Source: Frankia tisae (GTDB lineage: Bacteria; Actinomycetota; Actinomycetes; Frankiales; Frankiaceae). Taken from it: 54,176 nucleotides of DNA. The translations under genes were made by a program, and so were the position numbers. The notes beneath the pieces were generated by a model, which was not told where the DNA came from, made no database searches, and saw nothing but the letters and a program-made list of their open reading frames with translations. Where the stretch lies: NCBI RefSeq assembly GCF_025403405.1, contig NZ_JANEZT010000002.1:1-54176 (forward strand), read 5' to 3'. Shown here one piece after another: positions 1 through 54,176 of this stretch (position 1 is its first letter; each line of letters starts with the position of its first letter).

Positions 1-66
1 CGGGTGTCCCGCGGAAACCGTGTTCCCGGGCGACCGGCCCGCGACACACTGCTCCCGAAGGCGCCG

Positions 67-1380
67 ATGACCATGACAACCCTCCCGCCCGGCGGGCGCC
101 CGCCGCGCCGGCGGGTGCACCGGGAATTCGCCTACGCCCTGGCCGGTCTGCCGCTGGGCATCCTCGGCTTCGTCTACGCCGTCGCCGCGATCTCCGTCGG
201 CGCCAGCTTCGCCGCCACCATCGTGGGTCTGCCGCTGCTGGCTGCCCTGCTCGTCGGCGCCCGCCGGCTCGGCGAGGCGAGCCGGCGCCTGGCCGTCCGA
301 CTACTCGGCGCGGGCGTTCCCGCGCCCCGTCCGTTCCGGCCACGCCGCCCCGGCGCATCCGGCTGGATTCGGGCGGGGCTCGGCGACACGGTCGGCTGGC
401 GGGCCCTTCCCTACCTGCTGCTGAAGTTCCCGCTGTCACTGGCCAGCGGGATCATCTCGATCACGCTGTGGAGCTCCGCGCTCGGCGCGGCCAGCTATGC
501 GCTCTGGCGGCCGTTCCTGCCCTTGCAGCGCGACGGCGACGGCCATGGGCACCGCGGCGCCTCGTTCGGCACGGACTTCTTCCTCGACACCGCCCCCCTC
601 ATCGCCGCGGTGACCGTGACCGGGCTGTTCCTGCTGCCCGTCGCCCGCTGGTCGGTGCGCGGGCTGGTGCACCTGGACGTGCTGCTGATCCGCGGCCTGC
701 TCGGCCCGACCCGGCGATCCCTCACCACGCAGCGGCTGCGCAACCTGGAACGCACCCGCGCCGCCGCCGTGGACGACTCGGCCGCGGCGCTGCGCCGCAT
801 CGAACGCGACCTGCACGACGGGGCGCAGGCCCGGCTGGTGGCGATGGCGATGAACCTCGGTATCGCCCGCGAGCACCTCGCTACCGACGGCGACGCCGTC
901 GATCTGGACGCCACCCGCACGCTGGTCGACGCGGCCCACCGCGACGTCAAGGAAGCCCTCGTCGAGCTGCGCAACCTCGCCCGCGGGATCCACCCGCCGA
1001 TCCTCGACCGGGGCCTTGAGGCCGCGCTTGCGAGCCTCACCGCCGGCAGTGCCCTGCCGGTGCGGGTACGGATCGACCTGCCGGACCGCCCGTCGGCGGC
1101 GATCGAGACGATCGCCTACTTCTGCGTCGCCGAGCTGCTGGCCAACGCCGCCAGGCACAGCCGCGCCGGCGAGGCGCACGTCAGCATCATCGGGCGGGCC
1201 AGGCGGGTGCGCGTCGTCGTCGGCGACAATGGTGCCGGCGGGGCGCGCATCGACCCCGGGGGCGGCGGGGGGCTCGTCGGCCTGGTGGAACGGGTCCACA
1301 CCGTGGACGGCTGGCTCGCCGTCACCAGCCCACCCGGCGGTCCGACCGCCGTGACCGTGGACCTGCCGCTACACGCCTGA
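67..1380 (+). CDS. NarL-type sensor histidine kinase with membrane sensor domain
   Basis: Membrane histidine kinase that should autophosphorylate and pass phosphate to a NarL-type regulator, which is not in this window and may lie upstream. The N-terminal third holds several hydrophobic segments separated by Arg/Pro-rich loops, like the putative-sensor domain (PF13796 type). The dimerisation motif ERDLHDGAQARL follows with phospho-acceptor His about residue 250. A C-terminal GHKL ATPase shows an N-box (ELLANAARHS) and a G-box (DNGAGG, GGGGLVGL). I chose ATG 67 because GAAGG sits 5 bases upstream; the frame is open back to GTG 4, so a longer start is possible. Family call is firm, signal unknown. 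Confidence 0.88.
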   Translation: MTMTTLPPGGRPPRRRVHREFAYALAGLPLGILGFVYAVAAISVGASFAATIVGLPLLAALLVGARRLGEASRRLAVRLLGAGVPAPRPFRPRRPGASGWIRAGLGDTVGWRALPYLLLKFPLSLASGIISITLWSSALGAASYALWRPFLPLQRDGDGHGHRGASFGTDFFLDTAPLIAAVTVTGLFLLPVARWSVRGLVHLDVLLIRGLLGPTRRSLTTQRLRNLERTRAAAVDDSAAALRRIERDLHDGAQARLVAMAMNLGIAREHLATDGDAVDLDATRTLVDAAHRDVKEALVELRNLARGIHPPILDRGLEAALASLTAGSALPVRVRIDLPDRPSAAIETIAYFCVAELLANAARHSRAGEAHVSIIGRARRVRVVVGDNGAGGARIDPGGGGGLVGLVERVHTVDGWLAVTSPPGGPTAVTVDLPLHA

Positions 1381-1569
1381 CCTGTCGCTACACGCCTGAC
1401 CTGCCGCGCCCGGAAGAACCGGTAGCCGGGCGCCGTGACATCGGAGTCCACCGCGATCCGACTTCTCCGGGATCTGCGGAGCGCCCCGATGACGGAATAG
1501 GGTCGTGACTGTTCGGTGCCTACGGTCGCACCGATTGTGATTTTCGACAAATGGATGGGATGGGATTGC
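1381..1569. other. Intergenic region with a short repeat
   Basis: About 190 bases without a convincing gene. The end of the kinase gene is echoed here: the run cctgtcgctacacgcctgac repeats the last codons of the kinase (ccgctacacgcctgacc), a small tandem duplication of about 16 bases. Nothing else recognised. Confidence 0.4.
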
Positions 1570-2667
1570 ATGGTTGACGGACAGCGCGAGGTACTCGAGG
1601 GGATGCCGTCGCCGGCGTCGGCGCAGCCTCATGACGCCGCCGAGACCATTGCCGGCGGCCCGTTGCAGGAGGAGGGCCCGGGTTCTCTCGAGCCGTTGCG
1701 CAACGGCCTCATCGCCTCCGTCGCCCTGATCGCCGTCGTCATGATTCTGATGTGCAGCTACGCGAGTGCCTTCGGGAAGGTCTCCCCGCACGACATCAGC
1801 TTTGCGGTGGCGGCACCGCAGGCGGTCGCCGATCAGCTCGACGCGTCGCCCGCACTGGACGTACGCCAGGTTGACGATCTGGCCGCGGCGCGGCGGGCGG
1901 TCGAGCACCGTTCCGTGTACGGAGCGTTGGTCTTCACCGGGGCGGACTCGGCCACCTTGCTGGTCGCGAGCGGGGCCGCGCGCTCCGTCCAGACGGCACT
2001 GGTCCAGGTGGGCGAGCGGTTCGCCGCCGCGAGCGGGACAAAGCTGACCGTCACGGACCTGGCCCCGACCGCGTCGAGTAATCCCAGCGGAACGATCGAG
2101 TTCTATGCCATCGTCTTCCTGGCGATCGGGAGCGCGCTTGGGGCCACAGTGCTGGGCCGGGTCCTGGGAACCGTTCGCAATCTCCGGCACATGGGGATGC
2201 GGGTCGGATTCCTGATGTTCTTCACCGGCCTGCTCAGCCTGGCGGCCACGGTGTTCGTGGACGGGGTGTACGGCGCGCTCGCCGGCCATCCCGTGCCGCT
2301 GTTCGCCGTGCTCTGGGGCTACACGACGGCGATCTGCCTGGCCTGCACGGGCGTCGCGGCGCGGTTCGGAACGCTGGCCTCCATCGTGCTCACGTTGACG
2401 CTGACGGTTCTCGGCAACCCCAGCGCGGGCGGGCCGGTGGGCCGGCCGTTGCTCAACGATTTCTATGCCGCGCTGACCCCGTACTTCCCCCATGGCGGCG
2501 GCCTGTCGGTGCTGCGCGGCGTCCAGTACTTCGACGGCCGTGGCATCGCCTCCGGCGTCGTCTGCCTCGTCGTCTGGGCGGGCGTCGGACTGCTGCTCCT
2601 GGCCGGTGCGGCCGTCCGCACCGGGTTGCGGACGCGGGCGGGCCAACCTGCGCCCGCCGCCGCTTAG
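1570..2667 (+). CDS. ABC-2/YhgE-like multi-pass membrane protein
   Basis: Integral membrane protein of about 365 residues. After a polar N-terminal tail comes one hydrophobic segment (LIASVALIAVVMILMCSYA). A roughly 130-residue predicted extracytoplasmic domain follows, then five or so hydrophobic segments to the C-terminus. This layout resembles the DUF3533/YhgE-Pip class of ABC-2-like proteins; substrate and function are unknown. ATG 1570 was chosen over the open frame from 1516 because the extra residues are not conserved-looking. It stands alone, with a strong hairpin just after its stop and convergent genes beyond. Confidence 0.65.
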   Translation: MVDGQREVLEGMPSPASAQPHDAAETIAGGPLQEEGPGSLEPLRNGLIASVALIAVVMILMCSYASAFGKVSPHDISFAVAAPQAVADQLDASPALDVRQVDDLAAARRAVEHRSVYGALVFTGADSATLLVASGAARSVQTALVQVGERFAAASGTKLTVTDLAPTASSNPSGTIEFYAIVFLAIGSALGATVLGRVLGTVRNLRHMGMRVGFLMFFTGLLSLAATVFVDGVYGALAGHPVPLFAVLWGYTTAICLACTGVAARFGTLASIVLTLTLTVLGNPSAGGPVGRPLLNDFYAALTPYFPHGGGLSVLRGVQYFDGRGIASGVVCLVVWAGVGLLLLAGAAVRTGLRTRAGQPAPAAA

Positions 2668-2674
2668 CCGATAC

Positions 2675-2714
2675 CCGGGTGACCGTGCGGTAGATCTCGC
2701 GCACGGTCACCCGG
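2675..2714. terminator. Strong bidirectional hairpin terminator
   Basis: Perfect 15-bp inverted repeat (CCGGGTGACCGTGCG at 2675-2689, complement at 2700-2714) with a 10-base loop. It lies between the convergent membrane-protein gene ending at 2667 and the flavoprotein gene ending at 2742. No U-tract, as usual in very GC-rich actinomycetes. Confidence 0.8.
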
Positions 2715-2741
2715 ATCAGGTCGGCGGCCGCCGAACGTTCG

Positions 2742-3296
2742 TCAGGGGGTCTTCGCGGCCTCGAGCGCGTCGAGGAGCTTCTGCCAGGGGAACAGGGCCT
2801 TCCACGCCTCTATGTCGGGAATGTCCTCCAGCACGACGTCCTCGTATTCGAAGATCACCTGTACGCCCCAGGACCGCAGGGTCGCGATGTTCGCGAGGAA
2901 CGCGGGATGCTTCGCATGGGTCGGGTTCGGCGGCAGCCCGATGATGATGGGGATCCCCGAGCAGATGGTCTCGTTGAGCAGGCTCAGCGCGAGGGTGTCC
3001 GAGATTCCGCCCGCGAACTTGTTCACCGTGTTGAAGGTGGCCGGCGCCACCACGATGGCGTCGGGTACCGGGCGCTCCTCGTTGTCGTCCTCGACCAGCG
3101 CGTACTCGCTGCGCACCCCGTGGCCGGTGAGGCTGGCGAGCAGTCCGGTGTCGATGAACTTCAGCGACGACGGGGTGGCGACGACCCGGATGTCCCAGCC
3201 GGTGGCCTGCGCCTGCTTGGCGAAGACGGGGAGGTCGTCGGCGGGGTAGCCGCCGCCGCAGACGACGATGTAGAGCGCGCGATTTCCGACAGTCAT
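2742..3296 (-). CDS. Flavoprotein, phosphopantothenoylcysteine decarboxylase-like
   Basis: 184-residue protein of the HFCD/flavoprotein family. The N-terminus ALYIVVCGGGYPADD forms a Rossmann-like first strand and loop. DAIVVAPATFNTVNKFAGGISD matches the PAxxNT-type motif of this family that binds FMN and substrate, and GIPIIIGLPPNP follows as the next strand. It is a free-standing domain without the CoaC ligase part, so the substrate is unclear. Start ATG 3296; an in-frame GTG at 3311 is an alternative, and neither has a clear ribosome-binding site. It lies downstream of the GNAT-AAA gene on the same strand, 161 bases away, possibly cotranscribed. Confidence 0.75.
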   Translation of the reverse strand: MTVGNRALYIVVCGGGYPADDLPVFAKQAQATGWDIRVVATPSSLKFIDTGLLASLTGHGVRSEYALVEDDNEERPVPDAIVVAPATFNTVNKFAGGISDTLALSLLNETICSGIPIIIGLPPNPTHAKHPAFLANIATLRSWGVQVIFEYEDVVLEDIPDIEAWKALFPWQKLLDALEAAKTP

Positions 3297-3457
3297 GGCG
3301 AAGAAACCCATCTCGAGGCCGCGGAGAAACCGGAAGCATTCGTTCCAGCCATCATTCTCCCGCCAGTTCGGCCGCTTTTTGGCGTAGCCGCCGAACGTCG
3401 GGTGCGGATGGTCCGAAGGTCCCGCCGCACCCGGCCGCGGGCAGGCGGTGGGGACGG

Positions 3458-4801
3458 TCAGATGCGGGTGAAGGCCTCCGCGTCCCGGCGGAAGCGGTCG
3501 AGCTCGGTCAGGCTGATCGTCGGGCGGGCCTGCCGGGCGGCGTCGAGCAGGTCCGCGGTGCCCAGCGGCGTGGTGGCGGGATTCTCGCCGCCTTCCGGGC
3601 CGGCCGCGTCCGAGCCGGGCTTGCCGTGCAGCCAGGTGCTGTCGGCGGCCCGGTGGAAGGCCGCCGCGGCCGAGCGCTGCACGACCGCGGAGAGATCCGC
3701 CGGGGTGAACAGGTCGGTCGCGGCCACCACCGCGTCCAGGTCGATCTCCGCCTTGTTGGCGACCCGCTCCAGCAGGCCCGCCAGCAGCACGCGGCGCCCA
3801 CCGGCGTCCGGTGGCCCGACCGGGAGCACCAGGTCGAACCGGCCGGGCCGGACGAACGCCGGGTCCAGCGCCGACACCGCGTTCGTCGCGCAGATCAGCA
3901 GCCGGCCCTGCACCCCGCGGAACAGCGGGATCGCCTTGAGCAGCTCGTTGACGACCGACTGGTTCTCCGGCCGGGTCTCCCGGGACTGGGCGATCTCGTC
4001 GACCTCGTCGATGAACACGACGACCCGTTCGACGCCCATCAGGTCGTCGATCGCCGAACGCAGCTCGGCGGCGAGCCCGGCCGCCCCCGACGCCAGCCGC
4101 GACGGCAGCAGCTCCACGAACGGCCACTCCAGCCGGGCGGCGATCGCGCGGGCGAACGACGTCTTGCCGGTTCCCGGCGGCCCGAACAGCAGCATCGCCG
4201 TGGGGATGACCACGCCGTACGCCTCGGCCAGCTCCCGCTCCCGCACCGGCAGCAGCAGCCGCTGCTCGATGAGCTTGCGCTCGTCCTCCATGCCCGCGAG
4301 GTTCGACCACTCGGACGTGCTCAGCAGTGCCCCGCCCCAGCGCTCGACGGTCGACACGTCCGCCGGGCGCAGCGGGATCTGCTTGTCGTAGAGCTCCTGC
4401 CCGGTGGCGCTGAAGCCGCGGTTGAGGAACGCCTCCTCCCCGGACTGGCCGGGAGTGATCAGCGTGGTGATCCGCCGGCAGCCGGCGTGCAGAAGCAGGT
4501 TCTCCACGCTCTGCAACAGGCCGGACCCGATGCCGTGGTGGCGCCAGGCCGGTGCGAGGGCGACCGTGAGGACCCGGCCCGCGCCACCTTCCTTGCGCCC
4601 GATCGCGGCCCCCACAATGTGCTCGCCGGCGACGGCGACCACTACCGGGGACTCGGTGTCGGGCGGCTCGTGCCGCAGCGCCAGCACGGTGTCGGTCAGG
4701 TTGATCGGTGGTCCGCCCGGCGTGCTGCGTACCTCCTCGAGCAGCCGCACGGTGGCCGCATAGTCGACGGTCTCGTAGGGACGGATGTGCCAGATGGGCA
4801 C
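3458..4801 (-). CDS. GNAT acetyltransferase fused to AAA+ ATPase
   Basis: Two-domain protein of 447 residues. Residues 1-145 form a GNAT fold with the acetyl-CoA loop RHHGIGSGL and a typical C-terminal NRGFSATG strand. Residues about 190-410 form a FtsH/VPS4-like AAA+ module: Walker A GPPGTGKTS near 210, Walker B VVFIDEVDEI near 265, the second region of homology ATNAVSALDPAFVRPGRFD, then a helical lid. GTG 4801 is preceded by AAGGAG at 6-base spacing, which fixes the start. Acetyltransferase and remodelling ATPase on one chain suggest ATP-driven handling of the acetylation target, but no target is visible. Domain calls are firm, role is unknown. Confidence 0.85.
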   Translation of the reverse strand: MPIWHIRPYETVDYAATVRLLEEVRSTPGGPPINLTDTVLALRHEPPDTESPVVVAVAGEHIVGAAIGRKEGGAGRVLTVALAPAWRHHGIGSGLLQSVENLLLHAGCRRITTLITPGQSGEEAFLNRGFSATGQELYDKQIPLRPADVSTVERWGGALLSTSEWSNLAGMEDERKLIEQRLLLPVRERELAEAYGVVIPTAMLLFGPPGTGKTSFARAIAARLEWPFVELLPSRLASGAAGLAAELRSAIDDLMGVERVVVFIDEVDEIAQSRETRPENQSVVNELLKAIPLFRGVQGRLLICATNAVSALDPAFVRPGRFDLVLPVGPPDAGGRRVLLAGLLERVANKAEIDLDAVVAATDLFTPADLSAVVQRSAAAAFHRAADSTWLHGKPGSDAAGPEGGENPATTPLGTADLLDAARQARPTISLTELDRFRRDAEAFTRI

Positions 4802-5256
4802 GCTGGCTCCTTCAGGTCGGTCACCGACGGATCGTCGAGACGACTCTGCCTTGGCAGGTGCGGCGAACCCACCGGGACTGAAGGAGCTTTGTGAGGGGAC
4901 CTAGGGACCGGCACCGGTTGACAAAGGCAGTCTGTGTGCCCGGGGGTGCCCCCCCGGGCAGGGTCGCCGTTTCGTCGCCCGACGGCCCGCGCCGCCGCCC
5001 GGCCGGGTGCGGGGATGCTGGTGGGCGCGCGGCGCGCGGCAGTGGTGACGCTGCTCGCCAGGCACCTTCGACGGGCGGACCGGCGACGCTCCTTCGGGCG
5101 CCCGCATCGTGGACCCCGCCACGCCCATCCGGGGGAGGCCGTTCCTTCCCGGCACCCCCGAACGGGTGAAGCGGGCGCCTCTCAACGGATGTCCGGCGGG
5201 GGACTGGCGCGGCAACGGCGTCGGCGTCGGCGTGGGGTGACCCGGCCGTCTGTCGG
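4802..5256. other. Non-coding stretch
   Basis: About 455 bases between the GTG start of the GNAT-AAA gene and the stop of the lipoprotein gene. All frames here give Arg/Pro/Gly-rich low-quality translations, so I call no gene. It holds one strong GC hairpin (4937-4960, listed separately). Confidence 0.5.
4937..4960 (-). terminator. GC-rich hairpin, probable terminator
   Basis: Inverted repeat TGCCCGGGGG / CCCCCGGGCA with a 4-base loop. It lies about 300 bases beyond the stop of the minus-strand lipoprotein gene. No T-tract; could also be a plain GC palindrome. Confidence 0.35.
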
Positions 5257-5832
5257 CTAACTGAGGTTGATGGTGATGTCGGCGTCGTTGGTGTCGCCGA
5301 GGGTGTGGACGTGGATGCTGCCGGTCGCGCCCGCGAATCGGCCGGTACCCCCGGTGATCGTCGAGTCGAAGTCGCTTTCGCTGCCCGTGCTCGACGATGC
5401 GAGCGTCGCGTCACCGAAGATCGCCTTCGAGGTGCAACGCGTGTCGAGGTTGGCTGCGAACTCGCAGGTGGTGTGGTTGGTGCCGGCGATCTGCCCGGAG
5501 TGGGTGGCGTGGTCGCCGGCGTAGAGGTTCTCGACGAGTTCCATGCGGCCCCCGGGCGCCGGCGGCCCGGTCATGGTGTGGGTGGGCGATCCACCCGGCG
5601 GCGTGTAGATGAGGTCGACCTGGTCGTCGAAGTAGCGGGTCGGGAAGGGCGTGGCCGCCGCGGCGGCGGCCGTCACCGCGGATGCCGCCGGGGTCGCCGC
5701 TGGGGTCGCCGCCGCCGGTGTGTCGGTAGAGCCTGAGCAGGCGGCGAACAGGGCCATCGCCCCGACCGCCGTCACCGTCGCCACCGCTGCTCGCCAGCGC
5801 GGCGCCGGGCTGGGGTACGCACGTTCCCGCAT
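5257..5832 (-). CDS. Lipoprotein with allene-oxide-cyclase-like barrel
   Basis: 191-residue secreted lipoprotein. The N-terminus is basic, then hydrophobic, ending in the lipobox ALFAAC (Cys about residue 33), then an Ala/Thr/Pro-rich linker. The C-terminal part (VDLIYTPPGG..., DFDSTITGGTGRFAGATG, ADITINL) has the strand pattern and the GGTGRFAGA turn of the AOC-like/dirigent barrel family common in actinomycete secreted proteins. ATG 5832 is supported by GAGGAGG five bases upstream. Enzymatic activity is unlikely to be inferable; function unknown. Confidence 0.72.
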   Translation of the reverse strand: MRERAYPSPAPRWRAAVATVTAVGAMALFAACSGSTDTPAAATPAATPAASAVTAAAAAATPFPTRYFDDQVDLIYTPPGGSPTHTMTGPPAPGGRMELVENLYAGDHATHSGQIAGTNHTTCEFAANLDTRCTSKAIFGDATLASSSTGSESDFDSTITGGTGRFAGATGSIHVHTLGDTNDADITINLS

Positions 5833-5984
5833 GGGAACCTCCTCGTCGTGTCGATCTCCGGCACCCGCCGGCCTGCCGGCACATCGTGGAGTTGGGCGTG
5901 TCCCGTCCACACGGGTGCGGATTCCCGGGTCGATCGGGAGAATTTCCCGGGTCGGCGGGACACGGTGACGCGCACACTGAGCGG

Positions 5985-8078
5985 GTGTTTCCCCGCCGAG
6001 GCTGCGTCCGGCTACCCAGCCGAACCGCCCGCCGACTCCTCGCTCACGTTCTGGCGCTGGCCGCCGTCATGCTCACGGTGGCCGGGGTGGCGCTGACCAT
6101 CGCCAACCGGCACGCGGCCGTCACGACCACCGGGCAGCGGCCGGACAGTCCGTGGACCCAGATCGTTCCGGCCGCCGGCTTCATCATCGCCGGCTGGTTG
6201 CTGGCCACCCGACGCCCGGAGGTCGTTTTCGGCTGGCTGGCGCTGGCCGCCGGTCTCGGCCACGGGTTCGCGGTCGCCGGCATCGAGTGGGCCCTGTTCT
6301 CGCACGATGGGCGGCACCTGCCCGGGGCGGGGCTGGCGCTGTTCGCCGCGGGTGTCGGGGAACCGGTGGAACCGGTGGTGATGGCGACGACGTGGGCGGC
6401 GTTTCCGAGCGGGCGTTTCCCGCCGGGCCGGATCGGTCGGGCGGCCGTCGTCAGCGTGGCCCTGTGCGCGGCCGGTTGGACGACCGGGCCGCTCGGGCGG
6501 CACACGATCCCCCATCCGACGCCCGAGTTCGCCGGGCTGCGCAACCCGCTGGGGATCGACGCGTACCCCGACTGGGGCGCAGCGGTGCTGTTTCCCGCGG
6601 GACTGCTGCTGGGCTCGATCGTGATGGTCCTGCGCTGGCGGCGTGCGCGAGGACGAGAGCGTCAGGTGCTGCGCTGGCTGGGCGTGGTCAACATCGGCGC
6701 AGTCGTGCTCACCCCGGTCATCGTCGCGCTGCCGGCCGGCGAGGTTCTCACCTCGATCGGGACGATGCTGCTTCTGATCGTCGTCGTCGCGGTCGTGCTC
6801 GCGAACCAGGTCTACGGGGTCGACGTCGTCCTCAACCGTGCCCTCGTCTACACCCTGCTCGCCGCGTTCGTGGCCGGGGTCTACGCGGCCGGGGTGGGGC
6901 TGCTCGCGCTGCTCGGAGACCGGGCCGGCGGGCCGTGGACGGTGGTGGCCTCGCTCGGCGCCGCCTTCAGCCTCGCCCCGGCCCGGTCCCGGATCCAGCG
7001 GTCGATCAACCGTTTCCTTTACGGCCATCGCGATGAGCCGTACACGGTGGTCAGTCAGGTGGCGTCCCGCCTTGAGGCCGCGGGCAGCGTCGAGCAACTG
7101 CTGCCCGGCCTGCTCGAGGCCGTCGTCGAGGCGCTGCGACTGCCGTGGGCGGCCGTCGAGATGCTGGGGGACAGCGGAGTCACCCGCCGTATCAGTCACG
7201 GCGACGGCACCGGGCGCGCGGGCACGATCCAATTCCCGCTCGTCCACCAGGGTCGCGACATCGGATCGCTCGTGGTCGCGCGGCGCGTGGGGGAAGCTGA
7301 GCTGGACTCCCGGGAGTCCCGACTGATGGAGCACATCGCGGGCCAACTCGCGGCTGCCGCGAGCAACGTCATGCTCACCGAAGATCTGATCCGCTCGCGC
7401 GAACGGATCGTCAGCGCGACCGAGGAGGAACGCCGCCGGCTGCGCCGCGACCTCCACGACGGTCTCGGTCCCGTGCTCACCGCGGCCGCGACCAAGGTCG
7501 ACGCCGCCCGCAATCTCGCTGGCCGCGACCTCCCGCGAGCCGACGACCTTCTCGGCGCGGTCCGGCGCGACCTGACCACCGCGCTCGACGACCTGCGCCG
7601 CCTCGTCCACGCGCTGCGACCCCCCGCCCTCGACGACCTCGGGCTGCTGGGCGCGTTGCGCGAGCATCTGCGGCACTCCGGCATTCCGGTGACGCTCTCG
7701 GCGCCCGACACGATGCCCGAGCTGCCGGCCGCGGTGGAGATCGCCGGATACCGGATCATCACCGAAGCCGTCGCCAACGTCACCCGGCACGCCCACGCGT
7801 CGCACTGCGTGGTGTCGATCGAATGGGGGGAACGCATGACGGTGGAAATCCGCGACGACGGCACGGCCCGGACCGCCTGGGCGGCCGGCGTCGGCCTGAC
7901 GTCCATGCGCGAACGGGTCACCGCGTTGGGCGGTCGCTGGACCGCCGGGCCCACCCCCGATGGCGGCCGGGTGTGCGTTGAACTCCCGCTCTCCCTCGCC
8001 GGCAGCGCCGTGCCCGAGCAACCTCCCCTCCCCGCTCAGATCGCCGCGGCCACCACCCTCGTCGGCGCCGCCGGATGA
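5985..8078 (+). CDS. Multi-pass sensor histidine kinase (NarL-type)
   Basis: About 697 residues. The first ~330 contain about eight hydrophobic segments. A GAF-like region follows (PYTVVSQVASRLE to the VVARRVGE strand), then the HisKA_3 motif EEERRRLRRDLHDGLGPVL with His about 491, and a GHKL ATPase (ITEAVANVTRHAHA, EIRDDGTA, VGLTSMRERV). The frame is open from 5886; I prefer GTG 5985 because the preceding residues look like translated leader DNA. The stop overlaps the start of the response regulator by 4 bases (ATGA), so the pair is translationally coupled. The input signal is unknown. Confidence 0.87.
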   Translation: MFPRRGCVRLPSRTARRLLAHVLALAAVMLTVAGVALTIANRHAAVTTTGQRPDSPWTQIVPAAGFIIAGWLLATRRPEVVFGWLALAAGLGHGFAVAGIEWALFSHDGRHLPGAGLALFAAGVGEPVEPVVMATTWAAFPSGRFPPGRIGRAAVVSVALCAAGWTTGPLGRHTIPHPTPEFAGLRNPLGIDAYPDWGAAVLFPAGLLLGSIVMVLRWRRARGRERQVLRWLGVVNIGAVVLTPVIVALPAGEVLTSIGTMLLLIVVVAVVLANQVYGVDVVLNRALVYTLLAAFVAGVYAAGVGLLALLGDRAGGPWTVVASLGAAFSLAPARSRIQRSINRFLYGHRDEPYTVVSQVASRLEAAGSVEQLLPGLLEAVVEALRLPWAAVEMLGDSGVTRRISHGDGTGRAGTIQFPLVHQGRDIGSLVVARRVGEAELDSRESRLMEHIAGQLAAAASNVMLTEDLIRSRERIVSATEEERRRLRRDLHDGLGPVLTAAATKVDAARNLAGRDLPRADDLLGAVRRDLTTALDDLRRLVHALRPPALDDLGLLGALREHLRHSGIPVTLSAPDTMPELPAAVEIAGYRIITEAVANVTRHAHASHCVVSIEWGERMTVEIRDDGTARTAWAAGVGLTSMRERVTALGGRWTAGPTPDGGRVCVELPLSLAGSAVPEQPPLPAQIAAATTLVGAAG

Positions 8079-8728
8079 ACGACACCGGCCCCGTGCGGGT
8101 CCTGATCGTCGACGACCATCGGATCGTGCTCGAAGGCCTGGCCGCTCTGCTCGACTCGGTGGACGGCATCGAGGTCGTCGGCGAAGCCACCTCCGGCGAG
8201 CAGGCCGTCGCGCTGGCCGGCCCGGCCAGCCCGGATGTCGTCCTGATGGACGTCGACATGCCCGGCATCGGCGGCATCGAAGCCACCCGCCGGATCCGCG
8301 CCGCGCATCCCGGCGTCGCGATCCTCATGCTGACGATGTACGGCGAGGACGAATTCGTGTTCGCCGCTCTGCGCGCCGGCGCCCGCGGCTACCTACTCAA
8401 AGGCGCCCAGCAGGACGACGTGATCCGCACCATCGGCGCCGTCGCCCACGGCGACGCCGTGTTCGGATCCGACATCGCCGAACGCATCCTGCGCGCATTC
8501 TCCGACCCGGCGCCGGCCGCCGCCCCGTTTCCCGAACTCACCGACCGAGAACGGGATGTGCTGGGCCTCGTGGCCAACGGCTGGCCCAACAGCCGCATCG
8601 GCCGCGCCCTCGGACTCACCCCCAAGACCGTCGCCAACCACGTCTCCAACATCCTCGCCAAGCTCAACGCACCCGACCGCGCCGCCGCCATCCTCCGAGC
8701 CCGCCGCGCCGGTCTAGGGGAACCCTGA
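8075..8728 (+). CDS. NarL/LuxR-type response regulator
   Basis: 217-residue regulator partner of the preceding kinase. The receiver domain is complete: acidic pair VDDH near residue 11, phospho-acceptor Asp about 59 in VVLMDVDMPG, Thr in LMLTMYG, Lys in GYLLKGA. The C-terminal LuxR helix-turn-helix is seen in LTDRERDVLGLVANGWPNSRIGRALGLTPKTVANHVSNILAKL. The ATG overlaps the kinase stop (ATGA). Confidence 0.93.
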   Translation: MNDTGPVRVLIVDDHRIVLEGLAALLDSVDGIEVVGEATSGEQAVALAGPASPDVVLMDVDMPGIGGIEATRRIRAAHPGVAILMLTMYGEDEFVFAALRAGARGYLLKGAQQDDVIRTIGAVAHGDAVFGSDIAERILRAFSDPAPAAAPFPELTDRERDVLGLVANGWPNSRIGRALGLTPKTVANHVSNILAKLNAPDRAAAILRARRAGLGEP

Positions 8729-9000
8729 CCACCAGAATGCATCGAAATGGGCCCAGCGAATTCAACGCGATCAGCTCCAAACGGCCCGAATCGGGCAGAT
8801 GAAGAAACCTTTCCCGTAATTCATCGACGCCGACAACTCCAACCGTGTTCGCCAACAACCGGCCGGCGGGTGTCCAGATCGATATGGCTGTCACCCTTCC
8901 CGGGCGGAGGTGACCGGCGGAAGGCCGGTGAGGTGAACGTCGCCCGGACCAACGCCGGCCGAAGCACCGCGGCCCCTCCTCGGCCAGGTGGGCGGGCACA
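8729..9000. other. Convergent intergenic region with weak hairpin
   Basis: About 270 bases between the convergent response-regulator and NUDIX genes, no credible ORF. A 6-bp GC stem (ACCGGC / GCCGGT, 8913-8929, 5-base loop) is the only terminator-like structure I see, and it is weak. Confidence 0.4.
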
Positions 9001-9432
9001 TCACCAGCCCTCGGCGGCGAAGTTCTCGCCGCGGCAGAACAGCTCGATGCCGGTGCGGGATGTTCCGTAGGTCCGCGCGGGGATCGCGTCGAGGGGGAAC
9101 CAGGCGATTCCACCGCATTTCTCCGGCTCGGCGTTGACCGGCTCGCCCGTCCAGCTCGCCGGCCGGAAGACCAGGCCGAGACGCGCGCTGCCGCGGTCAT
9201 TGCGGGAGTGGATCGTGGCGGTGAGGCAGAGCCTGGACCGGTCGAGGACGAGGCCGGTCTCCTCACGGGCCTCCCGCACGAGCGCGCTGGCGGCGTCCTC
9301 GTTCTGTTCGAGTTTCCCACTGGGCAGGTTCCACCAGCCGTCGGCGAATCCGGTTCCCGCGCGCAGCGCAAGCAGCACCTGGTCGTCGCGGACCAGGAGC
9401 AGCAGTACGTCCACGGGACTCGTGTAGGTCAT
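9001..9432 (-). CDS. NUDIX hydrolase
   Basis: 143-residue MutT-type protein. The NUDIX box is complete: GKLEQNEDAASALVREAREETGL with the REEREETG-like core (REAREETG). The preceding WWNLPSG strand is typical of the enzymes that hydrolyse nucleoside diphosphates linked to another group. The LPSG form and C-terminal WFPLDAIP resemble general NTP/house-cleaning members, but the substrate cannot be read from sequence. ATG 9432 gives a normal-length domain starting directly with its first strand. Monocistronic, convergent with the response regulator. Confidence 0.88.
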   Translation of the reverse strand: MTYTSPVDVLLLLVRDDQVLLALRAGTGFADGWWNLPSGKLEQNEDAASALVREAREETGLVLDRSRLCLTATIHSRNDRGSARLGLVFRPASWTGEPVNAEPEKCGGIAWFPLDAIPARTYGTSRTGIELFCRGENFAAEGW

Positions 9433-9924
9433 CCCACGATGATCGGCCCGTCTCCGCGTGCGTCGGTTACCTGGCCGGGATGTCTGATGTCCGTCACGCA
9501 CCGTTATCCTCCGGTCGTCCGCATGAGGCTGCCCCCCCACCGGGTACATCCTCGTGTTGTCGCCGAGCGGAATCTTCCCATTGCTGCAGGCGAACTGACC
9601 TCGCGCGGCATCAATGACCGCGGGCAGGCCTGCGGAATCGAGCCACGCCTCCGGTGCCGGCACCGGCCTGAGTCGCGAGGACTCGCCGGTCCACCTCCAT
9701 GACATCCCCAACCGCAAGACGTGTCGCTGAGACACCGTCACAGTCCCGGTCGTCGCCCCCGCACCGACACCCTGATCTTGTCCCGGCAGTCTGACCGCGC
9801 TCCGGCGCCCTGGCCGCTCGGTGGAGGATCGGTCGCAGGTGCTCGGTTATAGTCGGATCACGGATGATCCCGGCCTGGTGGCGGGCCGGGGCGGCGGGGG
9901 AATGCGGCGGACGCGGAGTAGCGC
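9433..9924. other. Divergent intergenic region with palindromes
   Basis: About 490 bases between the divergent NUDIX and Ser/Thr-kinase genes, without a gene I can support. It contains a perfect 16-bp palindrome CCGGTGCCGGCACCGG (9651-9666) and a small inverted repeat GTGTC-GCTGA-GACAC (9721-9735). Either could be an operator; no regulator is assigned. Confidence 0.4.
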
Positions 9925-12249
9925 GTGATCGTGCAGGGGCACGTCCAGGCGGTGCTGCCGGACTACGAGATCGGGGCCGAGCTCGGCCGGGGCGGGTTCG
10001 GCCGCGTGTTCGCCGCCCGGCATCGCCGGCTCGACCGGGACGTGGCGGTCAAGGTGCTGGCGGTGCCCGCGCCCGCGCCGGAGCTGCCCGCCGACGGCGT
10101 CGACGCCGAGGCGCGGATCGTCGCGAGCCTCGACCATCCGCACATCGTCCGGGTCTTCGACTACGTGCGGGACGCGGACATGGCGCTCATCGTCATGGAG
10201 CTGCTGCCCGGCGGGACGCTCGCGCGGCGCGCGCAGGCGGGGCTCGCGCCGCCGGCCGCCTGCGCCACCGTCGCGGCGGTCGCCGTGGCCTTGGACCGGG
10301 TGCACCGCGAGGGTCTGCTGCACCGCGACATCAAGCCGTCGAACATCCTGTTCGCCGCGGACGGGGCGCCCAAGCTCACCGACTTCGGCATCGCGCGGCT
10401 GCTGGAGTCCACGGGCACCGCCACGCCGACGAGCGTGGTCGGCTCGACGCCGTACCTCGCGCCCGAGCAGTTCGATCTCGCCGCCCCCGGCGTGGCTGCC
10501 GACGTCTACGGCCTCGGCGCGGTGCTCTACGAGCTGCTGGCGGGCTCGCCCCCGTTCGGGACCGATCCGCGGCCGCACGTCATGGCCGAACGGCACCGCC
10601 GCGCCGCGCCGCTGCCGCTGCCGCTGCCGCTGATCCCCGCCGAGCTGGCGAGGGTCACCCTGCGGGCGCTGGCGAAGGATCCGGCCGACCGTCAGCCGAG
10701 CGCGCTCGCCTTCGCCGCGGACCTGATCGCCGCCGCCGGGCAGGCCTTCGGCCCGACCTGGCTGGCGGGCACCGGCATCAGCTTCCGCGGCGAGGAGGAC
10801 CTGCGCCGCCACGGTCGCGGGTCGTTGCCACCGACGCGGCGCTACCGGCCGGTCGACGGGCGCGTCCCGGCCGGAGCCGGGGCGGTCGGCCGCGGGTTGG
10901 CTGGCGGCGGTGACCCGTCCGGGTCGTGGTACTCCGAGGTGCTGCTATCGCTGCGGGAGCGAGTCGCGTCCGCACGGGATCGGGCCGGGACTCGCGGCTG
11001 GCCGGCGACGGCCCTGGTCGCGGTCGTCCTCGTCGTCACCGTGCTGCTCGCCACGGGGGTCCTGCGTGTCGGGCCGGCGGGGTCGGCCGGTCCCGCCGCG
11101 GCACCCGCCCGCCCGAGCGCCGCGCCGGCCTACCCGGTGAGCGCGCCGCTGCCGCTGCGCGGCCTGGTCAGCCTGGCGGCGGACGGCAGCGGCGGCATCC
11201 TGCTCGCCGACTCCAGCCAGCACGCGCTGACGATGTTCGCGCGGGGGGCGGCCAGCACCGTCGTCGGGCGGGCCACCGCCGACCGCACCGGCCAGCCGGG
11301 ACCGGCCCGGGACGAACCGGCCGCGGTCGCCGCGCTGCGCCGCCCGGCCGGCGTCGCCGCCGCCCGTGACGGGTCGGTCTTCGTCGCCGACGAGTGGAAC
11401 TGCGTCGTCCGCCGGGTCTACCGCCCCGTGGGGCAACCGTGGCGGGTCGAAACCGTGGCGGGGCGCCCGTCGACGGAGACGGTGGACCGGGTGCTGGCCG
11501 GGGCGGCCGACCGCGGCGCGACGGTGGCGCCGGCGACGATCTGCCCGGCGGGCGGTGCGGACGGCCCGAAGAACGTCGGCGCGCAGATCGGCACGCCGAC
11601 CAGCGTGGCGGTGGGCCCGACCGGGGCCCTGTACTTCACCACCGGCTACGCCGGCCAGGTCTGGAAGATCGACCCCGCGGCCGGATCGGGGAACTACCGC
11701 ACGACCGCGGCACAGCTCGTCGCCGGCAACGGCGCCGCCACCGCGCACGGCCGCCGGGCGGCCCACGAACGACGGTACGACGGCGGCACCGACCGGGCGG
11801 CGGAGGTCCCGTTGGCCAACGCCTACAGCGTCACGGTCGATGCCGCCGGCCGGGTGTTCGTGCTGTCCTACGCGGACGGGCACGCCCGCATCCACGTCGT
11901 CGAGAACGGAGGAATGATCAGGACTGTCGTCGATCGTGGCATCGACGACGCCGGCATCACCAGCCTCACGCCGGCCCCGGGTGGCGGGGGCGTGCTGTTC
12001 ACGGACGCCCGGCACGGGACGGTCTGGCAGGTAGGTGACCGACCGGCCGGTACCGGTACCGGTACCGCGCGTCCCGTTCTGCGGGAAGCCTGCGTCGGTG
12101 ACACCGAGCGGCTGTTCGGCGTCCTGGCCGACCGCGGCGGCGACCTGTATTACACCTGCAACGACGCCAGCCAGGCGTCGCTCTACCGGATGTCCGCGGG
12201 TGCGCTCGCCGCCGGCGGATCCGGTCCGGGCCAGCGCCTCCTCTACTGA
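9925..12249 (+). CDS. Ser/Thr protein kinase with extracytoplasmic propeller
   Basis: 774-residue PknB/PknD-type receptor kinase. The kinase domain (about 14-270) has the glycine loop GRGGFGRVF, Lys in VAVKVL, catalytic HRDIKPSN, DFG, and APEQ. A proline/glycine linker leads to one transmembrane segment (TALVAVVLVVTVLLATGVL, about 363-381). The rest is outside the cell and shows repeated strands of NHL/SGL type (PAGVAAARDGSVFVADEWN, PTSVAVGPTGALYFTT, AYSVTVDAAGRVFVLS), like the sensor propeller of mycobacterial PknD. GTG 9925 opens the gene. Three tandem GGTACC units at 12049-12066 encode Gly-Thr pairs. It heads a three-gene plus-strand set of surface or membrane proteins. Confidence 0.88.
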   Translation: MIVQGHVQAVLPDYEIGAELGRGGFGRVFAARHRRLDRDVAVKVLAVPAPAPELPADGVDAEARIVASLDHPHIVRVFDYVRDADMALIVMELLPGGTLARRAQAGLAPPAACATVAAVAVALDRVHREGLLHRDIKPSNILFAADGAPKLTDFGIARLLESTGTATPTSVVGSTPYLAPEQFDLAAPGVAADVYGLGAVLYELLAGSPPFGTDPRPHVMAERHRRAAPLPLPLPLIPAELARVTLRALAKDPADRQPSALAFAADLIAAAGQAFGPTWLAGTGISFRGEEDLRRHGRGSLPPTRRYRPVDGRVPAGAGAVGRGLAGGGDPSGSWYSEVLLSLRERVASARDRAGTRGWPATALVAVVLVVTVLLATGVLRVGPAGSAGPAAAPARPSAAPAYPVSAPLPLRGLVSLAADGSGGILLADSSQHALTMFARGAASTVVGRATADRTGQPGPARDEPAAVAALRRPAGVAAARDGSVFVADEWNCVVRRVYRPVGQPWRVETVAGRPSTETVDRVLAGAADRGATVAPATICPAGGADGPKNVGAQIGTPTSVAVGPTGALYFTTGYAGQVWKIDPAAGSGNYRTTAAQLVAGNGAATAHGRRAAHERRYDGGTDRAAEVPLANAYSVTVDAAGRVFVLSYADGHARIHVVENGGMIRTVVDRGIDDAGITSLTPAPGGGGVLFTDARHGTVWQVGDRPAGTGTGTARPVLREACVGDTERLFGVLADRGGDLYYTCNDASQASLYRMSAGALAAGGSGPGQRLLY

Positions 12250-12341
12250 CCGCTTGGCCGCGTTTCGGAGAGGATATTCATGCTTGTCCAGTTTCCCTGA
12301 CCCCGGGCGGCGGGGCGTGGCGGGCGCTGCGACGATGAGCC

Positions 12342-13931
12342 GTGCGTCGGCGCCGGCTCGTCCGCCTTGTGGCCTATGTCTGTGTGATCGGCTGCGGGTT
12401 CGTCCTCGTGGGATGCGTCGGTGACTCCCGACCACCGCGCCGGCCCGCGGCGGCCCGCGTCCCGGCCACGGCCGTCCCCGGCAGCGAACATGGCCCCGGC
12501 AGCGAACAGTCGGGGGGTTTCGACGTTCGGGCCGAGAACGCCCGCCCGGGGGCCGAGTGCGGCCTGAGCCAGCTCGGTCCGCAGAACGCGGTGCAGGGCT
12601 GGCTGGACCAGGTCGGCATCGCCGCGGGCACGCCGGTGCGGCTGTTCGCGTCGACGACGGCACCGTCGCTGACGGTCTCGGTCTTCCGCACCGGGTGGTA
12701 CGGCGGGCGGACCTGCCGCCTGATCACGACGGTCGGGCCGATTCCCGGGCGCCGCCAGGCCGATCCCACCCACAACCCGGCCACCAACACGATCTCCGCG
12801 GCGTCCTGGGCGCCCACCGCCACCTTCCCCACCGGGTCCTGGCCGCCCGGCGACTACCTGTTCCGGCTGGACGCCTCCGACGGCAACCACCGCTACGTGC
12901 CGCTGACCGTCCGGGGGCCGTCCGCCGCGGGACGGGTGGTGATCCTCAACGCGGTGACCACCTGGCAGGCCTACAACGCCTGGGGCGGTTACAGCCTCTA
13001 CCACGGCCCGCGCGGTTTCGCCGACCGGGCCCGGGTCGTCTCGTTCGACCGGCCGTACGACTACGGCGACGGCGCGGCGGACTTCACCGGCAACGAGGAG
13101 CCCCTCGTCGCGCTCGCCGAACGCCTCGGCCTGCCGGTCTCCTACGCCACCGACCTCGACCTGCACGCCGACCCGCACCTGCTCGACGGCGCCCGCGCGG
13201 TGATCTCGCTGGGGCACGACGAGTACTACTCCCCGGCGATGCGGGCCGCCCTGACCGCCGCCCGCGACCACGGCACCAACCTCGCGTTTCTCGGCGCCAA
13301 CGCGGTGTACCGGCGGATCCGCCTCGACCCGTCGCCGCTGGGGCCCGACCGGCTCGAGACCGCCTACAAGGTCGCCCAGGAGGATCCCCTCTACGGCCGC
13401 GACGACGCGCGGATCACCGCCAACTGGCCCTCCCCGCCGGGCGCCAACCCGGAGAGCTCGCTCACCGGCGGGATGTACCAGTGCAACCCCGTCCACGGCG
13501 ACCTGGTCGTCACGCGGCCGCAGTCCTGGCTGCTGGCGGGCACCGGGCTCGCGGCCGGCGCCCGGCTGCCCGGTCTGATCGGCTCCGAGTACGACCGGGT
13601 CGACCTCGCCTATCCCACCCCCCGGCCGATCGAGGTCATCGCCCATTCCCCGATCACCTGCCGCGGCGTCCACGACTTCTCCGACGTCTCGTACTACACG
13701 GCGCGTTCGGGGGCCGGGGTGTTCGACAGCGGAACCAGCGCCTGGGTCTGCCCCCTGGCCGACGTCTGCGGGCCCGGCACCGGCGGCCCGGACGTCCAAC
13801 GGGCCATCACCCAGATCACCACCAACCTGCTGACCGCCTTCGCCGCCGGTCCCGCCGGGGTGCGCCATCCCGCCGTCGACGCCGTCCCGGCCGAGGACCG
13901 CGGCGGCACCGCGCCGGGAGAGAAGAACTGA
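12342..13931 (+). CDS. DmfA2-like lipoprotein (N,N-dimethylformamidase large-subunit domain)
   Basis: 529-residue predicted lipoprotein with lipobox LVGC (Cys about 25) after a basic n-region. The mature part has sequence blocks typical of the N,N-dimethylformamidase beta-subunit-like domain: FRTGWYGG, TWQAYNAWGGYSLY, VSFDRPY, ISLGHDEYYS, FLGANAVYRRIR and the GMYQCNP segment. This domain is widespread in actinomycetes on secreted proteins where formamidase activity is unproven, so enzyme function is inference. The GTG at 12342 gives a good signal peptide. Between the kinase and the MFS-propeller gene; possibly their partner at the cell surface. Confidence 0.78.
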   Translation: MRRRRLVRLVAYVCVIGCGFVLVGCVGDSRPPRRPAAARVPATAVPGSEHGPGSEQSGGFDVRAENARPGAECGLSQLGPQNAVQGWLDQVGIAAGTPVRLFASTTAPSLTVSVFRTGWYGGRTCRLITTVGPIPGRRQADPTHNPATNTISAASWAPTATFPTGSWPPGDYLFRLDASDGNHRYVPLTVRGPSAAGRVVILNAVTTWQAYNAWGGYSLYHGPRGFADRARVVSFDRPYDYGDGAADFTGNEEPLVALAERLGLPVSYATDLDLHADPHLLDGARAVISLGHDEYYSPAMRAALTAARDHGTNLAFLGANAVYRRIRLDPSPLGPDRLETAYKVAQEDPLYGRDDARITANWPSPPGANPESSLTGGMYQCNPVHGDLVVTRPQSWLLAGTGLAAGARLPGLIGSEYDRVDLAYPTPRPIEVIAHSPITCRGVHDFSDVSYYTARSGAGVFDSGTSAWVCPLADVCGPGTGGPDVQRAITQITTNLLTAFAAGPAGVRHPAVDAVPAEDRGGTAPGEKN

Positions 13932-13965
13932 CCGGCCGCGGTGGGGTCCGGTAGCGGGGCCGGCG

Positions 13966-16536
13966 ATGTACCTGGCGGGGCGGGGCCCGCTGCCCGAGTC
14001 CGCGCGCGGCCGGACGAACGACGCGGACGGCGGCGGCGGCGAGGTCGTCGCCGATGCCGATGCCGGGGCGGCGACGCCCGCCATGTCCGCCAACGTGCTG
14101 TACCTCGGCCTGACGAGTCTGGTCACCGACGTCTCCGCCGAGATGGTGGCCTCGGTGCTGCCGCTCTACCTGACGGCGCGGCTGGGATTCAGCGCGTTGC
14201 AGTTCGGCGCCGCCGACGGTTTCCTCCAGGTCGTCGCCGCGGTCATCGCGCTGCTCGGGGCGCTGCTCGCGGACCGGTGGCGGCGCTACCGCGAGGCGGC
14301 CGGCGCCGGGTACGCGCTGTCGGCGGCCTCCCGACTGGGCCTGCTCGGGGCGCACGGCTGGCTGCCCGTGCTCGCCTGGCTTGGTGCCGACCGGCTCGGC
14401 AAGGGAATCCGGACCGGCCCCCGCGATGCGCTCATCTCGCTGTCCGCGCCGCCGGGGCGGCTCACTGAGGCGTTCGGGTTGCACCGGGCGTTCGACACCG
14501 GCGGCGCCTTGCTCGGCCCGCTGCTGGCCGTGGCCCTGCTCGGCGTCGCCCCCGGCTCCTACTCGACGGTGTTCACCGCGGCGTTTCTCCTCGCCGTCGT
14601 CGGCCTCGCCGTCCTGGTGCTGTTCGTCGAGAACCGCCGGCCCATGGACGACGCGCTGCCGCCCGTGGGCGCGCCGCCCGAGGTTGTGGGCGCGCTGCCC
14701 GAGGTTATGGCTGCGTCGGCCGGCGGAGCGCCGCGCCGGCTGTGGACTCCCCTCGCCGCGCTGTGGGCGGACCGGGCGCTACGCCGGCTGCTCGCGGCGA
14801 CGGCGCTGCTGAGCCTGCCCGCGGTGAGCGACTCGCTGCTGTTCCTGGCCCTGCGTCACCAGGCCGGGATGGACGCCCGGCTCTTCCCGTCCCTGTTCGT
14901 CGTCGAGTCGCTGTGTTATCTGCTGTTCGCGGTGCCGATGGGTCGGCTGGCGGACCGCGTCGGCGCCGGGCGGGTCCTGCTCGGCGGCCAGGTGGCGCTC
15001 GCCTGCTGTTTCGCCGTGCTGCTCGCCCGGCCCGGGCACGGGGTGAGCGTGCTCGCCCTGCCCGCGTTGCTGGGGATCTACTTCGCCGCCACGGACGGGG
15101 TGATCGCCGCCTTGACGAGCCAGACGGTTCCCGCGGCAGCGCGAACCACGGGGCTCGCCCTGGTCGGACTCGTACTGGCCGCCGCGCGGGGGCTCGCGAC
15201 GTTCGGTTTCGGCGCGGTCTGGACCCGTTCCGGGCCGGGCACCGCCCTCGTCGACGCGCTCGCGCTGACGCTGGTGAGCGGGACGTTCGCGGCGGTGCTG
15301 CTGCGGCCCTTCCGACCCGGCCACCACTCGTCGGCCCGCCCCGCCGATGCCGTTCCCGTCTCCCGACTCCCGGCGGCCGAGATTCCCGCGGCCGTGGTTC
15401 CCGCAGCGTCCGCCGGCGCGCGCGGCCGCGATGACAGCCTGGCGCGAGGATTGCGATGGCCGGCGGGCCCACGGGTGGCGGCGTTCGTCGTGGTCGTCGC
15501 GGTGTGCCTGACCAGTGTGATCGCGGTGAGCGTGCGGGACGGGCGACGCGAGGCGCCCGCCGCCCGGGCGTCGGGCGCGCACCGGGCCGCGGGGGCGGCG
15601 TCGCCCGGCGCCACCCACCCGGTGCCGATGACCGCGTCGCTGCCGGCGCTGCTGGTCCGCCCGCACCTGCTGGTGCTCGACGCCGCCGAGGGCGCTGGCT
15701 TCGGCCGGGTCGAAGCGGCCGACGTGCGCGATCCGACCGGGCCGCGGGCGCCGACGTCGCTGACCTGCGACCGGGTGGACCAGCGGGCGGGGCGCGGCCT
15801 GTGCCTCACCGACGACAGGGCGTCCGCCCGCGCCGGCGCGGCCGTGTTCGACGACCGGCTGCGCGTGCTGTTCCGGCTGCCGATCGCGGGCCTCGCCAGC
15901 CGGACGCGGGTGGCGCCGGACGGGCGGATCGGCGCGGCGACCACCTTCGTCGCCGGCGACGCCTACAACATCGACACTTTCTCGACCCGGACGCTGCTCA
16001 TCGACCTCGTCTCCGGCCGGATCGTCGCCGACCTGGAGGACTTCGCCGTGACGCGGGGCGGGCGCCGGCTGCACGCCATCGACGAGAACTTCTGGGGCGT
16101 CACGTTCGCGGCGGACTCCGACACCTTCTACGCCACCCTGCACACCGGCGACCACTACTACCTGATCCGCGGGCACGTGCGCGACCGGCGGGCGGAGATC
16201 CTGCGGGACGGGGTCGAGTGCCCGTCGCTGTCCCCGGCCGGCGACCGCATCGCCTACAAGTCGCGGCGCAGCCACGGCTTCGCCCCCGCCACCTGGCGCC
16301 TGCACGTCCTCGACCTCGCCACCGGCGCGGACCGCCCCCTCGCCGAGACCCGCAACGTGGACGACCAGGCCGCCTGGACCGACAACGACCACGTCAGCTA
16401 TGCCGTGGCGAACACCGGCCCCGGCAGGCCCCTCGCCGACACCTGGACGGTCCCGGCCGACGGCACGGGCCGCCCACGGCTGCTCGTGCCGTCCGCCCAG
16501 TCCGTGGTCACCGTCGCCCCGCCCGCTTCGGGCTGA
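13966..16536 (+). CDS. MFS transporter fused to TolB-like propeller
   Basis: 856-residue fusion. Residues about 30-470 form a 12-helix major-facilitator domain starting VLYLGLTSLVTDVSAEMV, with the inter-helix signature DRLGKGIRTGPRDA. A further transmembrane segment (VVVVAVCLTSVIAVSV) near 510 places the last ~300 residues outside. There, repeated blade-like strands (VAPDGRIGAAT, SLSPAGDRIAYKSRRSH, WRLHVLDLATGADRPL, AAWTDNDHVSYAV) resemble TolB/WD40-type propellers. Transported substrate unknown; the propeller could bind cell-wall material or regulate transport. Start at ATG 13966, only 34 bases after the previous gene. Confidence 0.8.
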   Translation: MYLAGRGPLPESARGRTNDADGGGGEVVADADAGAATPAMSANVLYLGLTSLVTDVSAEMVASVLPLYLTARLGFSALQFGAADGFLQVVAAVIALLGALLADRWRRYREAAGAGYALSAASRLGLLGAHGWLPVLAWLGADRLGKGIRTGPRDALISLSAPPGRLTEAFGLHRAFDTGGALLGPLLAVALLGVAPGSYSTVFTAAFLLAVVGLAVLVLFVENRRPMDDALPPVGAPPEVVGALPEVMAASAGGAPRRLWTPLAALWADRALRRLLAATALLSLPAVSDSLLFLALRHQAGMDARLFPSLFVVESLCYLLFAVPMGRLADRVGAGRVLLGGQVALACCFAVLLARPGHGVSVLALPALLGIYFAATDGVIAALTSQTVPAAARTTGLALVGLVLAAARGLATFGFGAVWTRSGPGTALVDALALTLVSGTFAAVLLRPFRPGHHSSARPADAVPVSRLPAAEIPAAVVPAASAGARGRDDSLARGLRWPAGPRVAAFVVVVAVCLTSVIAVSVRDGRREAPAARASGAHRAAGAASPGATHPVPMTASLPALLVRPHLLVLDAAEGAGFGRVEAADVRDPTGPRAPTSLTCDRVDQRAGRGLCLTDDRASARAGAAVFDDRLRVLFRLPIAGLASRTRVAPDGRIGAATTFVAGDAYNIDTFSTRTLLIDLVSGRIVADLEDFAVTRGGRRLHAIDENFWGVTFAADSDTFYATLHTGDHYYLIRGHVRDRRAEILRDGVECPSLSPAGDRIAYKSRRSHGFAPATWRLHVLDLATGADRPLAETRNVDDQAAWTDNDHVSYAVANTGPGRPLADTWTVPADGTGRPRLLVPSAQSVVTVAPPASG

Positions 16537-16567
16537 CACGGACCGTCCGTCATGGAACGATTGCAGG

Positions 16568-16789
16568 ATGAAACGGCCATGGTGGCGGTTTGCGCTGCTG
16601 CTCGTACTCGTCGCTTCCGCGCCCATCGTGACGGGGATCGTCGGTGGCTGGGTGAGCGGTTGGCTCGAGTCCGGCACCGACGGCTATGCAGCCGGTGGAT
16701 TCATGGTCGGCGCTGCCTACGCAAAGGCGGCCTACCATATTTATGCGCCCCGCCCTGTCGGTGTTGGTCAGGGCCGCAGCTTGGGATAG
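16568..16789 (+). CDS. Possible small membrane protein
   Basis: 73-residue ORF: MKRPWWRF, then a hydrophobic stretch (ALLLVLVASAPIVTGIVGGW) and a second small-residue hydrophobic stretch, consistent with a signal anchor plus a second helix. GCAGG lies directly before the ATG. The last 22 bases run over the 3' end of the convergent thioredoxin gene. No family recognised; could be a chance ORF, but the N-terminus is very signal-like. Confidence 0.4.
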   Translation: MKRPWWRFALLLVLVASAPIVTGIVGGWVSGWLESGTDGYAAGGFMVGAAYAKAAYHIYAPRPVGVGQGRSLG

Positions 16790-17907
16790 TAGTTCGCCGG
16801 GCCGACGGTGCGTAGATCGTGTTCCATGGAGCTGTCGTACAGGTCCGGCTGGCCGTCGGGGCCGTATTCGAAGCGCCACGCCTGGCGCTTGTAGGTCCAG
16901 TTCAGCGGCTGCAGCTCGTGCGCCCGCCGCCAGTGCGCCACGGCGGCGAGATGGTCGCCGGCGCGTTCGAGATGCTGACCGAGCTCGAAGTGGGCGGCGG
17001 CCGTCGCGACGTCGGGCGGGCGGGGAGCGGAGCGTTCGACGACCTCGTCCGGCGCCAGGACGTACTCGCTGCCCGAACCCTTCTCCGCCCAGTCGAGCAG
17101 CATCCGCAGGTACAGCTCCGGTTCGGCGTTGTCGGCGATGATCCGGGTCATCTCGACCAGCGAGACGGTCGAGTCGGACAGCCCGTCGTCGCTGCGCAGC
17201 ACCTCGCGCATCCGGTCCAGCGTGCCGGCGCTCGCGGTGGCCTCGCGTTCCAGGTCGGCTTTGCGTAGCTCGTCGAAGATGACGACCCGGCCGGGGAAGG
17301 CCGGCTCGGCGGGGCGCACGATCATCCCTGCCTCGTCGATCCACACCCCGCTGGGCACGTTGACGACGCCGAACAGCCGGCCGAGGCTGTGTTCGGCGTC
17401 GATCGCCGCCGGGTGGCGCGGCGCCGCCCGCTCCACGAACTGCCGGCCGGCCTCGGGGCCCGCGACGTCCATCGCCACCGTGACGATCTCCAGGTTGCTC
17501 CCGCGCAGCCGCTCCCGCAGCTCGGCCCACAGCGGCAGGTCGTGGGCGCAGCCGCACCAGGAGGCCCAGGCGACGAGCAGCACCTTCGTCCCGCGCAGCC
17601 GCGAGAGCTGGAACGTCTCGCCGTCGAACGTCGGCAGTGTCAGCTCCGGCGCCTCGGCAGTGGACAGCATCCGCCCGGTGACGGCGGCCTCGGGGCCGAC
17701 CGCGGTCAGCCCGTGCTCCGCGTCGACGACGAGCGGCATCCCGAGCCGGCCGGCGACCACCCCGACGACGACGTCACCGGCGCCGTCCCAGGCCTCGGCC
17801 GGCAGTGGCACGCAGTGCTCACCCTTGCAGGCGCCCTGCGATTTGATCGACCAGCCGGTTCCCGCGGTGAAGACCGCAGGGTCGACGGTATCCGTGCTGA
17901 CTAACAC
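16768..17907 (-). CDS. Thioredoxin-fold protein, copy 2 of a pair
   Basis: 379-residue protein with an AhpC/ResA-like thioredoxin domain in the middle (about 85-235): LLVAWASWCGCAHDLP carries the redox motif, here CGC rather than CxxC, followed by FGVVNVPSGVWIDEAG with the cis-Pro loop. The N-terminal ~85 residues have a GACKG-C motif and VVxG strands. The C-terminal ~120 residues are helical and end in RRAHELQPLNWTYKRQAW, a TPR-like feature. No signal peptide, so cytoplasmic. GTG 17907 has GAGGAG at 6-base spacing. It is closely similar to the protein at 19271-20344 and follows the phosphotransferase gene by 23 bases. Confidence 0.8.
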   Translation of the reverse strand: MLVSTDTVDPAVFTAGTGWSIKSQGACKGEHCVPLPAEAWDGAGDVVVGVVAGRLGMPLVVDAEHGLTAVGPEAAVTGRMLSTAEAPELTLPTFDGETFQLSRLRGTKVLLVAWASWCGCAHDLPLWAELRERLRGSNLEIVTVAMDVAGPEAGRQFVERAAPRHPAAIDAEHSLGRLFGVVNVPSGVWIDEAGMIVRPAEPAFPGRVVIFDELRKADLEREATASAGTLDRMREVLRSDDGLSDSTVSLVEMTRIIADNAEPELYLRMLLDWAEKGSGSEYVLAPDEVVERSAPRPPDVATAAAHFELGQHLERAGDHLAAVAHWRRAHELQPLNWTYKRQAWRFEYGPDGQPDLYDSSMEHDLRTVGPANYYPKLRP

Positions 17908-17930
17908 GCGTTGCTCCTCGGGCCAGGGGG

Positions 17931-19274
17931 TTAGAGGATCACCTTCGCGAGCGCGTACTGCTCGAGCCGCTGCCGCATCGGGACGGCCTCGGCGACCCGT
18001 GCCTCGGTCTGGGCGGCGAAGTACTCCAGCAGGGCGAGGTCGTGCTCGGGGCCGGCGGCCAGCACGAACCGTTCCAGCTCGGCGTCGGCCGTGGCCTGGT
18101 CGGTGGGGCGGTGGCCGAGCAGGCCGGCGGCCCGGTCGAGGTCGCGCTCGACGTTCGCCGTCCCCACGGCGACCATCGCGGCCGCCCACTGGGCCAGGGC
18201 GAGCGCCGCGCTCTGGTTGGCCTCGTCGACCGGCGTTGCCGGCACCATCCGCCGCACGGTGCCCTCGAGCACCTTGGTGATCCGGGCGGGATAGCCCGAC
18301 GGGAGGGTCACCGGCGCCGCGGGCTCGATCTTGACGCCCTCGACCTCGGCGATCGCCCACAGCATCGCCCGGCGCACCATCAGATCCCAGGTCAGGTACT
18401 CGGCCTGCAGGTCGGCGGTGCGCAGCTCGGTCAGCGGCCCGCTGAGCGCCATCACCGCGGTGAGCATGTAGGTGGCCGTGTAGAACGACAGCGCCGAGGG
18501 GTCGACGGTCGTGCCGGCCACCCGCTGGTAGTGGCGGATCATGTGCTCGATGCCGGCGCCGAGCGGCTCGGTGCCGGCCCGGGTGCGCAGCCCGGCGAGG
18601 TCGGACAGTGGGTCGCCCACATGCGACGCCTCGAAGTCGTAGACGCAGGTGATCCGGCCGTCGACGAACAGGAACTGGCCGGTGTCGCCGTGGATGAACC
18701 GGGCCCGGTTGCCGGCGGTGGGCAGCCGACGCCGCGCCCAGCGCAGCGCCCACTCGACGAGCGGTTCGGCGGCCTTCTTCGTCCGCCGGTACAGCCGCTC
18801 GTTGGCGTCGACGAACGCGAGCTGCGCGCCCTCGGGCGTGGTCGGAACCTCGATGCCGGCGGCGGCGAACTCGGCCACGTCGATGCTGTGCATCCGGGCG
18901 AGGATCTCCATGTACTGCTCGGCGATGCCGCGGCGCTGGGAGTCGTCTGCCGCCTCGGTGACGTCGCGGGTCCCGGGCACCCGGTCCATGATGATGCCGA
19001 TGGGATCGCTGCTCATGCCGTGGACGTGGGGGACCGGGACGCCGTTGTGCTCCAGGATCCGCAGGATCGCGGCCTCGCGGTCCAGCCCCGGGTAGGGTTC
19101 GGCGTCGATCTGCTTGTCCCCGCGGACGTACAGCGGGATCTGGGTTCCGTCCCGGTCGACGGTGAGGTACCAGGCCTTGCGCCAGCGCGGCTGGCGCTCG
19201 ATCGCGGTGACCCTGCCCCCGATCAGCTCCTCCACCCGGGCGACGAGGCGATCCTCCTCCGCTGTCCTGGTCAT
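17931..19274 (-). CDS. Aminoglycoside-phosphotransferase-family kinase
   Basis: 447-residue APH/choline-kinase-fold protein. Seen: the nucleotide-binding lobe (PLYVRGDKQ, EAAILRILEHNGVPVPHVHG), the Brenner motif FIHGDTGQFLF, and the metal-binding YDFEASHVGDPLSDLAGLR. This is the broad family that phosphorylates hydroxyl groups on small molecules and that often sits in lipid or acyl-CoA catabolic clusters; it is not evidence for antibiotic resistance. The C-terminal ~120 residues are a helical extension. Its ATG overlaps the stop of the upstream thioredoxin gene by 4 bases, so the two are translationally coupled. Confidence 0.82.
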   Translation of the reverse strand: MTRTAEEDRLVARVEELIGGRVTAIERQPRWRKAWYLTVDRDGTQIPLYVRGDKQIDAEPYPGLDREAAILRILEHNGVPVPHVHGMSSDPIGIIMDRVPGTRDVTEAADDSQRRGIAEQYMEILARMHSIDVAEFAAAGIEVPTTPEGAQLAFVDANERLYRRTKKAAEPLVEWALRWARRRLPTAGNRARFIHGDTGQFLFVDGRITCVYDFEASHVGDPLSDLAGLRTRAGTEPLGAGIEHMIRHYQRVAGTTVDPSALSFYTATYMLTAVMALSGPLTELRTADLQAEYLTWDLMVRRAMLWAIAEVEGVKIEPAAPVTLPSGYPARITKVLEGTVRRMVPATPVDEANQSAALALAQWAAAMVAVGTANVERDLDRAAGLLGHRPTDQATADAELERFVLAAGPEHDLALLEYFAAQTEARVAEAVPMRQRLEQYALAKVIL

Positions 19275-20344
19275 GGCTGGATCTCGGGGTAGTAGTTCTC
19301 GGCGCCGAGGGCCCGGACGTCGTCGAGCCAGCCGCTGCCGTACGCGTCGATCGTGCGCACCGATTCGGGGTCGGCGAGGTTCCAGGCCTGGCGCTTGTAC
19401 GTCCAGTTGTCGGGTTGCAGGCGGTGCGCCTCGCGCCAGTGGGCGACGGCGGCGGTGTGGTCGCCGGCGCGGTGGACGTACTCGCCGAGTTCGAAGCGGG
19501 CGGCGGCCCGACTGACGTCGGCGTCGCGCGGGCGGGCGCGTTCGAGCACCTCGTGCGGTTCGAGGGCGTACTGGCTGGCGCGGCCGTTCGCCACCCAGTC
19601 CCGGATCATCGCCGGGTACACCGCCGGGTCGATGGTCATCTTCCTGATCTCGGCGCGGACGTCGCGGTGGTCGGCGGGCAGCTCGTCGAGCGACTGCGCG
19701 GCGGTCTCGGAGCTGGCGTGCGGATCCTCGATCCACGCCGGCTCCGCCGGACGGACGATGACGCCGTCCTCGTCGATCCACAGCCCGTTCGGCACGTTGA
19801 CGACGCCGAACTTCGCGCCGAGTTCGTGCCGGGCGTCGATGAGCGCGGGATGGTTCGGCCCGGCCTTCTCGATCCACGGCCGGGCGGCGTCCGGCCCGCC
19901 GGTGTCCAGCGCGACCGTGACGACCTCGAGGCCCCGCGGGTGCAGCTGTTCGCGCAGCGCGCTCCACAGCCGCAGGTCCTCCCGGCAGCCGCACCAGGAG
20001 GCCCAGGCCACGAGCACGACCTTCTGCCCGCGAAGGCTGTCCAGCCGAAACAGCGTCCCGTCCAGCCGGGGCAGTTCGAGCGGCGGCGCCTCGGCGGTGG
20101 TCAGCGCCCGGCCGGTGGCCGCGGACTCCGGGCCCAGCGCCCACACGCCGTGCGCCTCGTCCGCGACCAGGCCCATGCCGAGGCGTTCGGCGAGCCCGGC
20201 CACGTCGAGCCGACCGTCGGGACGGCGCACGGAGGTCGGTAACGGCACGCACACGTCGCCCTTGCAGGCGCCCTGCGGCTTGATCGCCCAGCCGGTGCCG
20301 GCCTGGAAGCCGGCGGGGCCCACGGTGAGATCGTCGAGGATCAC
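19271..20344 (-). CDS. Thioredoxin-fold protein, copy 1 of a pair
   Basis: 357-residue paralogue of the protein at 16768-17907, with the same order: GACKGDVCVPLP near the N-terminus, VLVAWASWCGCREDLRLW redox helix, FGVVNVPNGLWIDEDG cis-Pro segment, EAHRLQPDNWTYKRQAW at the C-terminal helical part, and a shared ENYYPEIQP-type end. GTG 20344 overlaps the stop of the NTF2-like gene (GTGA) and its own stop overlaps the phosphotransferase start (ATGA). The thioredoxin motif is CGC in both copies. Function is probably redox or peroxide-related within the P450 cluster; this is inference. Confidence 0.8.
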   Translation of the reverse strand: MILDDLTVGPAGFQAGTGWAIKPQGACKGDVCVPLPTSVRRPDGRLDVAGLAERLGMGLVADEAHGVWALGPESAATGRALTTAEAPPLELPRLDGTLFRLDSLRGQKVVLVAWASWCGCREDLRLWSALREQLHPRGLEVVTVALDTGGPDAARPWIEKAGPNHPALIDARHELGAKFGVVNVPNGLWIDEDGVIVRPAEPAWIEDPHASSETAAQSLDELPADHRDVRAEIRKMTIDPAVYPAMIRDWVANGRASQYALEPHEVLERARPRDADVSRAAARFELGEYVHRAGDHTAAVAHWREAHRLQPDNWTYKRQAWNLADPESVRTIDAYGSGWLDDVRALGAENYYPEIQP

Positions 20345-20784
20345 GCCGTCTCCAGACCCATCAGGCCGAGCATGGTCCCGGGGTCGACGCCCATCCGGTG
20401 CGACAGTGACAGGGCGTCCCAGTACTCGCGCCACGCGACGATGCGGCCGTCGTCGTTGACCTCGAAGATGGCGAGCAGGGGGTTCGACACCCGCGTGCCG
20501 TCATGCAGCATCGTCACGTGGTCAATCCGTTCGGTGACGACGTGCCGGTCGTCGCTGACCACGGTGAGGATCTCGCAGACGCAGTCGGAGTAGTCGCCGG
20601 CCTGCCGGGCGAGCTCGGTGGCGATGAGCTCCCGGCCGCGCAGCGCCTCCCGGCCGGGCACGCTCATCTGGTACGTCGCGTCCTCGGTGAACTGGGCCAA
20701 CAACCGGTCCATGTTGCCGATGAAGTCGCCCTCGTCGAACAGGCGCAACAGTTCGCGGACGGGTGCTTCCTGCCGTGTGCCCAT
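20341..20784 (-). CDS. SnoaL/NTF2-like protein
   Basis: 147-residue NTF2-like cone-fold protein: LLRLFDEGDFIGNMDRLLAQFTEDATYQMSVPG and the C-terminal FEVNDDGRIVAWREYWD are typical of the SnoaL / limonene-epoxide-hydrolase-like superfamily. Members act as cyclases, isomerases or epoxide hydrolases on hydrophobic ring compounds, or are non-catalytic. It sits between a P450 and redox proteins, consistent with terpenoid or steroid-like substrate modification. Stop overlaps the next gene's GTG. Confidence 0.78.
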   Translation of the reverse strand: MGTRQEAPVRELLRLFDEGDFIGNMDRLLAQFTEDATYQMSVPGREALRGRELIATELARQAGDYSDCVCEILTVVSDDRHVVTERIDHVTMLHDGTRVSNPLLAIFEVNDDGRIVAWREYWDALSLSHRMGVDPGTMLGLMGLETA

Positions 20785-20967
20785 GGCGGGGAGCCCTCCT
20801 CGGGGTCGGGTCGGCCCGCTGGGTCGGCTCCTGCAGGGCCCTCGCGCGAGGTGGCCGGCGAGGTGTCCGGAGGCAGCGGGATCCGCCGGGCGGGCCCGGG
20901 CGAACCTTAACCACTGCCCCCGACGAACCGCAAGGATCAGGTTGATAAATGAACTCGTCGAGCTATC

Positions 20968-22194
20968 TCAGGACGCTTGCTCCGCCGATCCGGCGGACGC
21001 CGCCGACGGGGGGAAGACCAGCGGCAGGGCGTCCAGCCCGAGCGTGCCGCGCGGCCACTTCACCTGCGGCGACGCGCCAGGGGCGAGATCGTAGTCGGGG
21101 ATCAGCCGGTGCCACTCCTCGAGCACCAGGCGCATCTCCAGCCGCGCCAGATGCGAGCCCAGGCAGCGGTGCACCCCGGCGCCGAAGCTCAGGTGCGGGC
21201 TGTCGCCGCGGTGGAAGTTCACCGCGTAGGGGTCGGGATGGCGGACCTCGTCCCGGTTGGCGGCGGCGAGGTTGGTGGTGACCCGGGTGCCCGCGGGCAG
21301 CGTCCGCCCGTCCAGCACCGTCTGCTCGGTGGTCACCCGCGGCACGAACGGTGCCGGCGGGTCGAGACGCAGGAGCTCCTCGATCGCGGCCGGGATGAGC
21401 GCGGGATCGTCGACGATCTCGCGGCGTCGGTCCGGGTTGCGGATCAACCGGTCCATGCCGAACCCGAGCGCGTCGACCACGGTGTCCAGACCCGCCAGGA
21501 CGAACAGGAAGCACAGGCCGATGGCCTCCTCGTCGGTCAGGGCCTCGTCGCCCTCCAGGCAGAGAAGCTGGCTAAGGACGTCGTCGCCCGGGACCCCGCG
21601 GCGCGCTGGGACCAGGTCGGCCAGGTAGCTGAACAGCCCCACCGCCGTGGTCATGGCGGCCTCGGTCGCGGCCTCGTCCAGGGCGGTGTTGCCGGAGGGG
21701 TCGCTGAGCCCGAGGATGGCGTCCTTCCATTCGATGAACTGGTCGCGCATCTCCAGCGGCAACCCGAACAGGGTGAGGAACACCTGGACCGGGAAGATTC
21801 CCGCCACCTCTGCGACGTACTCGCAGGACCCGCGCTGCACCAACGGCTCGATGATCTCGACGATCTGCCGGCGCAGCTCGTCCTCCAGCGGTCGGATGGC
21901 CCGCGGGCTGAAGAACGGCTGGAGAATGCGCCGGTAACGGGTCTGGTCGGGCGGGTCGAACGCGATGGGCACGAGCGGCAGCGGGCTACCGAGGACGTCG
22001 AACGCCTTCTTCGACGAGAAGACCGTGGGCTGGCGTAACACGGTCTCGACGGTCTCGACGTCGGTTGCCGCGACGCCACCGTCGAGCTGCACCGTGCGGC
22101 CGTACTCGCGCATCTGGCGCCAGGCCGCGTCCCGATCCCGTGCGATCGGAAGATCGTGGATCGTGAGCTTCCCGCCGCTTTGCTCGTCGGTCAT
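20968..22194 (-). CDS. Cytochrome P450
   Basis: 408-residue soluble bacterial P450. The I-helix has AGLDTVVDAL (oxygen-activating AGxDT), the K-helix ExxR is EELLR, the haem loop is FGAGVHRCLG with the Cys ligand about residue 344. CYP102/107-like length and no membrane anchor, so it needs separate ferredoxin/reductase partners, none of which are nearby. ATG 22194 has GAGGAG at 6-base spacing. It is the first gene of the minus-strand group (P450, NTF2-like, thioredoxin, kinase, thioredoxin) and faces a TetR gene across three palindromes, so TetR repression is likely. Confidence 0.92.
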   Translation of the reverse strand: MTDEQSGGKLTIHDLPIARDRDAAWRQMREYGRTVQLDGGVAATDVETVETVLRQPTVFSSKKAFDVLGSPLPLVPIAFDPPDQTRYRRILQPFFSPRAIRPLEDELRRQIVEIIEPLVQRGSCEYVAEVAGIFPVQVFLTLFGLPLEMRDQFIEWKDAILGLSDPSGNTALDEAATEAAMTTAVGLFSYLADLVPARRGVPGDDVLSQLLCLEGDEALTDEEAIGLCFLFVLAGLDTVVDALGFGMDRLIRNPDRRREIVDDPALIPAAIEELLRLDPPAPFVPRVTTEQTVLDGRTLPAGTRVTTNLAAANRDEVRHPDPYAVNFHRGDSPHLSFGAGVHRCLGSHLARLEMRLVLEEWHRLIPDYDLAPGASPQVKWPRGTLGLDALPLVFPPSAASAGSAEQAS

Positions 22195-22254
22195 CGCCGT
22201 CTCCTCGACTCGTCCACCGGCGCGCCGTGTGACCCACGACTCATCCCGGGCATG

Positions 22255-22324
22255 TGAGGCAGAATGCCTCATAACTCTTTTGTGAGTCAAGATGTCTCAT
22301 AAATTTGCGAGTCAAGGTGTCTCA
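22255..22324. promoter_or_regulatory. Three 17-bp palindromes, probable TetR operators
   Basis: Three copies of TGAGNCA-NNN-TGNCTCA occur in the P450/TetR divergent promoter: 22255-22271 (TGAGGCAGAATGCCTCA, perfect), 22283-22299 (TGAGTCAAGATGTCTCA) and 22308-22324 (CGAGTCAAGGTGTCTCA). Their starts are 28 and 25 bases apart. The last lies 15 bases before the TetR GTG. They are seen directly in the sequence; binding by the adjacent TetR is inferred from position. Confidence 0.75.
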
Positions 22325-22338
22325 TAGAATTTTGACTC

Positions 22339-22908
22339 GTGGAGACGACGGCCGAGGACGCCCGGATCGCCCGTACTCGTGCCGCGGTGCGCGAGGCCGT
22401 GCGGTCGCTGTTCGAGGAGGAGGGCCCCGCGGCGCTGACGCACCAGCGCGTGGCGCAGCGGGCCGAGGTGGGCCGGGCAACGATCTACCGGCACTGGCCG
22501 CGCCCGGTCGACCTGATCACCGAGGCGCTGATGATCACCGAGCAGCCGCTGCTGCGCGCCGGCGAGGGACCCCTGCGGGAGTGGCTCAGCCGCGAGCTGA
22601 TCCGGTCCGCGGCCGATCTCGCGCAGCCGGTCGCTCGGCAGTTTCTCACCACCGTCATCGCCACCGCCGACCAGAACTCGGCCGTGGCCGACCTCCGCGA
22701 CGATCTCCTGCGGCGCATCTCGTCGCTGCTGCGCGGTGCGATCGACCGGGCGGTCGCCGACGGCGAGACGGTTGCGGAGCGCAACAACGACGAACTGCTC
22801 GCCCAGATCCTCGGGCCGCTGATCTTCCGCGTGACGATGCAACGCGCCCCCGTCGACCGCGACTTCGCCGACCGCATCGTCGACGCCGCCCTCGGCCCCC
22901 CGTCATAA
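22339..22908 (+). CDS. TetR-family repressor
   Basis: 189-residue regulator. The N-terminal helix-turn-helix is clear: RTRAAVREAVRSLFEEEG, LTHQRVAQRAEVGRATIYRHWP, with the recognition helix at about 40-50. The C-terminal helical domain is of TetR_C type (ARQFLTTVIATADQNSAVADLRDD). It is divergent from the P450 gene and starts at GTG 22339, 15 bases after the last operator-like palindrome, so autoregulation is likely. Ligand unknown, probably the P450 substrate or product. Confidence 0.9.
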   Translation: METTAEDARIARTRAAVREAVRSLFEEEGPAALTHQRVAQRAEVGRATIYRHWPRPVDLITEALMITEQPLLRAGEGPLREWLSRELIRSAADLAQPVARQFLTTVIATADQNSAVADLRDDLLRRISSLLRGAIDRAVADGETVAERNNDELLAQILGPLIFRVTMQRAPVDRDFADRIVDAALGPPS

Positions 22909-22934
22909 CGGCGCGGCCGGCGGTTGCCGGCGGT

Positions 22935-22988
22935 TGCTGGAGGTTGATGACGGTCGCGGGCCGGGCGAACCGGGATTAACCTCCAGCA
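22935..22988 (+). terminator. Inverted repeat downstream of tetR
   Basis: Perfect 11-bp inverted repeat TGCTGGAGGTT (22935-22945) and AACCTCCAGCA (22978-22988), separated by 32 bases, just after the TetR stop. It may act in termination or be a processing/regulatory hairpin; the loop is long for a classical terminator. Confidence 0.35.
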
Positions 22989-23108
22989 TCTGCTGACCGC
23001 CAGGTGGCCAGGACTGGCGTCGACCGAGGCCGGTCGCCGCGTGGTCCTGACGGCGACGATCCGGGTAGAGATCCCCCATGCGGGTCCGTGGACGTGCGGG
23101 GAGAATCG

Positions 23109-23219
23109 ATGGCCGACACCGGCCTGGGACGGTGGGCGAAGCGGCAGCTCGACCCGCGCAACGGCTACAACGCCCGGGGCCTGATGGCTCTGATCGCCCT
23201 GCACCGGATGGACCGCTGA
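23109..23219 (+). CDS. Possible 36-residue ORF
   Basis: MADTGLGRWAKRQLDPRNGY... of 36 residues, with GGGGAG six bases before the ATG. No family recognised. It lies in a ~410-base gap (22909-23319) between TetR and the convergent enoyl-CoA hydratase gene. It could be a genuine small protein or a remnant; the rest of the gap shows nothing. Confidence 0.28.
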   Translation: MADTGLGRWAKRQLDPRNGYNARGLMALIALHRMDR

Positions 23220-23319
23220 GTCGATCCCGGCGTACGTCGATCCCGCCGAACCCGGACGGGCGGGCTCCTGCGCTGGCCGCAGCCGTTGCAGGGAACCCGC
23301 CCGCCGGGATTCGCGTGGA

Positions 23320-24108
23320 TCAGCCCTTGCCGTTGCTGGAGCGGGCCGCGAACGCGCGGGCCCGTTCGGCGACCTCGGGCGAGGAGAACGACTCGCTCTC
23401 GGTCGACAGAGCGTAGGGCAGCACCTTCAGGGCGGCGTGCTGCAGGTGCAGGTTGAGGGAGCGCTTGGTCTCCTGCAGCGCCTGGGCCGGCTGCCCGGCC
23501 AGCTTCTCCGCCAGGGCCATCGCCTCGTCCAGCAGCTTCTCGTGCGCCACGACCCGGTTGGCCAGGCCCAGCTCGACGGCGGTGGCGGCCGGGATCCGCT
23601 CGCCGGTGAACAGGTACTCCTTGGCCTTGAGCAGACTCATCATGAACGGCCAGGTCACCACGCCGCCGTCACCGGCGACGAGCCCGACGTTGACATGGGT
23701 GTCGGCCAGGTAGGCCTTCTCCGACATCAGCACGATGTCGCAGGACACCGCGATGCTGCAGCCGAGGCCGACCGCCGGGCCGTTCACCGCGGCGATCACC
23801 GGCACGTGGCAGCCGAGGATGTGGTCGACGAGCAGGCGGGCGGTGCGCATGTTGGACCGGCGGTGGTCGAGGTCCTCGACGCAGGCCAGGAAGCCCGGGA
23901 TGTCGCCGCCGGCGGAGAAGGCGCGCCCGGCGCCGGTGAGCACGACGGCGCGGACCTCGCGGTCACGCATGACCTTCACCCACACGTCGGTGAGCGCCTC
24001 GTGCAGCGCGTCGGTCATCGGGTTGAGCTTGTCGGGGTCGTTCAGCGTGATGACCCGAACGGGGCCGACAGACTCGTAGCGCAGCAGGTCGTGGGCGTCG
24101 TCTACCAC
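23320..24108 (-). CDS. Enoyl-CoA hydratase/isomerase family protein
   Basis: 262-residue crotonase-fold enzyme. The oxyanion-hole segments are seen as GAGRAFSAGGDIPGF and AAVNGPAVGLGCSIAVSCD. ADTHVNVGLVAGDGGV is at the position of the second catalytic Glu, here apparently replaced by the N-V-G-L context, so a classical hydratase with two Glu is not certain. Acts on acyl-CoA esters in beta-oxidation-type pathways. It is followed on the template by a thiolase gene on the same strand, consistent with fatty-acid or side-chain degradation. Confidence 0.85.
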   Translation of the reverse strand: MVDDAHDLLRYESVGPVRVITLNDPDKLNPMTDALHEALTDVWVKVMRDREVRAVVLTGAGRAFSAGGDIPGFLACVEDLDHRRSNMRTARLLVDHILGCHVPVIAAVNGPAVGLGCSIAVSCDIVLMSEKAYLADTHVNVGLVAGDGGVVTWPFMMSLLKAKEYLFTGERIPAATAVELGLANRVVAHEKLLDEAMALAEKLAGQPAQALQETKRSLNLHLQHAALKVLPYALSTESESFSSPEVAERARAFAARSSNGKG

Positions 24109-24172
24109 TGAGAATGTTCCACTTCGTGAGGATGGGAAGGAACGAGCCGGACTGGTTGCGGCACCCGCAGGG

Positions 24173-25321
24173 TCAGAGCAGCTCGAGGATGGTGGCGTTG
24201 GCCTGGCCGCCGCCCTCGCACATGGTCTGCAGGCCGTACCGGATGCCGTTGTCCCGCATGTGGTGGACGAGCGTGGTCATGATCCGCGCGCCCGAGCCGC
24301 CCAGGGGGTGGCCGAGCGCGATCGCGCCGCCGTTGGGGTTGACCGTCGTGGGGTCGGCGCCGAACTCGGCCAGCCACGCCAGCGGGACCGGCGCGAATGC
24401 CTCGTTGACCTCGAACGCGCCGATGTCGCCGAGGGACAGGCCGCTGCGCGCCAGCGCCTTGTGGGTGGCCGGGATGGGACCGGTGAGCATCATGACGGGG
24501 TCGGAGCCGACGACGACCGCGGTGTGCACGCGGGCGATCGGGGCGAGACCGAGCTCGGCCGCCCGCTCGCTCGTCGTCAGGAGCAGCGCGGCGGAACCGT
24601 CGGAGATCTGCGAGGCGTTGCCGGCGGTGACGACGCCGCCGTCCGGGCGGAACACGGTCTTCAGCTTGCCGAGGGACTCGAGGGTGCCGCCGCGGCGGAT
24701 GCCTTCGTCGGCGCCGAACACGCCGCCGCCCGGCAGGTCGATCGGGGCGATCTGCGCCTCGAACCGGCCGGCATCCGCGGCCGCTGCCGCCCGCTCATGG
24801 CTGGCGAGGGAGAACTCGTCGCAGTGGGCCCGCGAGAAACCCCACTTCTCGGCGATCATCTCGGCGCCGACCCCCTGGTTGGGGCGCACCCCGCCGCAGT
24901 ACTCGATGAACCTGGCCGGATGCGGCTTGGCGTCGCCGACCGCGGAACCCATCGGCACCCGGGTCATCGACTCGACGCCGCCCGCCACGACCAGGTCGTA
25001 CTGCCCGGCGATGACCCCGGCGGCGGCGAAGTGGACCGCCTGCTGCGACGAGCCGCACTGCCGGTCGACGGTCGTCCCGGGGACGTGCTCCGGCCAGCCG
25101 GCGGTGATCACCGCGGTGCGGGCCATGTCGAGGGCCTGCTCGCCGACCTGGGAGACGACGCCCCAGACGACGTCGTCGACCAGGCCGGGGTCGATCCCGC
25201 TGCGGGCGGCGAGCTCCGTCAGGACGTGCGCCGACAGGTCGCCGGGATGGACCCCGGCCAGCGCGCCGTTCCGCTTGCCCACCGGCGTCCGTACCGCTTC
25301 AACGATCACTGCGTCACGCAT
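24173..25321 (-). CDS. Acetyl-CoA acyltransferase (thiolase)
   Basis: 382-residue thiolase. The nucleophile Cys is in VDRQCGSSQQAVHFAA; the C-terminal catalytic His/Cys motifs are NPNGGAIALGHPLGGSGAR and MCEGGGQANATILE. It cleaves 3-ketoacyl-CoA with CoA; substrate range cannot be read. ATG 25321 is preceded by AAGGTGGT at 8 bases; a GTG two codons upstream is also possible. Upstream of the enoyl-CoA hydratase gene on the same strand with a 64-base gap, likely cotranscribed. Confidence 0.92.
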   Translation of the reverse strand: MRDAVIVEAVRTPVGKRNGALAGVHPGDLSAHVLTELAARSGIDPGLVDDVVWGVVSQVGEQALDMARTAVITAGWPEHVPGTTVDRQCGSSQQAVHFAAAGVIAGQYDLVVAGGVESMTRVPMGSAVGDAKPHPARFIEYCGGVRPNQGVGAEMIAEKWGFSRAHCDEFSLASHERAAAAADAGRFEAQIAPIDLPGGGVFGADEGIRRGGTLESLGKLKTVFRPDGGVVTAGNASQISDGSAALLLTTSERAAELGLAPIARVHTAVVVGSDPVMMLTGPIPATHKALARSGLSLGDIGAFEVNEAFAPVPLAWLAEFGADPTTVNPNGGAIALGHPLGGSGARIMTTLVHHMRDNGIRYGLQTMCEGGGQANATILELL

Positions 25322-25362
25322 GACCACACCACCTTGCCCAGAGTCATCGTTGTTCTCGTTAC

Positions 25363-25392
25363 CGACTTATGTCACCGATCGACTTATGTCAC
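25363..25392. repeat. Two direct 13-bp repeats
   Basis: CGACTTATGTCAC occurs at 25363-25375 and 25380-25392, a 17-base period. The copies lie in the thiolase promoter and the second runs into the last codons of the malate synthase gene. Possible operator half-sites or slippage product. Confidence 0.45.
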
Positions 25393-27566
25393 AGTCCGGC
25401 GGCCAGCGCCTTCGCCTCCCGGCGATGGGCGTGCAGGATCGGCTCGGTGTAGCCGTTGGGCTGGCGGGCGCCGTCGAAGATGAGGCTGGTGGCGCAGCGG
25501 AAGGCGACGCCGTCGAAGCCCGGGGCCATCGGCCGGTAGGCCGGATCGTCGGCGTTCTGCTTGTCGACGATGGCGGCCATCCGCTGCAGGCTGGCGTGCA
25601 CCTGCTCCGAGGTGACGACACCGTGGCGCAGCCAGTTCGCCATGAGCTGGCTGGAGATCCGCAGGGTGGCGCGGTCCTCCATCAGCGCGACGTCGTGGAT
25701 GTCGGGCACCTTCGAGCAGCCGATGCCCTGGTCGATCCAGCGCACGACGTAGCCGAGGATCGACTGCGCGTTGTTGTCGATCTCCTGCTGGCGGTCCTCG
25801 GCGCTCCACGCGGCCGGGTCGCCGAGCGGGATCCGCAGGATGTCACGCAGGTTCGCGCGGGGCCGGTCGGCGAGCTCGTGCTGGCGGGCGAAGACGTCGA
25901 TCTGGTGGTAGTGCAGCGCGTGCAGGGTCGCCGCGGTGGGTGAGGGCACCCAGGCCGTCGTCGCGCCGGCCTGGAGCTGGCCGATCTTCTGGGTCAGCAT
26001 GTCGGCCATCAGGTCGGGCATCGCCCACATACCCTTGCCGATCTGGGCGCGGCCCGACAGGCCGGCCGCCAGCCCCTGGTCGACGTTGTTGTTCTCGTAG
26101 GTGGTGATCCAGGTCTGCGTCTTCATGTCGGCCTTGCGCACCATCGGCCCGGCCTCGAAGGAGGTGTGGATCTCGTCGCCGGACCGGTCCAGGAAGCCGG
26201 TGTTGATGAACACCACCCGCCGGCGGGCCGCCTCGATCGACGCGGCGAGGTTCACCGTGGTGCGGCGCTCCTCGTCCATGATCCCGATCTTGAGGGTGTC
26301 GGCCGGCAGGCCGAGCAGCGCCTCGACCCGGGCGAACAGGTCGACGGTGAGGGCCGCCTCGGCCGGGCCGTGCATCTTCGGCTTGACGATGTAGATCGAG
26401 CCGGTGCGGCTGTTGCGCCTGGCCGCGTCCGCGCGCAGGCCCGGCAGCGCCGCCAGGGACGTGATGATCGCGTCGAGGATGCCCTCGAACACCTCCTCGC
26501 CGTCGGGGCCGAGGATCGCGTCGGTGGTCATCAGGTGCCCGACGTTGCGGACCAGCAGCAGCGCCCGGCCCGGCAGCACGACCTGCCCGCCGTCGGGCGC
26601 GGTGAACGTCCGGTCCGCGGCCAGCGCCCGCTCGAACGACGACCCGCCCTTGGCCACCGTCGCGGTCAGGGTGCCCTGGTTCAACGCCAGCCAGTTGGCG
26701 TAGGCCGCCACCTTGTCCTCGGCGTCGACGGCGGTGATGGAGTCCTCGAAGTCGACGATCGTGGTGAGTGCGGACTCGAGGACGACGTCCTGCACCCCGG
26801 CGGGGTCGCCGGCGCCGATGGCTCCCGCGCGATCGACGAGGATCTCCGCGTGCAGGCCGTGGTGGGCCAGCAGGATCCCGCTGGGCGACGCCGCCTCGCC
26901 GGTGTACCCGCGCAGCGCCGAGGGGGCGGCCAGGCCGGTCTTCGTGCCGTCGGCCAGCGTGACGACCAGGCCGCCGTCGGCGACGGCGTAGTGCGCCGCG
27001 TCGCCGTGACCGCCCTCGCGCAGCGGCGCGATCTGGTCGAGGAACGCCCGCGCGTAGGCGATGACCTTCGCGCCGCGGACCGGGTTGTAGGGCCCGTCGC
27101 GGTGCGCGCCGTCGTCCTCGGCGATGGCGTCGGTGCCGTAGAGGGCGTCGTACAGCGAGCCCCAGCGGGCATTCGCCGCGTTGAGGGCGTACCGGGCGTT
27201 GAGGACCGGCACGACGAGCTGCGGGCCGGCGGTCAGCGCGATCTCGTCGTCGACGTTCTCGGTCGAGAGCTGGAACGGCTCCGGCTCCGGCCGCAGGTAG
27301 CCGATCTCGACGAGGAAGTCGTGGTAGGCGTCCGCGTCGTGCGGGGAGCCGGCGCGGGCACGGTGCCATTCGTCGATCTGCCGCTGCAGCTCGTCGCGCT
27401 CGGCGAGCAGGGCCCGGTTGACGGGCGTGAGCGCGGTGACGATCTCCTCGACGCCGCTCCAGAAGGCCGCGGGCTCAACTCCCGAGCCGGGCAGGGCGGC
27501 GGTCTGCACGAACTCGTGCAGGCTCGCCGCCACCTGAAGGGCACCGAGCTGGATCCGTTCGGTCAT
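25389..27566 (-). CDS. glcB: Malate synthase G
   Basis: 725 residues, the normal length for monomeric malate synthase G. Recognised blocks: [26 protein letters not shown] (the acidic metal/substrate region), [56 protein letters not shown], and [21 protein letters not shown] near the end. It condenses glyoxylate with acetyl-CoA to malate. The gene for glycolate oxidase GlcD is just upstream on the same strand (79-base gap), so together they convert glycolate to glyoxylate to malate. Confidence 0.95.
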
Positions 27567-27645
27567 CGTCAGTCCTTGTCGTGTGGTCGCGTTGCCGAGC
27601 GGCGCGGTCGAAACGTGCGGGGCCTGCCGTCCGGGGAATCCGCCG

Positions 27646-29022
27646 TCAGGGGAAGATCGCCCCGGGGTTGAGGATGCCCAGGGGGTCGAGCGCCTGCTTG
27701 ATGCGCAGGGACAGCTCCATCACCTCCGGACCGAGCTGGTCGGGTAACCAGACCTTCTTGAGCCGGCCGACGCCGTGCTCGCCGGTGATCGTGCCGTCGA
27801 GCTTGATGGCGAGGTCCATCACCTCGCCGAAGGCGAGCTCGGCCCGCTGGGCCATGTCCGCGTCGGCCGGGTCGAAGACGATGAGTGGATGGGTGTTGCC
27901 GTCGCCGGCGTGCGCGATCAGGGCGATCGTCAGGGCGCGGTCGGCCGCGATCGTCTCGATGCCCTGGACCAGTTCCGGCAGCCGCGGTAGCGGCACGCCG
28001 ACATCCTCGAGCAGCAGCGCGCCGCGCCGTTCCACCGCGGGGATGGCCGCGCGGCGCGCCGCGACGAACGCCTCGCCCTCGTCCGGGTCGTCGGTGACCA
28101 GCGTCTCGGTGGCGCCGCTGGCCACGCAGGCGTCGAGCATGATCTTCATTTCGAGCTCGGCGGCGAGGTGCTGGCTGTCGGAACGGGCCACGAGCAGCGC
28201 GGCCGCGTCGCGGTCGAGCCCCATGTGCAGGACGTCCTCGACGGCGTTGATCGACGCCTGGTCCATGAACTCCAGCATCGAGGGCCGGATGGCCGACGTG
28301 ATCGCCAGGATGGCCGCGGTGGCCGCCTCGGTGGTGGGGAAGGTGGCGACCAGCGTACTCGACGGCGGCTGGGCCGGGATGAGCCGCAGGGTGGCCTCGG
28401 TGACGATGCCGAGCGTCCCCTCGCTGCCGACGAACAGCTTGGTCAGCGACAGCCCGGCGACGTCCTTGAGCCGCGGGCCGCCGAGGCGCACGGCGCGCCC
28501 GTCGGCGAGCACGACCTCCAGCCCGAGCACGTAGTCGGTCGTGACGCCGTACTTCACGCAGCACAGGCCGCCCGCGTTCGTCGCGACGTTGCCCCCGATG
28601 GAACAGATCTCGAACGACGACGGGTCCGGCGGATACCACAGCCCATGGGCCGCGGCCGCCGCCTTGACCTCGGCGTTGAGCAGACCCGGCTGCACGACGG
28701 CCATCCGGGTGAGCGGGTCGACGCGGATCGAGCGCATCCGCTCCGTCGACAGCACGATGCCCCCGGTGACGGCGGTGGAGCCGCCGGACAGCCCGGTGCC
28801 CGCCCCCCGCGGCACCACTGCGACGCGGTGGCGCGCCGCCCACCGGACGGCGATCTGAACGTGCTCGGTCGACTCGGCGCGCACCGCCGCGAGGGGCTGC
28901 CCCGCGAGCGGGTCCGCCGCGCGGTCACGGCGGTACTTCTCCAGCAGGTCGGGATCGGTGACGACCACCCCGGCGGGCAGCGCGTCAACCAGCTCGGCGA
29001 TGGTGACGTCCTCCACGGTCAC
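27646..29022 (-). CDS. glcD: Glycolate oxidase FAD subunit GlcD-like
   Basis: 458-residue FAD-linked oxidase of the vanillyl-alcohol-oxidase superfamily. The FAD-binding half shows [27 protein letters not shown] and [18 protein letters not shown]. The C-terminal half has [10 protein letters not shown] and [11 protein letters not shown], typical of GlcD and D-2-hydroxyacid dehydrogenases. Start GTG 29022 with GGAAAGG about 8 bases upstream. Separate GlcE and GlcF subunits are not in the window, so a D-lactate or other 2-hydroxyacid dehydrogenase is the alternative; malate synthase next door favours glycolate. Confidence 0.85.
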
Positions 29023-29069
29023 AGCGGCCAGCCTTTCCAGGGGAGGGTCCGCACGACATCGCTTCCAGG

Positions 29070-29115
29070 ACGCCGACTTCTACTCTGCCGGCTTCCGCTC
29101 TGCCAACTTCCACCA
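29070..29115. repeat. Imperfect 15-bp tandem repeats
   Basis: Three units of about 15 bases, pattern NNCTTCNNCTCTGCC (gacttctactctgcc, ggcttccgctctgcc, aacttccaccatgcg), between glcD and the IclR gene. In one plus-strand frame they read like ADF/AGF/ANF pentapeptide repeats, but no complete gene is present. May be regulatory direct repeats. Confidence 0.35.
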
Positions 29116-29132
29116 TGCGGAAAAAGAAATCT

Positions 29133-29144
29133 GTATCGTGATAC
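29133..29144. promoter_or_regulatory. Palindrome GTATCGTGATAC, probable IclR operator
   Basis: Perfect inverted repeat GTATC-GT-GATAC in an A-rich stretch midway between divergent glcD and the IclR-family gene. Position and symmetry fit an operator of the IclR protein; binding is inferred. Confidence 0.5.
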
Positions 29145-29269
29145 GAACGTAGGGCGCGGCGGCGCCCTCGGTCAAGGCGAACGCGGGGGAGCCGGCGGGG
29201 GAGCCGGCCGAGACGCGCCCCGTGCTCAGGGCCGATGCCCGGCCCGAGGGGAGAGGGAGGTGCGCGGGA

Positions 29270-30025
29270 ATGCCGGTCGAGCAGCGTGCGGCGGGGGTGC
29301 AGTCGGTCCAGCGTGCCCTGGACATCCTCGAGGTCGTCGAGGCAGCGGGCGGCGGCTGTTCGATCAGCGCGATGGCCGCGGCGACCGGTCTGCCGCTGCC
29401 GACCATCCACCGGCTGGTCCAGACCCTCACCGCTCGCGGCTACCTACGCCAGCTTCCCGACCGCCGGTACTGCCTCGGTTCCCGGCTGGTTCCGCTGGGC
29501 GCCGGTGCGAACGCGCTGCTCGGCGAGCGGGCCGCCCCGGTCCTGCGCGAACTCGCCGACGGGCTCGGCGAGTCGGCCAACCTCGCGGTCCTGGCCGGCG
29601 AGCGGGCCGAGTACGTCGCCCAGGCTCCCGGGGTGTACTCGATGCGGACTTTCACCGAGGTGGGCCGGCGGGTCCCCCTGTACTGCACCGGCGTCGGCAA
29701 GGCGCTGCTGTCCACGCTCGGCGACGACGAGGCCCGCGCGATCCTCAGGCGCTCGACGCTGTCCATTCACACCGCCACGACCATCGTCGAGCTCGACGCA
29801 CTGCTTGACGAGCTGGCCGCCATCCGCGCCCGCGGCTACGCCCTCGACGAGGGCGAGATGGAGGTCGGGGTGCGCTGCGTCGCCATGCCGATGTCCGTGC
29901 CCGGCATGGCGCCGATGGCGCTGTCCGTGTCAGGCCCCGCCGTGCGCATGAGTGACGACCTCACCGGCCGCGCGGCGCCGGCGCTGATCCGCGCCTGCGC
30001 CTCCCTCGCCACGGCCCTCACCTGA
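29270..30025 (+). CDS. IclR-family transcriptional regulator
   Basis: 251-residue IclR-type protein. The N-terminal winged helix is seen in VQSVQRALDILEVVE, CSISAMAAATGLPLPTIHRLVQTLTARGYL. The C-terminal ligand domain has GESANLAVLAGERAEYVAQ, GVGKALLSTLGDDEA and YALDEGEMEVGVRCVAMP, typical of the small-acid-binding domain. ATG 29270 has GGGAGG about 9 bases upstream. It is divergent from glcD-glcB and probably controls them in response to glyoxylate or a related acid; the effector is inference. Confidence 0.9.
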   Translation: MPVEQRAAGVQSVQRALDILEVVEAAGGGCSISAMAAATGLPLPTIHRLVQTLTARGYLRQLPDRRYCLGSRLVPLGAGANALLGERAAPVLRELADGLGESANLAVLAGERAEYVAQAPGVYSMRTFTEVGRRVPLYCTGVGKALLSTLGDDEARAILRRSTLSIHTATTIVELDALLDELAAIRARGYALDEGEMEVGVRCVAMPMSVPGMAPMALSVSGPAVRMSDDLTGRAAPALIRACASLATALT

Positions 30026-30994
30026 ACCACCGGCAGGCCCGCGCAGGCTCGGGAGGATTTCGGCGAGACGTTCGAGCTGCTCCCGTGCGGATCCGAGGTC
30101 GACGGTGCCGATCCGGCAGACGAGGTGGCGTGCTCCGGCGGCGATGTAGCCCGCCAGGTGCGCAGCCACCTGCGCCGGCGGCCCGGTGGTCACGGCCTGG
30201 ATGGCTTCGAGGTCCCGCAGCGCGAGTCCGTAGTTCGCCCGGCTGTAGTCCGCCAGGGCGTCGCGTCCGCTCTCCAGGGTGTCGGCGATCAGCACCGACA
30301 CGAACAGGGCAGGCGTGATCGTGTCCGGGGCGCGGCCCGCGTCGGCTGCTGCCCGCCGTACCTGGGCCAGACCGGTCCGGTAGTCCGCCGCGTTGGGCGG
30401 GTAGGGCAGCCACCCGTCGTAGCGGCGACCGGTGCGGGTGAGCGCGGCGGGGGTGGCGCCGCCGAGCCAGATCGGTGGGCCACCGGCCTGGCTGGGCGCC
30501 GTGGCCGGCGGGATCCCGTCGAAGTGCAGAAGGTCGCCGTGGAAGGAGGTCGGGCCATCGGCGGTCCACAGCCGGCGCCACAGGGCGATGGTCTCGTCGA
30601 GCCGGGTGAACCGGTCGGCCCAGGGAACCTGGGACAGGTCGTGCAGAGGCCGGCCGAAACGGCCGGGAAAGGCCGCGCCCACGGCCACGGTCAGTCGCCC
30701 GCCGGACAGCAGGTCGAGGGAGGCGAGGGCCTGCGCCGCCTGCACGGGCCGGCGAAGTACCGGTAGGAGCGTCGCCGTGCCGAGGGTGACGCGGTCGGTG
30801 ACCGGTGCCAAGGCGGCGAGCATGGTCAGCGCTTCGATGCGCGGGCCGAGCAGCGAGTCGTTGACCCACAACGAGTCGTAGCCGAGGTTCTCTGCCTGGA
30901 CCGCGAAATCGACGAGCTCACGTGGGTCGGTTCCCGCGCCCCACTGGGCTTTTCCGATCGGGACGAGCACGCCGAGGCGGAGGTCATCGTTCAT
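29930..30994 (-). CDS. LLM-class F420/FMN-dependent oxidoreductase
   Basis: 354-residue luciferase-like monooxygenase-fold protein: RLGVLVPIGKAQWG, QAENLGYDSLWVNDSLLGPR, VTLGTATLLPVLRRPVQAAQALASLDLLSGGRL and GPPIWLGGATPAALTRTGRRYDGWLP are standard family blocks. Substrate unknown. The C-terminal ~45 residues are low-complexity Gly/Arg-rich and overlap the 3' end of the convergent IclR gene by 96 bases, so this tail may be a run-on after loss of an earlier stop. It is divergent from an XRE regulator, which probably controls it. Confidence 0.82.
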   Translation of the reverse strand: MNDDLRLGVLVPIGKAQWGAGTDPRELVDFAVQAENLGYDSLWVNDSLLGPRIEALTMLAALAPVTDRVTLGTATLLPVLRRPVQAAQALASLDLLSGGRLTVAVGAAFPGRFGRPLHDLSQVPWADRFTRLDETIALWRRLWTADGPTSFHGDLLHFDGIPPATAPSQAGGPPIWLGGATPAALTRTGRRYDGWLPYPPNAADYRTGLAQVRRAAADAGRAPDTITPALFVSVLIADTLESGRDALADYSRANYGLALRDLEAIQAVTTGPPAQVAAHLAGYIAAGARHLVCRIGTVDLGSAREQLERLAEILPSLRGPAGGSGEGRGEGGAGADQRRRRAAGEVVTHAHGGA

Positions 30995-31076
30995 GCGCCG
31001 CATCGTGCCGGCGGCCGGTGAAGGGTGGCAATTCCCTTGGAGGAATGGCCGGCGATCGATCCGGGGCGGTACAACG
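30995..31076. promoter_or_regulatory. Divergent promoter with inverted repeat
   Basis: 82 bases between the LLM and XRE genes. Contains ATTCC-CTTGGA-GGAAT (31031-31046) overlapping AAGGG...CCCTT, a possible operator for the XRE protein. Position is the only support. Confidence 0.35.
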
Positions 31077-31850
31077 ATGCTCGTGGACTTCCCGCAGGCA
31101 CTGCGCGAACGCCGGCTCCGCCGGCGGCTCAGCCAGCTCGAACTGGCCGAGCGGGCGGGGACCACCCAGCGGCACGTCAGCTTTCTGGAGAACGGCCGGT
31201 CGGAACCTGGCCGGGCCATGGTCGTTCGACTGGCGGAATCCCTGGACCTGCAGCTACGGGAGCGAAACAGGCTGCTGCTCGCCGCGGGCTACGCCCCCGC
31301 CTACCCGCGGACCTCCCTGGACGACCCGCCGCTGGCCCCGGTGCGCGCCGCGCTGACGCACATCCTGACCGGGCACCTGCCCTACCCTGCGATCGTCGTC
31401 GACCGCTACGGCGACCTGGTCGCCGCCAACGACGCGTTCGCCCTCCTCGCCGACGGCGCGGCGCCGGAACTGCTCGGGCCAGGCGCCAACGTCTACCGCC
31501 TCGCGCTGCATCCCGCCGGCCTGGCGCCGCGCATCGTGAATCTCGCCGAATGGTCCCGGCACATTCTCGACGGCATTCACGCCGAGATCCTGCGCAATCC
31601 CGACGACCGCCTCGCGGATCTCCACACCGAACTCGGCCAATACGTACCAGACGAACCACCAGGACCGGATCATCTCGGCTTCGCGGTTCCCCTGCGCCTG
31701 CGCTCGGCCAACGGGGAGCTACGGCTTATCACCACGATCACCACGTTCGCCACCGCCGTCGACGTCACCGTCGCCGAACTGAAGCTCGAAGCCTTTCTCC
31801 CCGCCGACCAGCCCACCGCCGCCCTCCTGCGCCGTTCGGCACCTCGGTAG
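31077..31850 (+). CDS. XRE-family regulator with MmyB-like ligand domain
   Basis: 257-residue regulator: an N-terminal XRE helix-turn-helix (LRERRLRRRLSQLELAERAGTTQRHVSFLENGRSEPG, about residues 8-45) followed by a PAS-like MmyB domain (PAIVVDRYGDLVAANDAFALL, VYRLALHPAGLAPRIVNLAEW, DHLGFAVPLRLRSANGELRL). Proteins of this type commonly regulate a neighbouring divergent dehydrogenase or oxidoreductase gene. Here the LLM enzyme begins 82 bases away in the other direction. ATG 31077 chosen; the frame is open upstream but the motif begins here. Confidence 0.88.
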   Translation: MLVDFPQALRERRLRRRLSQLELAERAGTTQRHVSFLENGRSEPGRAMVVRLAESLDLQLRERNRLLLAAGYAPAYPRTSLDDPPLAPVRAALTHILTGHLPYPAIVVDRYGDLVAANDAFALLADGAAPELLGPGANVYRLALHPAGLAPRIVNLAEWSRHILDGIHAEILRNPDDRLADLHTELGQYVPDEPPGPDHLGFAVPLRLRSANGELRLITTITTFATAVDVTVAELKLEAFLPADQPTAALLRRSAPR

Positions 31851-31875
31851 CGGACCGGTGGACCGGCGTAGGGCG

Positions 31876-32433
31876 CTACTTCTGGCCGGCGGTGAACTCG
31901 GCCTGGAGGGCGAGTTTGTTGCCGCCGCCCGACGCCGGCAGCACCTTGGCGAGGAGCTCGTCCCACCAGCTGATGAACGCGGGGTCGTAGAAGCCCGTGC
32001 CGGGCAGGTCGTCCTGCGGGTCAAACGACTTCACCGCCGGTGTCATGGCCTGCCGGCCATACCGCTGGTCGACCACGAAGCAGCCGCGGCCCCAAGCCCG
32101 AAAGTTTGCGGGGGAGCTGTCGACCGGACGATTCACGACGGTGAACAGATGCTTGTCCGAGTGCATCCCCACGATGCCGTAGAGCTCGACCCTGGTCCCC
32201 TCGGGCAACAACGGTGCATACACCTTCAGGGCCGGTCGTTTGAACGCCGTGGTGACAAGCGCCGCGTTCACCGCCCACGCGAAGTCGTTGCACACGCTGT
32301 AGAAGAATCCGGTGGTCGGGTCCTTCTCGAGCTTGGCCAGGCCCTCGGTGAGGTATCTGGTGCGGGCCCTGCCACCGGGACCGATCGACTCCGGCAGGTA
32401 GTTGCAGGTGTCCGACGTCCGCGGATCGTGCAC
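31876..32433 (-). CDS. Uncharacterised protein with papain-like C/H/D pattern
   Basis: 185-residue protein I could not assign to a family by name. Three blocks resemble papain-fold peptidase/toxin domains: FFYSVCNDFAWAVNAAL (Cys48 at the start of a helix), DKHLFTVVNRP (His95 in a strand) and GCFVVDQRYG (Asp122 in the next strand). The C-H-D order and spacing fit such folds. No signal peptide, and no immunity-like gene identified beside it. GTG 32433 is the longest start; the upstream frame is closed, so a larger ancestral toxin could have lost its N-terminus. Convergent with the XRE gene, whose stop is 25 bases away. Confidence 0.5.
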   Translation of the reverse strand: MHDPRTSDTCNYLPESIGPGGRARTRYLTEGLAKLEKDPTTGFFYSVCNDFAWAVNAALVTTAFKRPALKVYAPLLPEGTRVELYGIVGMHSDKHLFTVVNRPVDSSPANFRAWGRGCFVVDQRYGRQAMTPAVKSFDPQDDLPGTGFYDPAFISWWDELLAKVLPASGGGNKLALQAEFTAGQK

Positions 32434-32660
32434 TCCGCACCGCGACCCTTCCCACGCACCGCCGGTCCGCCGGTCCGCCGGTCCGCCCGCGTGGCGGGGG
32501 CGAGGTCCGTCGGCGTGCCCTCCTGGACCGGGAAAGTAGCGATCCGCGCGCCGAGTTCCGTCCCTGTGGCCTTCCCGTGTCGGATCATTGTCGGCGGAGC
32601 GGCCGTCGAGAGCTGGGTCGCTCGTCGTACCGTCCGCGCTCGGAAGGGTCTGGTGCAGGT

Positions 32661-33503
32661 ATGCGTGTCCGTTCGCCGGAATTCGACTTCACCGATGTCT
32701 CGCCTCGCTGGGGTTCGAACCTGGAGGCCGTCCATCTCGTCAACGCCCAGGGCATGATCCCGGCCTACATCGAGCCGTTCCTCATCAAGGTGATGCGCCG
32801 TGCGGCCGAGGAGCTGGATCCGCTGATCGACGCCGAGCTGCTGCGCGACATCGACCTGTTCAACCGGCAGGAAGGCCAGCACTACCGGCTGCACCGGGCG
32901 TTCAACGCGATGGTCCGCGACGGCGGCTACCCGGATATGGCGGACTACGAGGTCGTCTTCGAACGGGACTACGAGCACTTCCTGCGGACCAGGTCGCTGC
33001 GCTGGCTGCTCGCCTACTGCGAGGGTTTCGAGACCATCGGTTCGACCGGCGCCGAGCTGTGGGTCGACGGTCTGATGGAGACCGAACTCGGCGCCGCACC
33101 GTCCCCGGCGGTCGAGCTGTGGAAATGGCATCTGGCCGAGGAGTACGAACATCGGACGGTCGTGAACCGCGTCTACCACCGCCTGTACGGCCGGCCCCGG
33201 CTGATCGCGTGGTTATACCGGGCCAAGGGGATCGTCTCCGCCACCCGGCACCTGAACCGGCGCACCTCGCCGTTGCGGGCATACCTGCTGGGCGTGGACC
33301 GGCGCGGGATGACGGACGAGGAGCGCCGACAGTCCGTGGAACGGGAGACGGCCACGGCGAGGAAACTCGGCCGGGCGAACCTGCGCCGGCTCGCGCGCGC
33401 GTTCTCGCCGTTCTACGACCCGGCGACGACGCCCCCGCCGGTGGGTCTGCAGGCGGCCCTGGCCCGCTACCCCACGGCCGCCGGGCAGTCGAAGGGCACG
33501 TGA
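32661..33503 (+). CDS. PF10118-type predicted metal-dependent hydrolase
   Basis: 280-residue protein of the predicted metal-dependent hydrolase family (PF10118), a ferritin-like helical fold. Acidic/His metal ligands are visible in RQEGQHYRLH, YCEGFETIGSTGAELW and HLAEEYEHRTV, spaced like a di-iron site. AYIEPFLIKVMRRA at the N-terminus and VDRRGMTDEERR at the C-terminus are typical. Function is not established for the family. ATG 32661 starts the conserved region. Confidence 0.72.
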   Translation: MRVRSPEFDFTDVSPRWGSNLEAVHLVNAQGMIPAYIEPFLIKVMRRAAEELDPLIDAELLRDIDLFNRQEGQHYRLHRAFNAMVRDGGYPDMADYEVVFERDYEHFLRTRSLRWLLAYCEGFETIGSTGAELWVDGLMETELGAAPSPAVELWKWHLAEEYEHRTVVNRVYHRLYGRPRLIAWLYRAKGIVSATRHLNRRTSPLRAYLLGVDRRGMTDEERRQSVERETATARKLGRANLRRLARAFSPFYDPATTPPPVGLQAALARYPTAAGQSKGT

Positions 33504-33675
33504 TCTCGTAGCCGCCGCGCGGGCACCGCCGGCCATGCTTGGTCGGTCCGGGAGATGCGGCAGCTCCTCGACGACATGCGCCGGGCGCTCGGTCCTGAAC
33601 ACCGCGACGAGTGGCCCCTGGCCCGGCCGGCGGCGGGGTTGGGCCCGGCGGCCGGATCCGGGACGGGGGCGGTGC

Positions 33676-34302
33676 TCAGGCCCAGCGGATGACGTCGGCG
33701 GGGTCGAGCCGGGGGAGCCGCTCGAACCAGGGGTTCTCCCCGGGATGGCCGATGTTGACAACGAGCACGGACTTCCAGCGGCCGTCCGGGAAGAACTCGG
33801 CGTCGATCCCCGCGGCGTCGAAGCCGGCCATCGGCCCGGCGACGAGGCCGCAGGCCCGGATGGCGAGGATGAAGTATCCCGCCTGCAGCGGTCCGTTGAA
33901 GCTGCTCATGGTGGTCCGCATGGGCTCGTTGGCCTCGAGCGCGTCTTTCATCTGTGGCCGGATCGGCAGCAGCGTCGGGGCGTACTCGTGGAAGCGCGAG
34001 TCGACCGCGAGGATGGCGGTGGCGGGCGCCGAGGCGGTCTTGGCCCGGTTGCCCTCGTTCATCAGTGGCAGCAGCCGCTCCCGACCCTCCGCAGTGCGGA
34101 CGAAGGCCACCCGTAGCGGCTGAAGATTGGCGCTGGTCGGCGCCCACCGGGTGAGCTCCCAGATCGCGGCGAGCTGCTCGTCGCCGACCGGGGTGTCGGC
34201 GAAGGCGTTGGCCGTCCGTGCCTGCGTGAACAGCAGGGCACGCCCCGCCTCGTCGAGGCCGGGAATCCCCGGCGCGGCGATGCTCTCCACCGTAGAGGTC
34301 AT
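33676..34302 (-). CDS. RutE/HadB-like nitroreductase
   Basis: 208-residue FMN nitroreductase fold. Blocks LFTQARTANAFADTPVGDEQLAAIWELTRWAPTSANLQP, LQAGYFILAIRACGLVAGPMAGFD and VLVVNIGHPG follow the malonic-semialdehyde-reductase (RutE) subfamily, which reduces a 3-carbon aldehyde or related compound with NAD(P)H. No rut genes are nearby, so the physiological substrate is open. ATG 34302 has AGGAG at 7-base spacing. Confidence 0.85.
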   Translation of the reverse strand: MTSTVESIAAPGIPGLDEAGRALLFTQARTANAFADTPVGDEQLAAIWELTRWAPTSANLQPLRVAFVRTAEGRERLLPLMNEGNRAKTASAPATAILAVDSRFHEYAPTLLPIRPQMKDALEANEPMRTTMSSFNGPLQAGYFILAIRACGLVAGPMAGFDAAGIDAEFFPDGRWKSVLVVNIGHPGENPWFERLPRLDPADVIRWA

Positions 34303-35091
34303 GCGTGAGCTCCTGAGTATGTGTGGTCGCCGTACTACGCCCGCAACTCTAGTCAGCCGATCCCGCGCGTCCCGCTGACTGTCAGCGGCGCCACACGCAG
34401 TCGCGGACGCCCGCTGAGCCCCGTTGACCTGCACTGGCCTTCGGCTGCGGACCGCGGGGGGGCCGGGTGGTGTCACCACGCTCCGTAGTCGACTGCTTGG
34501 GAGTCAGGCCGACTGCGGCTCGTCGCCCGACGCACCCCCGGCCTGCTCATCGCTCAGCCACAACCGCCCGCGCCGAAGGTTGGGTGCGATTGCGCAGTCC
34601 GAATGGTTAATGACGTTAAGTAGCCGGTCCGGCTATTGCCGAGACGATATTACGATCTTGCCGCAAAGTCGCCGGTCGCCGACTTCCTGGTAGCCATCTG
34701 GCTATTTATGCGGGTGTGAGGTTGACCGAGGCCTATTCCGTGCTATGTGCGGAGATGCTTGCCTGACCAGCGATGCGACCCTACACTTGCGTTTCGTGTC
34801 CGGAAACAAGTTTTCGGTGGGCGCCGGTGCGGAGTTCCGGCCGCCGCCAAGTCCCCGAAAAAAGGGTTTGCCAAATTTCCAAAGGTCAGGGGCGAGGTGT
34901 TTCTGCTGCTCCGCGGACCGCCCGCCTCGATGCCGTAAATATTGAAGAGGATTTTCGTATGCCCGCATGCGGAAAGGAACAACACGGCCCTCGCCGAGAT
35001 GGTCCGGCGGACCCTGGCCGTGCGTGCCCATCGGGGGCTCGGTGACCACTCCGTCAACCCCGCGCAGGACTCCACCACCGCCGAGAGGTGA
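34303..35091. other. Long gene-poor region, lower GC
   Basis: About 790 bases without a supportable gene. It is less GC-rich than its neighbours and holds two palindromes (34621-34635, 34691-34704). A short ATG-started ORF at 34745-34945 has no recognised similarity. Near the end, a frame reading RNNTALAEMVRRTLAV... runs in phase into the substrate-binding-protein remnant at 35092 but is cut from it by a stop (35089-35091). Looks like promoter DNA plus decayed coding sequence. Confidence 0.45.
34621..34704. promoter_or_regulatory. Two TAGCC/GGCTA palindromes
   Basis: TAGCCGGTCCGGCTA (34621-34635, perfect about its central base) and TAGCCATCTGGCTA (34691-34704, 6-bp arms). Half-sites match the palindrome in front of the NarL regulator at 47562-47578. 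They lie upstream of the ABC transporter genes. Confidence 0.4.
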
Positions 35092-35259
35092 TCTCAGCAT
35101 GACAAGGCCAACGTCGACGCGTGGACGCATGTCGTGGACATCGACCACTCGCTGCAGGGCAAGGTGATCGCGGCGGCGGCGGTGCTGGACCGCAAGGCCG
35201 ACGCGAAGCTCGGTGTGCTGGCCGTCGCGCCGGGCGCCAACCTGTCGAAGGTCCGCTGA
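35092..35259 (+). pseudogene. Fragment of a sugar-type substrate-binding protein gene
   Basis: Open frame of 55 codons whose translation DKANVDAWTHVVDIDH..., QGKVIAAAAVLDRKADAKLGVLAVAPG aligns residue for residue with the middle of the intact binding protein at 46267-47418 (NKVNSSYTHIVDLHY, AAAVLDRRAGAKLGVLGFAPG). About 50 of ~380 residues remain; both ends are gone. It ends with a stop two bases before the ABC ATPase GTG, so the ancestral operon was binding protein, ATPase, permease. Confidence 0.8.
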
Positions 35260-35260
35260 C

Positions 35261-36793
35261 GTGGCGGCCGGAACCATGCTGTCGATCAGCGGGGTCTCCA
35301 GGAGCTTCGGCGCGACCCGGGCACTCGACGACGTCTCGCTCACGTTCCCCGGCGGTTCCGTGACGGCGCTGCTGGGGGAGAACGGATCGGGCAAGTCGAC
35401 GCTGATCAAGATCCTCGCCGGCGTGCTCGCACCCGATCCCGGCCGGGCCGCGTTGCGGGTCCGCGAGGCGGAGGTGGCGCTGCCCCTGTCTCCGGCCCGG
35501 GCCCACGCGCTCGGCCTGCGCTTCCTGCACCAGGACCTCGGGCTGATGGGGGAGGCGACCGTGGCGGACAACATCGGCCTGTACTCCGGGTACCTGTCGA
35601 GGGCCCTCACGCCGTTGCGCTCAGGCCAGGAGCGTCGCCGTGCGGCGCTGCTGCTGGAACGCTTCGAGGTCCGCGCCTCCCCGGACGACTACGTCTGCGA
35701 CCTGTCGCTGTCGGACCAGACCATGGTCGCGATCGCTCGGGCCTTCGAGGACGCGGACGGTGACGCCTCGCGCATCCTCGTGCTGGACGAGCCGACCGCC
35801 GCGTTGCCCGACGACGAGGTCGACCGTGTCTTCGGTGCCATCCGTCGCGCCCGGGACGCGGGGGCGGCGGTGATCCTCGTCTCCCACCGCCTCGAGGAGG
35901 TCCTGCAGATCGCCGACCGAGTCGCCGTCCTGCGTGACGGGCGCCTCGTCCGGCAGCGGCCCGTCGCCGGTCTCGCCGCCGGGGATCTGGTCGAGATGAT
36001 GATCGGCAAGGATCTGACCGAGTACGAGAGCGCGCCGACGGCCGTGGACGAGTTGCACCAGCCCATCGTCATCGGGCGCGGCCTGCATGGGCGGCGCCTG
36101 GCGGGGGTCGACATCGAGATCTACCCCGGCGAGGTGCTGGGCGTCGGCGGCCTCGTGGGTTCGGGGCGCAGCGAGCTGACCCGGATACTGGGCGGCGCCC
36201 AGCGGCCGCGGCGCGGGACGCTCGAGGTCGGCGGTCGCCCCCGGTCGTACGCGGCGCCGCATGCCGCCGTCGCCGACGGCATCGTGACCGTGCCGCAGAA
36301 CCGCCGTCGCGACGGCGTCCTGGGCGAGCTGACCGTGCGGGAGAACCTGACGCTCGGCGACCTGCGCTCGCTCACGCGCTGGTCGATGATCGACCGCGCT
36401 CGCGAGAAGGCCGAGGCGCGGACGCTCATCGAACAGTTCGACATCCGTCCGCGCGAACTGGAGTTTCCCGTGCGTCTGCTCAGCGGGGGCAACCAGCAGA
36501 AGGTGGCGATCGCGCGGGCGGTGCGGCTGCGTCCCCGCGTCCTCGTCCTCGACGAACCCACCCAGGGCATCGACGTCGGCGCGCGCCGAGAGGTGGCGGG
36601 CATCATCCGGCGGCTGAAGGCGGACGGGATGGCGATCGTGCTCGGCACGTCGGACGGCGACGAACTGCTCGATCTCGCCGATCGCGCCCTGATCCTCGAC
36701 CGTGGCCGAACACGGCGGGTGTTCGGGCCCGGGGAACTGACGCGCAGCCGGCTCACGCACGCGACCGCCGGCGTCGAGGGACGTTCGGCATGA
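35261..36793 (+). CDS. Sugar-type ABC transporter ATP-binding protein (double NBD)
   Basis: 510-residue RbsA/XylG-type protein with two nucleotide-binding domains. Domain 1: Walker A GENGSGKST, signature degenerate (LSLSDQTMVAIARA), Walker B ILVLDEPTAAL. Domain 2: degenerate Walker A (GGLVGSGRSELT), good signature LSGGNQQKVAIARAV, Walker B VLVLDEPTQGID. This pattern is normal for CUT2 sugar importers. GTG 35261 follows the binding-protein remnant directly; ATG 35276 is an alternative. Its stop overlaps the permease ATG by 4 bases. The needed binding protein may be the paralogue at 46267. Confidence 0.9.
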   Translation: MAAGTMLSISGVSRSFGATRALDDVSLTFPGGSVTALLGENGSGKSTLIKILAGVLAPDPGRAALRVREAEVALPLSPARAHALGLRFLHQDLGLMGEATVADNIGLYSGYLSRALTPLRSGQERRRAALLLERFEVRASPDDYVCDLSLSDQTMVAIARAFEDADGDASRILVLDEPTAALPDDEVDRVFGAIRRARDAGAAVILVSHRLEEVLQIADRVAVLRDGRLVRQRPVAGLAAGDLVEMMIGKDLTEYESAPTAVDELHQPIVIGRGLHGRRLAGVDIEIYPGEVLGVGGLVGSGRSELTRILGGAQRPRRGTLEVGGRPRSYAAPHAAVADGIVTVPQNRRRDGVLGELTVRENLTLGDLRSLTRWSMIDRAREKAEARTLIEQFDIRPRELEFPVRLLSGGNQQKVAIARAVRLRPRVLVLDEPTQGIDVGARREVAGIIRRLKADGMAIVLGTSDGDELLDLADRALILDRGRTRRVFGPGELTRSRLTHATAGVEGRSA

Positions 36794-37881
36794 GCGACGT
36801 GGCCGAAGCCGACGCAGCCGACGCAGCCGAAGCCGAAGCCGAAGCCGCCGAAGCCGACGCAGCGAGCGCGGTACACGTGGCCCGCCGGGAGGAACGCAGG
36901 TCGCCGGTGCCGTTCGCCGCGATCGCGTTCGACCTGCTCACCCGCCTGTCGCCGTTGGTTCTGCTGGTCTCCTTCCTGATCGTCTTCTCGATCCTCAAGC
37001 CGGCACAGTTCGCGACCTGGGACAACTTCAGCGCGATCCTGTATGCGTCGTCGGTCTCGGCGATCATCGGGCTTGCCATGACGGTGTCCTTCACCGCGGG
37101 CGAGGTCGACATCTCCGTGGGAGCCGTGATGGGCGTCGCCGCCATGTTCACGGCGTGGGCCTTCGGCCACGGCTGGCCCACGGTCGCCGCCGTCGCCGGA
37201 GCGCTCGCCGTCGGCGCCGCCATCGGTCTGGTCAACGCCGTCCTGATAGTGGTGGCGCGCCTGAACTCATTCATCACCACGCTCGGCATGATCACCGCTC
37301 TCGGGGGCGTGGCCTACCTCATCGGCGATGGCAAGACCCTCTACGAGGGGATACCGGCGAGCTTCAACCACCTGGTGAGCAAACGGATTCTCAACCTCCC
37401 ACTCGTGATCTTCTACACGCTCGCCCTGGCGGTCGTGCTCGGTTATCTCATCTCGCGAACACCGTTCGGCCGGCGCCTGCGAGCAACCGGCACGGGACGT
37501 GAGGCGGCGGCGTTGATCGGCGTGCGCACGTCGCGGTACATCACGATCTCGCTGGTTCTCGGGGCGACCCTGGCCGCGCTGGCCGGCGTGGCGCAGACCG
37601 CCGAGCTCCAGTCGGCCAACCCGTCGATCGGCACGGACTTCCTGCTCAACGGGGTCGCGGCCGTATTCCTGGGCGCCCTGGTCTCGCGACGGGGCCAGCT
37701 GAACGTGTGGGGGACCCTGCTGGCCGTCGTGATGCTCCGCGTCGGCCTCACAGGACTGACGATGGTGGGCGCGCCGGCCTGGGTGCCGAACGTGTTCAAC
37801 GGCAGTGCGCTGCTCGCTGCGCTGCTCATCTCGCGGGCGGGTAGCGGCGGCGTTCCCGCCGGCCTCGGGAACCTCAAGTAG
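36790..37881 (+). CDS. CUT2-type ABC transporter permease
   Basis: 363-residue RbsC/XylH-type permease: about 8-10 hydrophobic segments, with the family blocks LAMTVSFTAGEVDISVGAVMG, GLVNAVLIVVARLNSFITTLGMITALGG and NGVAAVFLGALVSRRGQLNVWGT. The first ~30 residues are an unusual Ala/Glu/Asp repeat encoded by GCCGAAGCCGAC-like hexamers (about 36803-36868), probably cytoplasmic and not seen in typical permeases. ATGA overlap with the ATPase gene shows coupling. Confidence 0.9.
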   Translation: MSDVAEADAADAAEAEAEAAEADAASAVHVARREERRSPVPFAAIAFDLLTRLSPLVLLVSFLIVFSILKPAQFATWDNFSAILYASSVSAIIGLAMTVSFTAGEVDISVGAVMGVAAMFTAWAFGHGWPTVAAVAGALAVGAAIGLVNAVLIVVARLNSFITTLGMITALGGVAYLIGDGKTLYEGIPASFNHLVSKRILNLPLVIFYTLALAVVLGYLISRTPFGRRLRATGTGREAAALIGVRTSRYITISLVLGATLAALAGVAQTAELQSANPSIGTDFLLNGVAAVFLGALVSRRGQLNVWGTLLAVVMLRVGLTGLTMVGAPAWVPNVFNGSALLAALLISRAGSGGVPAGLGNLK

Positions 37882-37897
37882 CCGGGAGGAGCTCTCC

Positions 37898-38038
37898 ATG
37901 CCCGCGGAGCGGAAAGGACATCGCTGCTCCCGGCCACGCGGGCGGGTGGTTCATCGCCCGCGTCACCCGCATTTTCCGACAGGACCAACCAGACGAAGGG
38001 TCACCGATGGCGACCAGCACAGAGTCCAAGCCCACTGA
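37898..38038 (+). CDS. Possible 46-residue leader ORF
   Basis: Basic peptide MPAERKGHRCSRPRGR... starting 7 bases after a strong GGGAGGAG and running over the aldolase start at 38007. No family. It may couple translation of the aldolase to the permease, or be non-coding with a fortuitous ribosome site. The first 22 bases nearly repeat those at 34959-34981. Confidence 0.3.
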   Translation: MPAERKGHRCSRPRGRVVHRPRHPHFPTGPTRRRVTDGDQHRVQAH

Positions 38039-38732
38039 GTGGAACGAGCCCACCGAGTTGAACAGGCCCGCCGAGCCGCTCGGGCCGCTTGACCTCGCCG
38101 CGGCCGATGAGGCGATCCGAGCCGATTTCATCCTGGCCGTACAGAAACTGCACCGGGCGCAGGTGCTGCCCTTCAGCGTGAACTCGAACGGCAGCGCCCG
38201 GCTGCCCAGCGGCGACGGAATTCTGGTGTCGTCATACGGGCTCAAGGCCGACATCGGCGTCGACGAGTTCGGAGTCGTCGATGTCGAGGGGCGGATCATC
38301 CGGGGAACCCTCGGCCCGGACGTGGTCCATGCTCTGGGGTTCCACCTCGAGGTCTACCGCGCCCGTCCCGAGGTCGACACGGTGCTGCACGCGCACTCGC
38401 CGGCGGCCACGGGTTTCGCGGTGGCGAACAGGCCGCTGCCGCTGCATTACGAGCCGTTGGTGTTCCTGGGGCAGCGCGGGGACATCCCGGTCACCAAGTA
38501 CGGGGACCGGACCAGGGGCAGCAAGGTCTCCGACGAGGTCGCCGCGAAACTCGCCGAGCATCCGGACACGAAGGCGATCCTGCTCGCCAATCACGGCGTG
38601 CTGGTGTGGGGCGCGGGCCCGATTCCGACCGCCGAGTTCCTGATCACCGTTGAGGAGGCCGCCACCATCATCATCGGCGCGTCCGCCCTCGGCGGCTCGA
38701 GGCCGTTCCCGATCTCGGCTGGCACCGTGTGA
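38007..38732 (+). CDS. Class II aldolase/adducin-family protein
   Basis: 241-residue class II aldolase fold. Zinc ligands are visible in VLHAHSPAATG (two His) and ILLANHGVLVWG (third His). The phosphate-loop region is VNSNGSARLPSG and ILVSSYG. Members cleave sugar phosphates (fuculose, rhamnulose, ribulose) or act as decarboxylases or epimerases. Location after a sugar-type ABC importer suggests action on the imported compound. Convergent with the amidohydrolase gene, with a strong hairpin between. Confidence 0.82.
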   Translation: MATSTESKPTEWNEPTELNRPAEPLGPLDLAAADEAIRADFILAVQKLHRAQVLPFSVNSNGSARLPSGDGILVSSYGLKADIGVDEFGVVDVEGRIIRGTLGPDVVHALGFHLEVYRARPEVDTVLHAHSPAATGFAVANRPLPLHYEPLVFLGQRGDIPVTKYGDRTRGSKVSDEVAAKLAEHPDTKAILLANHGVLVWGAGPIPTAEFLITVEEAATIIIGASALGGSRPFPISAGTV

Positions 38733-38847
38733 GGAAAGCTGCGATCTCCAGGCGCGTCGGCCGCCGGAGTGCTCGTACGAGCTCCTCGCAGCACGCTCGC
38801 CGTCGAGGCGGACCGCAGCGATCCTGATGCCACCGGCCCGGCCGTGC

Positions 38848-38872
38848 GTCGCCCGACCGGCGGTCGGGCGAC
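38848..38872. terminator. Bidirectional hairpin terminator
   Basis: 11-bp perfect stem GTCGCCCGACC / GGTCGGGCGAC with 3-base loop, between the convergent aldolase (ends 38732) and amidohydrolase (ends 38887) genes. Confidence 0.75.
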
Positions 38873-38886
38873 CCCGGGTCCGTGGG

Positions 38887-39837
38887 TTACGTGGTCAGGC
38901 CGAGCGAGGCGCCGCGGAGCTGGAACAATCGCCGGACGTTGCCGATCCGGATCAGTTCCCGCGCAGGCGCGTCGAAGCCGGCCGCGGCCAACGTGTTGTC
39001 GATGTGGGGCCGCGCCGCGTCGCGGTGAATCGGCCAGTCGCTTCCGACGATGATTCGCTCGGCGCCGAGCACCTCGCCGAAGTAGCGCAGCAGCGGGGCG
39101 CTGAACTGCATCGTGTCGAAGTAGATGTTCGCCCCGGCGCTGCCGTCACCGAGCCGGCTACGGTGCTCGGCGAGTTCGTCGGCGGCATACAGCAACCCGC
39201 CGTGCCCGAGAGCGGTGAAGACCAGCTGCAGGTGCGGCAACCGGGTGGGCAGGTCCGCGTGCAGCGCCGAGAGGAAGGCCACCGCGTTCTGCAGACCGCG
39301 CCCGGCCGAGCTGCCGGGACGACCCGCGACCTCCCGCAGCACCTCGGCCTGCTGGGGCTGCACGGGGTGCACGAACACGGGCACCCCCAGCCGTGCGGCG
39401 AGCTCCAGGGTCGGGAACGCCTCGGGCGAGCCGAGGAACTTCGAGTGGCGGGAGGAGTCCAGCACCAGGCCGTGCAGCCCCAGCTCCTCGATCGCGTACC
39501 GCGCCTGTTCGGCGCCGCCCTCGCCGGAGTAGGCGTCGACGGTGGCCAGCCCGAGGAACCGATCATGCAAGCGCAGCTGCCCGGCGAGGTCCTCGTTCAC
39601 CGCGTTCACCCGCGCCGGGTCGATGTCCCCGCTGGGACCGAACAACGATTCTGCCGGTGCGCTGAGCGCACGCAGATCGACCCCGGCGCCCTCGCTCTCG
39701 GCGGCGAGGCTGGCGAGGTCCTCGCGGGGATCGGGCTCGCCGAGACCCAGCGTGCTCGCGCTGACCCCGCCCTGCCAGCCGACCGGTTGCCAGTGCGCGT
39801 GGATGTCGACAACCGTGGCCTCGTCCAGCGAGGTCAT
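38887..39837 (-). CDS. Amidohydrolase-2/ACMSD-like metal hydrolase
   Basis: 316-residue TIM-barrel amidohydrolase of the ACMSD (decarboxylase) branch: the first-strand metal motif VVDIHAHWQP, the third-strand His in VPVFVHPVQP, the His in TALGHGG, and the Asp in IIVGSDWPI. Members decarboxylate or hydrolyse aromatic and small carboxylic acids. ATG 39837 overlaps the stop of a 14-codon ORF that has an excellent ribosome site (39834-39878). A longer in-frame start at 39894 is possible but adds residues that do not look conserved. Confidence 0.85.
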   Translation of the reverse strand: MTSLDEATVVDIHAHWQPVGWQGGVSASTLGLGEPDPREDLASLAAESEGAGVDLRALSAPAESLFGPSGDIDPARVNAVNEDLAGQLRLHDRFLGLATVDAYSGEGGAEQARYAIEELGLHGLVLDSSRHSKFLGSPEAFPTLELAARLGVPVFVHPVQPQQAEVLREVAGRPGSSAGRGLQNAVAFLSALHADLPTRLPHLQLVFTALGHGGLLYAADELAEHRSRLGDGSAGANIYFDTMQFSAPLLRYFGEVLGAERIIVGSDWPIHRDAARPHIDNTLAAAGFDAPARELIRIGNVRRLFQLRGASLGLTT

Positions 39838-39878
39838 CGTCTCGCGCCCGCCGTGAGGCCGGTAAGGATGGTGGTCAT
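39834..39878 (-). CDS. Short upstream ORF coupled to the amidohydrolase
   Basis: Encodes MTTILTGLTAGARR. AGGAGG lies 6 bases before its ATG, much better than any site before the amidohydrolase ATG, and its TGA overlaps that ATG (ATGA). Reads as a leader peptide delivering ribosomes to the enzyme. A sequencing indel near 39840 would instead make it the enzyme's N-terminus. Confidence 0.4.
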   Translation of the reverse strand: MTTILTGLTAGARR

Positions 39879-39970
39879 CGAGTTCCTCCTTCACCGATGA
39901 AACAATTGCTATTGGCTATGCGGAAAATCCCGACGAAGATGAGGCGGCAGGCCGGGCCGGGAAAGCCGGA

Positions 39971-41062
39971 TCAGGAGGGGCTGAACTGGGCCGTGAAGCG
40001 GCCGGTGAAGATGTCGGCGCCCTTGTACTCGGCGACCGTCGCGGCCGGGGCGAGGACCGGGCCGTCGGGCGAGGGCAGCTGACCCACACCGCCGCGCGGG
40101 CCGAGCGGGAGCAGGATCATCGGGAACGGCAACGGCTGATACGTGGCGGTGGGCTGCTCGCCACGCAGCTGGGCGAGGATGTTCTGCGCCACGACCTCGG
40201 CGTGCTGCATGGCGTACCCGGCCATCTTGGCCTCGGCGATATCCGTGATGTCGCCGACGGCGTAGACGTTCCGGTGGCCACGCACGTTGAGCGTCTCGGT
40301 GACGGGGACCTGCCCCTGCGGCGTGAGCGTCGTGAGCCGGCCGTCGGTGAGATAGTCGTTGGCGATCTTGACGCCGTAGGCCTGGAACCAGATGTCGGCG
40401 GCGATCTCGTCGCCGCCGGTGGTGGTGACGGTGAAGGGCTCCGCCGTGCCGGGCTTGGTCGACGGGGGCGCCGTCAGGCTCGTGTTGAGGCGCAGCTGAA
40501 TGCCGAGCTCGTCGAGCTGCCGGTAAAGGTCCTCCCGTACCTCGGGCTGAAAACCGGTCAGCAGCTCGGCGACCGGGTCGACGATGGTTATCTGCTTCTC
40601 GGGCCAGACCTCCTTGATCTCGCCCGCCAGCTCCAGGCCGACCGGGCCGGCACCGACGATCAGGATCCGGGTGGAGGCGGCCACCTCCTTGTGTGTCCGG
40701 CGAAGATCGTCCAACGCCGTGCTGGTGGCGTCGGCGTCGGGCTTCGCCGGGTACGGGTAGTCGGAACCGGTGGCCAGTACCACGTAGTCCGCCTCGACGC
40801 GGCGGCCCGAGGCCAGGGTGACGCCGCCGGGGTCGACCGAGGCCGCGCGGTCGCGGATAGCCGTGCCCCGGGTGAGCCATGTCGCGAACGGGAAAAACAG
40901 GTTGGGTGCCCAATCGGGCTTCACCAGGCCACGCAGTGACGCCGCCGAGTTGACGAATGCCTCACGAGGATCGATGAGGACGACGTCCGCCTCGGCGTCC
41001 AGCGCCTTCGCAACCGAGGCACCCCCGTATCCGCCACCGATGACTGCGACCGTACGACTCAT
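39971..41062 (-). CDS. NDH-2/AIF-like FAD-dependent oxidoreductase
   Basis: 363-residue pyridine-nucleotide-disulfide-type oxidoreductase: FAD motif AVIGGGYGGASVA at the N-terminus, YVVLATGSDYPYP, NAD(P) motif ILIVGAGPVGLELAGEI, and the second FAD segment NVYAVGDITD. No redox cysteine pair, so quinone or ferredoxin/other acceptor reduction as in AIFM2/NDH-2 is likely. It could supply reduced flavin or electrons to nearby monooxygenases (inference). The MarR-type palindrome AGTTCG-N5-CGAACT lies 29 bases before the ATG, a repressor-like position. Confidence 0.87.
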   Translation of the reverse strand: MSRTVAVIGGGYGGASVAKALDAEADVVLIDPREAFVNSAASLRGLVKPDWAPNLFFPFATWLTRGTAIRDRAASVDPGGVTLASGRRVEADYVVLATGSDYPYPAKPDADATSTALDDLRRTHKEVAASTRILIVGAGPVGLELAGEIKEVWPEKQITIVDPVAELLTGFQPEVREDLYRQLDELGIQLRLNTSLTAPPSTKPGTAEPFTVTTTGGDEIAADIWFQAYGVKIANDYLTDGRLTTLTPQGQVPVTETLNVRGHRNVYAVGDITDIAEAKMAGYAMQHAEVVAQNILAQLRGEQPTATYQPLPFPMILLPLGPRGGVGQLPSPDGPVLAPAATVAEYKGADIFTGRFTAQFSPS

Positions 41063-41091
41063 AGACTCACACTCCCGTAGAAAAACAGCCA

Positions 41092-41108
41092 AGTTCGCGC
41101 TACGAACT
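41092..41108. promoter_or_regulatory. MarR-type operator, copy 1
   Basis: AGTTCGCGCTACGAACT, 6-bp arms with 5-base spacer, extended by A/T to AAGTTCG...CGAACTT. Directly upstream of the FAD oxidoreductase gene. Confidence 0.72.
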
Positions 41109-41146
41109 TGATCGGCACGTGCAATCCGAACCCGCCGAGGCTCGTA

Positions 41147-41177
41147 ACACGAACGATATCAGTTCGTGTCGCGAACT
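41147..41177. promoter_or_regulatory. MarR-type operator, copy 2, with nested palindrome
   Basis: AGTTCGTGTCGCGAACT (41161-41177) plus an overlapping longer palindrome ACACGAAC-N7-GTTCGTGT (41147-41169). In the 266-base gap between the FAD oxidoreductase start and the MarR stop; the rest of that gap has no gene. Confidence 0.65.
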
Positions 41178-41328
41178 GCTATGTCGGGGCGCGGTCGAGC
41201 CCGGCGTCGTGTCGTGGCTCGACACATTTCGCTTGGTTCGTGCGGTCGGACCGGCGGAACCGCCACGCGGGGCGCGGCGCGGGAGACCCGCCCGGGCGGC
41301 GGGTGGCGGCGCCCCGTAGCGCCCCCTT

Positions 41329-41811
41329 CTAGCTGAAGGCGGCGGGGGGGACGCTCTGATCCGGCTCCAGGAAGACCACGGGCACCTTGTTGTCCAGCAC
41401 GACGCGGCCGAGCAGGGTGGCGAGCGTGTCACGATCGGCCGCGCCCAGCCCCGCCGGCAGCTTCTCGAGCCGCTGGCAGGTCTCGGCGTAGAAGGCCTCT
41501 GCGACCCGGCTGCCCCGTGGGGTGAGCGCGACCTGGACCGCCCGTGAGTCAGAGCGGTCCGGCACGCGCCGGACCAGGCCGTTGCGCTCGGTGCGGTCCA
41601 CCAGGCCGGTGAGGCTCGATTTGGCCAGCCCGAGCATCGCGCTCAGTTCACCCATGCCGTACGGTTGCGCCATCAATACGCAAAGCAGTTGCCCTTGCTG
41701 GGGAGTGAGTCCGTGCTCACGACCCGCCTCGGCGTACACGGCGTTCACCAGGAACGAGGACCGCACCAGGGCGGCCACCACGCCGATCTGGCCGTCGCTC
41801 CGCTCGCCCAT
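41329..41811 (-). CDS. MarR-family regulator
   Basis: 160-residue winged-helix protein: FLVNAVYAEAGREHGLTPQQGQLLCVL, MGELSAMLGLAKSSLTGLVDRTERNGLVRRVPDRSDSRAVQVALTPRG shows the full MarR DNA-binding region, with the wing DRSDSRA. ATG 41811 is favoured, though CAGGGA is directly against it; a TTG at 41835 is the longer option. Four copies of a 17-bp palindrome surround the gene and are its likely operators. Ligand unknown, perhaps the aromatic or sulfonated substrate of the neighbouring oxygenases. Confidence 0.88.
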   Translation of the reverse strand: MGERSDGQIGVVAALVRSSFLVNAVYAEAGREHGLTPQQGQLLCVLMAQPYGMGELSAMLGLAKSSLTGLVDRTERNGLVRRVPDRSDSRAVQVALTPRGSRVAEAFYAETCQRLEKLPAGLGAADRDTLATLLGRVVLDNKVPVVFLEPDQSVPPAAFS

Positions 41812-42189
41812 TCCCTGATAATAACACTTGGGCAATACAGTTCGTCGGCGGAAATATCCGCGGTTGTGCTTGGAATATCACCCGGAGAGCGTGAGCATCG
41901 CTTGCGCGGGGACGGCGTCGGTGGAGCGCGGTGACGACGGTCGTCGGCGCCCGTGGGCCGCCCTGCCGGTCCGCCCCGGGGGCCGCCGACCCCGAGGGTC
42001 GGGTCGATGCTTCCGGATCTGGCCGATGGGCGAGCCCCGTGCACCTGCGGGGCGCCGAGACCGTGCTGCCGCGTTCCGAGGGGCCGGGCTTGCGGCCGGG
42101 AGTACACCACGTTATAGTTCGCATGACGAACTTTGTGACCGTCGCGTTCTGTCCCGACCCGAATAGTCGAGTGCTGGGCTCGCGGGGGC
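41812..42189. other. Region without an intact gene
   Basis: About 380 bases between MarR and the aldo/keto reductase fragment. It holds a lone AGTTCG half-site at 41839 and the third full operator (42116-42132). No ORF is convincing; the lost front of the reductase gene was presumably here. Confidence 0.4.
42116..42132. promoter_or_regulatory. MarR-type operator, copy 3
   Basis: AGTTCGCATGACGAACT, perfect 6-bp arms with 5-base spacer, upstream of the truncated aldo/keto reductase. Confidence 0.68.
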
Positions 42190-42447
42190 ATCTCGGCCCA
42201 GTATGTGGTCGCCGCAGCTGACCGCGGCCACGCACGAACAGAGGAACTCATTGACTATGCCATCCCTATGGCACAGGTCGCGCTCGCGTGGGTGCTGGCG
42301 AATCCCGTGGTCGCCGCCCCGATAGTGGGCATTACCAACCACCGCCACGTGGCCGACACCACCGCGGTGCTGGGCGTGCGTCTCACCGACGACGAGATCC
42401 GCATTCTCACCGAGCCCTACATGCTGCGCCAGCCGACCGGATTCTGA
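42190..42447 (+). pseudogene. C-terminal fragment of an aldo/keto reductase
   Basis: About 80 codons ending in a normal stop. IPMAQVALAWVLANPVVAAP, IVGITNHRHV and RLTDDEIRILTEPYMLRQPTGF are the last helices and C-terminus of an NADPH aldo/keto reductase (normally ~320 residues). The catalytic Tyr/Lys/His/Asp part is absent. A GTG at 42205 could start it, but the product could not bind cofactor fully. The operator in front suggests the whole gene once belonged to the MarR regulon. Confidence 0.8.
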
Positions 42448-42520
42448 CGACGGGGTGGCGTGACGCCGGCCGGCAGCGGGCCGGCGTCGACCCCCGTGCG
42501 TCCGTTTGCCGGGCCGGCCC

Positions 42521-43435
42521 TCAGGCGGTCTCCTTGGCGATCGCTTCACGTACGGCCGGGACGATCTCGCTGGCCCAGCGGCCGACGCTGACGATGTCCT
42601 GCGCGCCGCCGCTGGAGGAGAAGAGGATGAAGCCGGAGGCGTCGTGCTGCAGCACGGCCCCGGTCAGTTCCTCGATCCACTGGTCCACGGAACCGCCGAT
42701 CCAGCGGCCGGCATCGTCACGGATGGCGGCCAGCGGCCGGTCGGTGATGCGCCCGGTCAGGTTGTAGACGGTGCGGATCTCGCGCGGATCGCGGTTCACG
42801 GCGGCCGCCGCCGCGTCGATGATCGGCCGTGACTGCCGGTATCGCTCGCTGAGCCAGTCGGCCGCGTGGCCGGGGAGCCAGCCGTCGGCCACGCGGCCGG
42901 TGGCGGCCAGCGACTTGGGGCCGACCGATCCCGTCCACACGGGCGGCGCGGGCACCGATGCCGGTTCAATCTGGTTCACCTGGTAGAACCGGCCCTGGTG
43001 GGTGACCGGCGGGCCGCCGCCGGACAGCTTCTTGATCAGGATGATCGCTTCCTCGAAGGCGGCCACGGCATCGCCGGCGGACAGCCGCGGCACTCCCAGG
43101 TCGGAGATCCGATCCCACTGGCCGCCCGCTCCCAGGCCGAGCACGACGCGGCCGCCGGAGAGAACCGACAGCGACGTCACCGTCCGCGACAGGACCGGAG
43201 CGGGCCGGGTCGGCAGGTTGGTCACGTTGGCGAAGCCCGCGATCTGCCGCGTGCCACCGAGGATGAAGCCGATGGAGGCGTAGGCGTCCAGACGCCCGCC
43301 GGCATACGGATGGTCCGACAGCGAGAAGATGTCGAGCCCGTCACGGTCGGCCTGCTGAGCGGTGCGCAGCAGTTCCGGCCCATCGTCGATGCCGGTGTGC
43401 GCACCGAAGCCGAAGACGACCTTTTGTGCAGACAA
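42521..43435 (-). CDS. LLM-class F420-dependent oxidoreductase
   Basis: 304-residue LLM protein. VVFGFGAHTG, AQQADRDGLDIFSLSDHPYAGGRLDAYASIGFIL, SVLSGGRVVLGLGAGGQWD and PPVWTGSVGPKSLAATGRVADGWLPGHAADW are typical of F420-dependent members. The start is TTG 43435 with GAAAGG at 7-base spacing; no ATG or GTG fits better. The 5' leader holds a heptamer repeat and, 176 bases upstream, a MarR-type operator. Acts on an unknown substrate, probably with the neighbouring monooxygenase genes. Confidence 0.84.
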   Translation of the reverse strand: MSAQKVVFGFGAHTGIDDGPELLRTAQQADRDGLDIFSLSDHPYAGGRLDAYASIGFILGGTRQIAGFANVTNLPTRPAPVLSRTVTSLSVLSGGRVVLGLGAGGQWDRISDLGVPRLSAGDAVAAFEEAIILIKKLSGGGPPVTHQGRFYQVNQIEPASVPAPPVWTGSVGPKSLAATGRVADGWLPGHAADWLSERYRQSRPIIDAAAAAVNRDPREIRTVYNLTGRITDRPLAAIRDDAGRWIGGSVDQWIEELTGAVLQHDASGFILFSSSGGAQDIVSVGRWASEIVPAVREAIAKETA

Positions 43436-43477
43436 TGCCGTGCCTTTCTTTCAGGGGCTCGCGGGTGAGCTTGCCAG

Positions 43478-43505
43478 GCGAAGGGCGAAGGGCGAAGGGC
43501 GAAAG
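43478..43505. repeat. Tandem GCGAAGG heptamers
   Basis: Four consecutive 7-base units GCGAAGG (the last GCGAAAG) in the 5' leader of the LLM gene. A slippage-prone repeat that might alter leader length between strains. Confidence 0.5.
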
Positions 43506-43610
43506 GTGGAGAGATGGTATTTGGCGCGACGAGTTCACGTGGTTTTTCTGTTGCGGGATGGTGCTGCTGGCGGTGGGGCCGCACCGTTCGGTAAGACGCC
43601 GGCGATGTCG

Positions 43611-43649
43611 AGTTCGTGGCACGAACTATAACTGTGCGTTCAACGAACT
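43611..43649. promoter_or_regulatory. MarR-type operator, copy 4, plus degenerate copy
   Basis: AGTTCGTGGCACGAACT (43611-43627) is a perfect 17-bp palindrome about its central base. A degenerate copy ending in CGAACT lies 22 bases on (43633-43649). Located in the 309-base gap between the LLM genes, upstream of the gene at 42521-43435; no ORF otherwise in the gap. Confidence 0.72.
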
Positions 43650-43744
43650 GCAAGCCCGGCCCCCAGCGCGGCAGCGAGCCGGTTCGACGATCCCGGTAGC
43701 GGTCACAGAATGTGACGGGCTACAGCCACGTCATCATCGACGGC

Positions 43745-44875
43745 TCAGGGATGGAGACCGGCGCCGACGGCTCCGACGCTGACGATGGGTGACTCGGTCA
43801 CGCGGCGGGTCTCCCGTGCCGGGCTCCAGCCGAGCGCCGGCGCGATCTCGCTCGCGACCAGTTCGAGCCGGCGGATGTCGGCGTCGACGTCGGACAGTTC
43901 GTGACTGATGATCGGCACGAACCAGTCGGCGTAGCTGGACAGCACCGGGTCAGCCAGCAGCGAGCCGCGGACCTCCTCGACCGAACCGCAGTGGACATGG
44001 AGGTGGTCGAGCAACTGCTCGGCGGTCAGCTCCAGCAGCGTGGTGGCCCCGAGCTCGGCATAGACGTCGCGGTGCATCTCGCGCTGGACCACGAGTGCCG
44101 GCCCCAGGTCGTCGCGTGCCGCCGCCCGGTCCTCGGCGGGAAAGACCCAGCGCACGATGGCGGCCCGCGGGTGCTCGGGCCCGTCAGAGTCGTGGGTCTG
44201 CCGCCAGCCGGCCAGATGCGCCTCGATGAGCGGCTTCTCTGTCTCCGGAGCGAGCAGGTGCGTGCCGATCAGCAGTCCGTCGCCGAGCCGACCGGCCTCG
44301 GCGGCCCGCCCGTCGTCGCTGACGGCCTGCCACAGCCGGTCGGCCAGTCCGGGCGCCGGCGGCTGCAGCGTGGGTGCGTCCGGCGTGTCGATCAGCGGCT
44401 GGCCGGTGAGGGCCGCACGCAGTTTGACCAGATGATCATCATAGACCTCGCGGCGGCCCGCGGGCACGCGTCCGAACGCGCGGAACGAGTCGTAGCTGCC
44501 CCCGGCGCTGCCGACCCCGAGCTCGGCCCGGCCACCGGAGATCGCATCCAGGACCGACACATCCTCGGCCAGCCGCAGCGGGTTCTCGAGAGTCAGGGTC
44601 GTGACCGCGGTGCCCAGACGCAGGTGTGGCGCATGCTGCGCGGCGGCGGCCAGGAAGACCCACGGCGACGGCAGCCGACCGTAGTCGCGGCGCAGGTGGT
44701 GCTGCGCCACCCAGCCCCCGTCGTAGCCCAGCTCGTCGGCCGCCTGGAAGAGGTCGAGCAGTTCACGGTAGACGGTCCGGGCGTCCTTGCCCGGCCCGTT
44801 GACGTGCGTCATGAAGCCGAGCTTGAAGGGGTTTCGCGTGGTCGAAGCGGACGCGCTGGCAACGGATGCGGTCAT
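43745..44875 (-). CDS. LLM-class flavin-dependent monooxygenase
   Basis: 376-residue LLM protein: LGFMTHVNGPGKD, AADELGYDGGWVAQHHLRRDYGRLPSPWVFLAAAAQH, LRLGTAVTTLTLENPLRLAEDVSVLDAISGGRAELGVGSAGG. It belongs to the FMN-dependent branch related to alkanesulfonate and nitrilotriacetate monooxygenases, which use reduced flavin from a partner. Start ATG 44875 (AGGAG about 10 bases upstream); a GTG at 44935 would overlap the preceding stop by 4 bases (GTGA) and cannot be excluded. Follows the acyl-CoA-dehydrogenase-like gene, as in sulfur-compound oxidation clusters. Confidence 0.83.
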   Translation of the reverse strand: MTASVASASASTTRNPFKLGFMTHVNGPGKDARTVYRELLDLFQAADELGYDGGWVAQHHLRRDYGRLPSPWVFLAAAAQHAPHLRLGTAVTTLTLENPLRLAEDVSVLDAISGGRAELGVGSAGGSYDSFRAFGRVPAGRREVYDDHLVKLRAALTGQPLIDTPDAPTLQPPAPGLADRLWQAVSDDGRAAEAGRLGDGLLIGTHLLAPETEKPLIEAHLAGWRQTHDSDGPEHPRAAIVRWVFPAEDRAAARDDLGPALVVQREMHRDVYAELGATTLLELTAEQLLDHLHVHCGSVEEVRGSLLADPVLSSYADWFVPIISHELSDVDADIRRLELVASEIAPALGWSPARETRRVTESPIVSVGAVGAGLHP

Positions 44876-44931
44876 GGCGGGGCGTGCTCCTGGTGTCCGG
44901 GGTGTCCGGCTGTGTCCTTGGTGGGGGGGCG

Positions 44932-46140
44932 TCACCCCTCATCACTGCCGAACGCCACCTTCCCCGGGAACGAGCCGTGCACCCGGTAGTGCCCGATGAC
45001 TCGCGCCTTGTAGATGGCGGGATTGTGGGAGGAGATGGTGCGGGCGTTGCGCCAGTGGCGGTCCAGCGCCAGCGCGCTGAGCGTCGTGCTGGCGCTGGCG
45101 GCGTCGAAGAAATGCCAGCTGAGCTCGCCGAGCAGTCGGGTGTTGACGACCTGGGTCGCCGACGAGGCGACGATCGCCGCATCGAGCGCGTCGGGTGTCT
45201 GCGCCCGTCGCGCGGGGTCTGCGAAGGCGTCCAGGGCGTCCGCGTTGGCGAGCACGTTTGCCCTGGCGCTGTATGCGCCGCTCGCGATTTCGCCGACCAC
45301 CTGAAGTACCTGTGGATCCTCCTGCGGTCGGGCGTCGTCCGGGGCGAGCGGGTAGGCCCGCGACCGAGCGGTGACGATGTCGGCGATGTCCTCGGCCAGA
45401 CGCTGCGCGATGCCGGCCTGGGTCGACGAGTGCACGAACTGCGTGAACGCCGGAATGTACTCCGCCAACGCCTGGTCGGAGAACGGAAAGATGAGCTCGG
45501 GTCGGACTTCGACGTGCTCGAAAGTCGCCGTCCCACTGGCGGTGAGGCGCTGGCCGAAGCCGGCCCAGTCATCGATGATTTTGATGCCCGGGGTGTCGCG
45601 GGGCACGTAGACCCCCGAGAACCCGCCCTCATGCGGCACCAGCACCCACACCCAGTCGGCAAACAGGCTGCCCGTCGTGTAGAACTTCTCGCCCTGGAGG
45701 AAGAGGCGGCCGTCCTCCTCCTCCAGGTGGGTGTTCAGCGTGAACAGGTTCGCCCCGCCGAGCTCCGACCCCGCCGGGCCGAAGAACTCCCTCCGGCCGG
45801 CCGCGGTGAGCAGCTCCTCGACCGCCGCGCTGCGGGGCCGAAGGCGGAGATCCTCGATGAAGCCGAAATGGCCGCGCAGAATCATGGTGATGTTCGAATC
45901 GGCGGCGGCAAGCTCGATAAGCACCGCGGCGAGTTCCGGGATGGACGCCCCCGCCCCGCCGAACTCCTTGGGTACCCGGATCGTGCCGAGTCCGGCCGCG
46001 ATCAGGGCGCGCAGCTCGTCGGCGGGCAGGATGCGTTCCTGCTCACGCTCCACCGCGCTGGCGCGCAGCGATGCGATGACACGGTCGATCTCAGCGTGGT
46101 CCAGGCCGGCGATCGTGGTGATGCTCATCTTTTTTCCCAT
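44932..46140 (-). CDS. Acyl-CoA-dehydrogenase-like flavin monooxygenase (DszC/SfnC type)
   Basis: 402-residue acyl-CoA dehydrogenase fold: GLGTIRVPKEFGGAGASIPE, FGPAGSELGGANLF, GEKFYTTGSLFADWVWVL, TASGTATFEHVEV and the C-terminal helices. It lacks the usual catalytic Glu context, and TTGSLFADW plus the FSDQ region fit the DszC/SfnC/HpaB-like branch that uses reduced flavin and oxygen. With the downstream LLM enzyme it may oxidise an organosulfur or similar compound; this is inference from pairing. Start ATG 46140; a second ATG at 46128 is close. Confidence 0.8.
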   Translation of the reverse strand: MGKKMSITTIAGLDHAEIDRVIASLRASAVEREQERILPADELRALIAAGLGTIRVPKEFGGAGASIPELAAVLIELAAADSNITMILRGHFGFIEDLRLRPRSAAVEELLTAAGRREFFGPAGSELGGANLFTLNTHLEEEDGRLFLQGEKFYTTGSLFADWVWVLVPHEGGFSGVYVPRDTPGIKIIDDWAGFGQRLTASGTATFEHVEVRPELIFPFSDQALAEYIPAFTQFVHSSTQAGIAQRLAEDIADIVTARSRAYPLAPDDARPQEDPQVLQVVGEIASGAYSARANVLANADALDAFADPARRAQTPDALDAAIVASSATQVVNTRLLGELSWHFFDAASASTTLSALALDRHWRNARTISSHNPAIYKARVIGHYRVHGSFPGKVAFGSDEG

Positions 46141-46266
46141 CCGTCAGTCGAGCTGGTCATGTCACGGTCCGTTTCGGGAACGTGCACGAGACATCGACAG
46201 GAGCCCCTGGCCGGGCCGGAGCTCCGGATGATGGCATTGACCGGAAGGATGTTTCTACTCGCCATC

Positions 46267-47418
46267 TCAGCTCACATTCCACAGCGCCTTATACTTGTCC
46301 CTGAAGGCAAAGTCTCCCGACCACGTCGTGTTCCCGGCCGTCAGCGGATATTTCTTCGTGAACAGGCGTACCGGCACACCGTCGTCGGCCGGCGGGGCCG
46401 CGTTGTTGAAGATCCGGTTGAAATCATCGAAAGCGGCCCATGCCGCCCAGGCCTTCGACCACGCGACGTCGGCGACCTGACCGCCGCCGTCGCGGACCCA
46501 GCCGAGCTGTTGGGCATCGCCCTGGTAGGCCAACACGCCCACCCGGTTGAGCAGCCCCGCCTGTCGCAGCGCCGGTACGACCGTGCTGGACGTGCCGTCA
46601 TAACCGGCGTAGAACGCGTTGAGCGCCGGGTTGGACTGCACGAACGCGACCGATGACTGCCCCACCGCCGCGGGATCGGTGATGGTGGCGACGTCGATGG
46701 TCTTGGTCGCGACCACCGAACCTCCGCCGCTGGTGGTCAGGAAACTCTTGATGCCCGCGATCAGTGCCTCACCCGACGGGTCGAAGCCGGGGGCGAAGCC
46801 CAGCACTCCGAGCTTCGCACCAGCCCTGCGGTCCAGTACGGCGGCCGCGCCGATCAGCTGGCCCTGCAGCGGGTAGTGCAGGTCGACGATGTGGGTGTAA
46901 CTGCTGTTGACCTTGTTGGGGAGCACGCCGATGACCACGGTCGGGATCTTCGACTTGACGAGGGCGGCGGTGATCGTCGGAAACTCGTTGGCGCTGAGGC
47001 TGGAGAAGACGATGCCGTCCGGCTTCTGTGCGATCGCTCGGTTGAACACCTCGGGGAGGTCGTTCAGCGTCGTGGCATCGAGCTCGGTGACGTTCCAGCC
47101 GAGCGTCTGCCCGGCCTCCTTCGCCGCCGTTCCGATGGCCCGAAACAGCGGCTGGGTGGGCAACTGGTTGACGTAGACGATGTGCTTGGCCTGCGCGACC
47201 GGGGGCGAGGTGGCTGGGCCACGCCACACGGGCGCCTTGACGTACGGGGCGACGAACTTCTCCGTCCTGGCGAGCGCGGCGCCTGACTGCGCGCTGCTGT
47301 TCGCCGCCTTCGGCGTGCCGCCACTGCTGGCGTCGGAGCAAGCGGTGAATGTCACCGCCGCGGCCGTGAGCGCGACCAGCGTCATGGAGATGTGTCGGAC
47401 TCTCAGCACCCGACTCAC
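46267..47418 (-). CDS. Sugar-type ABC substrate-binding lipoprotein
   Basis: 383-residue periplasmic-binding-protein-like lipoprotein. GTG 47418 gives a basic n-region (VSRVLRVRHISM), hydrophobic core and lipobox FTAC. The mature protein has two Rossmann-like lobes: HIVYVNQLPTQPLFRAIG, PDGIVFSSLSANEFPTI, IPTVVIGVLPNK, KLGVLGFAPGFD, NALNAFYAGYDGTSS-like segments, typical of the CUT2 ribose/xylose type. No permease is beside it, and a fragment of a close paralogue precedes the ABC genes at 35092, so it may serve that transporter. Divergent from a NarL-type regulator. Confidence 0.87.
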   Translation of the reverse strand: MSRVLRVRHISMTLVALTAAAVTFTACSDASSGGTPKAANSSAQSGAALARTEKFVAPYVKAPVWRGPATSPPVAQAKHIVYVNQLPTQPLFRAIGTAAKEAGQTLGWNVTELDATTLNDLPEVFNRAIAQKPDGIVFSSLSANEFPTITAALVKSKIPTVVIGVLPNKVNSSYTHIVDLHYPLQGQLIGAAAVLDRRAGAKLGVLGFAPGFDPSGEALIAGIKSFLTTSGGGSVVATKTIDVATITDPAAVGQSSVAFVQSNPALNAFYAGYDGTSSTVVPALRQAGLLNRVGVLAYQGDAQQLGWVRDGGGQVADVAWSKAWAAWAAFDDFNRIFNNAAPPADDGVPVRLFTKKYPLTAGNTTWSGDFAFRDKYKALWNVS

Positions 47419-47561
47419 GATGCAATTGGCGCTGAGCGACACAGCCGAGTCGGGCTGGATGGAGTACGGAGCACCGGAGCGGCGCGGGCCTGGCCAGCTC
47501 GAATTCGACGGCAGCATGTGCACTACTCAACGGCACGGAACCCGGCATCGTCCCCAGATCT

Positions 47562-47578
47562 CTGGCTACTATAGCCAG
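47562..47578. promoter_or_regulatory. 17-bp palindrome before the NarL-type gene
   Basis: CTGGCTA-CTA-TAGCCAG, perfect 7-bp arms, ending one base before the proposed GTG start and overlapping a second inverted repeat CCAGATCTCTGG (47554-47565). Sits in the divergent promoter of the binding protein and regulator; probable autoregulatory site. Confidence 0.6.
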
Positions 47579-48307
47579 GTGGCTACCGAGGTCGTGACCT
47601 CCGCGTCCGCGTCCGCGGCGACTGTCGTGCTCCCGCCTGATGTTTCAGAAGCGGGCTCGGATGCTCCGGAGCAGATCAGGCTACTTATCTTCTGCGAGGA
47701 GACCGCTCCACGGCTCGGCCTGGCACTCGTGCTCTCGCGGGAGCCGTGGGTCGAGCGGTGCCTCACCGCCAGCGACCTCCAGCAGGCCTTGGCGCACGTG
47801 CGGGCGAGCCGGCCGGCGGTCGTCGTGCTCGAGCTGTCCACGTTCGTCGCGCCGCACGTCGACGCGCTACGCCAGGTCGCCCCGGGCATCCGGGTCGTGC
47901 TCAGCTCGCACTGCGGGCTGTCCACCGAGATCGCCGTCCGCCGACTCGGCGCCGTCGGTGCCCTCAACCCGGACATGGGCGCTGCCGAGGTGGCGAAGAT
48001 CGTCCGTGCTGCGGCGTTCGACGAGCGGATGACCGTCAACGGTCACCGCCACGGCAAGGAGCTCGGGCTCACCGACCGCGAGCTTCAGGTCATGGCCTTC
48101 CTCACGATGGGAGCCACGAACCTGGAGATCGCTGCGCAGATGTATCTCAGCCGCGCGAGCATCAAGAAGCATGCTGCCAGCATTTACCGCAAGCTGGGCG
48201 TCCGGAACCGAACCGAGCTCGCCCGGGTCATGGCCGAGCGCGCTCCCGCGCGTGCCCTGCTCGTCGGCCAGGGCACGCGTTTCGGCGAGGCCGCATCGAG
48301 CTCCTAG
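47579..48307 (+). CDS. NarL/LuxR regulator with atypical receiver
   Basis: 242-residue regulator. The C-terminal LuxR domain is intact (LTDRELQVMAFLTMGATNLEIAAQMYLSRASIKKHAASIYRKLGVRNRTELARV). The receiver-like domain keeps its fold (IRLLIFCEET, AVVVLELSTF, IRVVLSS, VGALNPD) but has Glu about 85 where the phospho-acceptor Asp belongs and Asn in place of the conserved Lys, so it is probably not phosphorylated. No kinase gene is adjacent. GTG 47579 is my choice because the region before it is palindromic promoter DNA; the frame is open back to 47180. Likely controls the divergent binding-protein gene. Confidence 0.78.
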   Translation: MATEVVTSASASAATVVLPPDVSEAGSDAPEQIRLLIFCEETAPRLGLALVLSREPWVERCLTASDLQQALAHVRASRPAVVVLELSTFVAPHVDALRQVAPGIRVVLSSHCGLSTEIAVRRLGAVGALNPDMGAAEVAKIVRAAAFDERMTVNGHRHGKELGLTDRELQVMAFLTMGATNLEIAAQMYLSRASIKKHAASIYRKLGVRNRTELARVMAERAPARALLVGQGTRFGEAASSS

Positions 48308-48359
48308 AGGGCTTGGACGGGTGAAGCCATCATGATCGAGTCAAGGTTGAGATTGGTGG

Positions 48360-48653
48360 TCATGCCGCGAGCCCGGCGTGTTGAATGAGCTGATCGATCG
48401 CGGTTTTGTAGTCGTTGGAGGCTTTACGCAGCAGCGGTGGATCGGGGCGGGTGTCGGTGAGTTCGGCCATGCCGGTGCGTAAGAGCCGGTTGTGGACGCG
48501 GGTCAGGAACAGCGGGGTCTTCTCCTGCGCCCGGCCGATGAGCACCCTCTCCTCCACCCCGGTGAACTCCTTGAGGTGTTCGTGCATCACGTCGTCTTTC
48601 CGCTGCCCCTTGGCGAAGCCGACGATCGGGATGCGACGCGACCCGCATTCCAC
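48360..48653 (-). pseudogene. Internally deleted remnant of a mobile-type actinomycete protein
   Basis: 97-codon ORF that joins two ends of what I recall as a ~450-residue protein family abundant in Frankia-like genomes. The N-terminal part reads IPIVGFAKGQRKDDVMHEHL and RVLIGRAQEKT; the C-terminal part reads FLTRVHNRLLRTGMAELTD and DYKTAIDQLIQHAGLAA. The middle (several hundred residues) is missing. Family recognition is from memory, not a search. Confidence 0.6.
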
Positions 48654-48896
48654 CGATTATGACTGCGGGGCGCGGTAAACTCGCGCCGGCGTCGCTTTCC
48701 TGTCCAAAACCCGCACCGCGTAGGCTCTGGCCGAAGAAGCCGGTGCCGCGGTCAGATCGACCGGCTTCGGATCCATGCCCACGATTCTCCCTGGGCCGAC
48801 GGCGGACGTCTTGTACGTTCCTGACGCGAAGGTGGAGGTCGCACACATCGCGGCGGCGCGGCCACCGGACCTCCGCCGGGCCGGGCTCCCGTTCGG
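48654..48896. other. Unassigned stretch
   Basis: About 240 bases between two remnants. A 63-codon minus-strand ORF (48657-48848) has no recognised similarity. Probably decayed sequence. Confidence 0.3.
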
Positions 48897-49049
48897 TCAG
48901 CCGAGTTTCCACAGCCGCGTCGCCCGGCCGTATCCGGCGGTGGCCACGGTTCTGCCGTCGGGGGCGATCGCCACCCCGTGCACCGCCTCGGTGCGGCCGG
49001 TCAACGTGGCGAGCCGGGCCGGACGCGCGGGATCGTAGCCGCCGCTGGT
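48897..49049 (-). pseudogene. C-terminal remnant of a WD40-repeat protein
   Basis: About 50 codons reading LATLTGRTEAVHGVAIAPDG, RTVATAGYGRATRLWKLG then stop: a clear last WD40 blade (GH-like start, APDG turn, RLW end). The frame is closed upstream at 49050-49052 and no earlier blades are present. Ends 7 bases from the membrane-protein stop. Confidence 0.75.
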
Positions 49050-49056
49050 TCAGCAT

Positions 49057-49620
49057 TCAGGAGGCTGGGACACCTGCGATGGCCAGTGCGCAGCCCACCA
49101 CGTACAGCACCACGAAGATTGCCGGGAGCACCTGCTCTACCTGGGTCAACGGCCAATACAGGGCCCTGTTCTTCCCCTCGCCCAGGGCCTGCCACTCAGC
49201 CAGCCAATATGGCGACGCGGGCAGTCGCTCCTCCATCACTCCGATGACAACGTACTTGGCCGTGTTGAGCTGTCGATAGGACCTGATCATCCAGAACCAC
49301 GTGCTTGCCTGGATGACCCCGGCGATTAACAGAACGAAGATCAGTAGGGATTTTGGCTCCACCTGGCGCCAGACCACGCCGATCCCGGTCAGCAGGCCGG
49401 TGTTCAGGGTAAGGAAGAAGGCGTTGGACAGGGCACGGCGGGCGCTGATCCGGTCGGCCATCTCGACGTAGATCTTGTATTGCTCGAGGAGCATGTTCTG
49501 GGCTGCCTCCGACGAGACGGCACCGGTGCCGCCGACGGCGGGGTTCCACAGGGTCGGGCGCACGTTATTGATGTCGGGCGTGTCGGTCCGGAACCAGCCG
49601 CGCAGATGTTGGATGGCCAT
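49057..49620 (-). CDS. SLATT/RipA-like integral membrane protein
   Basis: 187-residue membrane protein. An N-terminal soluble part ends in a helix YKIYVEMADRISARRALSN, directly followed by two hydrophobic segments (about 66-84 and 91-112, the second with TWFWMI) and later a third (163-182). The arrangement of an Arg-rich helix, Asn, then paired helices fits SLATT-type two-helix effector domains and the related RipA-type membrane proteins. ATG 49620 has GAGAGGA at 5-base spacing. It lies 107 bases downstream of a SLOG gene on the same strand, the association that defines SLATT proteins. Proposed role: pore-forming effector switched by a nucleotide signal (family-level inference). Confidence 0.68.
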   Translation of the reverse strand: MAIQHLRGWFRTDTPDINNVRPTLWNPAVGGTGAVSSEAAQNMLLEQYKIYVEMADRISARRALSNAFFLTLNTGLLTGIGVVWRQVEPKSLLIFVLLIAGVIQASTWFWMIRSYRQLNTAKYVVIGVMEERLPASPYWLAEWQALGEGKNRALYWPLTQVEQVLPAIFVVLYVVGCALAIAGVPAS

Positions 49621-49727
49621 GGCGTCCTCTCGATCATCGGCCTTTCCCCGGACGACGGCGACTGTCGCGCCGAAGGTGACGCTGCTTGTCACTGCCGGGA
49701 CTACGGCCGCCGAAGTGTTTCGTCCGA

Positions 49728-50216
49728 CTAGTTCCGGCGGGCCGCCCCCGCCGGCCAGATGATGTCTACGGGAATTCCCTCTCGCTGGGCCTGCAGTACC
49801 AGGTCGGCGGTGCCGCCACCTTTCCCGCTGGGAGGTTGGCCGTCCCAGATAGCAACGAGACGTTCGGCGCGGCGCAGGAGCATCGTATTGGCGGCCTCAT
49901 AGGCTTGGCGGTCAGCGGTCGGGGAAGGCATCACGCACACCTCGTCGGCGGTTGCAAGCAGCCGGTCGAAAGTCTCAGCATGGTCGTCCGGGACCGTCGT
50001 CTGCCGGTAGTCCTGGGAGGGGACCACGACAACCAGCCTGCCCCCGGCAGCGAGGATGCGCTCAGCAAAAAGAGAGTCCGCGCCCTGGGCGATACAGGAG
50101 ACGCCGATCAGGTCAGTATCCGCGTACGGCCTGAGTAGTTCGACAAGGGCCTCACGGATGAGGGAGGCACTGTCCTCCGTCAGATCCATGTGCCCGGTCA
50201 CGGCGAGACTCGTCAC
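49728..50216 (-). CDS. SLOG-fold (DprA/LOG-like) nucleotide-binding protein
   Basis: 162-residue Rossmann-type protein of the SLOG superfamily. Seen: first strand and loop SLAVTGHMDLTED, then VSCIAQGADSLFAERILAAGGRLVVVVPS (the GAD helix and following strand typical of LOG/YspA-like members), a middle helical part with DEVCVMPSP, and RLVAIWDGQPPSGKGGGTADLVLQAQ near the C-terminus. SLOG domains bind or process nucleotide ligands and often pair with membrane effectors. GTG 50216 has AGGGAG 5 bases before it. The next gene downstream is the SLATT-like protein. Confidence 0.8.
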   Translation of the reverse strand: MTSLAVTGHMDLTEDSASLIREALVELLRPYADTDLIGVSCIAQGADSLFAERILAAGGRLVVVVPSQDYRQTTVPDDHAETFDRLLATADEVCVMPSPTADRQAYEAANTMLLRRAERLVAIWDGQPPSGKGGGTADLVLQAQREGIPVDIIWPAGAARRN

Positions 50217-50264
50217 GGCTCTCCCTTCCAGCTCGGTGTGATGACACTCGTGGGCCAACGGGTC

Positions 50265-50549
50265 TCATCGGCGGCTCCCGCGTGGAGGAACCGGCCCGGG
50301 ACGGCGAACCGTGCCCGAGTCCTTATAACAGGTGAGCTGGCTGCGACGCTGCCCAGGGCGTTTCCGATGTACCCCGGGGCTCGTGGGGTCAGCTTGCCGG
50401 AGTGCCGCGCCCGCCACCAGTATCAGCGTGTTCGGCAGCAGCTCCGTCGCGTCGGCCGGGGTGGCGGTTCGGCGCAGCGCATAGCCCAGGAGCTGGTGGT
50501 ACGTCTCGTTGTAGACCGCTTCGAATCGGTGACGAGCCTCCTCGCTCAT
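50265..50549 (-). pseudogene. ECF sigma factor, frameshifted N-terminal remnant
   Basis: Starts MSEEARHRFEAVYNETYHQL, LGYALRRTATPADATELLPN, the region-2 start of an actinomycete ECF sigma factor. After NTLILVA the reading degenerates into Arg/Pro-rich sequence with no region 2.4 or region 4. A frameshift plus deletion is the simplest reading. Confidence 0.65.
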
Positions 50550-50594
50550 CCCCGCCCACCTGCGGGTTGTCGCATTCCGACCCTACGGGTCGGC

Positions 50595-50745
50595 TCAGAG
50601 CCAGTCGCGGCGCTTGAAGGCCACGCACAGGCCGACGCCGCCGTTGCCGCGCAGCGCCCGCGCCGCCTCGTGGGGGAGCTGCGTCTCCAGGAAGCGCCGG
50701 GTGTGCAGCCTGGTCAGCCCGTCGGTGACCGGGAGCCGGCGGGCT
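50595..50745 (-). pseudogene. GGDEF-domain fragment
   Basis: About 48 codons reading VTDGLTRLHTRRFLETQLPH, EAARALRGNGGVGLCVAF then a stop. This matches the opening of a diguanylate-cyclase GGDEF domain (D-LT-L-NRR pattern); the GGDEF motif itself is lost. Confidence 0.6.
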
Positions 50746-50787
50746 CGATCAACGGGTCGTGTTCCGGGGGCGTCCCAGTGGATCTTG

Positions 50788-51114
50788 TCAGGCGTCGAGG
50801 TTCACTGTGCGGGCCGAAGGCGTGGTGGCTGGGCGGTCGGTCCGGCGCCGGTTGCGCAACCAGAATCCGAGGGTGACGAGGCCGAGGCCGACGGCATAGA
50901 TGAGTAGGTTCGCGGCACCGTAGGACCACGCCACCGTGTGTGGGTTCTTGGGGAAGGCAGAGTCGTCTCCGCCGGTCCATTCCCGGGTCAGCTCCATACT
51001 CTGGAACGAGAAGACGAAGGAATGTACGGCGATGTAGGTGAGGTAGGAGGCGAGTCGCGATCGGATGAAAAATCCGATCGGAAAGGCCGCCAGCACCATG
51101 GTGATGAGTTCCAC
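50788..51114 (-). CDS. Small membrane protein, unknown function
   Basis: 108-residue protein with three predicted hydrophobic segments: VELITMVLAAFPIGFFI, YLTYIAVHSFVFSFQ and LLIYAVGLGLVTLGFWL, with an Arg-rich C-terminus. No named family recognised. GTG 51114 has GGAAGGA about 7 bases upstream. It stands between remnants and the divergent kinase gene, and might be a sensor accessory, but only position suggests this. Confidence 0.6.
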   Translation of the reverse strand: MELITMVLAAFPIGFFIRSRLASYLTYIAVHSFVFSFQSMELTREWTGGDDSAFPKNPHTVAWSYGAANLLIYAVGLGLVTLGFWLRNRRRTDRPATTPSARTVNLDA

Positions 51115-51286
51115 GGAGGGTTCCTTCCGGTAACGGCGGCCGCGTCCCATGCGCGATCGACCACGTTCAGGATGCAGTAGGTCGCGGGCGGCCGGTATCC
51201 AGGCCAGCGCTGGATTCGGCTGCGTGCCAGCGGCTGCGTGCTGGCACGGATACCGGTCCGAAATCCGGCTCGAGCATCATGGTCAG

Positions 51287-53374
51287 GTGAGCCAGCCGAC
51301 AGTGGGTGCCCGTGCACGTTGGCCTGTCTTCGTTGCTCCGGCGGTTTTCGTGCTGACCGGTGTGCTGCGCGCGATGCTGGCGTTCGGTCCGGCCAGGGTC
51401 GGATCGCCCGTCGGCTGGGCGGCGAGCCTCGTCCTGTTCGCCCCGTCGATCGCGTTGGGCTGGTTGGTGAGCCGGCGGCGACCGGAGAACCCGGTGGGGA
51501 TCGCGCTGGCCTGGGTGGGCACGGCTCCGGCCGCGGTTTCGGCCGTGGAGGACTGGGGAGCGACATTACGGACTGGGCATCCGTGGCCCGCCGCCCGGTT
51601 GATGTTCGTCGCCCAGCTCGGGGTCTGGGTATGGAACGCCGCCGGTTTCGGCGCGCTGTGTCTGTTCTTCCCGGGCGGCCGGCTCGCTGGCCACTCCCGG
51701 GCGGTCGCGTTGACGGCGCTCTGCGCGGCGGTCGTCCTGAACGCCGCGGTATCGCTTGACCCCCATGCCCGCGCCGTCGACGGAACCGTGCTGGTCAATG
51801 ATCTCGTGCTGCATCTGCCGGCCGGGGCGCGAACGGTGGAGCTCGTGGTTGCCTTCGCCTGTTTTCTCGGCGCGCTCGCGGCGGTCGTCGCCGTCCCGTG
51901 GTCGCGCTACCGCCGGGGTGACGAGCTCACGAGACTGCAGATGCGCTGGTTGCTGCTGGGCGCGGGCACCGTGCCGGTGCTGCTCGCGATCGGCTGGGCG
52001 GCCGAGGCGTTGGGCGGCTCCGACGGCTCCGCGTTCGGCTCGTTCATGATCGCGCTGCTGGCCGTGGTACCGACCACGGTGGCCGTGGCGGTGTTGCGCT
52101 ACGATCTGTTCGACATCGACCGGCTGCTGAGCGCATCGGTCAGCTGGCTCCTCACCGTTCTGACCTCGGCGGCGATCTTCGCGCTCGCCGTGTATGGCGT
52201 CGGGTACGCCGTGACGGCGACCGTCACCACGTCTGCGCTCAGGACGACAGTGGCGGCGTTCGTGACCGCGCTGTGCCTCCTGCCGCTGCACCGCCGGCTC
52301 ACCGACACGGTCGGTCGTCTGATCGACCGGGACCGCACCGTCGTGCGGGCTCAGGTCGGCGAGTTCGTCGGCCAGGTGCGCGACGGCGAGGCTGAACCGG
52401 AACGGACCGAAGCGGTGCTGCGCACGGTCCTGCGCGATCCCGGCCTGCGGCTGCTGTTCCACCTGCCGGGCGGCCTGGCCGGCAGCTACGTCGATCTCGA
52501 TGGTGGCCCGGTCGACCCGCTCTCGCTGGCGCGGCATGGTGATCGGGAAGCCACCCTCGTGCTGCGCAGCGGAGCATCCGACACTGGGATGATCGTCTTC
52601 GGCGCTCCGTCGGCCCGCCGGATGCGACGCGCCCGGGAAGCCGTGGCCCAGGCCCGCCTACCGATCGAGGTGACCCGGCTCCGGCTGGAACTACGCGGGG
52701 CGCTGGAGGAGGTACGAGCCAGCCGCTCGCGCCTGATGCTGGCTTCCACCGAGGAACGCCGCCGGCTGGAACGGGACCTGCACGATGGAGCCCAGCAGCA
52801 GATCGTGGCCGTAGGGATGCGCCTGCGCTCGATCCAGCGCCAGCTCCCGCCGTCGCATCGTTCCCACCACGAACTCGACGCCGCGGTCGAGGCGCTCGAA
52901 GGTACCGTCGCCGACCTACGTCGACTCGCGCACGGAATCCGCCCGGCCCGGCTCACCGACGGCCTCGGGCCCGCTCTGCGCGCGCTCGTCGCGGCCAGCC
53001 CGGTCCCGGTGGACCTGGTGGTCGCTGACGTCGAGCCGCCGGAACTCGCCGCCACCACCGCGTACTACGTCGCCGCCGAGGCGCTGGCCAACGCCCTGAA
53101 ACACGCCGGAGCCGGTCACATCCGCGTCGAACTGGCACACGAGGACGGTTCTGTCCGGGTCGAGGTGTCCGATGACGGCACCGGGGGAGCCTGCTCCGGG
53201 TTCGGGCTGACCTCGCTACGGGACCGGGTGTCCGCCGCCGGTGGCACCCTGCGGATACACAGCCCGGTCGGGGAAGGCACCACGATCAGCGCGGAGATAC
53301 CGGCGCGGAACCCGCCCCCGACCGCTGTGACCCCTGACGCCCACCACGAACCGGAGCTCGCATGCGAATCGTGA
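51287..53374 (+). CDS. Multi-pass sensor histidine kinase (NarL-type)
   Basis: 695-residue kinase similar in plan to the one at 5985-8078. About eight hydrophobic segments fill the first ~370 residues. A linker leads to the HisKA_3 motif STEERRRLERDLHDGAQQQI with His about 499, then a GHKL ATPase (VAAEALANALKHAGAGH, EVSDDGTGG, GFGLTSLRDRVSAAGG). GTG 51287 chosen; the upstream ~46 codons look like leader DNA. It overlaps the regulator start by 13 bases, so both are made together. Confidence 0.88.
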   Translation: MSQPTVGARARWPVFVAPAVFVLTGVLRAMLAFGPARVGSPVGWAASLVLFAPSIALGWLVSRRRPENPVGIALAWVGTAPAAVSAVEDWGATLRTGHPWPAARLMFVAQLGVWVWNAAGFGALCLFFPGGRLAGHSRAVALTALCAAVVLNAAVSLDPHARAVDGTVLVNDLVLHLPAGARTVELVVAFACFLGALAAVVAVPWSRYRRGDELTRLQMRWLLLGAGTVPVLLAIGWAAEALGGSDGSAFGSFMIALLAVVPTTVAVAVLRYDLFDIDRLLSASVSWLLTVLTSAAIFALAVYGVGYAVTATVTTSALRTTVAAFVTALCLLPLHRRLTDTVGRLIDRDRTVVRAQVGEFVGQVRDGEAEPERTEAVLRTVLRDPGLRLLFHLPGGLAGSYVDLDGGPVDPLSLARHGDREATLVLRSGASDTGMIVFGAPSARRMRRAREAVAQARLPIEVTRLRLELRGALEEVRASRSRLMLASTEERRRLERDLHDGAQQQIVAVGMRLRSIQRQLPPSHRSHHELDAAVEALEGTVADLRRLAHGIRPARLTDGLGPALRALVAASPVPVDLVVADVEPPELAATTAYYVAAEALANALKHAGAGHIRVELAHEDGSVRVEVSDDGTGGACSGFGLTSLRDRVSAAGGTLRIHSPVGEGTTISAEIPARNPPPTAVTPDAHHEPELACES

Positions 53375-54021
53375 TCGCCGAGGATTCCGCGCTGTTCCGT
53401 GAGGGCATGTGCCGCCTTCTCGTCGAGGCCGGGCACGACGTCGTAGCCGCGGTCGACAACGCCGACGCGCTCATCGACGCGATCAACCAGCACCGGCCAG
53501 ACTTCGCGATCATCGACGTGCGGATGCCACCGACGCTGACCGACGACGGCGCGCGCGCCGCGGTCCGCCTACGGGCCGCCTACCCCGGACTGCCGATACT
53601 GCTGCTGTCCCAGCACATCGAGACCCGGCACTCCGTCGGGCTCGTCACCGCCGAAGGCTTCGGCTACCTCCTCAAGGACCGGGTACTGCGGGTCGCGGAC
53701 TTCCTCGACGCGATCGAACGGATCGCCGCCGGCGGATCGGCCCTCGACCCCGCGATCGTCGCCGCGCTGCTCACCCCGACCCGGCGCGACGACCCTGTCC
53801 ACATGCTGAGCGAACGAGAGCGGGCGGTGCTTGAGCTGGTCGCCCAGGGCTGGTCGAACGCCAACGTCGCCAAACGGCTCGTGCTCGCGGAACGCACCGT
53901 CGAGACCCACATGCGCGCCATCTTCCAGAAGCTACGGATCACCGACACCGGAAACACCCACCGCCGTGTCCTCGCCGTCGTCGCCTACCTCGCCAGCCGC
54001 GACGCCGCCCCCAGCGGATAG
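53362..54021 (+). CDS. NarL/LuxR-type response regulator
   Basis: 219-residue partner of the preceding kinase. Receiver: IVIAEDSALFREG acidic pair, phospho-acceptor Asp about 52 in AIIDVRMP, Ser in LLLSQH, Lys in GYLLKDR. LuxR helix-turn-helix: LSERERAVLELVAQGWSNANVAKRLVLAERTVETHMRAIFQKL. The ATG lies within the last codons of the kinase gene. Confidence 0.93.
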   Translation: MRIVIAEDSALFREGMCRLLVEAGHDVVAAVDNADALIDAINQHRPDFAIIDVRMPPTLTDDGARAAVRLRAAYPGLPILLLSQHIETRHSVGLVTAEGFGYLLKDRVLRVADFLDAIERIAAGGSALDPAIVAALLTPTRRDDPVHMLSERERAVLELVAQGWSNANVAKRLVLAERTVETHMRAIFQKLRITDTGNTHRRVLAVVAYLASRDAAPSG

Positions 54022-54057
54022 TCCCGGATCGCCACCTACGTCTCGAGCCGCGCCTGG

Positions 54058-54176
54058 CTACTGGGTGGGGGCCGGCCTTCGTTTTCTGCCCGTCTTCGGG
54101 TCCAGCCGGCGTAGCAGCATCGACGTGATGCCGATGTAGACCGCGGTGACCACGATCCCGGCGCCGATGTCGATCG
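54058..54176 (-). CDS. C-terminal end of a membrane protein (partial)
   Basis: Only the last ~39 codons are in the window: IDIGAGIVVTAVYIGITSML, a hydrophobic helix, then RRLDPKTGRKRRPAPTQ and stop. A positively charged tail after a helix suggests a cytoplasmic C-terminus. Family cannot be told from this piece. Confidence 0.5.
   Translation of the reverse strand, partial: IDIGAGIVVTAVYIGITSMLLRRLDPKTGRKRRPAPTQ

Follow-up and report, generated by a model that had tools for sequence, protein, structure and literature searches.

SLATT stands for SMODS and SLOG associating 2TM effectors. As outlined in PMC9503650, a SLATT domain has been proposed to act as an ADPR-regulated membrane effector, and YpsA-like SLOG domains have been proposed as sensors of cyclic ADPR. 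In Thoeris systems, according to the account in PMC12847820, ADP-ribose signals produced by TIR enzymes activate an effector, which may be SIR2-SLOG, TM-macro or a caspase. Here we examine a SLOG–membrane protein gene pair from Frankia tisae, located in a window of 54,176 nucleotides (the whole stretch of DNA that was analysed, contig NZ_JANEZT010000002.1). We regard the pair as a variant of the TIR/SLOG nucleotide-linked conflict systems and, probably, as a small antiviral alarm that acts on the membrane and is triggered by a nucleotide. The literature searched gave no description of a SLOG–8xMP pair; the paper that defines SLATT could mention one.

Results

The two genes of the window

Both genes are open and lie on the minus strand, as the first-pass annotation had described. 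The first (49728..50216; GTG start at 50216, stop ending at 49728) encodes a SLOG-family protein of 162 aa, which carries the stretches VTGHMDL and GADSLFAE already quoted there, and the ribosome-site-like run GGAAGGGAG stands shortly upstream of its start. The second (49057..49620; ATG start at 49620, stop ending at 49057) encodes a membrane protein of 187 aa. A spacer of 107 bases (49621..49727, minus strand) separates them and includes a ribosome-site-like GAGAGG ahead of the ATG. A longer reading frame from a GTG at 49692 was considered for the membrane protein and judged less likely. In alignments, the SLOG protein matches all 10 columns that are invariant in 37 relatives and 20 of another 23 that show ≥90% conservation, and the membrane protein matches 23 of the 25 columns invariant in nine relatives. 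Given this agreement at nearly all conserved columns, neither gene appears to be decaying, although functionality is not thereby proven.

The surroundings, earlier called a patch of remnants, broadly deserve the description. A WD40-repeat remnant of 50 aa (48900..49049, minus strand; Pfam WD40 E 3.1e-5, below the cut-off) begins directly past the stop of the membrane protein gene, and a weak sigma-factor-like remnant (50265..50549, minus strand; NCBIfam E 0.0042, far below the cut-off) is found upstream of the SLOG gene. Both are neighbours outside the module. Elsewhere in the window, a histidine kinase at 51284-53371 is matched by positions 739-1386 and 6153-7991 (E 6.6e-25 and 2.6e-25).

The best of many TIR queries against the window reached E 0.011, which is chance level, in agreement with the earlier remark that no obvious nucleotide synthase is present. 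A single ThsB_TIR match occurs in the window genome (92.59% complete), within a frame of 1371 codons that lies on a different contig from the pair. No PADLOC model matches either window protein, and neither protein has a PADLOC or Pfam match to a SIR2-SLOG, TM-macro or caspase effector.

The SLOG protein and its relatives

Fold comparison supports the SLOG assignment made at first pass: the window protein has the SLOG Rossmann-type fold and matches the SLOG regions of YpsA, DprA, ShosA, LOG, ThsA and TRPM2. Its Pfam score is below the SLOG cut-off (YpsA 15.1 bits vs 27.7), and YpsA matches at E ≤0.01 occur in two of 38 rows of the SLOG alignment (best 8.1e-4). Alignment A1 omits L016, L017, L022, L029, L047 and L049, and alignment A4 holds 37 rows out of 57 loci.

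A search of genome contigs yielded 28 SLOG-relative loci. Relatives with 59-71% identity occur at 24 Streptomyces/Kitasatospora loci (L024-L047), and all 13 same-genus genomes contain one or more. The window genome has a second SLOG paralogue (L017/L088, C78:13119-13586), 44% identical; the stretch examined around it showed no 8xMP. Regulator-like genes that we read as XRE/TPR adjoin 22 of the 94 SLOG rows (e.g. L003-L005, L024, L025, L027, L028, L037); the one member scanned gave no Pfam family. NUDIX genes adjoin six rows, and 33 rows adjoin none of the tested neighbour classes. The XRE/TPR-type neighbours point to a second life of the SLOG family, and together with the NUDIX or unclassed settings they count against a purely immune role.

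The membrane protein

The earlier description of the second protein as a helical membrane partner is upheld by its match to the Pfam family 8xMP (PF24838), at E 1.8e-41 and 141.6 bits (cut-off 30), or E 1.3e-41 using the ATG start. A single-chain model of moderate quality (pLDDT 75.4) predicts three helices (residues 38-86, 92-132 and 158-182), of which the first two are long and the last is C-terminal. Fold comparison of this model gave nothing above the helical-bundle background. The predicted layout is consistent with a membrane oligomer, but it is no proof of a pore.

The proposed SLATT identity calls for correction. The protein is a helical membrane partner of SLOG, but it scores as 8xMP, with no Pfam SLATT or DUF4231 match above the cut-off. 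When 10 rows of the 8xMP alignment were scanned, SLATT_1 appeared in two (best E 0.045) and DUF4231 in one (E 0.29), amid families at chance level. Profile-profile comparison of this set with SLATT_1 gave E 0.057. A deeper 8xMP set reached E 0.0023 (probability 12.5) against a three-row SLATT_1 profile and E 0.0075, 0.6 and 0.099 against the three rows singly, and the lowest E among 37 single membrane-protein controls, left from 40 after three 8xMP proteins were removed, was 0.02. None of these tests establishes the window protein as a SLATT. NCBIfam gave no match of the window protein to RipA, the Francisella protein that we take to be a relative of the 8xMP family.

Pairing of SLOG with 8xMP

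At first pass, a lack of co-occurrence in other genomes had been named as evidence against the proposed module; co-occurrence is in fact conserved. Using profiles built for this analysis, a SLOG was found within 2.5 kb of 8xMP at 29 of 81 8xMP loci, or 25 of 77 when the four loci found via the window or SLOG (L002, L041, L045, L046) are set aside. The other loci are nine from L071-L085, six viral ones, 51 from L153-L206 and 11 from plasmids, the last standing for 14 records, with four Leptolyngbya copies counted as one; L080-L085 (weak) and L204-L206, missed by our profile, were left out. Nearly all pairs (28/29) share a strand, and in 25 the gap measures 17-173 bases by profile ends. SLOG is downstream of 8xMP in 26 pairs and upstream in three, including the window. 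In the G129 genus, taken as Streptomyces from its kinship, 21 of 51 loci are paired, or 21 of 54 when L073, L078 and L079 (no SLOG) are added, these loci being part of the genus's 8xMP matches. Plasmid neighbour counts refer to the first 14 of 31 plasmid records with 8xMP-like stretches.

Conversely, no SLOG lies near 8xMP at 52 of the 81 loci, and 66 of the 94 SLOG rows are without 8xMP; each gene is therefore dispensable to the other. The distribution of 8xMP is patchy: one of 13 same-genus genomes, two of 35 genomes of the order, 19 of 393 of the class (15 over the cut-off) and 73 of 392 of the G129 genus (67 over the cut-off), with further copies on plasmids. Among the 15 genomes of the class over the cut-off, contig positions place SLOG and 8xMP side by side only in the window genome and in G033, which belongs to the same family.

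In the tree of 81 8xMP rows, the SLOG label changes 10 times vs 23.9 in shuffled labels; each of 500 shuffles needed more changes, and at least seven are unavoidable given the starred branches. In the tree of 94 SLOG rows, built by a quick method, the label for 8xMP changes eight times vs 24.5, with at least four forced. Near-copies among the rows favour such clustering. The window 8xMP falls in a starred group of six rows (100/97) with mixed neighbours, and the window SLOG groups with three 8xMP-paired SLOGs (SH-aLRT 82, unstarred). Two very divergent 8xMP rows, L079 and L203, pair up at the end of a long branch. Judged from these sequence comparisons, the pairing is not chance. Since changes are forced on both gene trees, the partnership was gained or lost several times, and the change counts fit either direction.

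Genes beside 8xMP

Neighbours of 8xMP were taken within ~2.6 kb and grouped in clusters; names beyond Pfam are our reading. A ThsB-type or other TIR cluster is present at 16 of the 81 loci, a DrHyd/S1-like protein at five and another TIR-like protein at three, 24 loci combined. The total rises to 52 only when weaker TIR-like labels are counted, mainly FLRxF, a membrane protein that we name after its YVLYLRxF-type motif and that is found at 30 loci (e.g. L074, L078, L041, L046, L208). The FLRxF cluster was built by chained similarity, and 29 of its 33 members contain [YF][LI]RxF. The FLRxF-type protein of L208 is annotated as a "transferase", and two members scanned gave no Pfam match. Profile comparison with ThsB-like TIRs gave a weak likeness (E 3.4e-4, probability 38%), so that TIR is here an unproven label for FLRxF. 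At least one clustered neighbour or SLOG occurs at 59 of the 81 loci and none at 22, among them L173, where the next gene is a CAP12-type TIR (E 4.8e-26).

A Novosphingobium plasmid carries the run TIR-8xMP-SLOG, its TIR matching ThsB_TIR at E 3.1e-6; both TIRs scanned (L207, L231) exceed the ThsB_TIR cut-off. TIR-8xMP pairs are found in L209, L210, L211, L214 and L216, and such pairs exist without SLOG, which suggests that 8xMP may there read the signal alone. In L209, a Paenarthrobacter plasmid, a TIR-caspase pair lies within 4 kb of the TIR-8xMP pair. A third gene from the TIR, DrHyd or FLRxF clusters is near 22 of the 29 SLOG-8xMP pairs and absent from the remaining seven, including the window. 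At one of the seven, L175, we read one of the frames on the other strand as a caspase-like gene. By the same kind of reading, an HSP70-like gene follows SLOG-8xMP at L159, L166 and L175, preceded at L159 and L166 by a DnaJ-like gene.

SLOG relatives with other effectors

The conflict setting suggested at first pass is seen in part of the relatives, which have TIR, caspase and SLATT-type genes beside them. TIR-caspase-SLOG runs occur on the Bacillus plasmid pBS72, with overlapping genes, on a Rhizobium binae plasmid, with a second TIR, and on an Agrobacterium plasmid; L218, L231 and L232 are loci of this type. A Methylorubrum plasmid (L233) has the order SLOG-TIR-caspase-TIR. For these plasmid runs, the names TIR and caspase come from the annotation in the records. 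In the same genus as the window, genes of the caspase cluster adjoin SLOG in L020, L021 and L023 (Pfam was run on L023). At L020 a CATASP-like gene follows (E 1.4e-4, below the cut-off). Also speaking against a purely immune role, no TIR-effector run directly adjoins the plasmid SLOGs of L235, L236 and L237; L235 has a TIR gene ~2 kb away.

SLATT-type domains occur with SLOG in several arrangements. In Caballeronia, SLOG and DUF4231 (E 3.8e-7) are joined in one 577-aa protein beside a TIR gene. L224 combines SLOG and a sub-cut-off SLATT_1 in one 529-aa frame, beside a frame read as TIR-like, and in L220 SLOG is convergent to a SLATT_1 gene.

Discussion

We propose that the two genes encode a compact module of two proteins that belongs to the TIR/SLOG nucleotide-signalling immunity network, and we put the probability of this at roughly 0.55. 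Against this reading count the lack of a TIR in the window, the many loci where SLOG and 8xMP occur apart, the 22 8xMP loci with none of the partner types, the TIR-8xMP pairs without SLOG, the moderate 8xMP model with its uninformative fold comparison, and the absence of a PADLOC hit. From the evidence above we infer a ligand, contact between SLOG and 8xMP, an oligomer and a membrane effect. The soluble SLOG would bind, or bind and process, a nucleotide of the NAD or ADP-ribose type whose level goes up when the cell is infected or stressed. SLOG would then control 8xMP, a putative membrane oligomer, which may alter the permeability of the membrane so that the infected cell stops. In some relatives, the adjoining TIR gene could make the signal. 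Since no TIR gene lies alongside the window copy, the signal would there have to be made at another place in the cell, unless SLOG were itself to act on the pool of nucleotides.

How SLOG takes part is a more tentative matter. Its YpsA type, its recurrence by TIR genes, its fusion to SLATT-type domains and its pairing with 8xMP are most simply explained if SLOG is the part of a membrane effector that faces the ligand. It is possible, though we hold it with limited confidence, that SLOG, as a free-standing protein, serves as the receptor for a TIR-type ADP-ribose signal and thereby gates an oligomer of 8xMP. The pair would then be a split counterpart of the SLOG-SLATT fusions and a bacterial parallel to TRPM2, with SLOG serving as a plug-in for 8xMP, caspase or SLATT-type effectors in TIR systems.

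The existence of TIR-8xMP pairs without SLOG makes the opposite role the strongest rival, if an unlikely one: SLOG may hydrolyse or soak up the TIR-made signal and so keep a signal-reading 8xMP, or caspase, switched off. LOG-type hydrolases belong to the SLOG fold. PGGxGTxxE is the motif of LOG phosphoribohydrolases; the window protein, however, reads GKGGGTADLV and lacks it. The Type IV Thoeris caspase is directly activated by N7-cADPR, as described in PMC12847820, yet the TIR-caspase runs found here carry SLOG as well, as would be expected of a damper. Conversely, frames that join SLOG to DUF4231 or SLATT_1 suit a receptor better, and a damper would have little to do at the seven SLOG-8xMP loci that showed no neighbour of TIR type.

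Those seven loci also bear on a somewhat less probable explanation, that the window pair is the non-working remainder of a larger TIR-8xMP-SLOG or FLRxF-8xMP-SLOG locus. The pair sits among remnants, lacks the third clustered gene that most pairs have, and shows the rare SLOG-first order. However, six other pairs are equally without a third gene by the same test, and both window genes keep nearly all conserved columns and their ribosome-site-like runs. It is improbable that the pair has no link to defence, with SLOG serving as an ordinary enzyme of nucleotides or as a helper in transport and 8xMP as a protein of the envelope: SLOG relatives in every same-genus genome (8xMP in one) and the reported need for RipA, our presumed family relative, in Francisella growth inside host cells would fit, but the patchy 8xMP distribution, its plasmid copies and the TIR, caspase and SLATT-type partners of relatives argue otherwise.

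If the two-protein immune module is the right reading, several TIR immune systems of Pseudomonadota and Bacillota (on weaker labels, of Actinomycetota as well) would have one small SLOG in common as their third part, with the executioner swapped between protease and membrane proteins. The 8xMP family would gain a testable function, and a SLOG sensor and its membrane part would be seen to work as two separate proteins.

Among the closest known systems, Panoptes and CBASS Cap15 (S-2TM-beta effectors) resemble the pair as two-gene, nucleotide-controlled membrane effectors (PMC12657218), but their sensor and membrane domains are others and a nucleotide synthase is present. The Pfam entry for 8xMP (PF24838) names no SLOG partner; the window protein lies far above the family cut-off. 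The TRPM2 channel also bears a SLOG region. Thoeris shares with our locus the SLOG domain and, beside some relatives of the pair, a ThsB-type TIR, and its type II TM-macro effector acts on the membrane (PMC12847820), as proposed here for 8xMP. In our case, by contrast, SLOG forms a protein of its own, 8xMP is the effector and no TIR lies in the window. Compared with SLOG-SLATT systems, 8xMP is a different Pfam family; the likeness is that SLOG adjoins a small helical membrane protein and that the same SLOG family is joined elsewhere to DUF4231 or a SLATT_1-like stretch.
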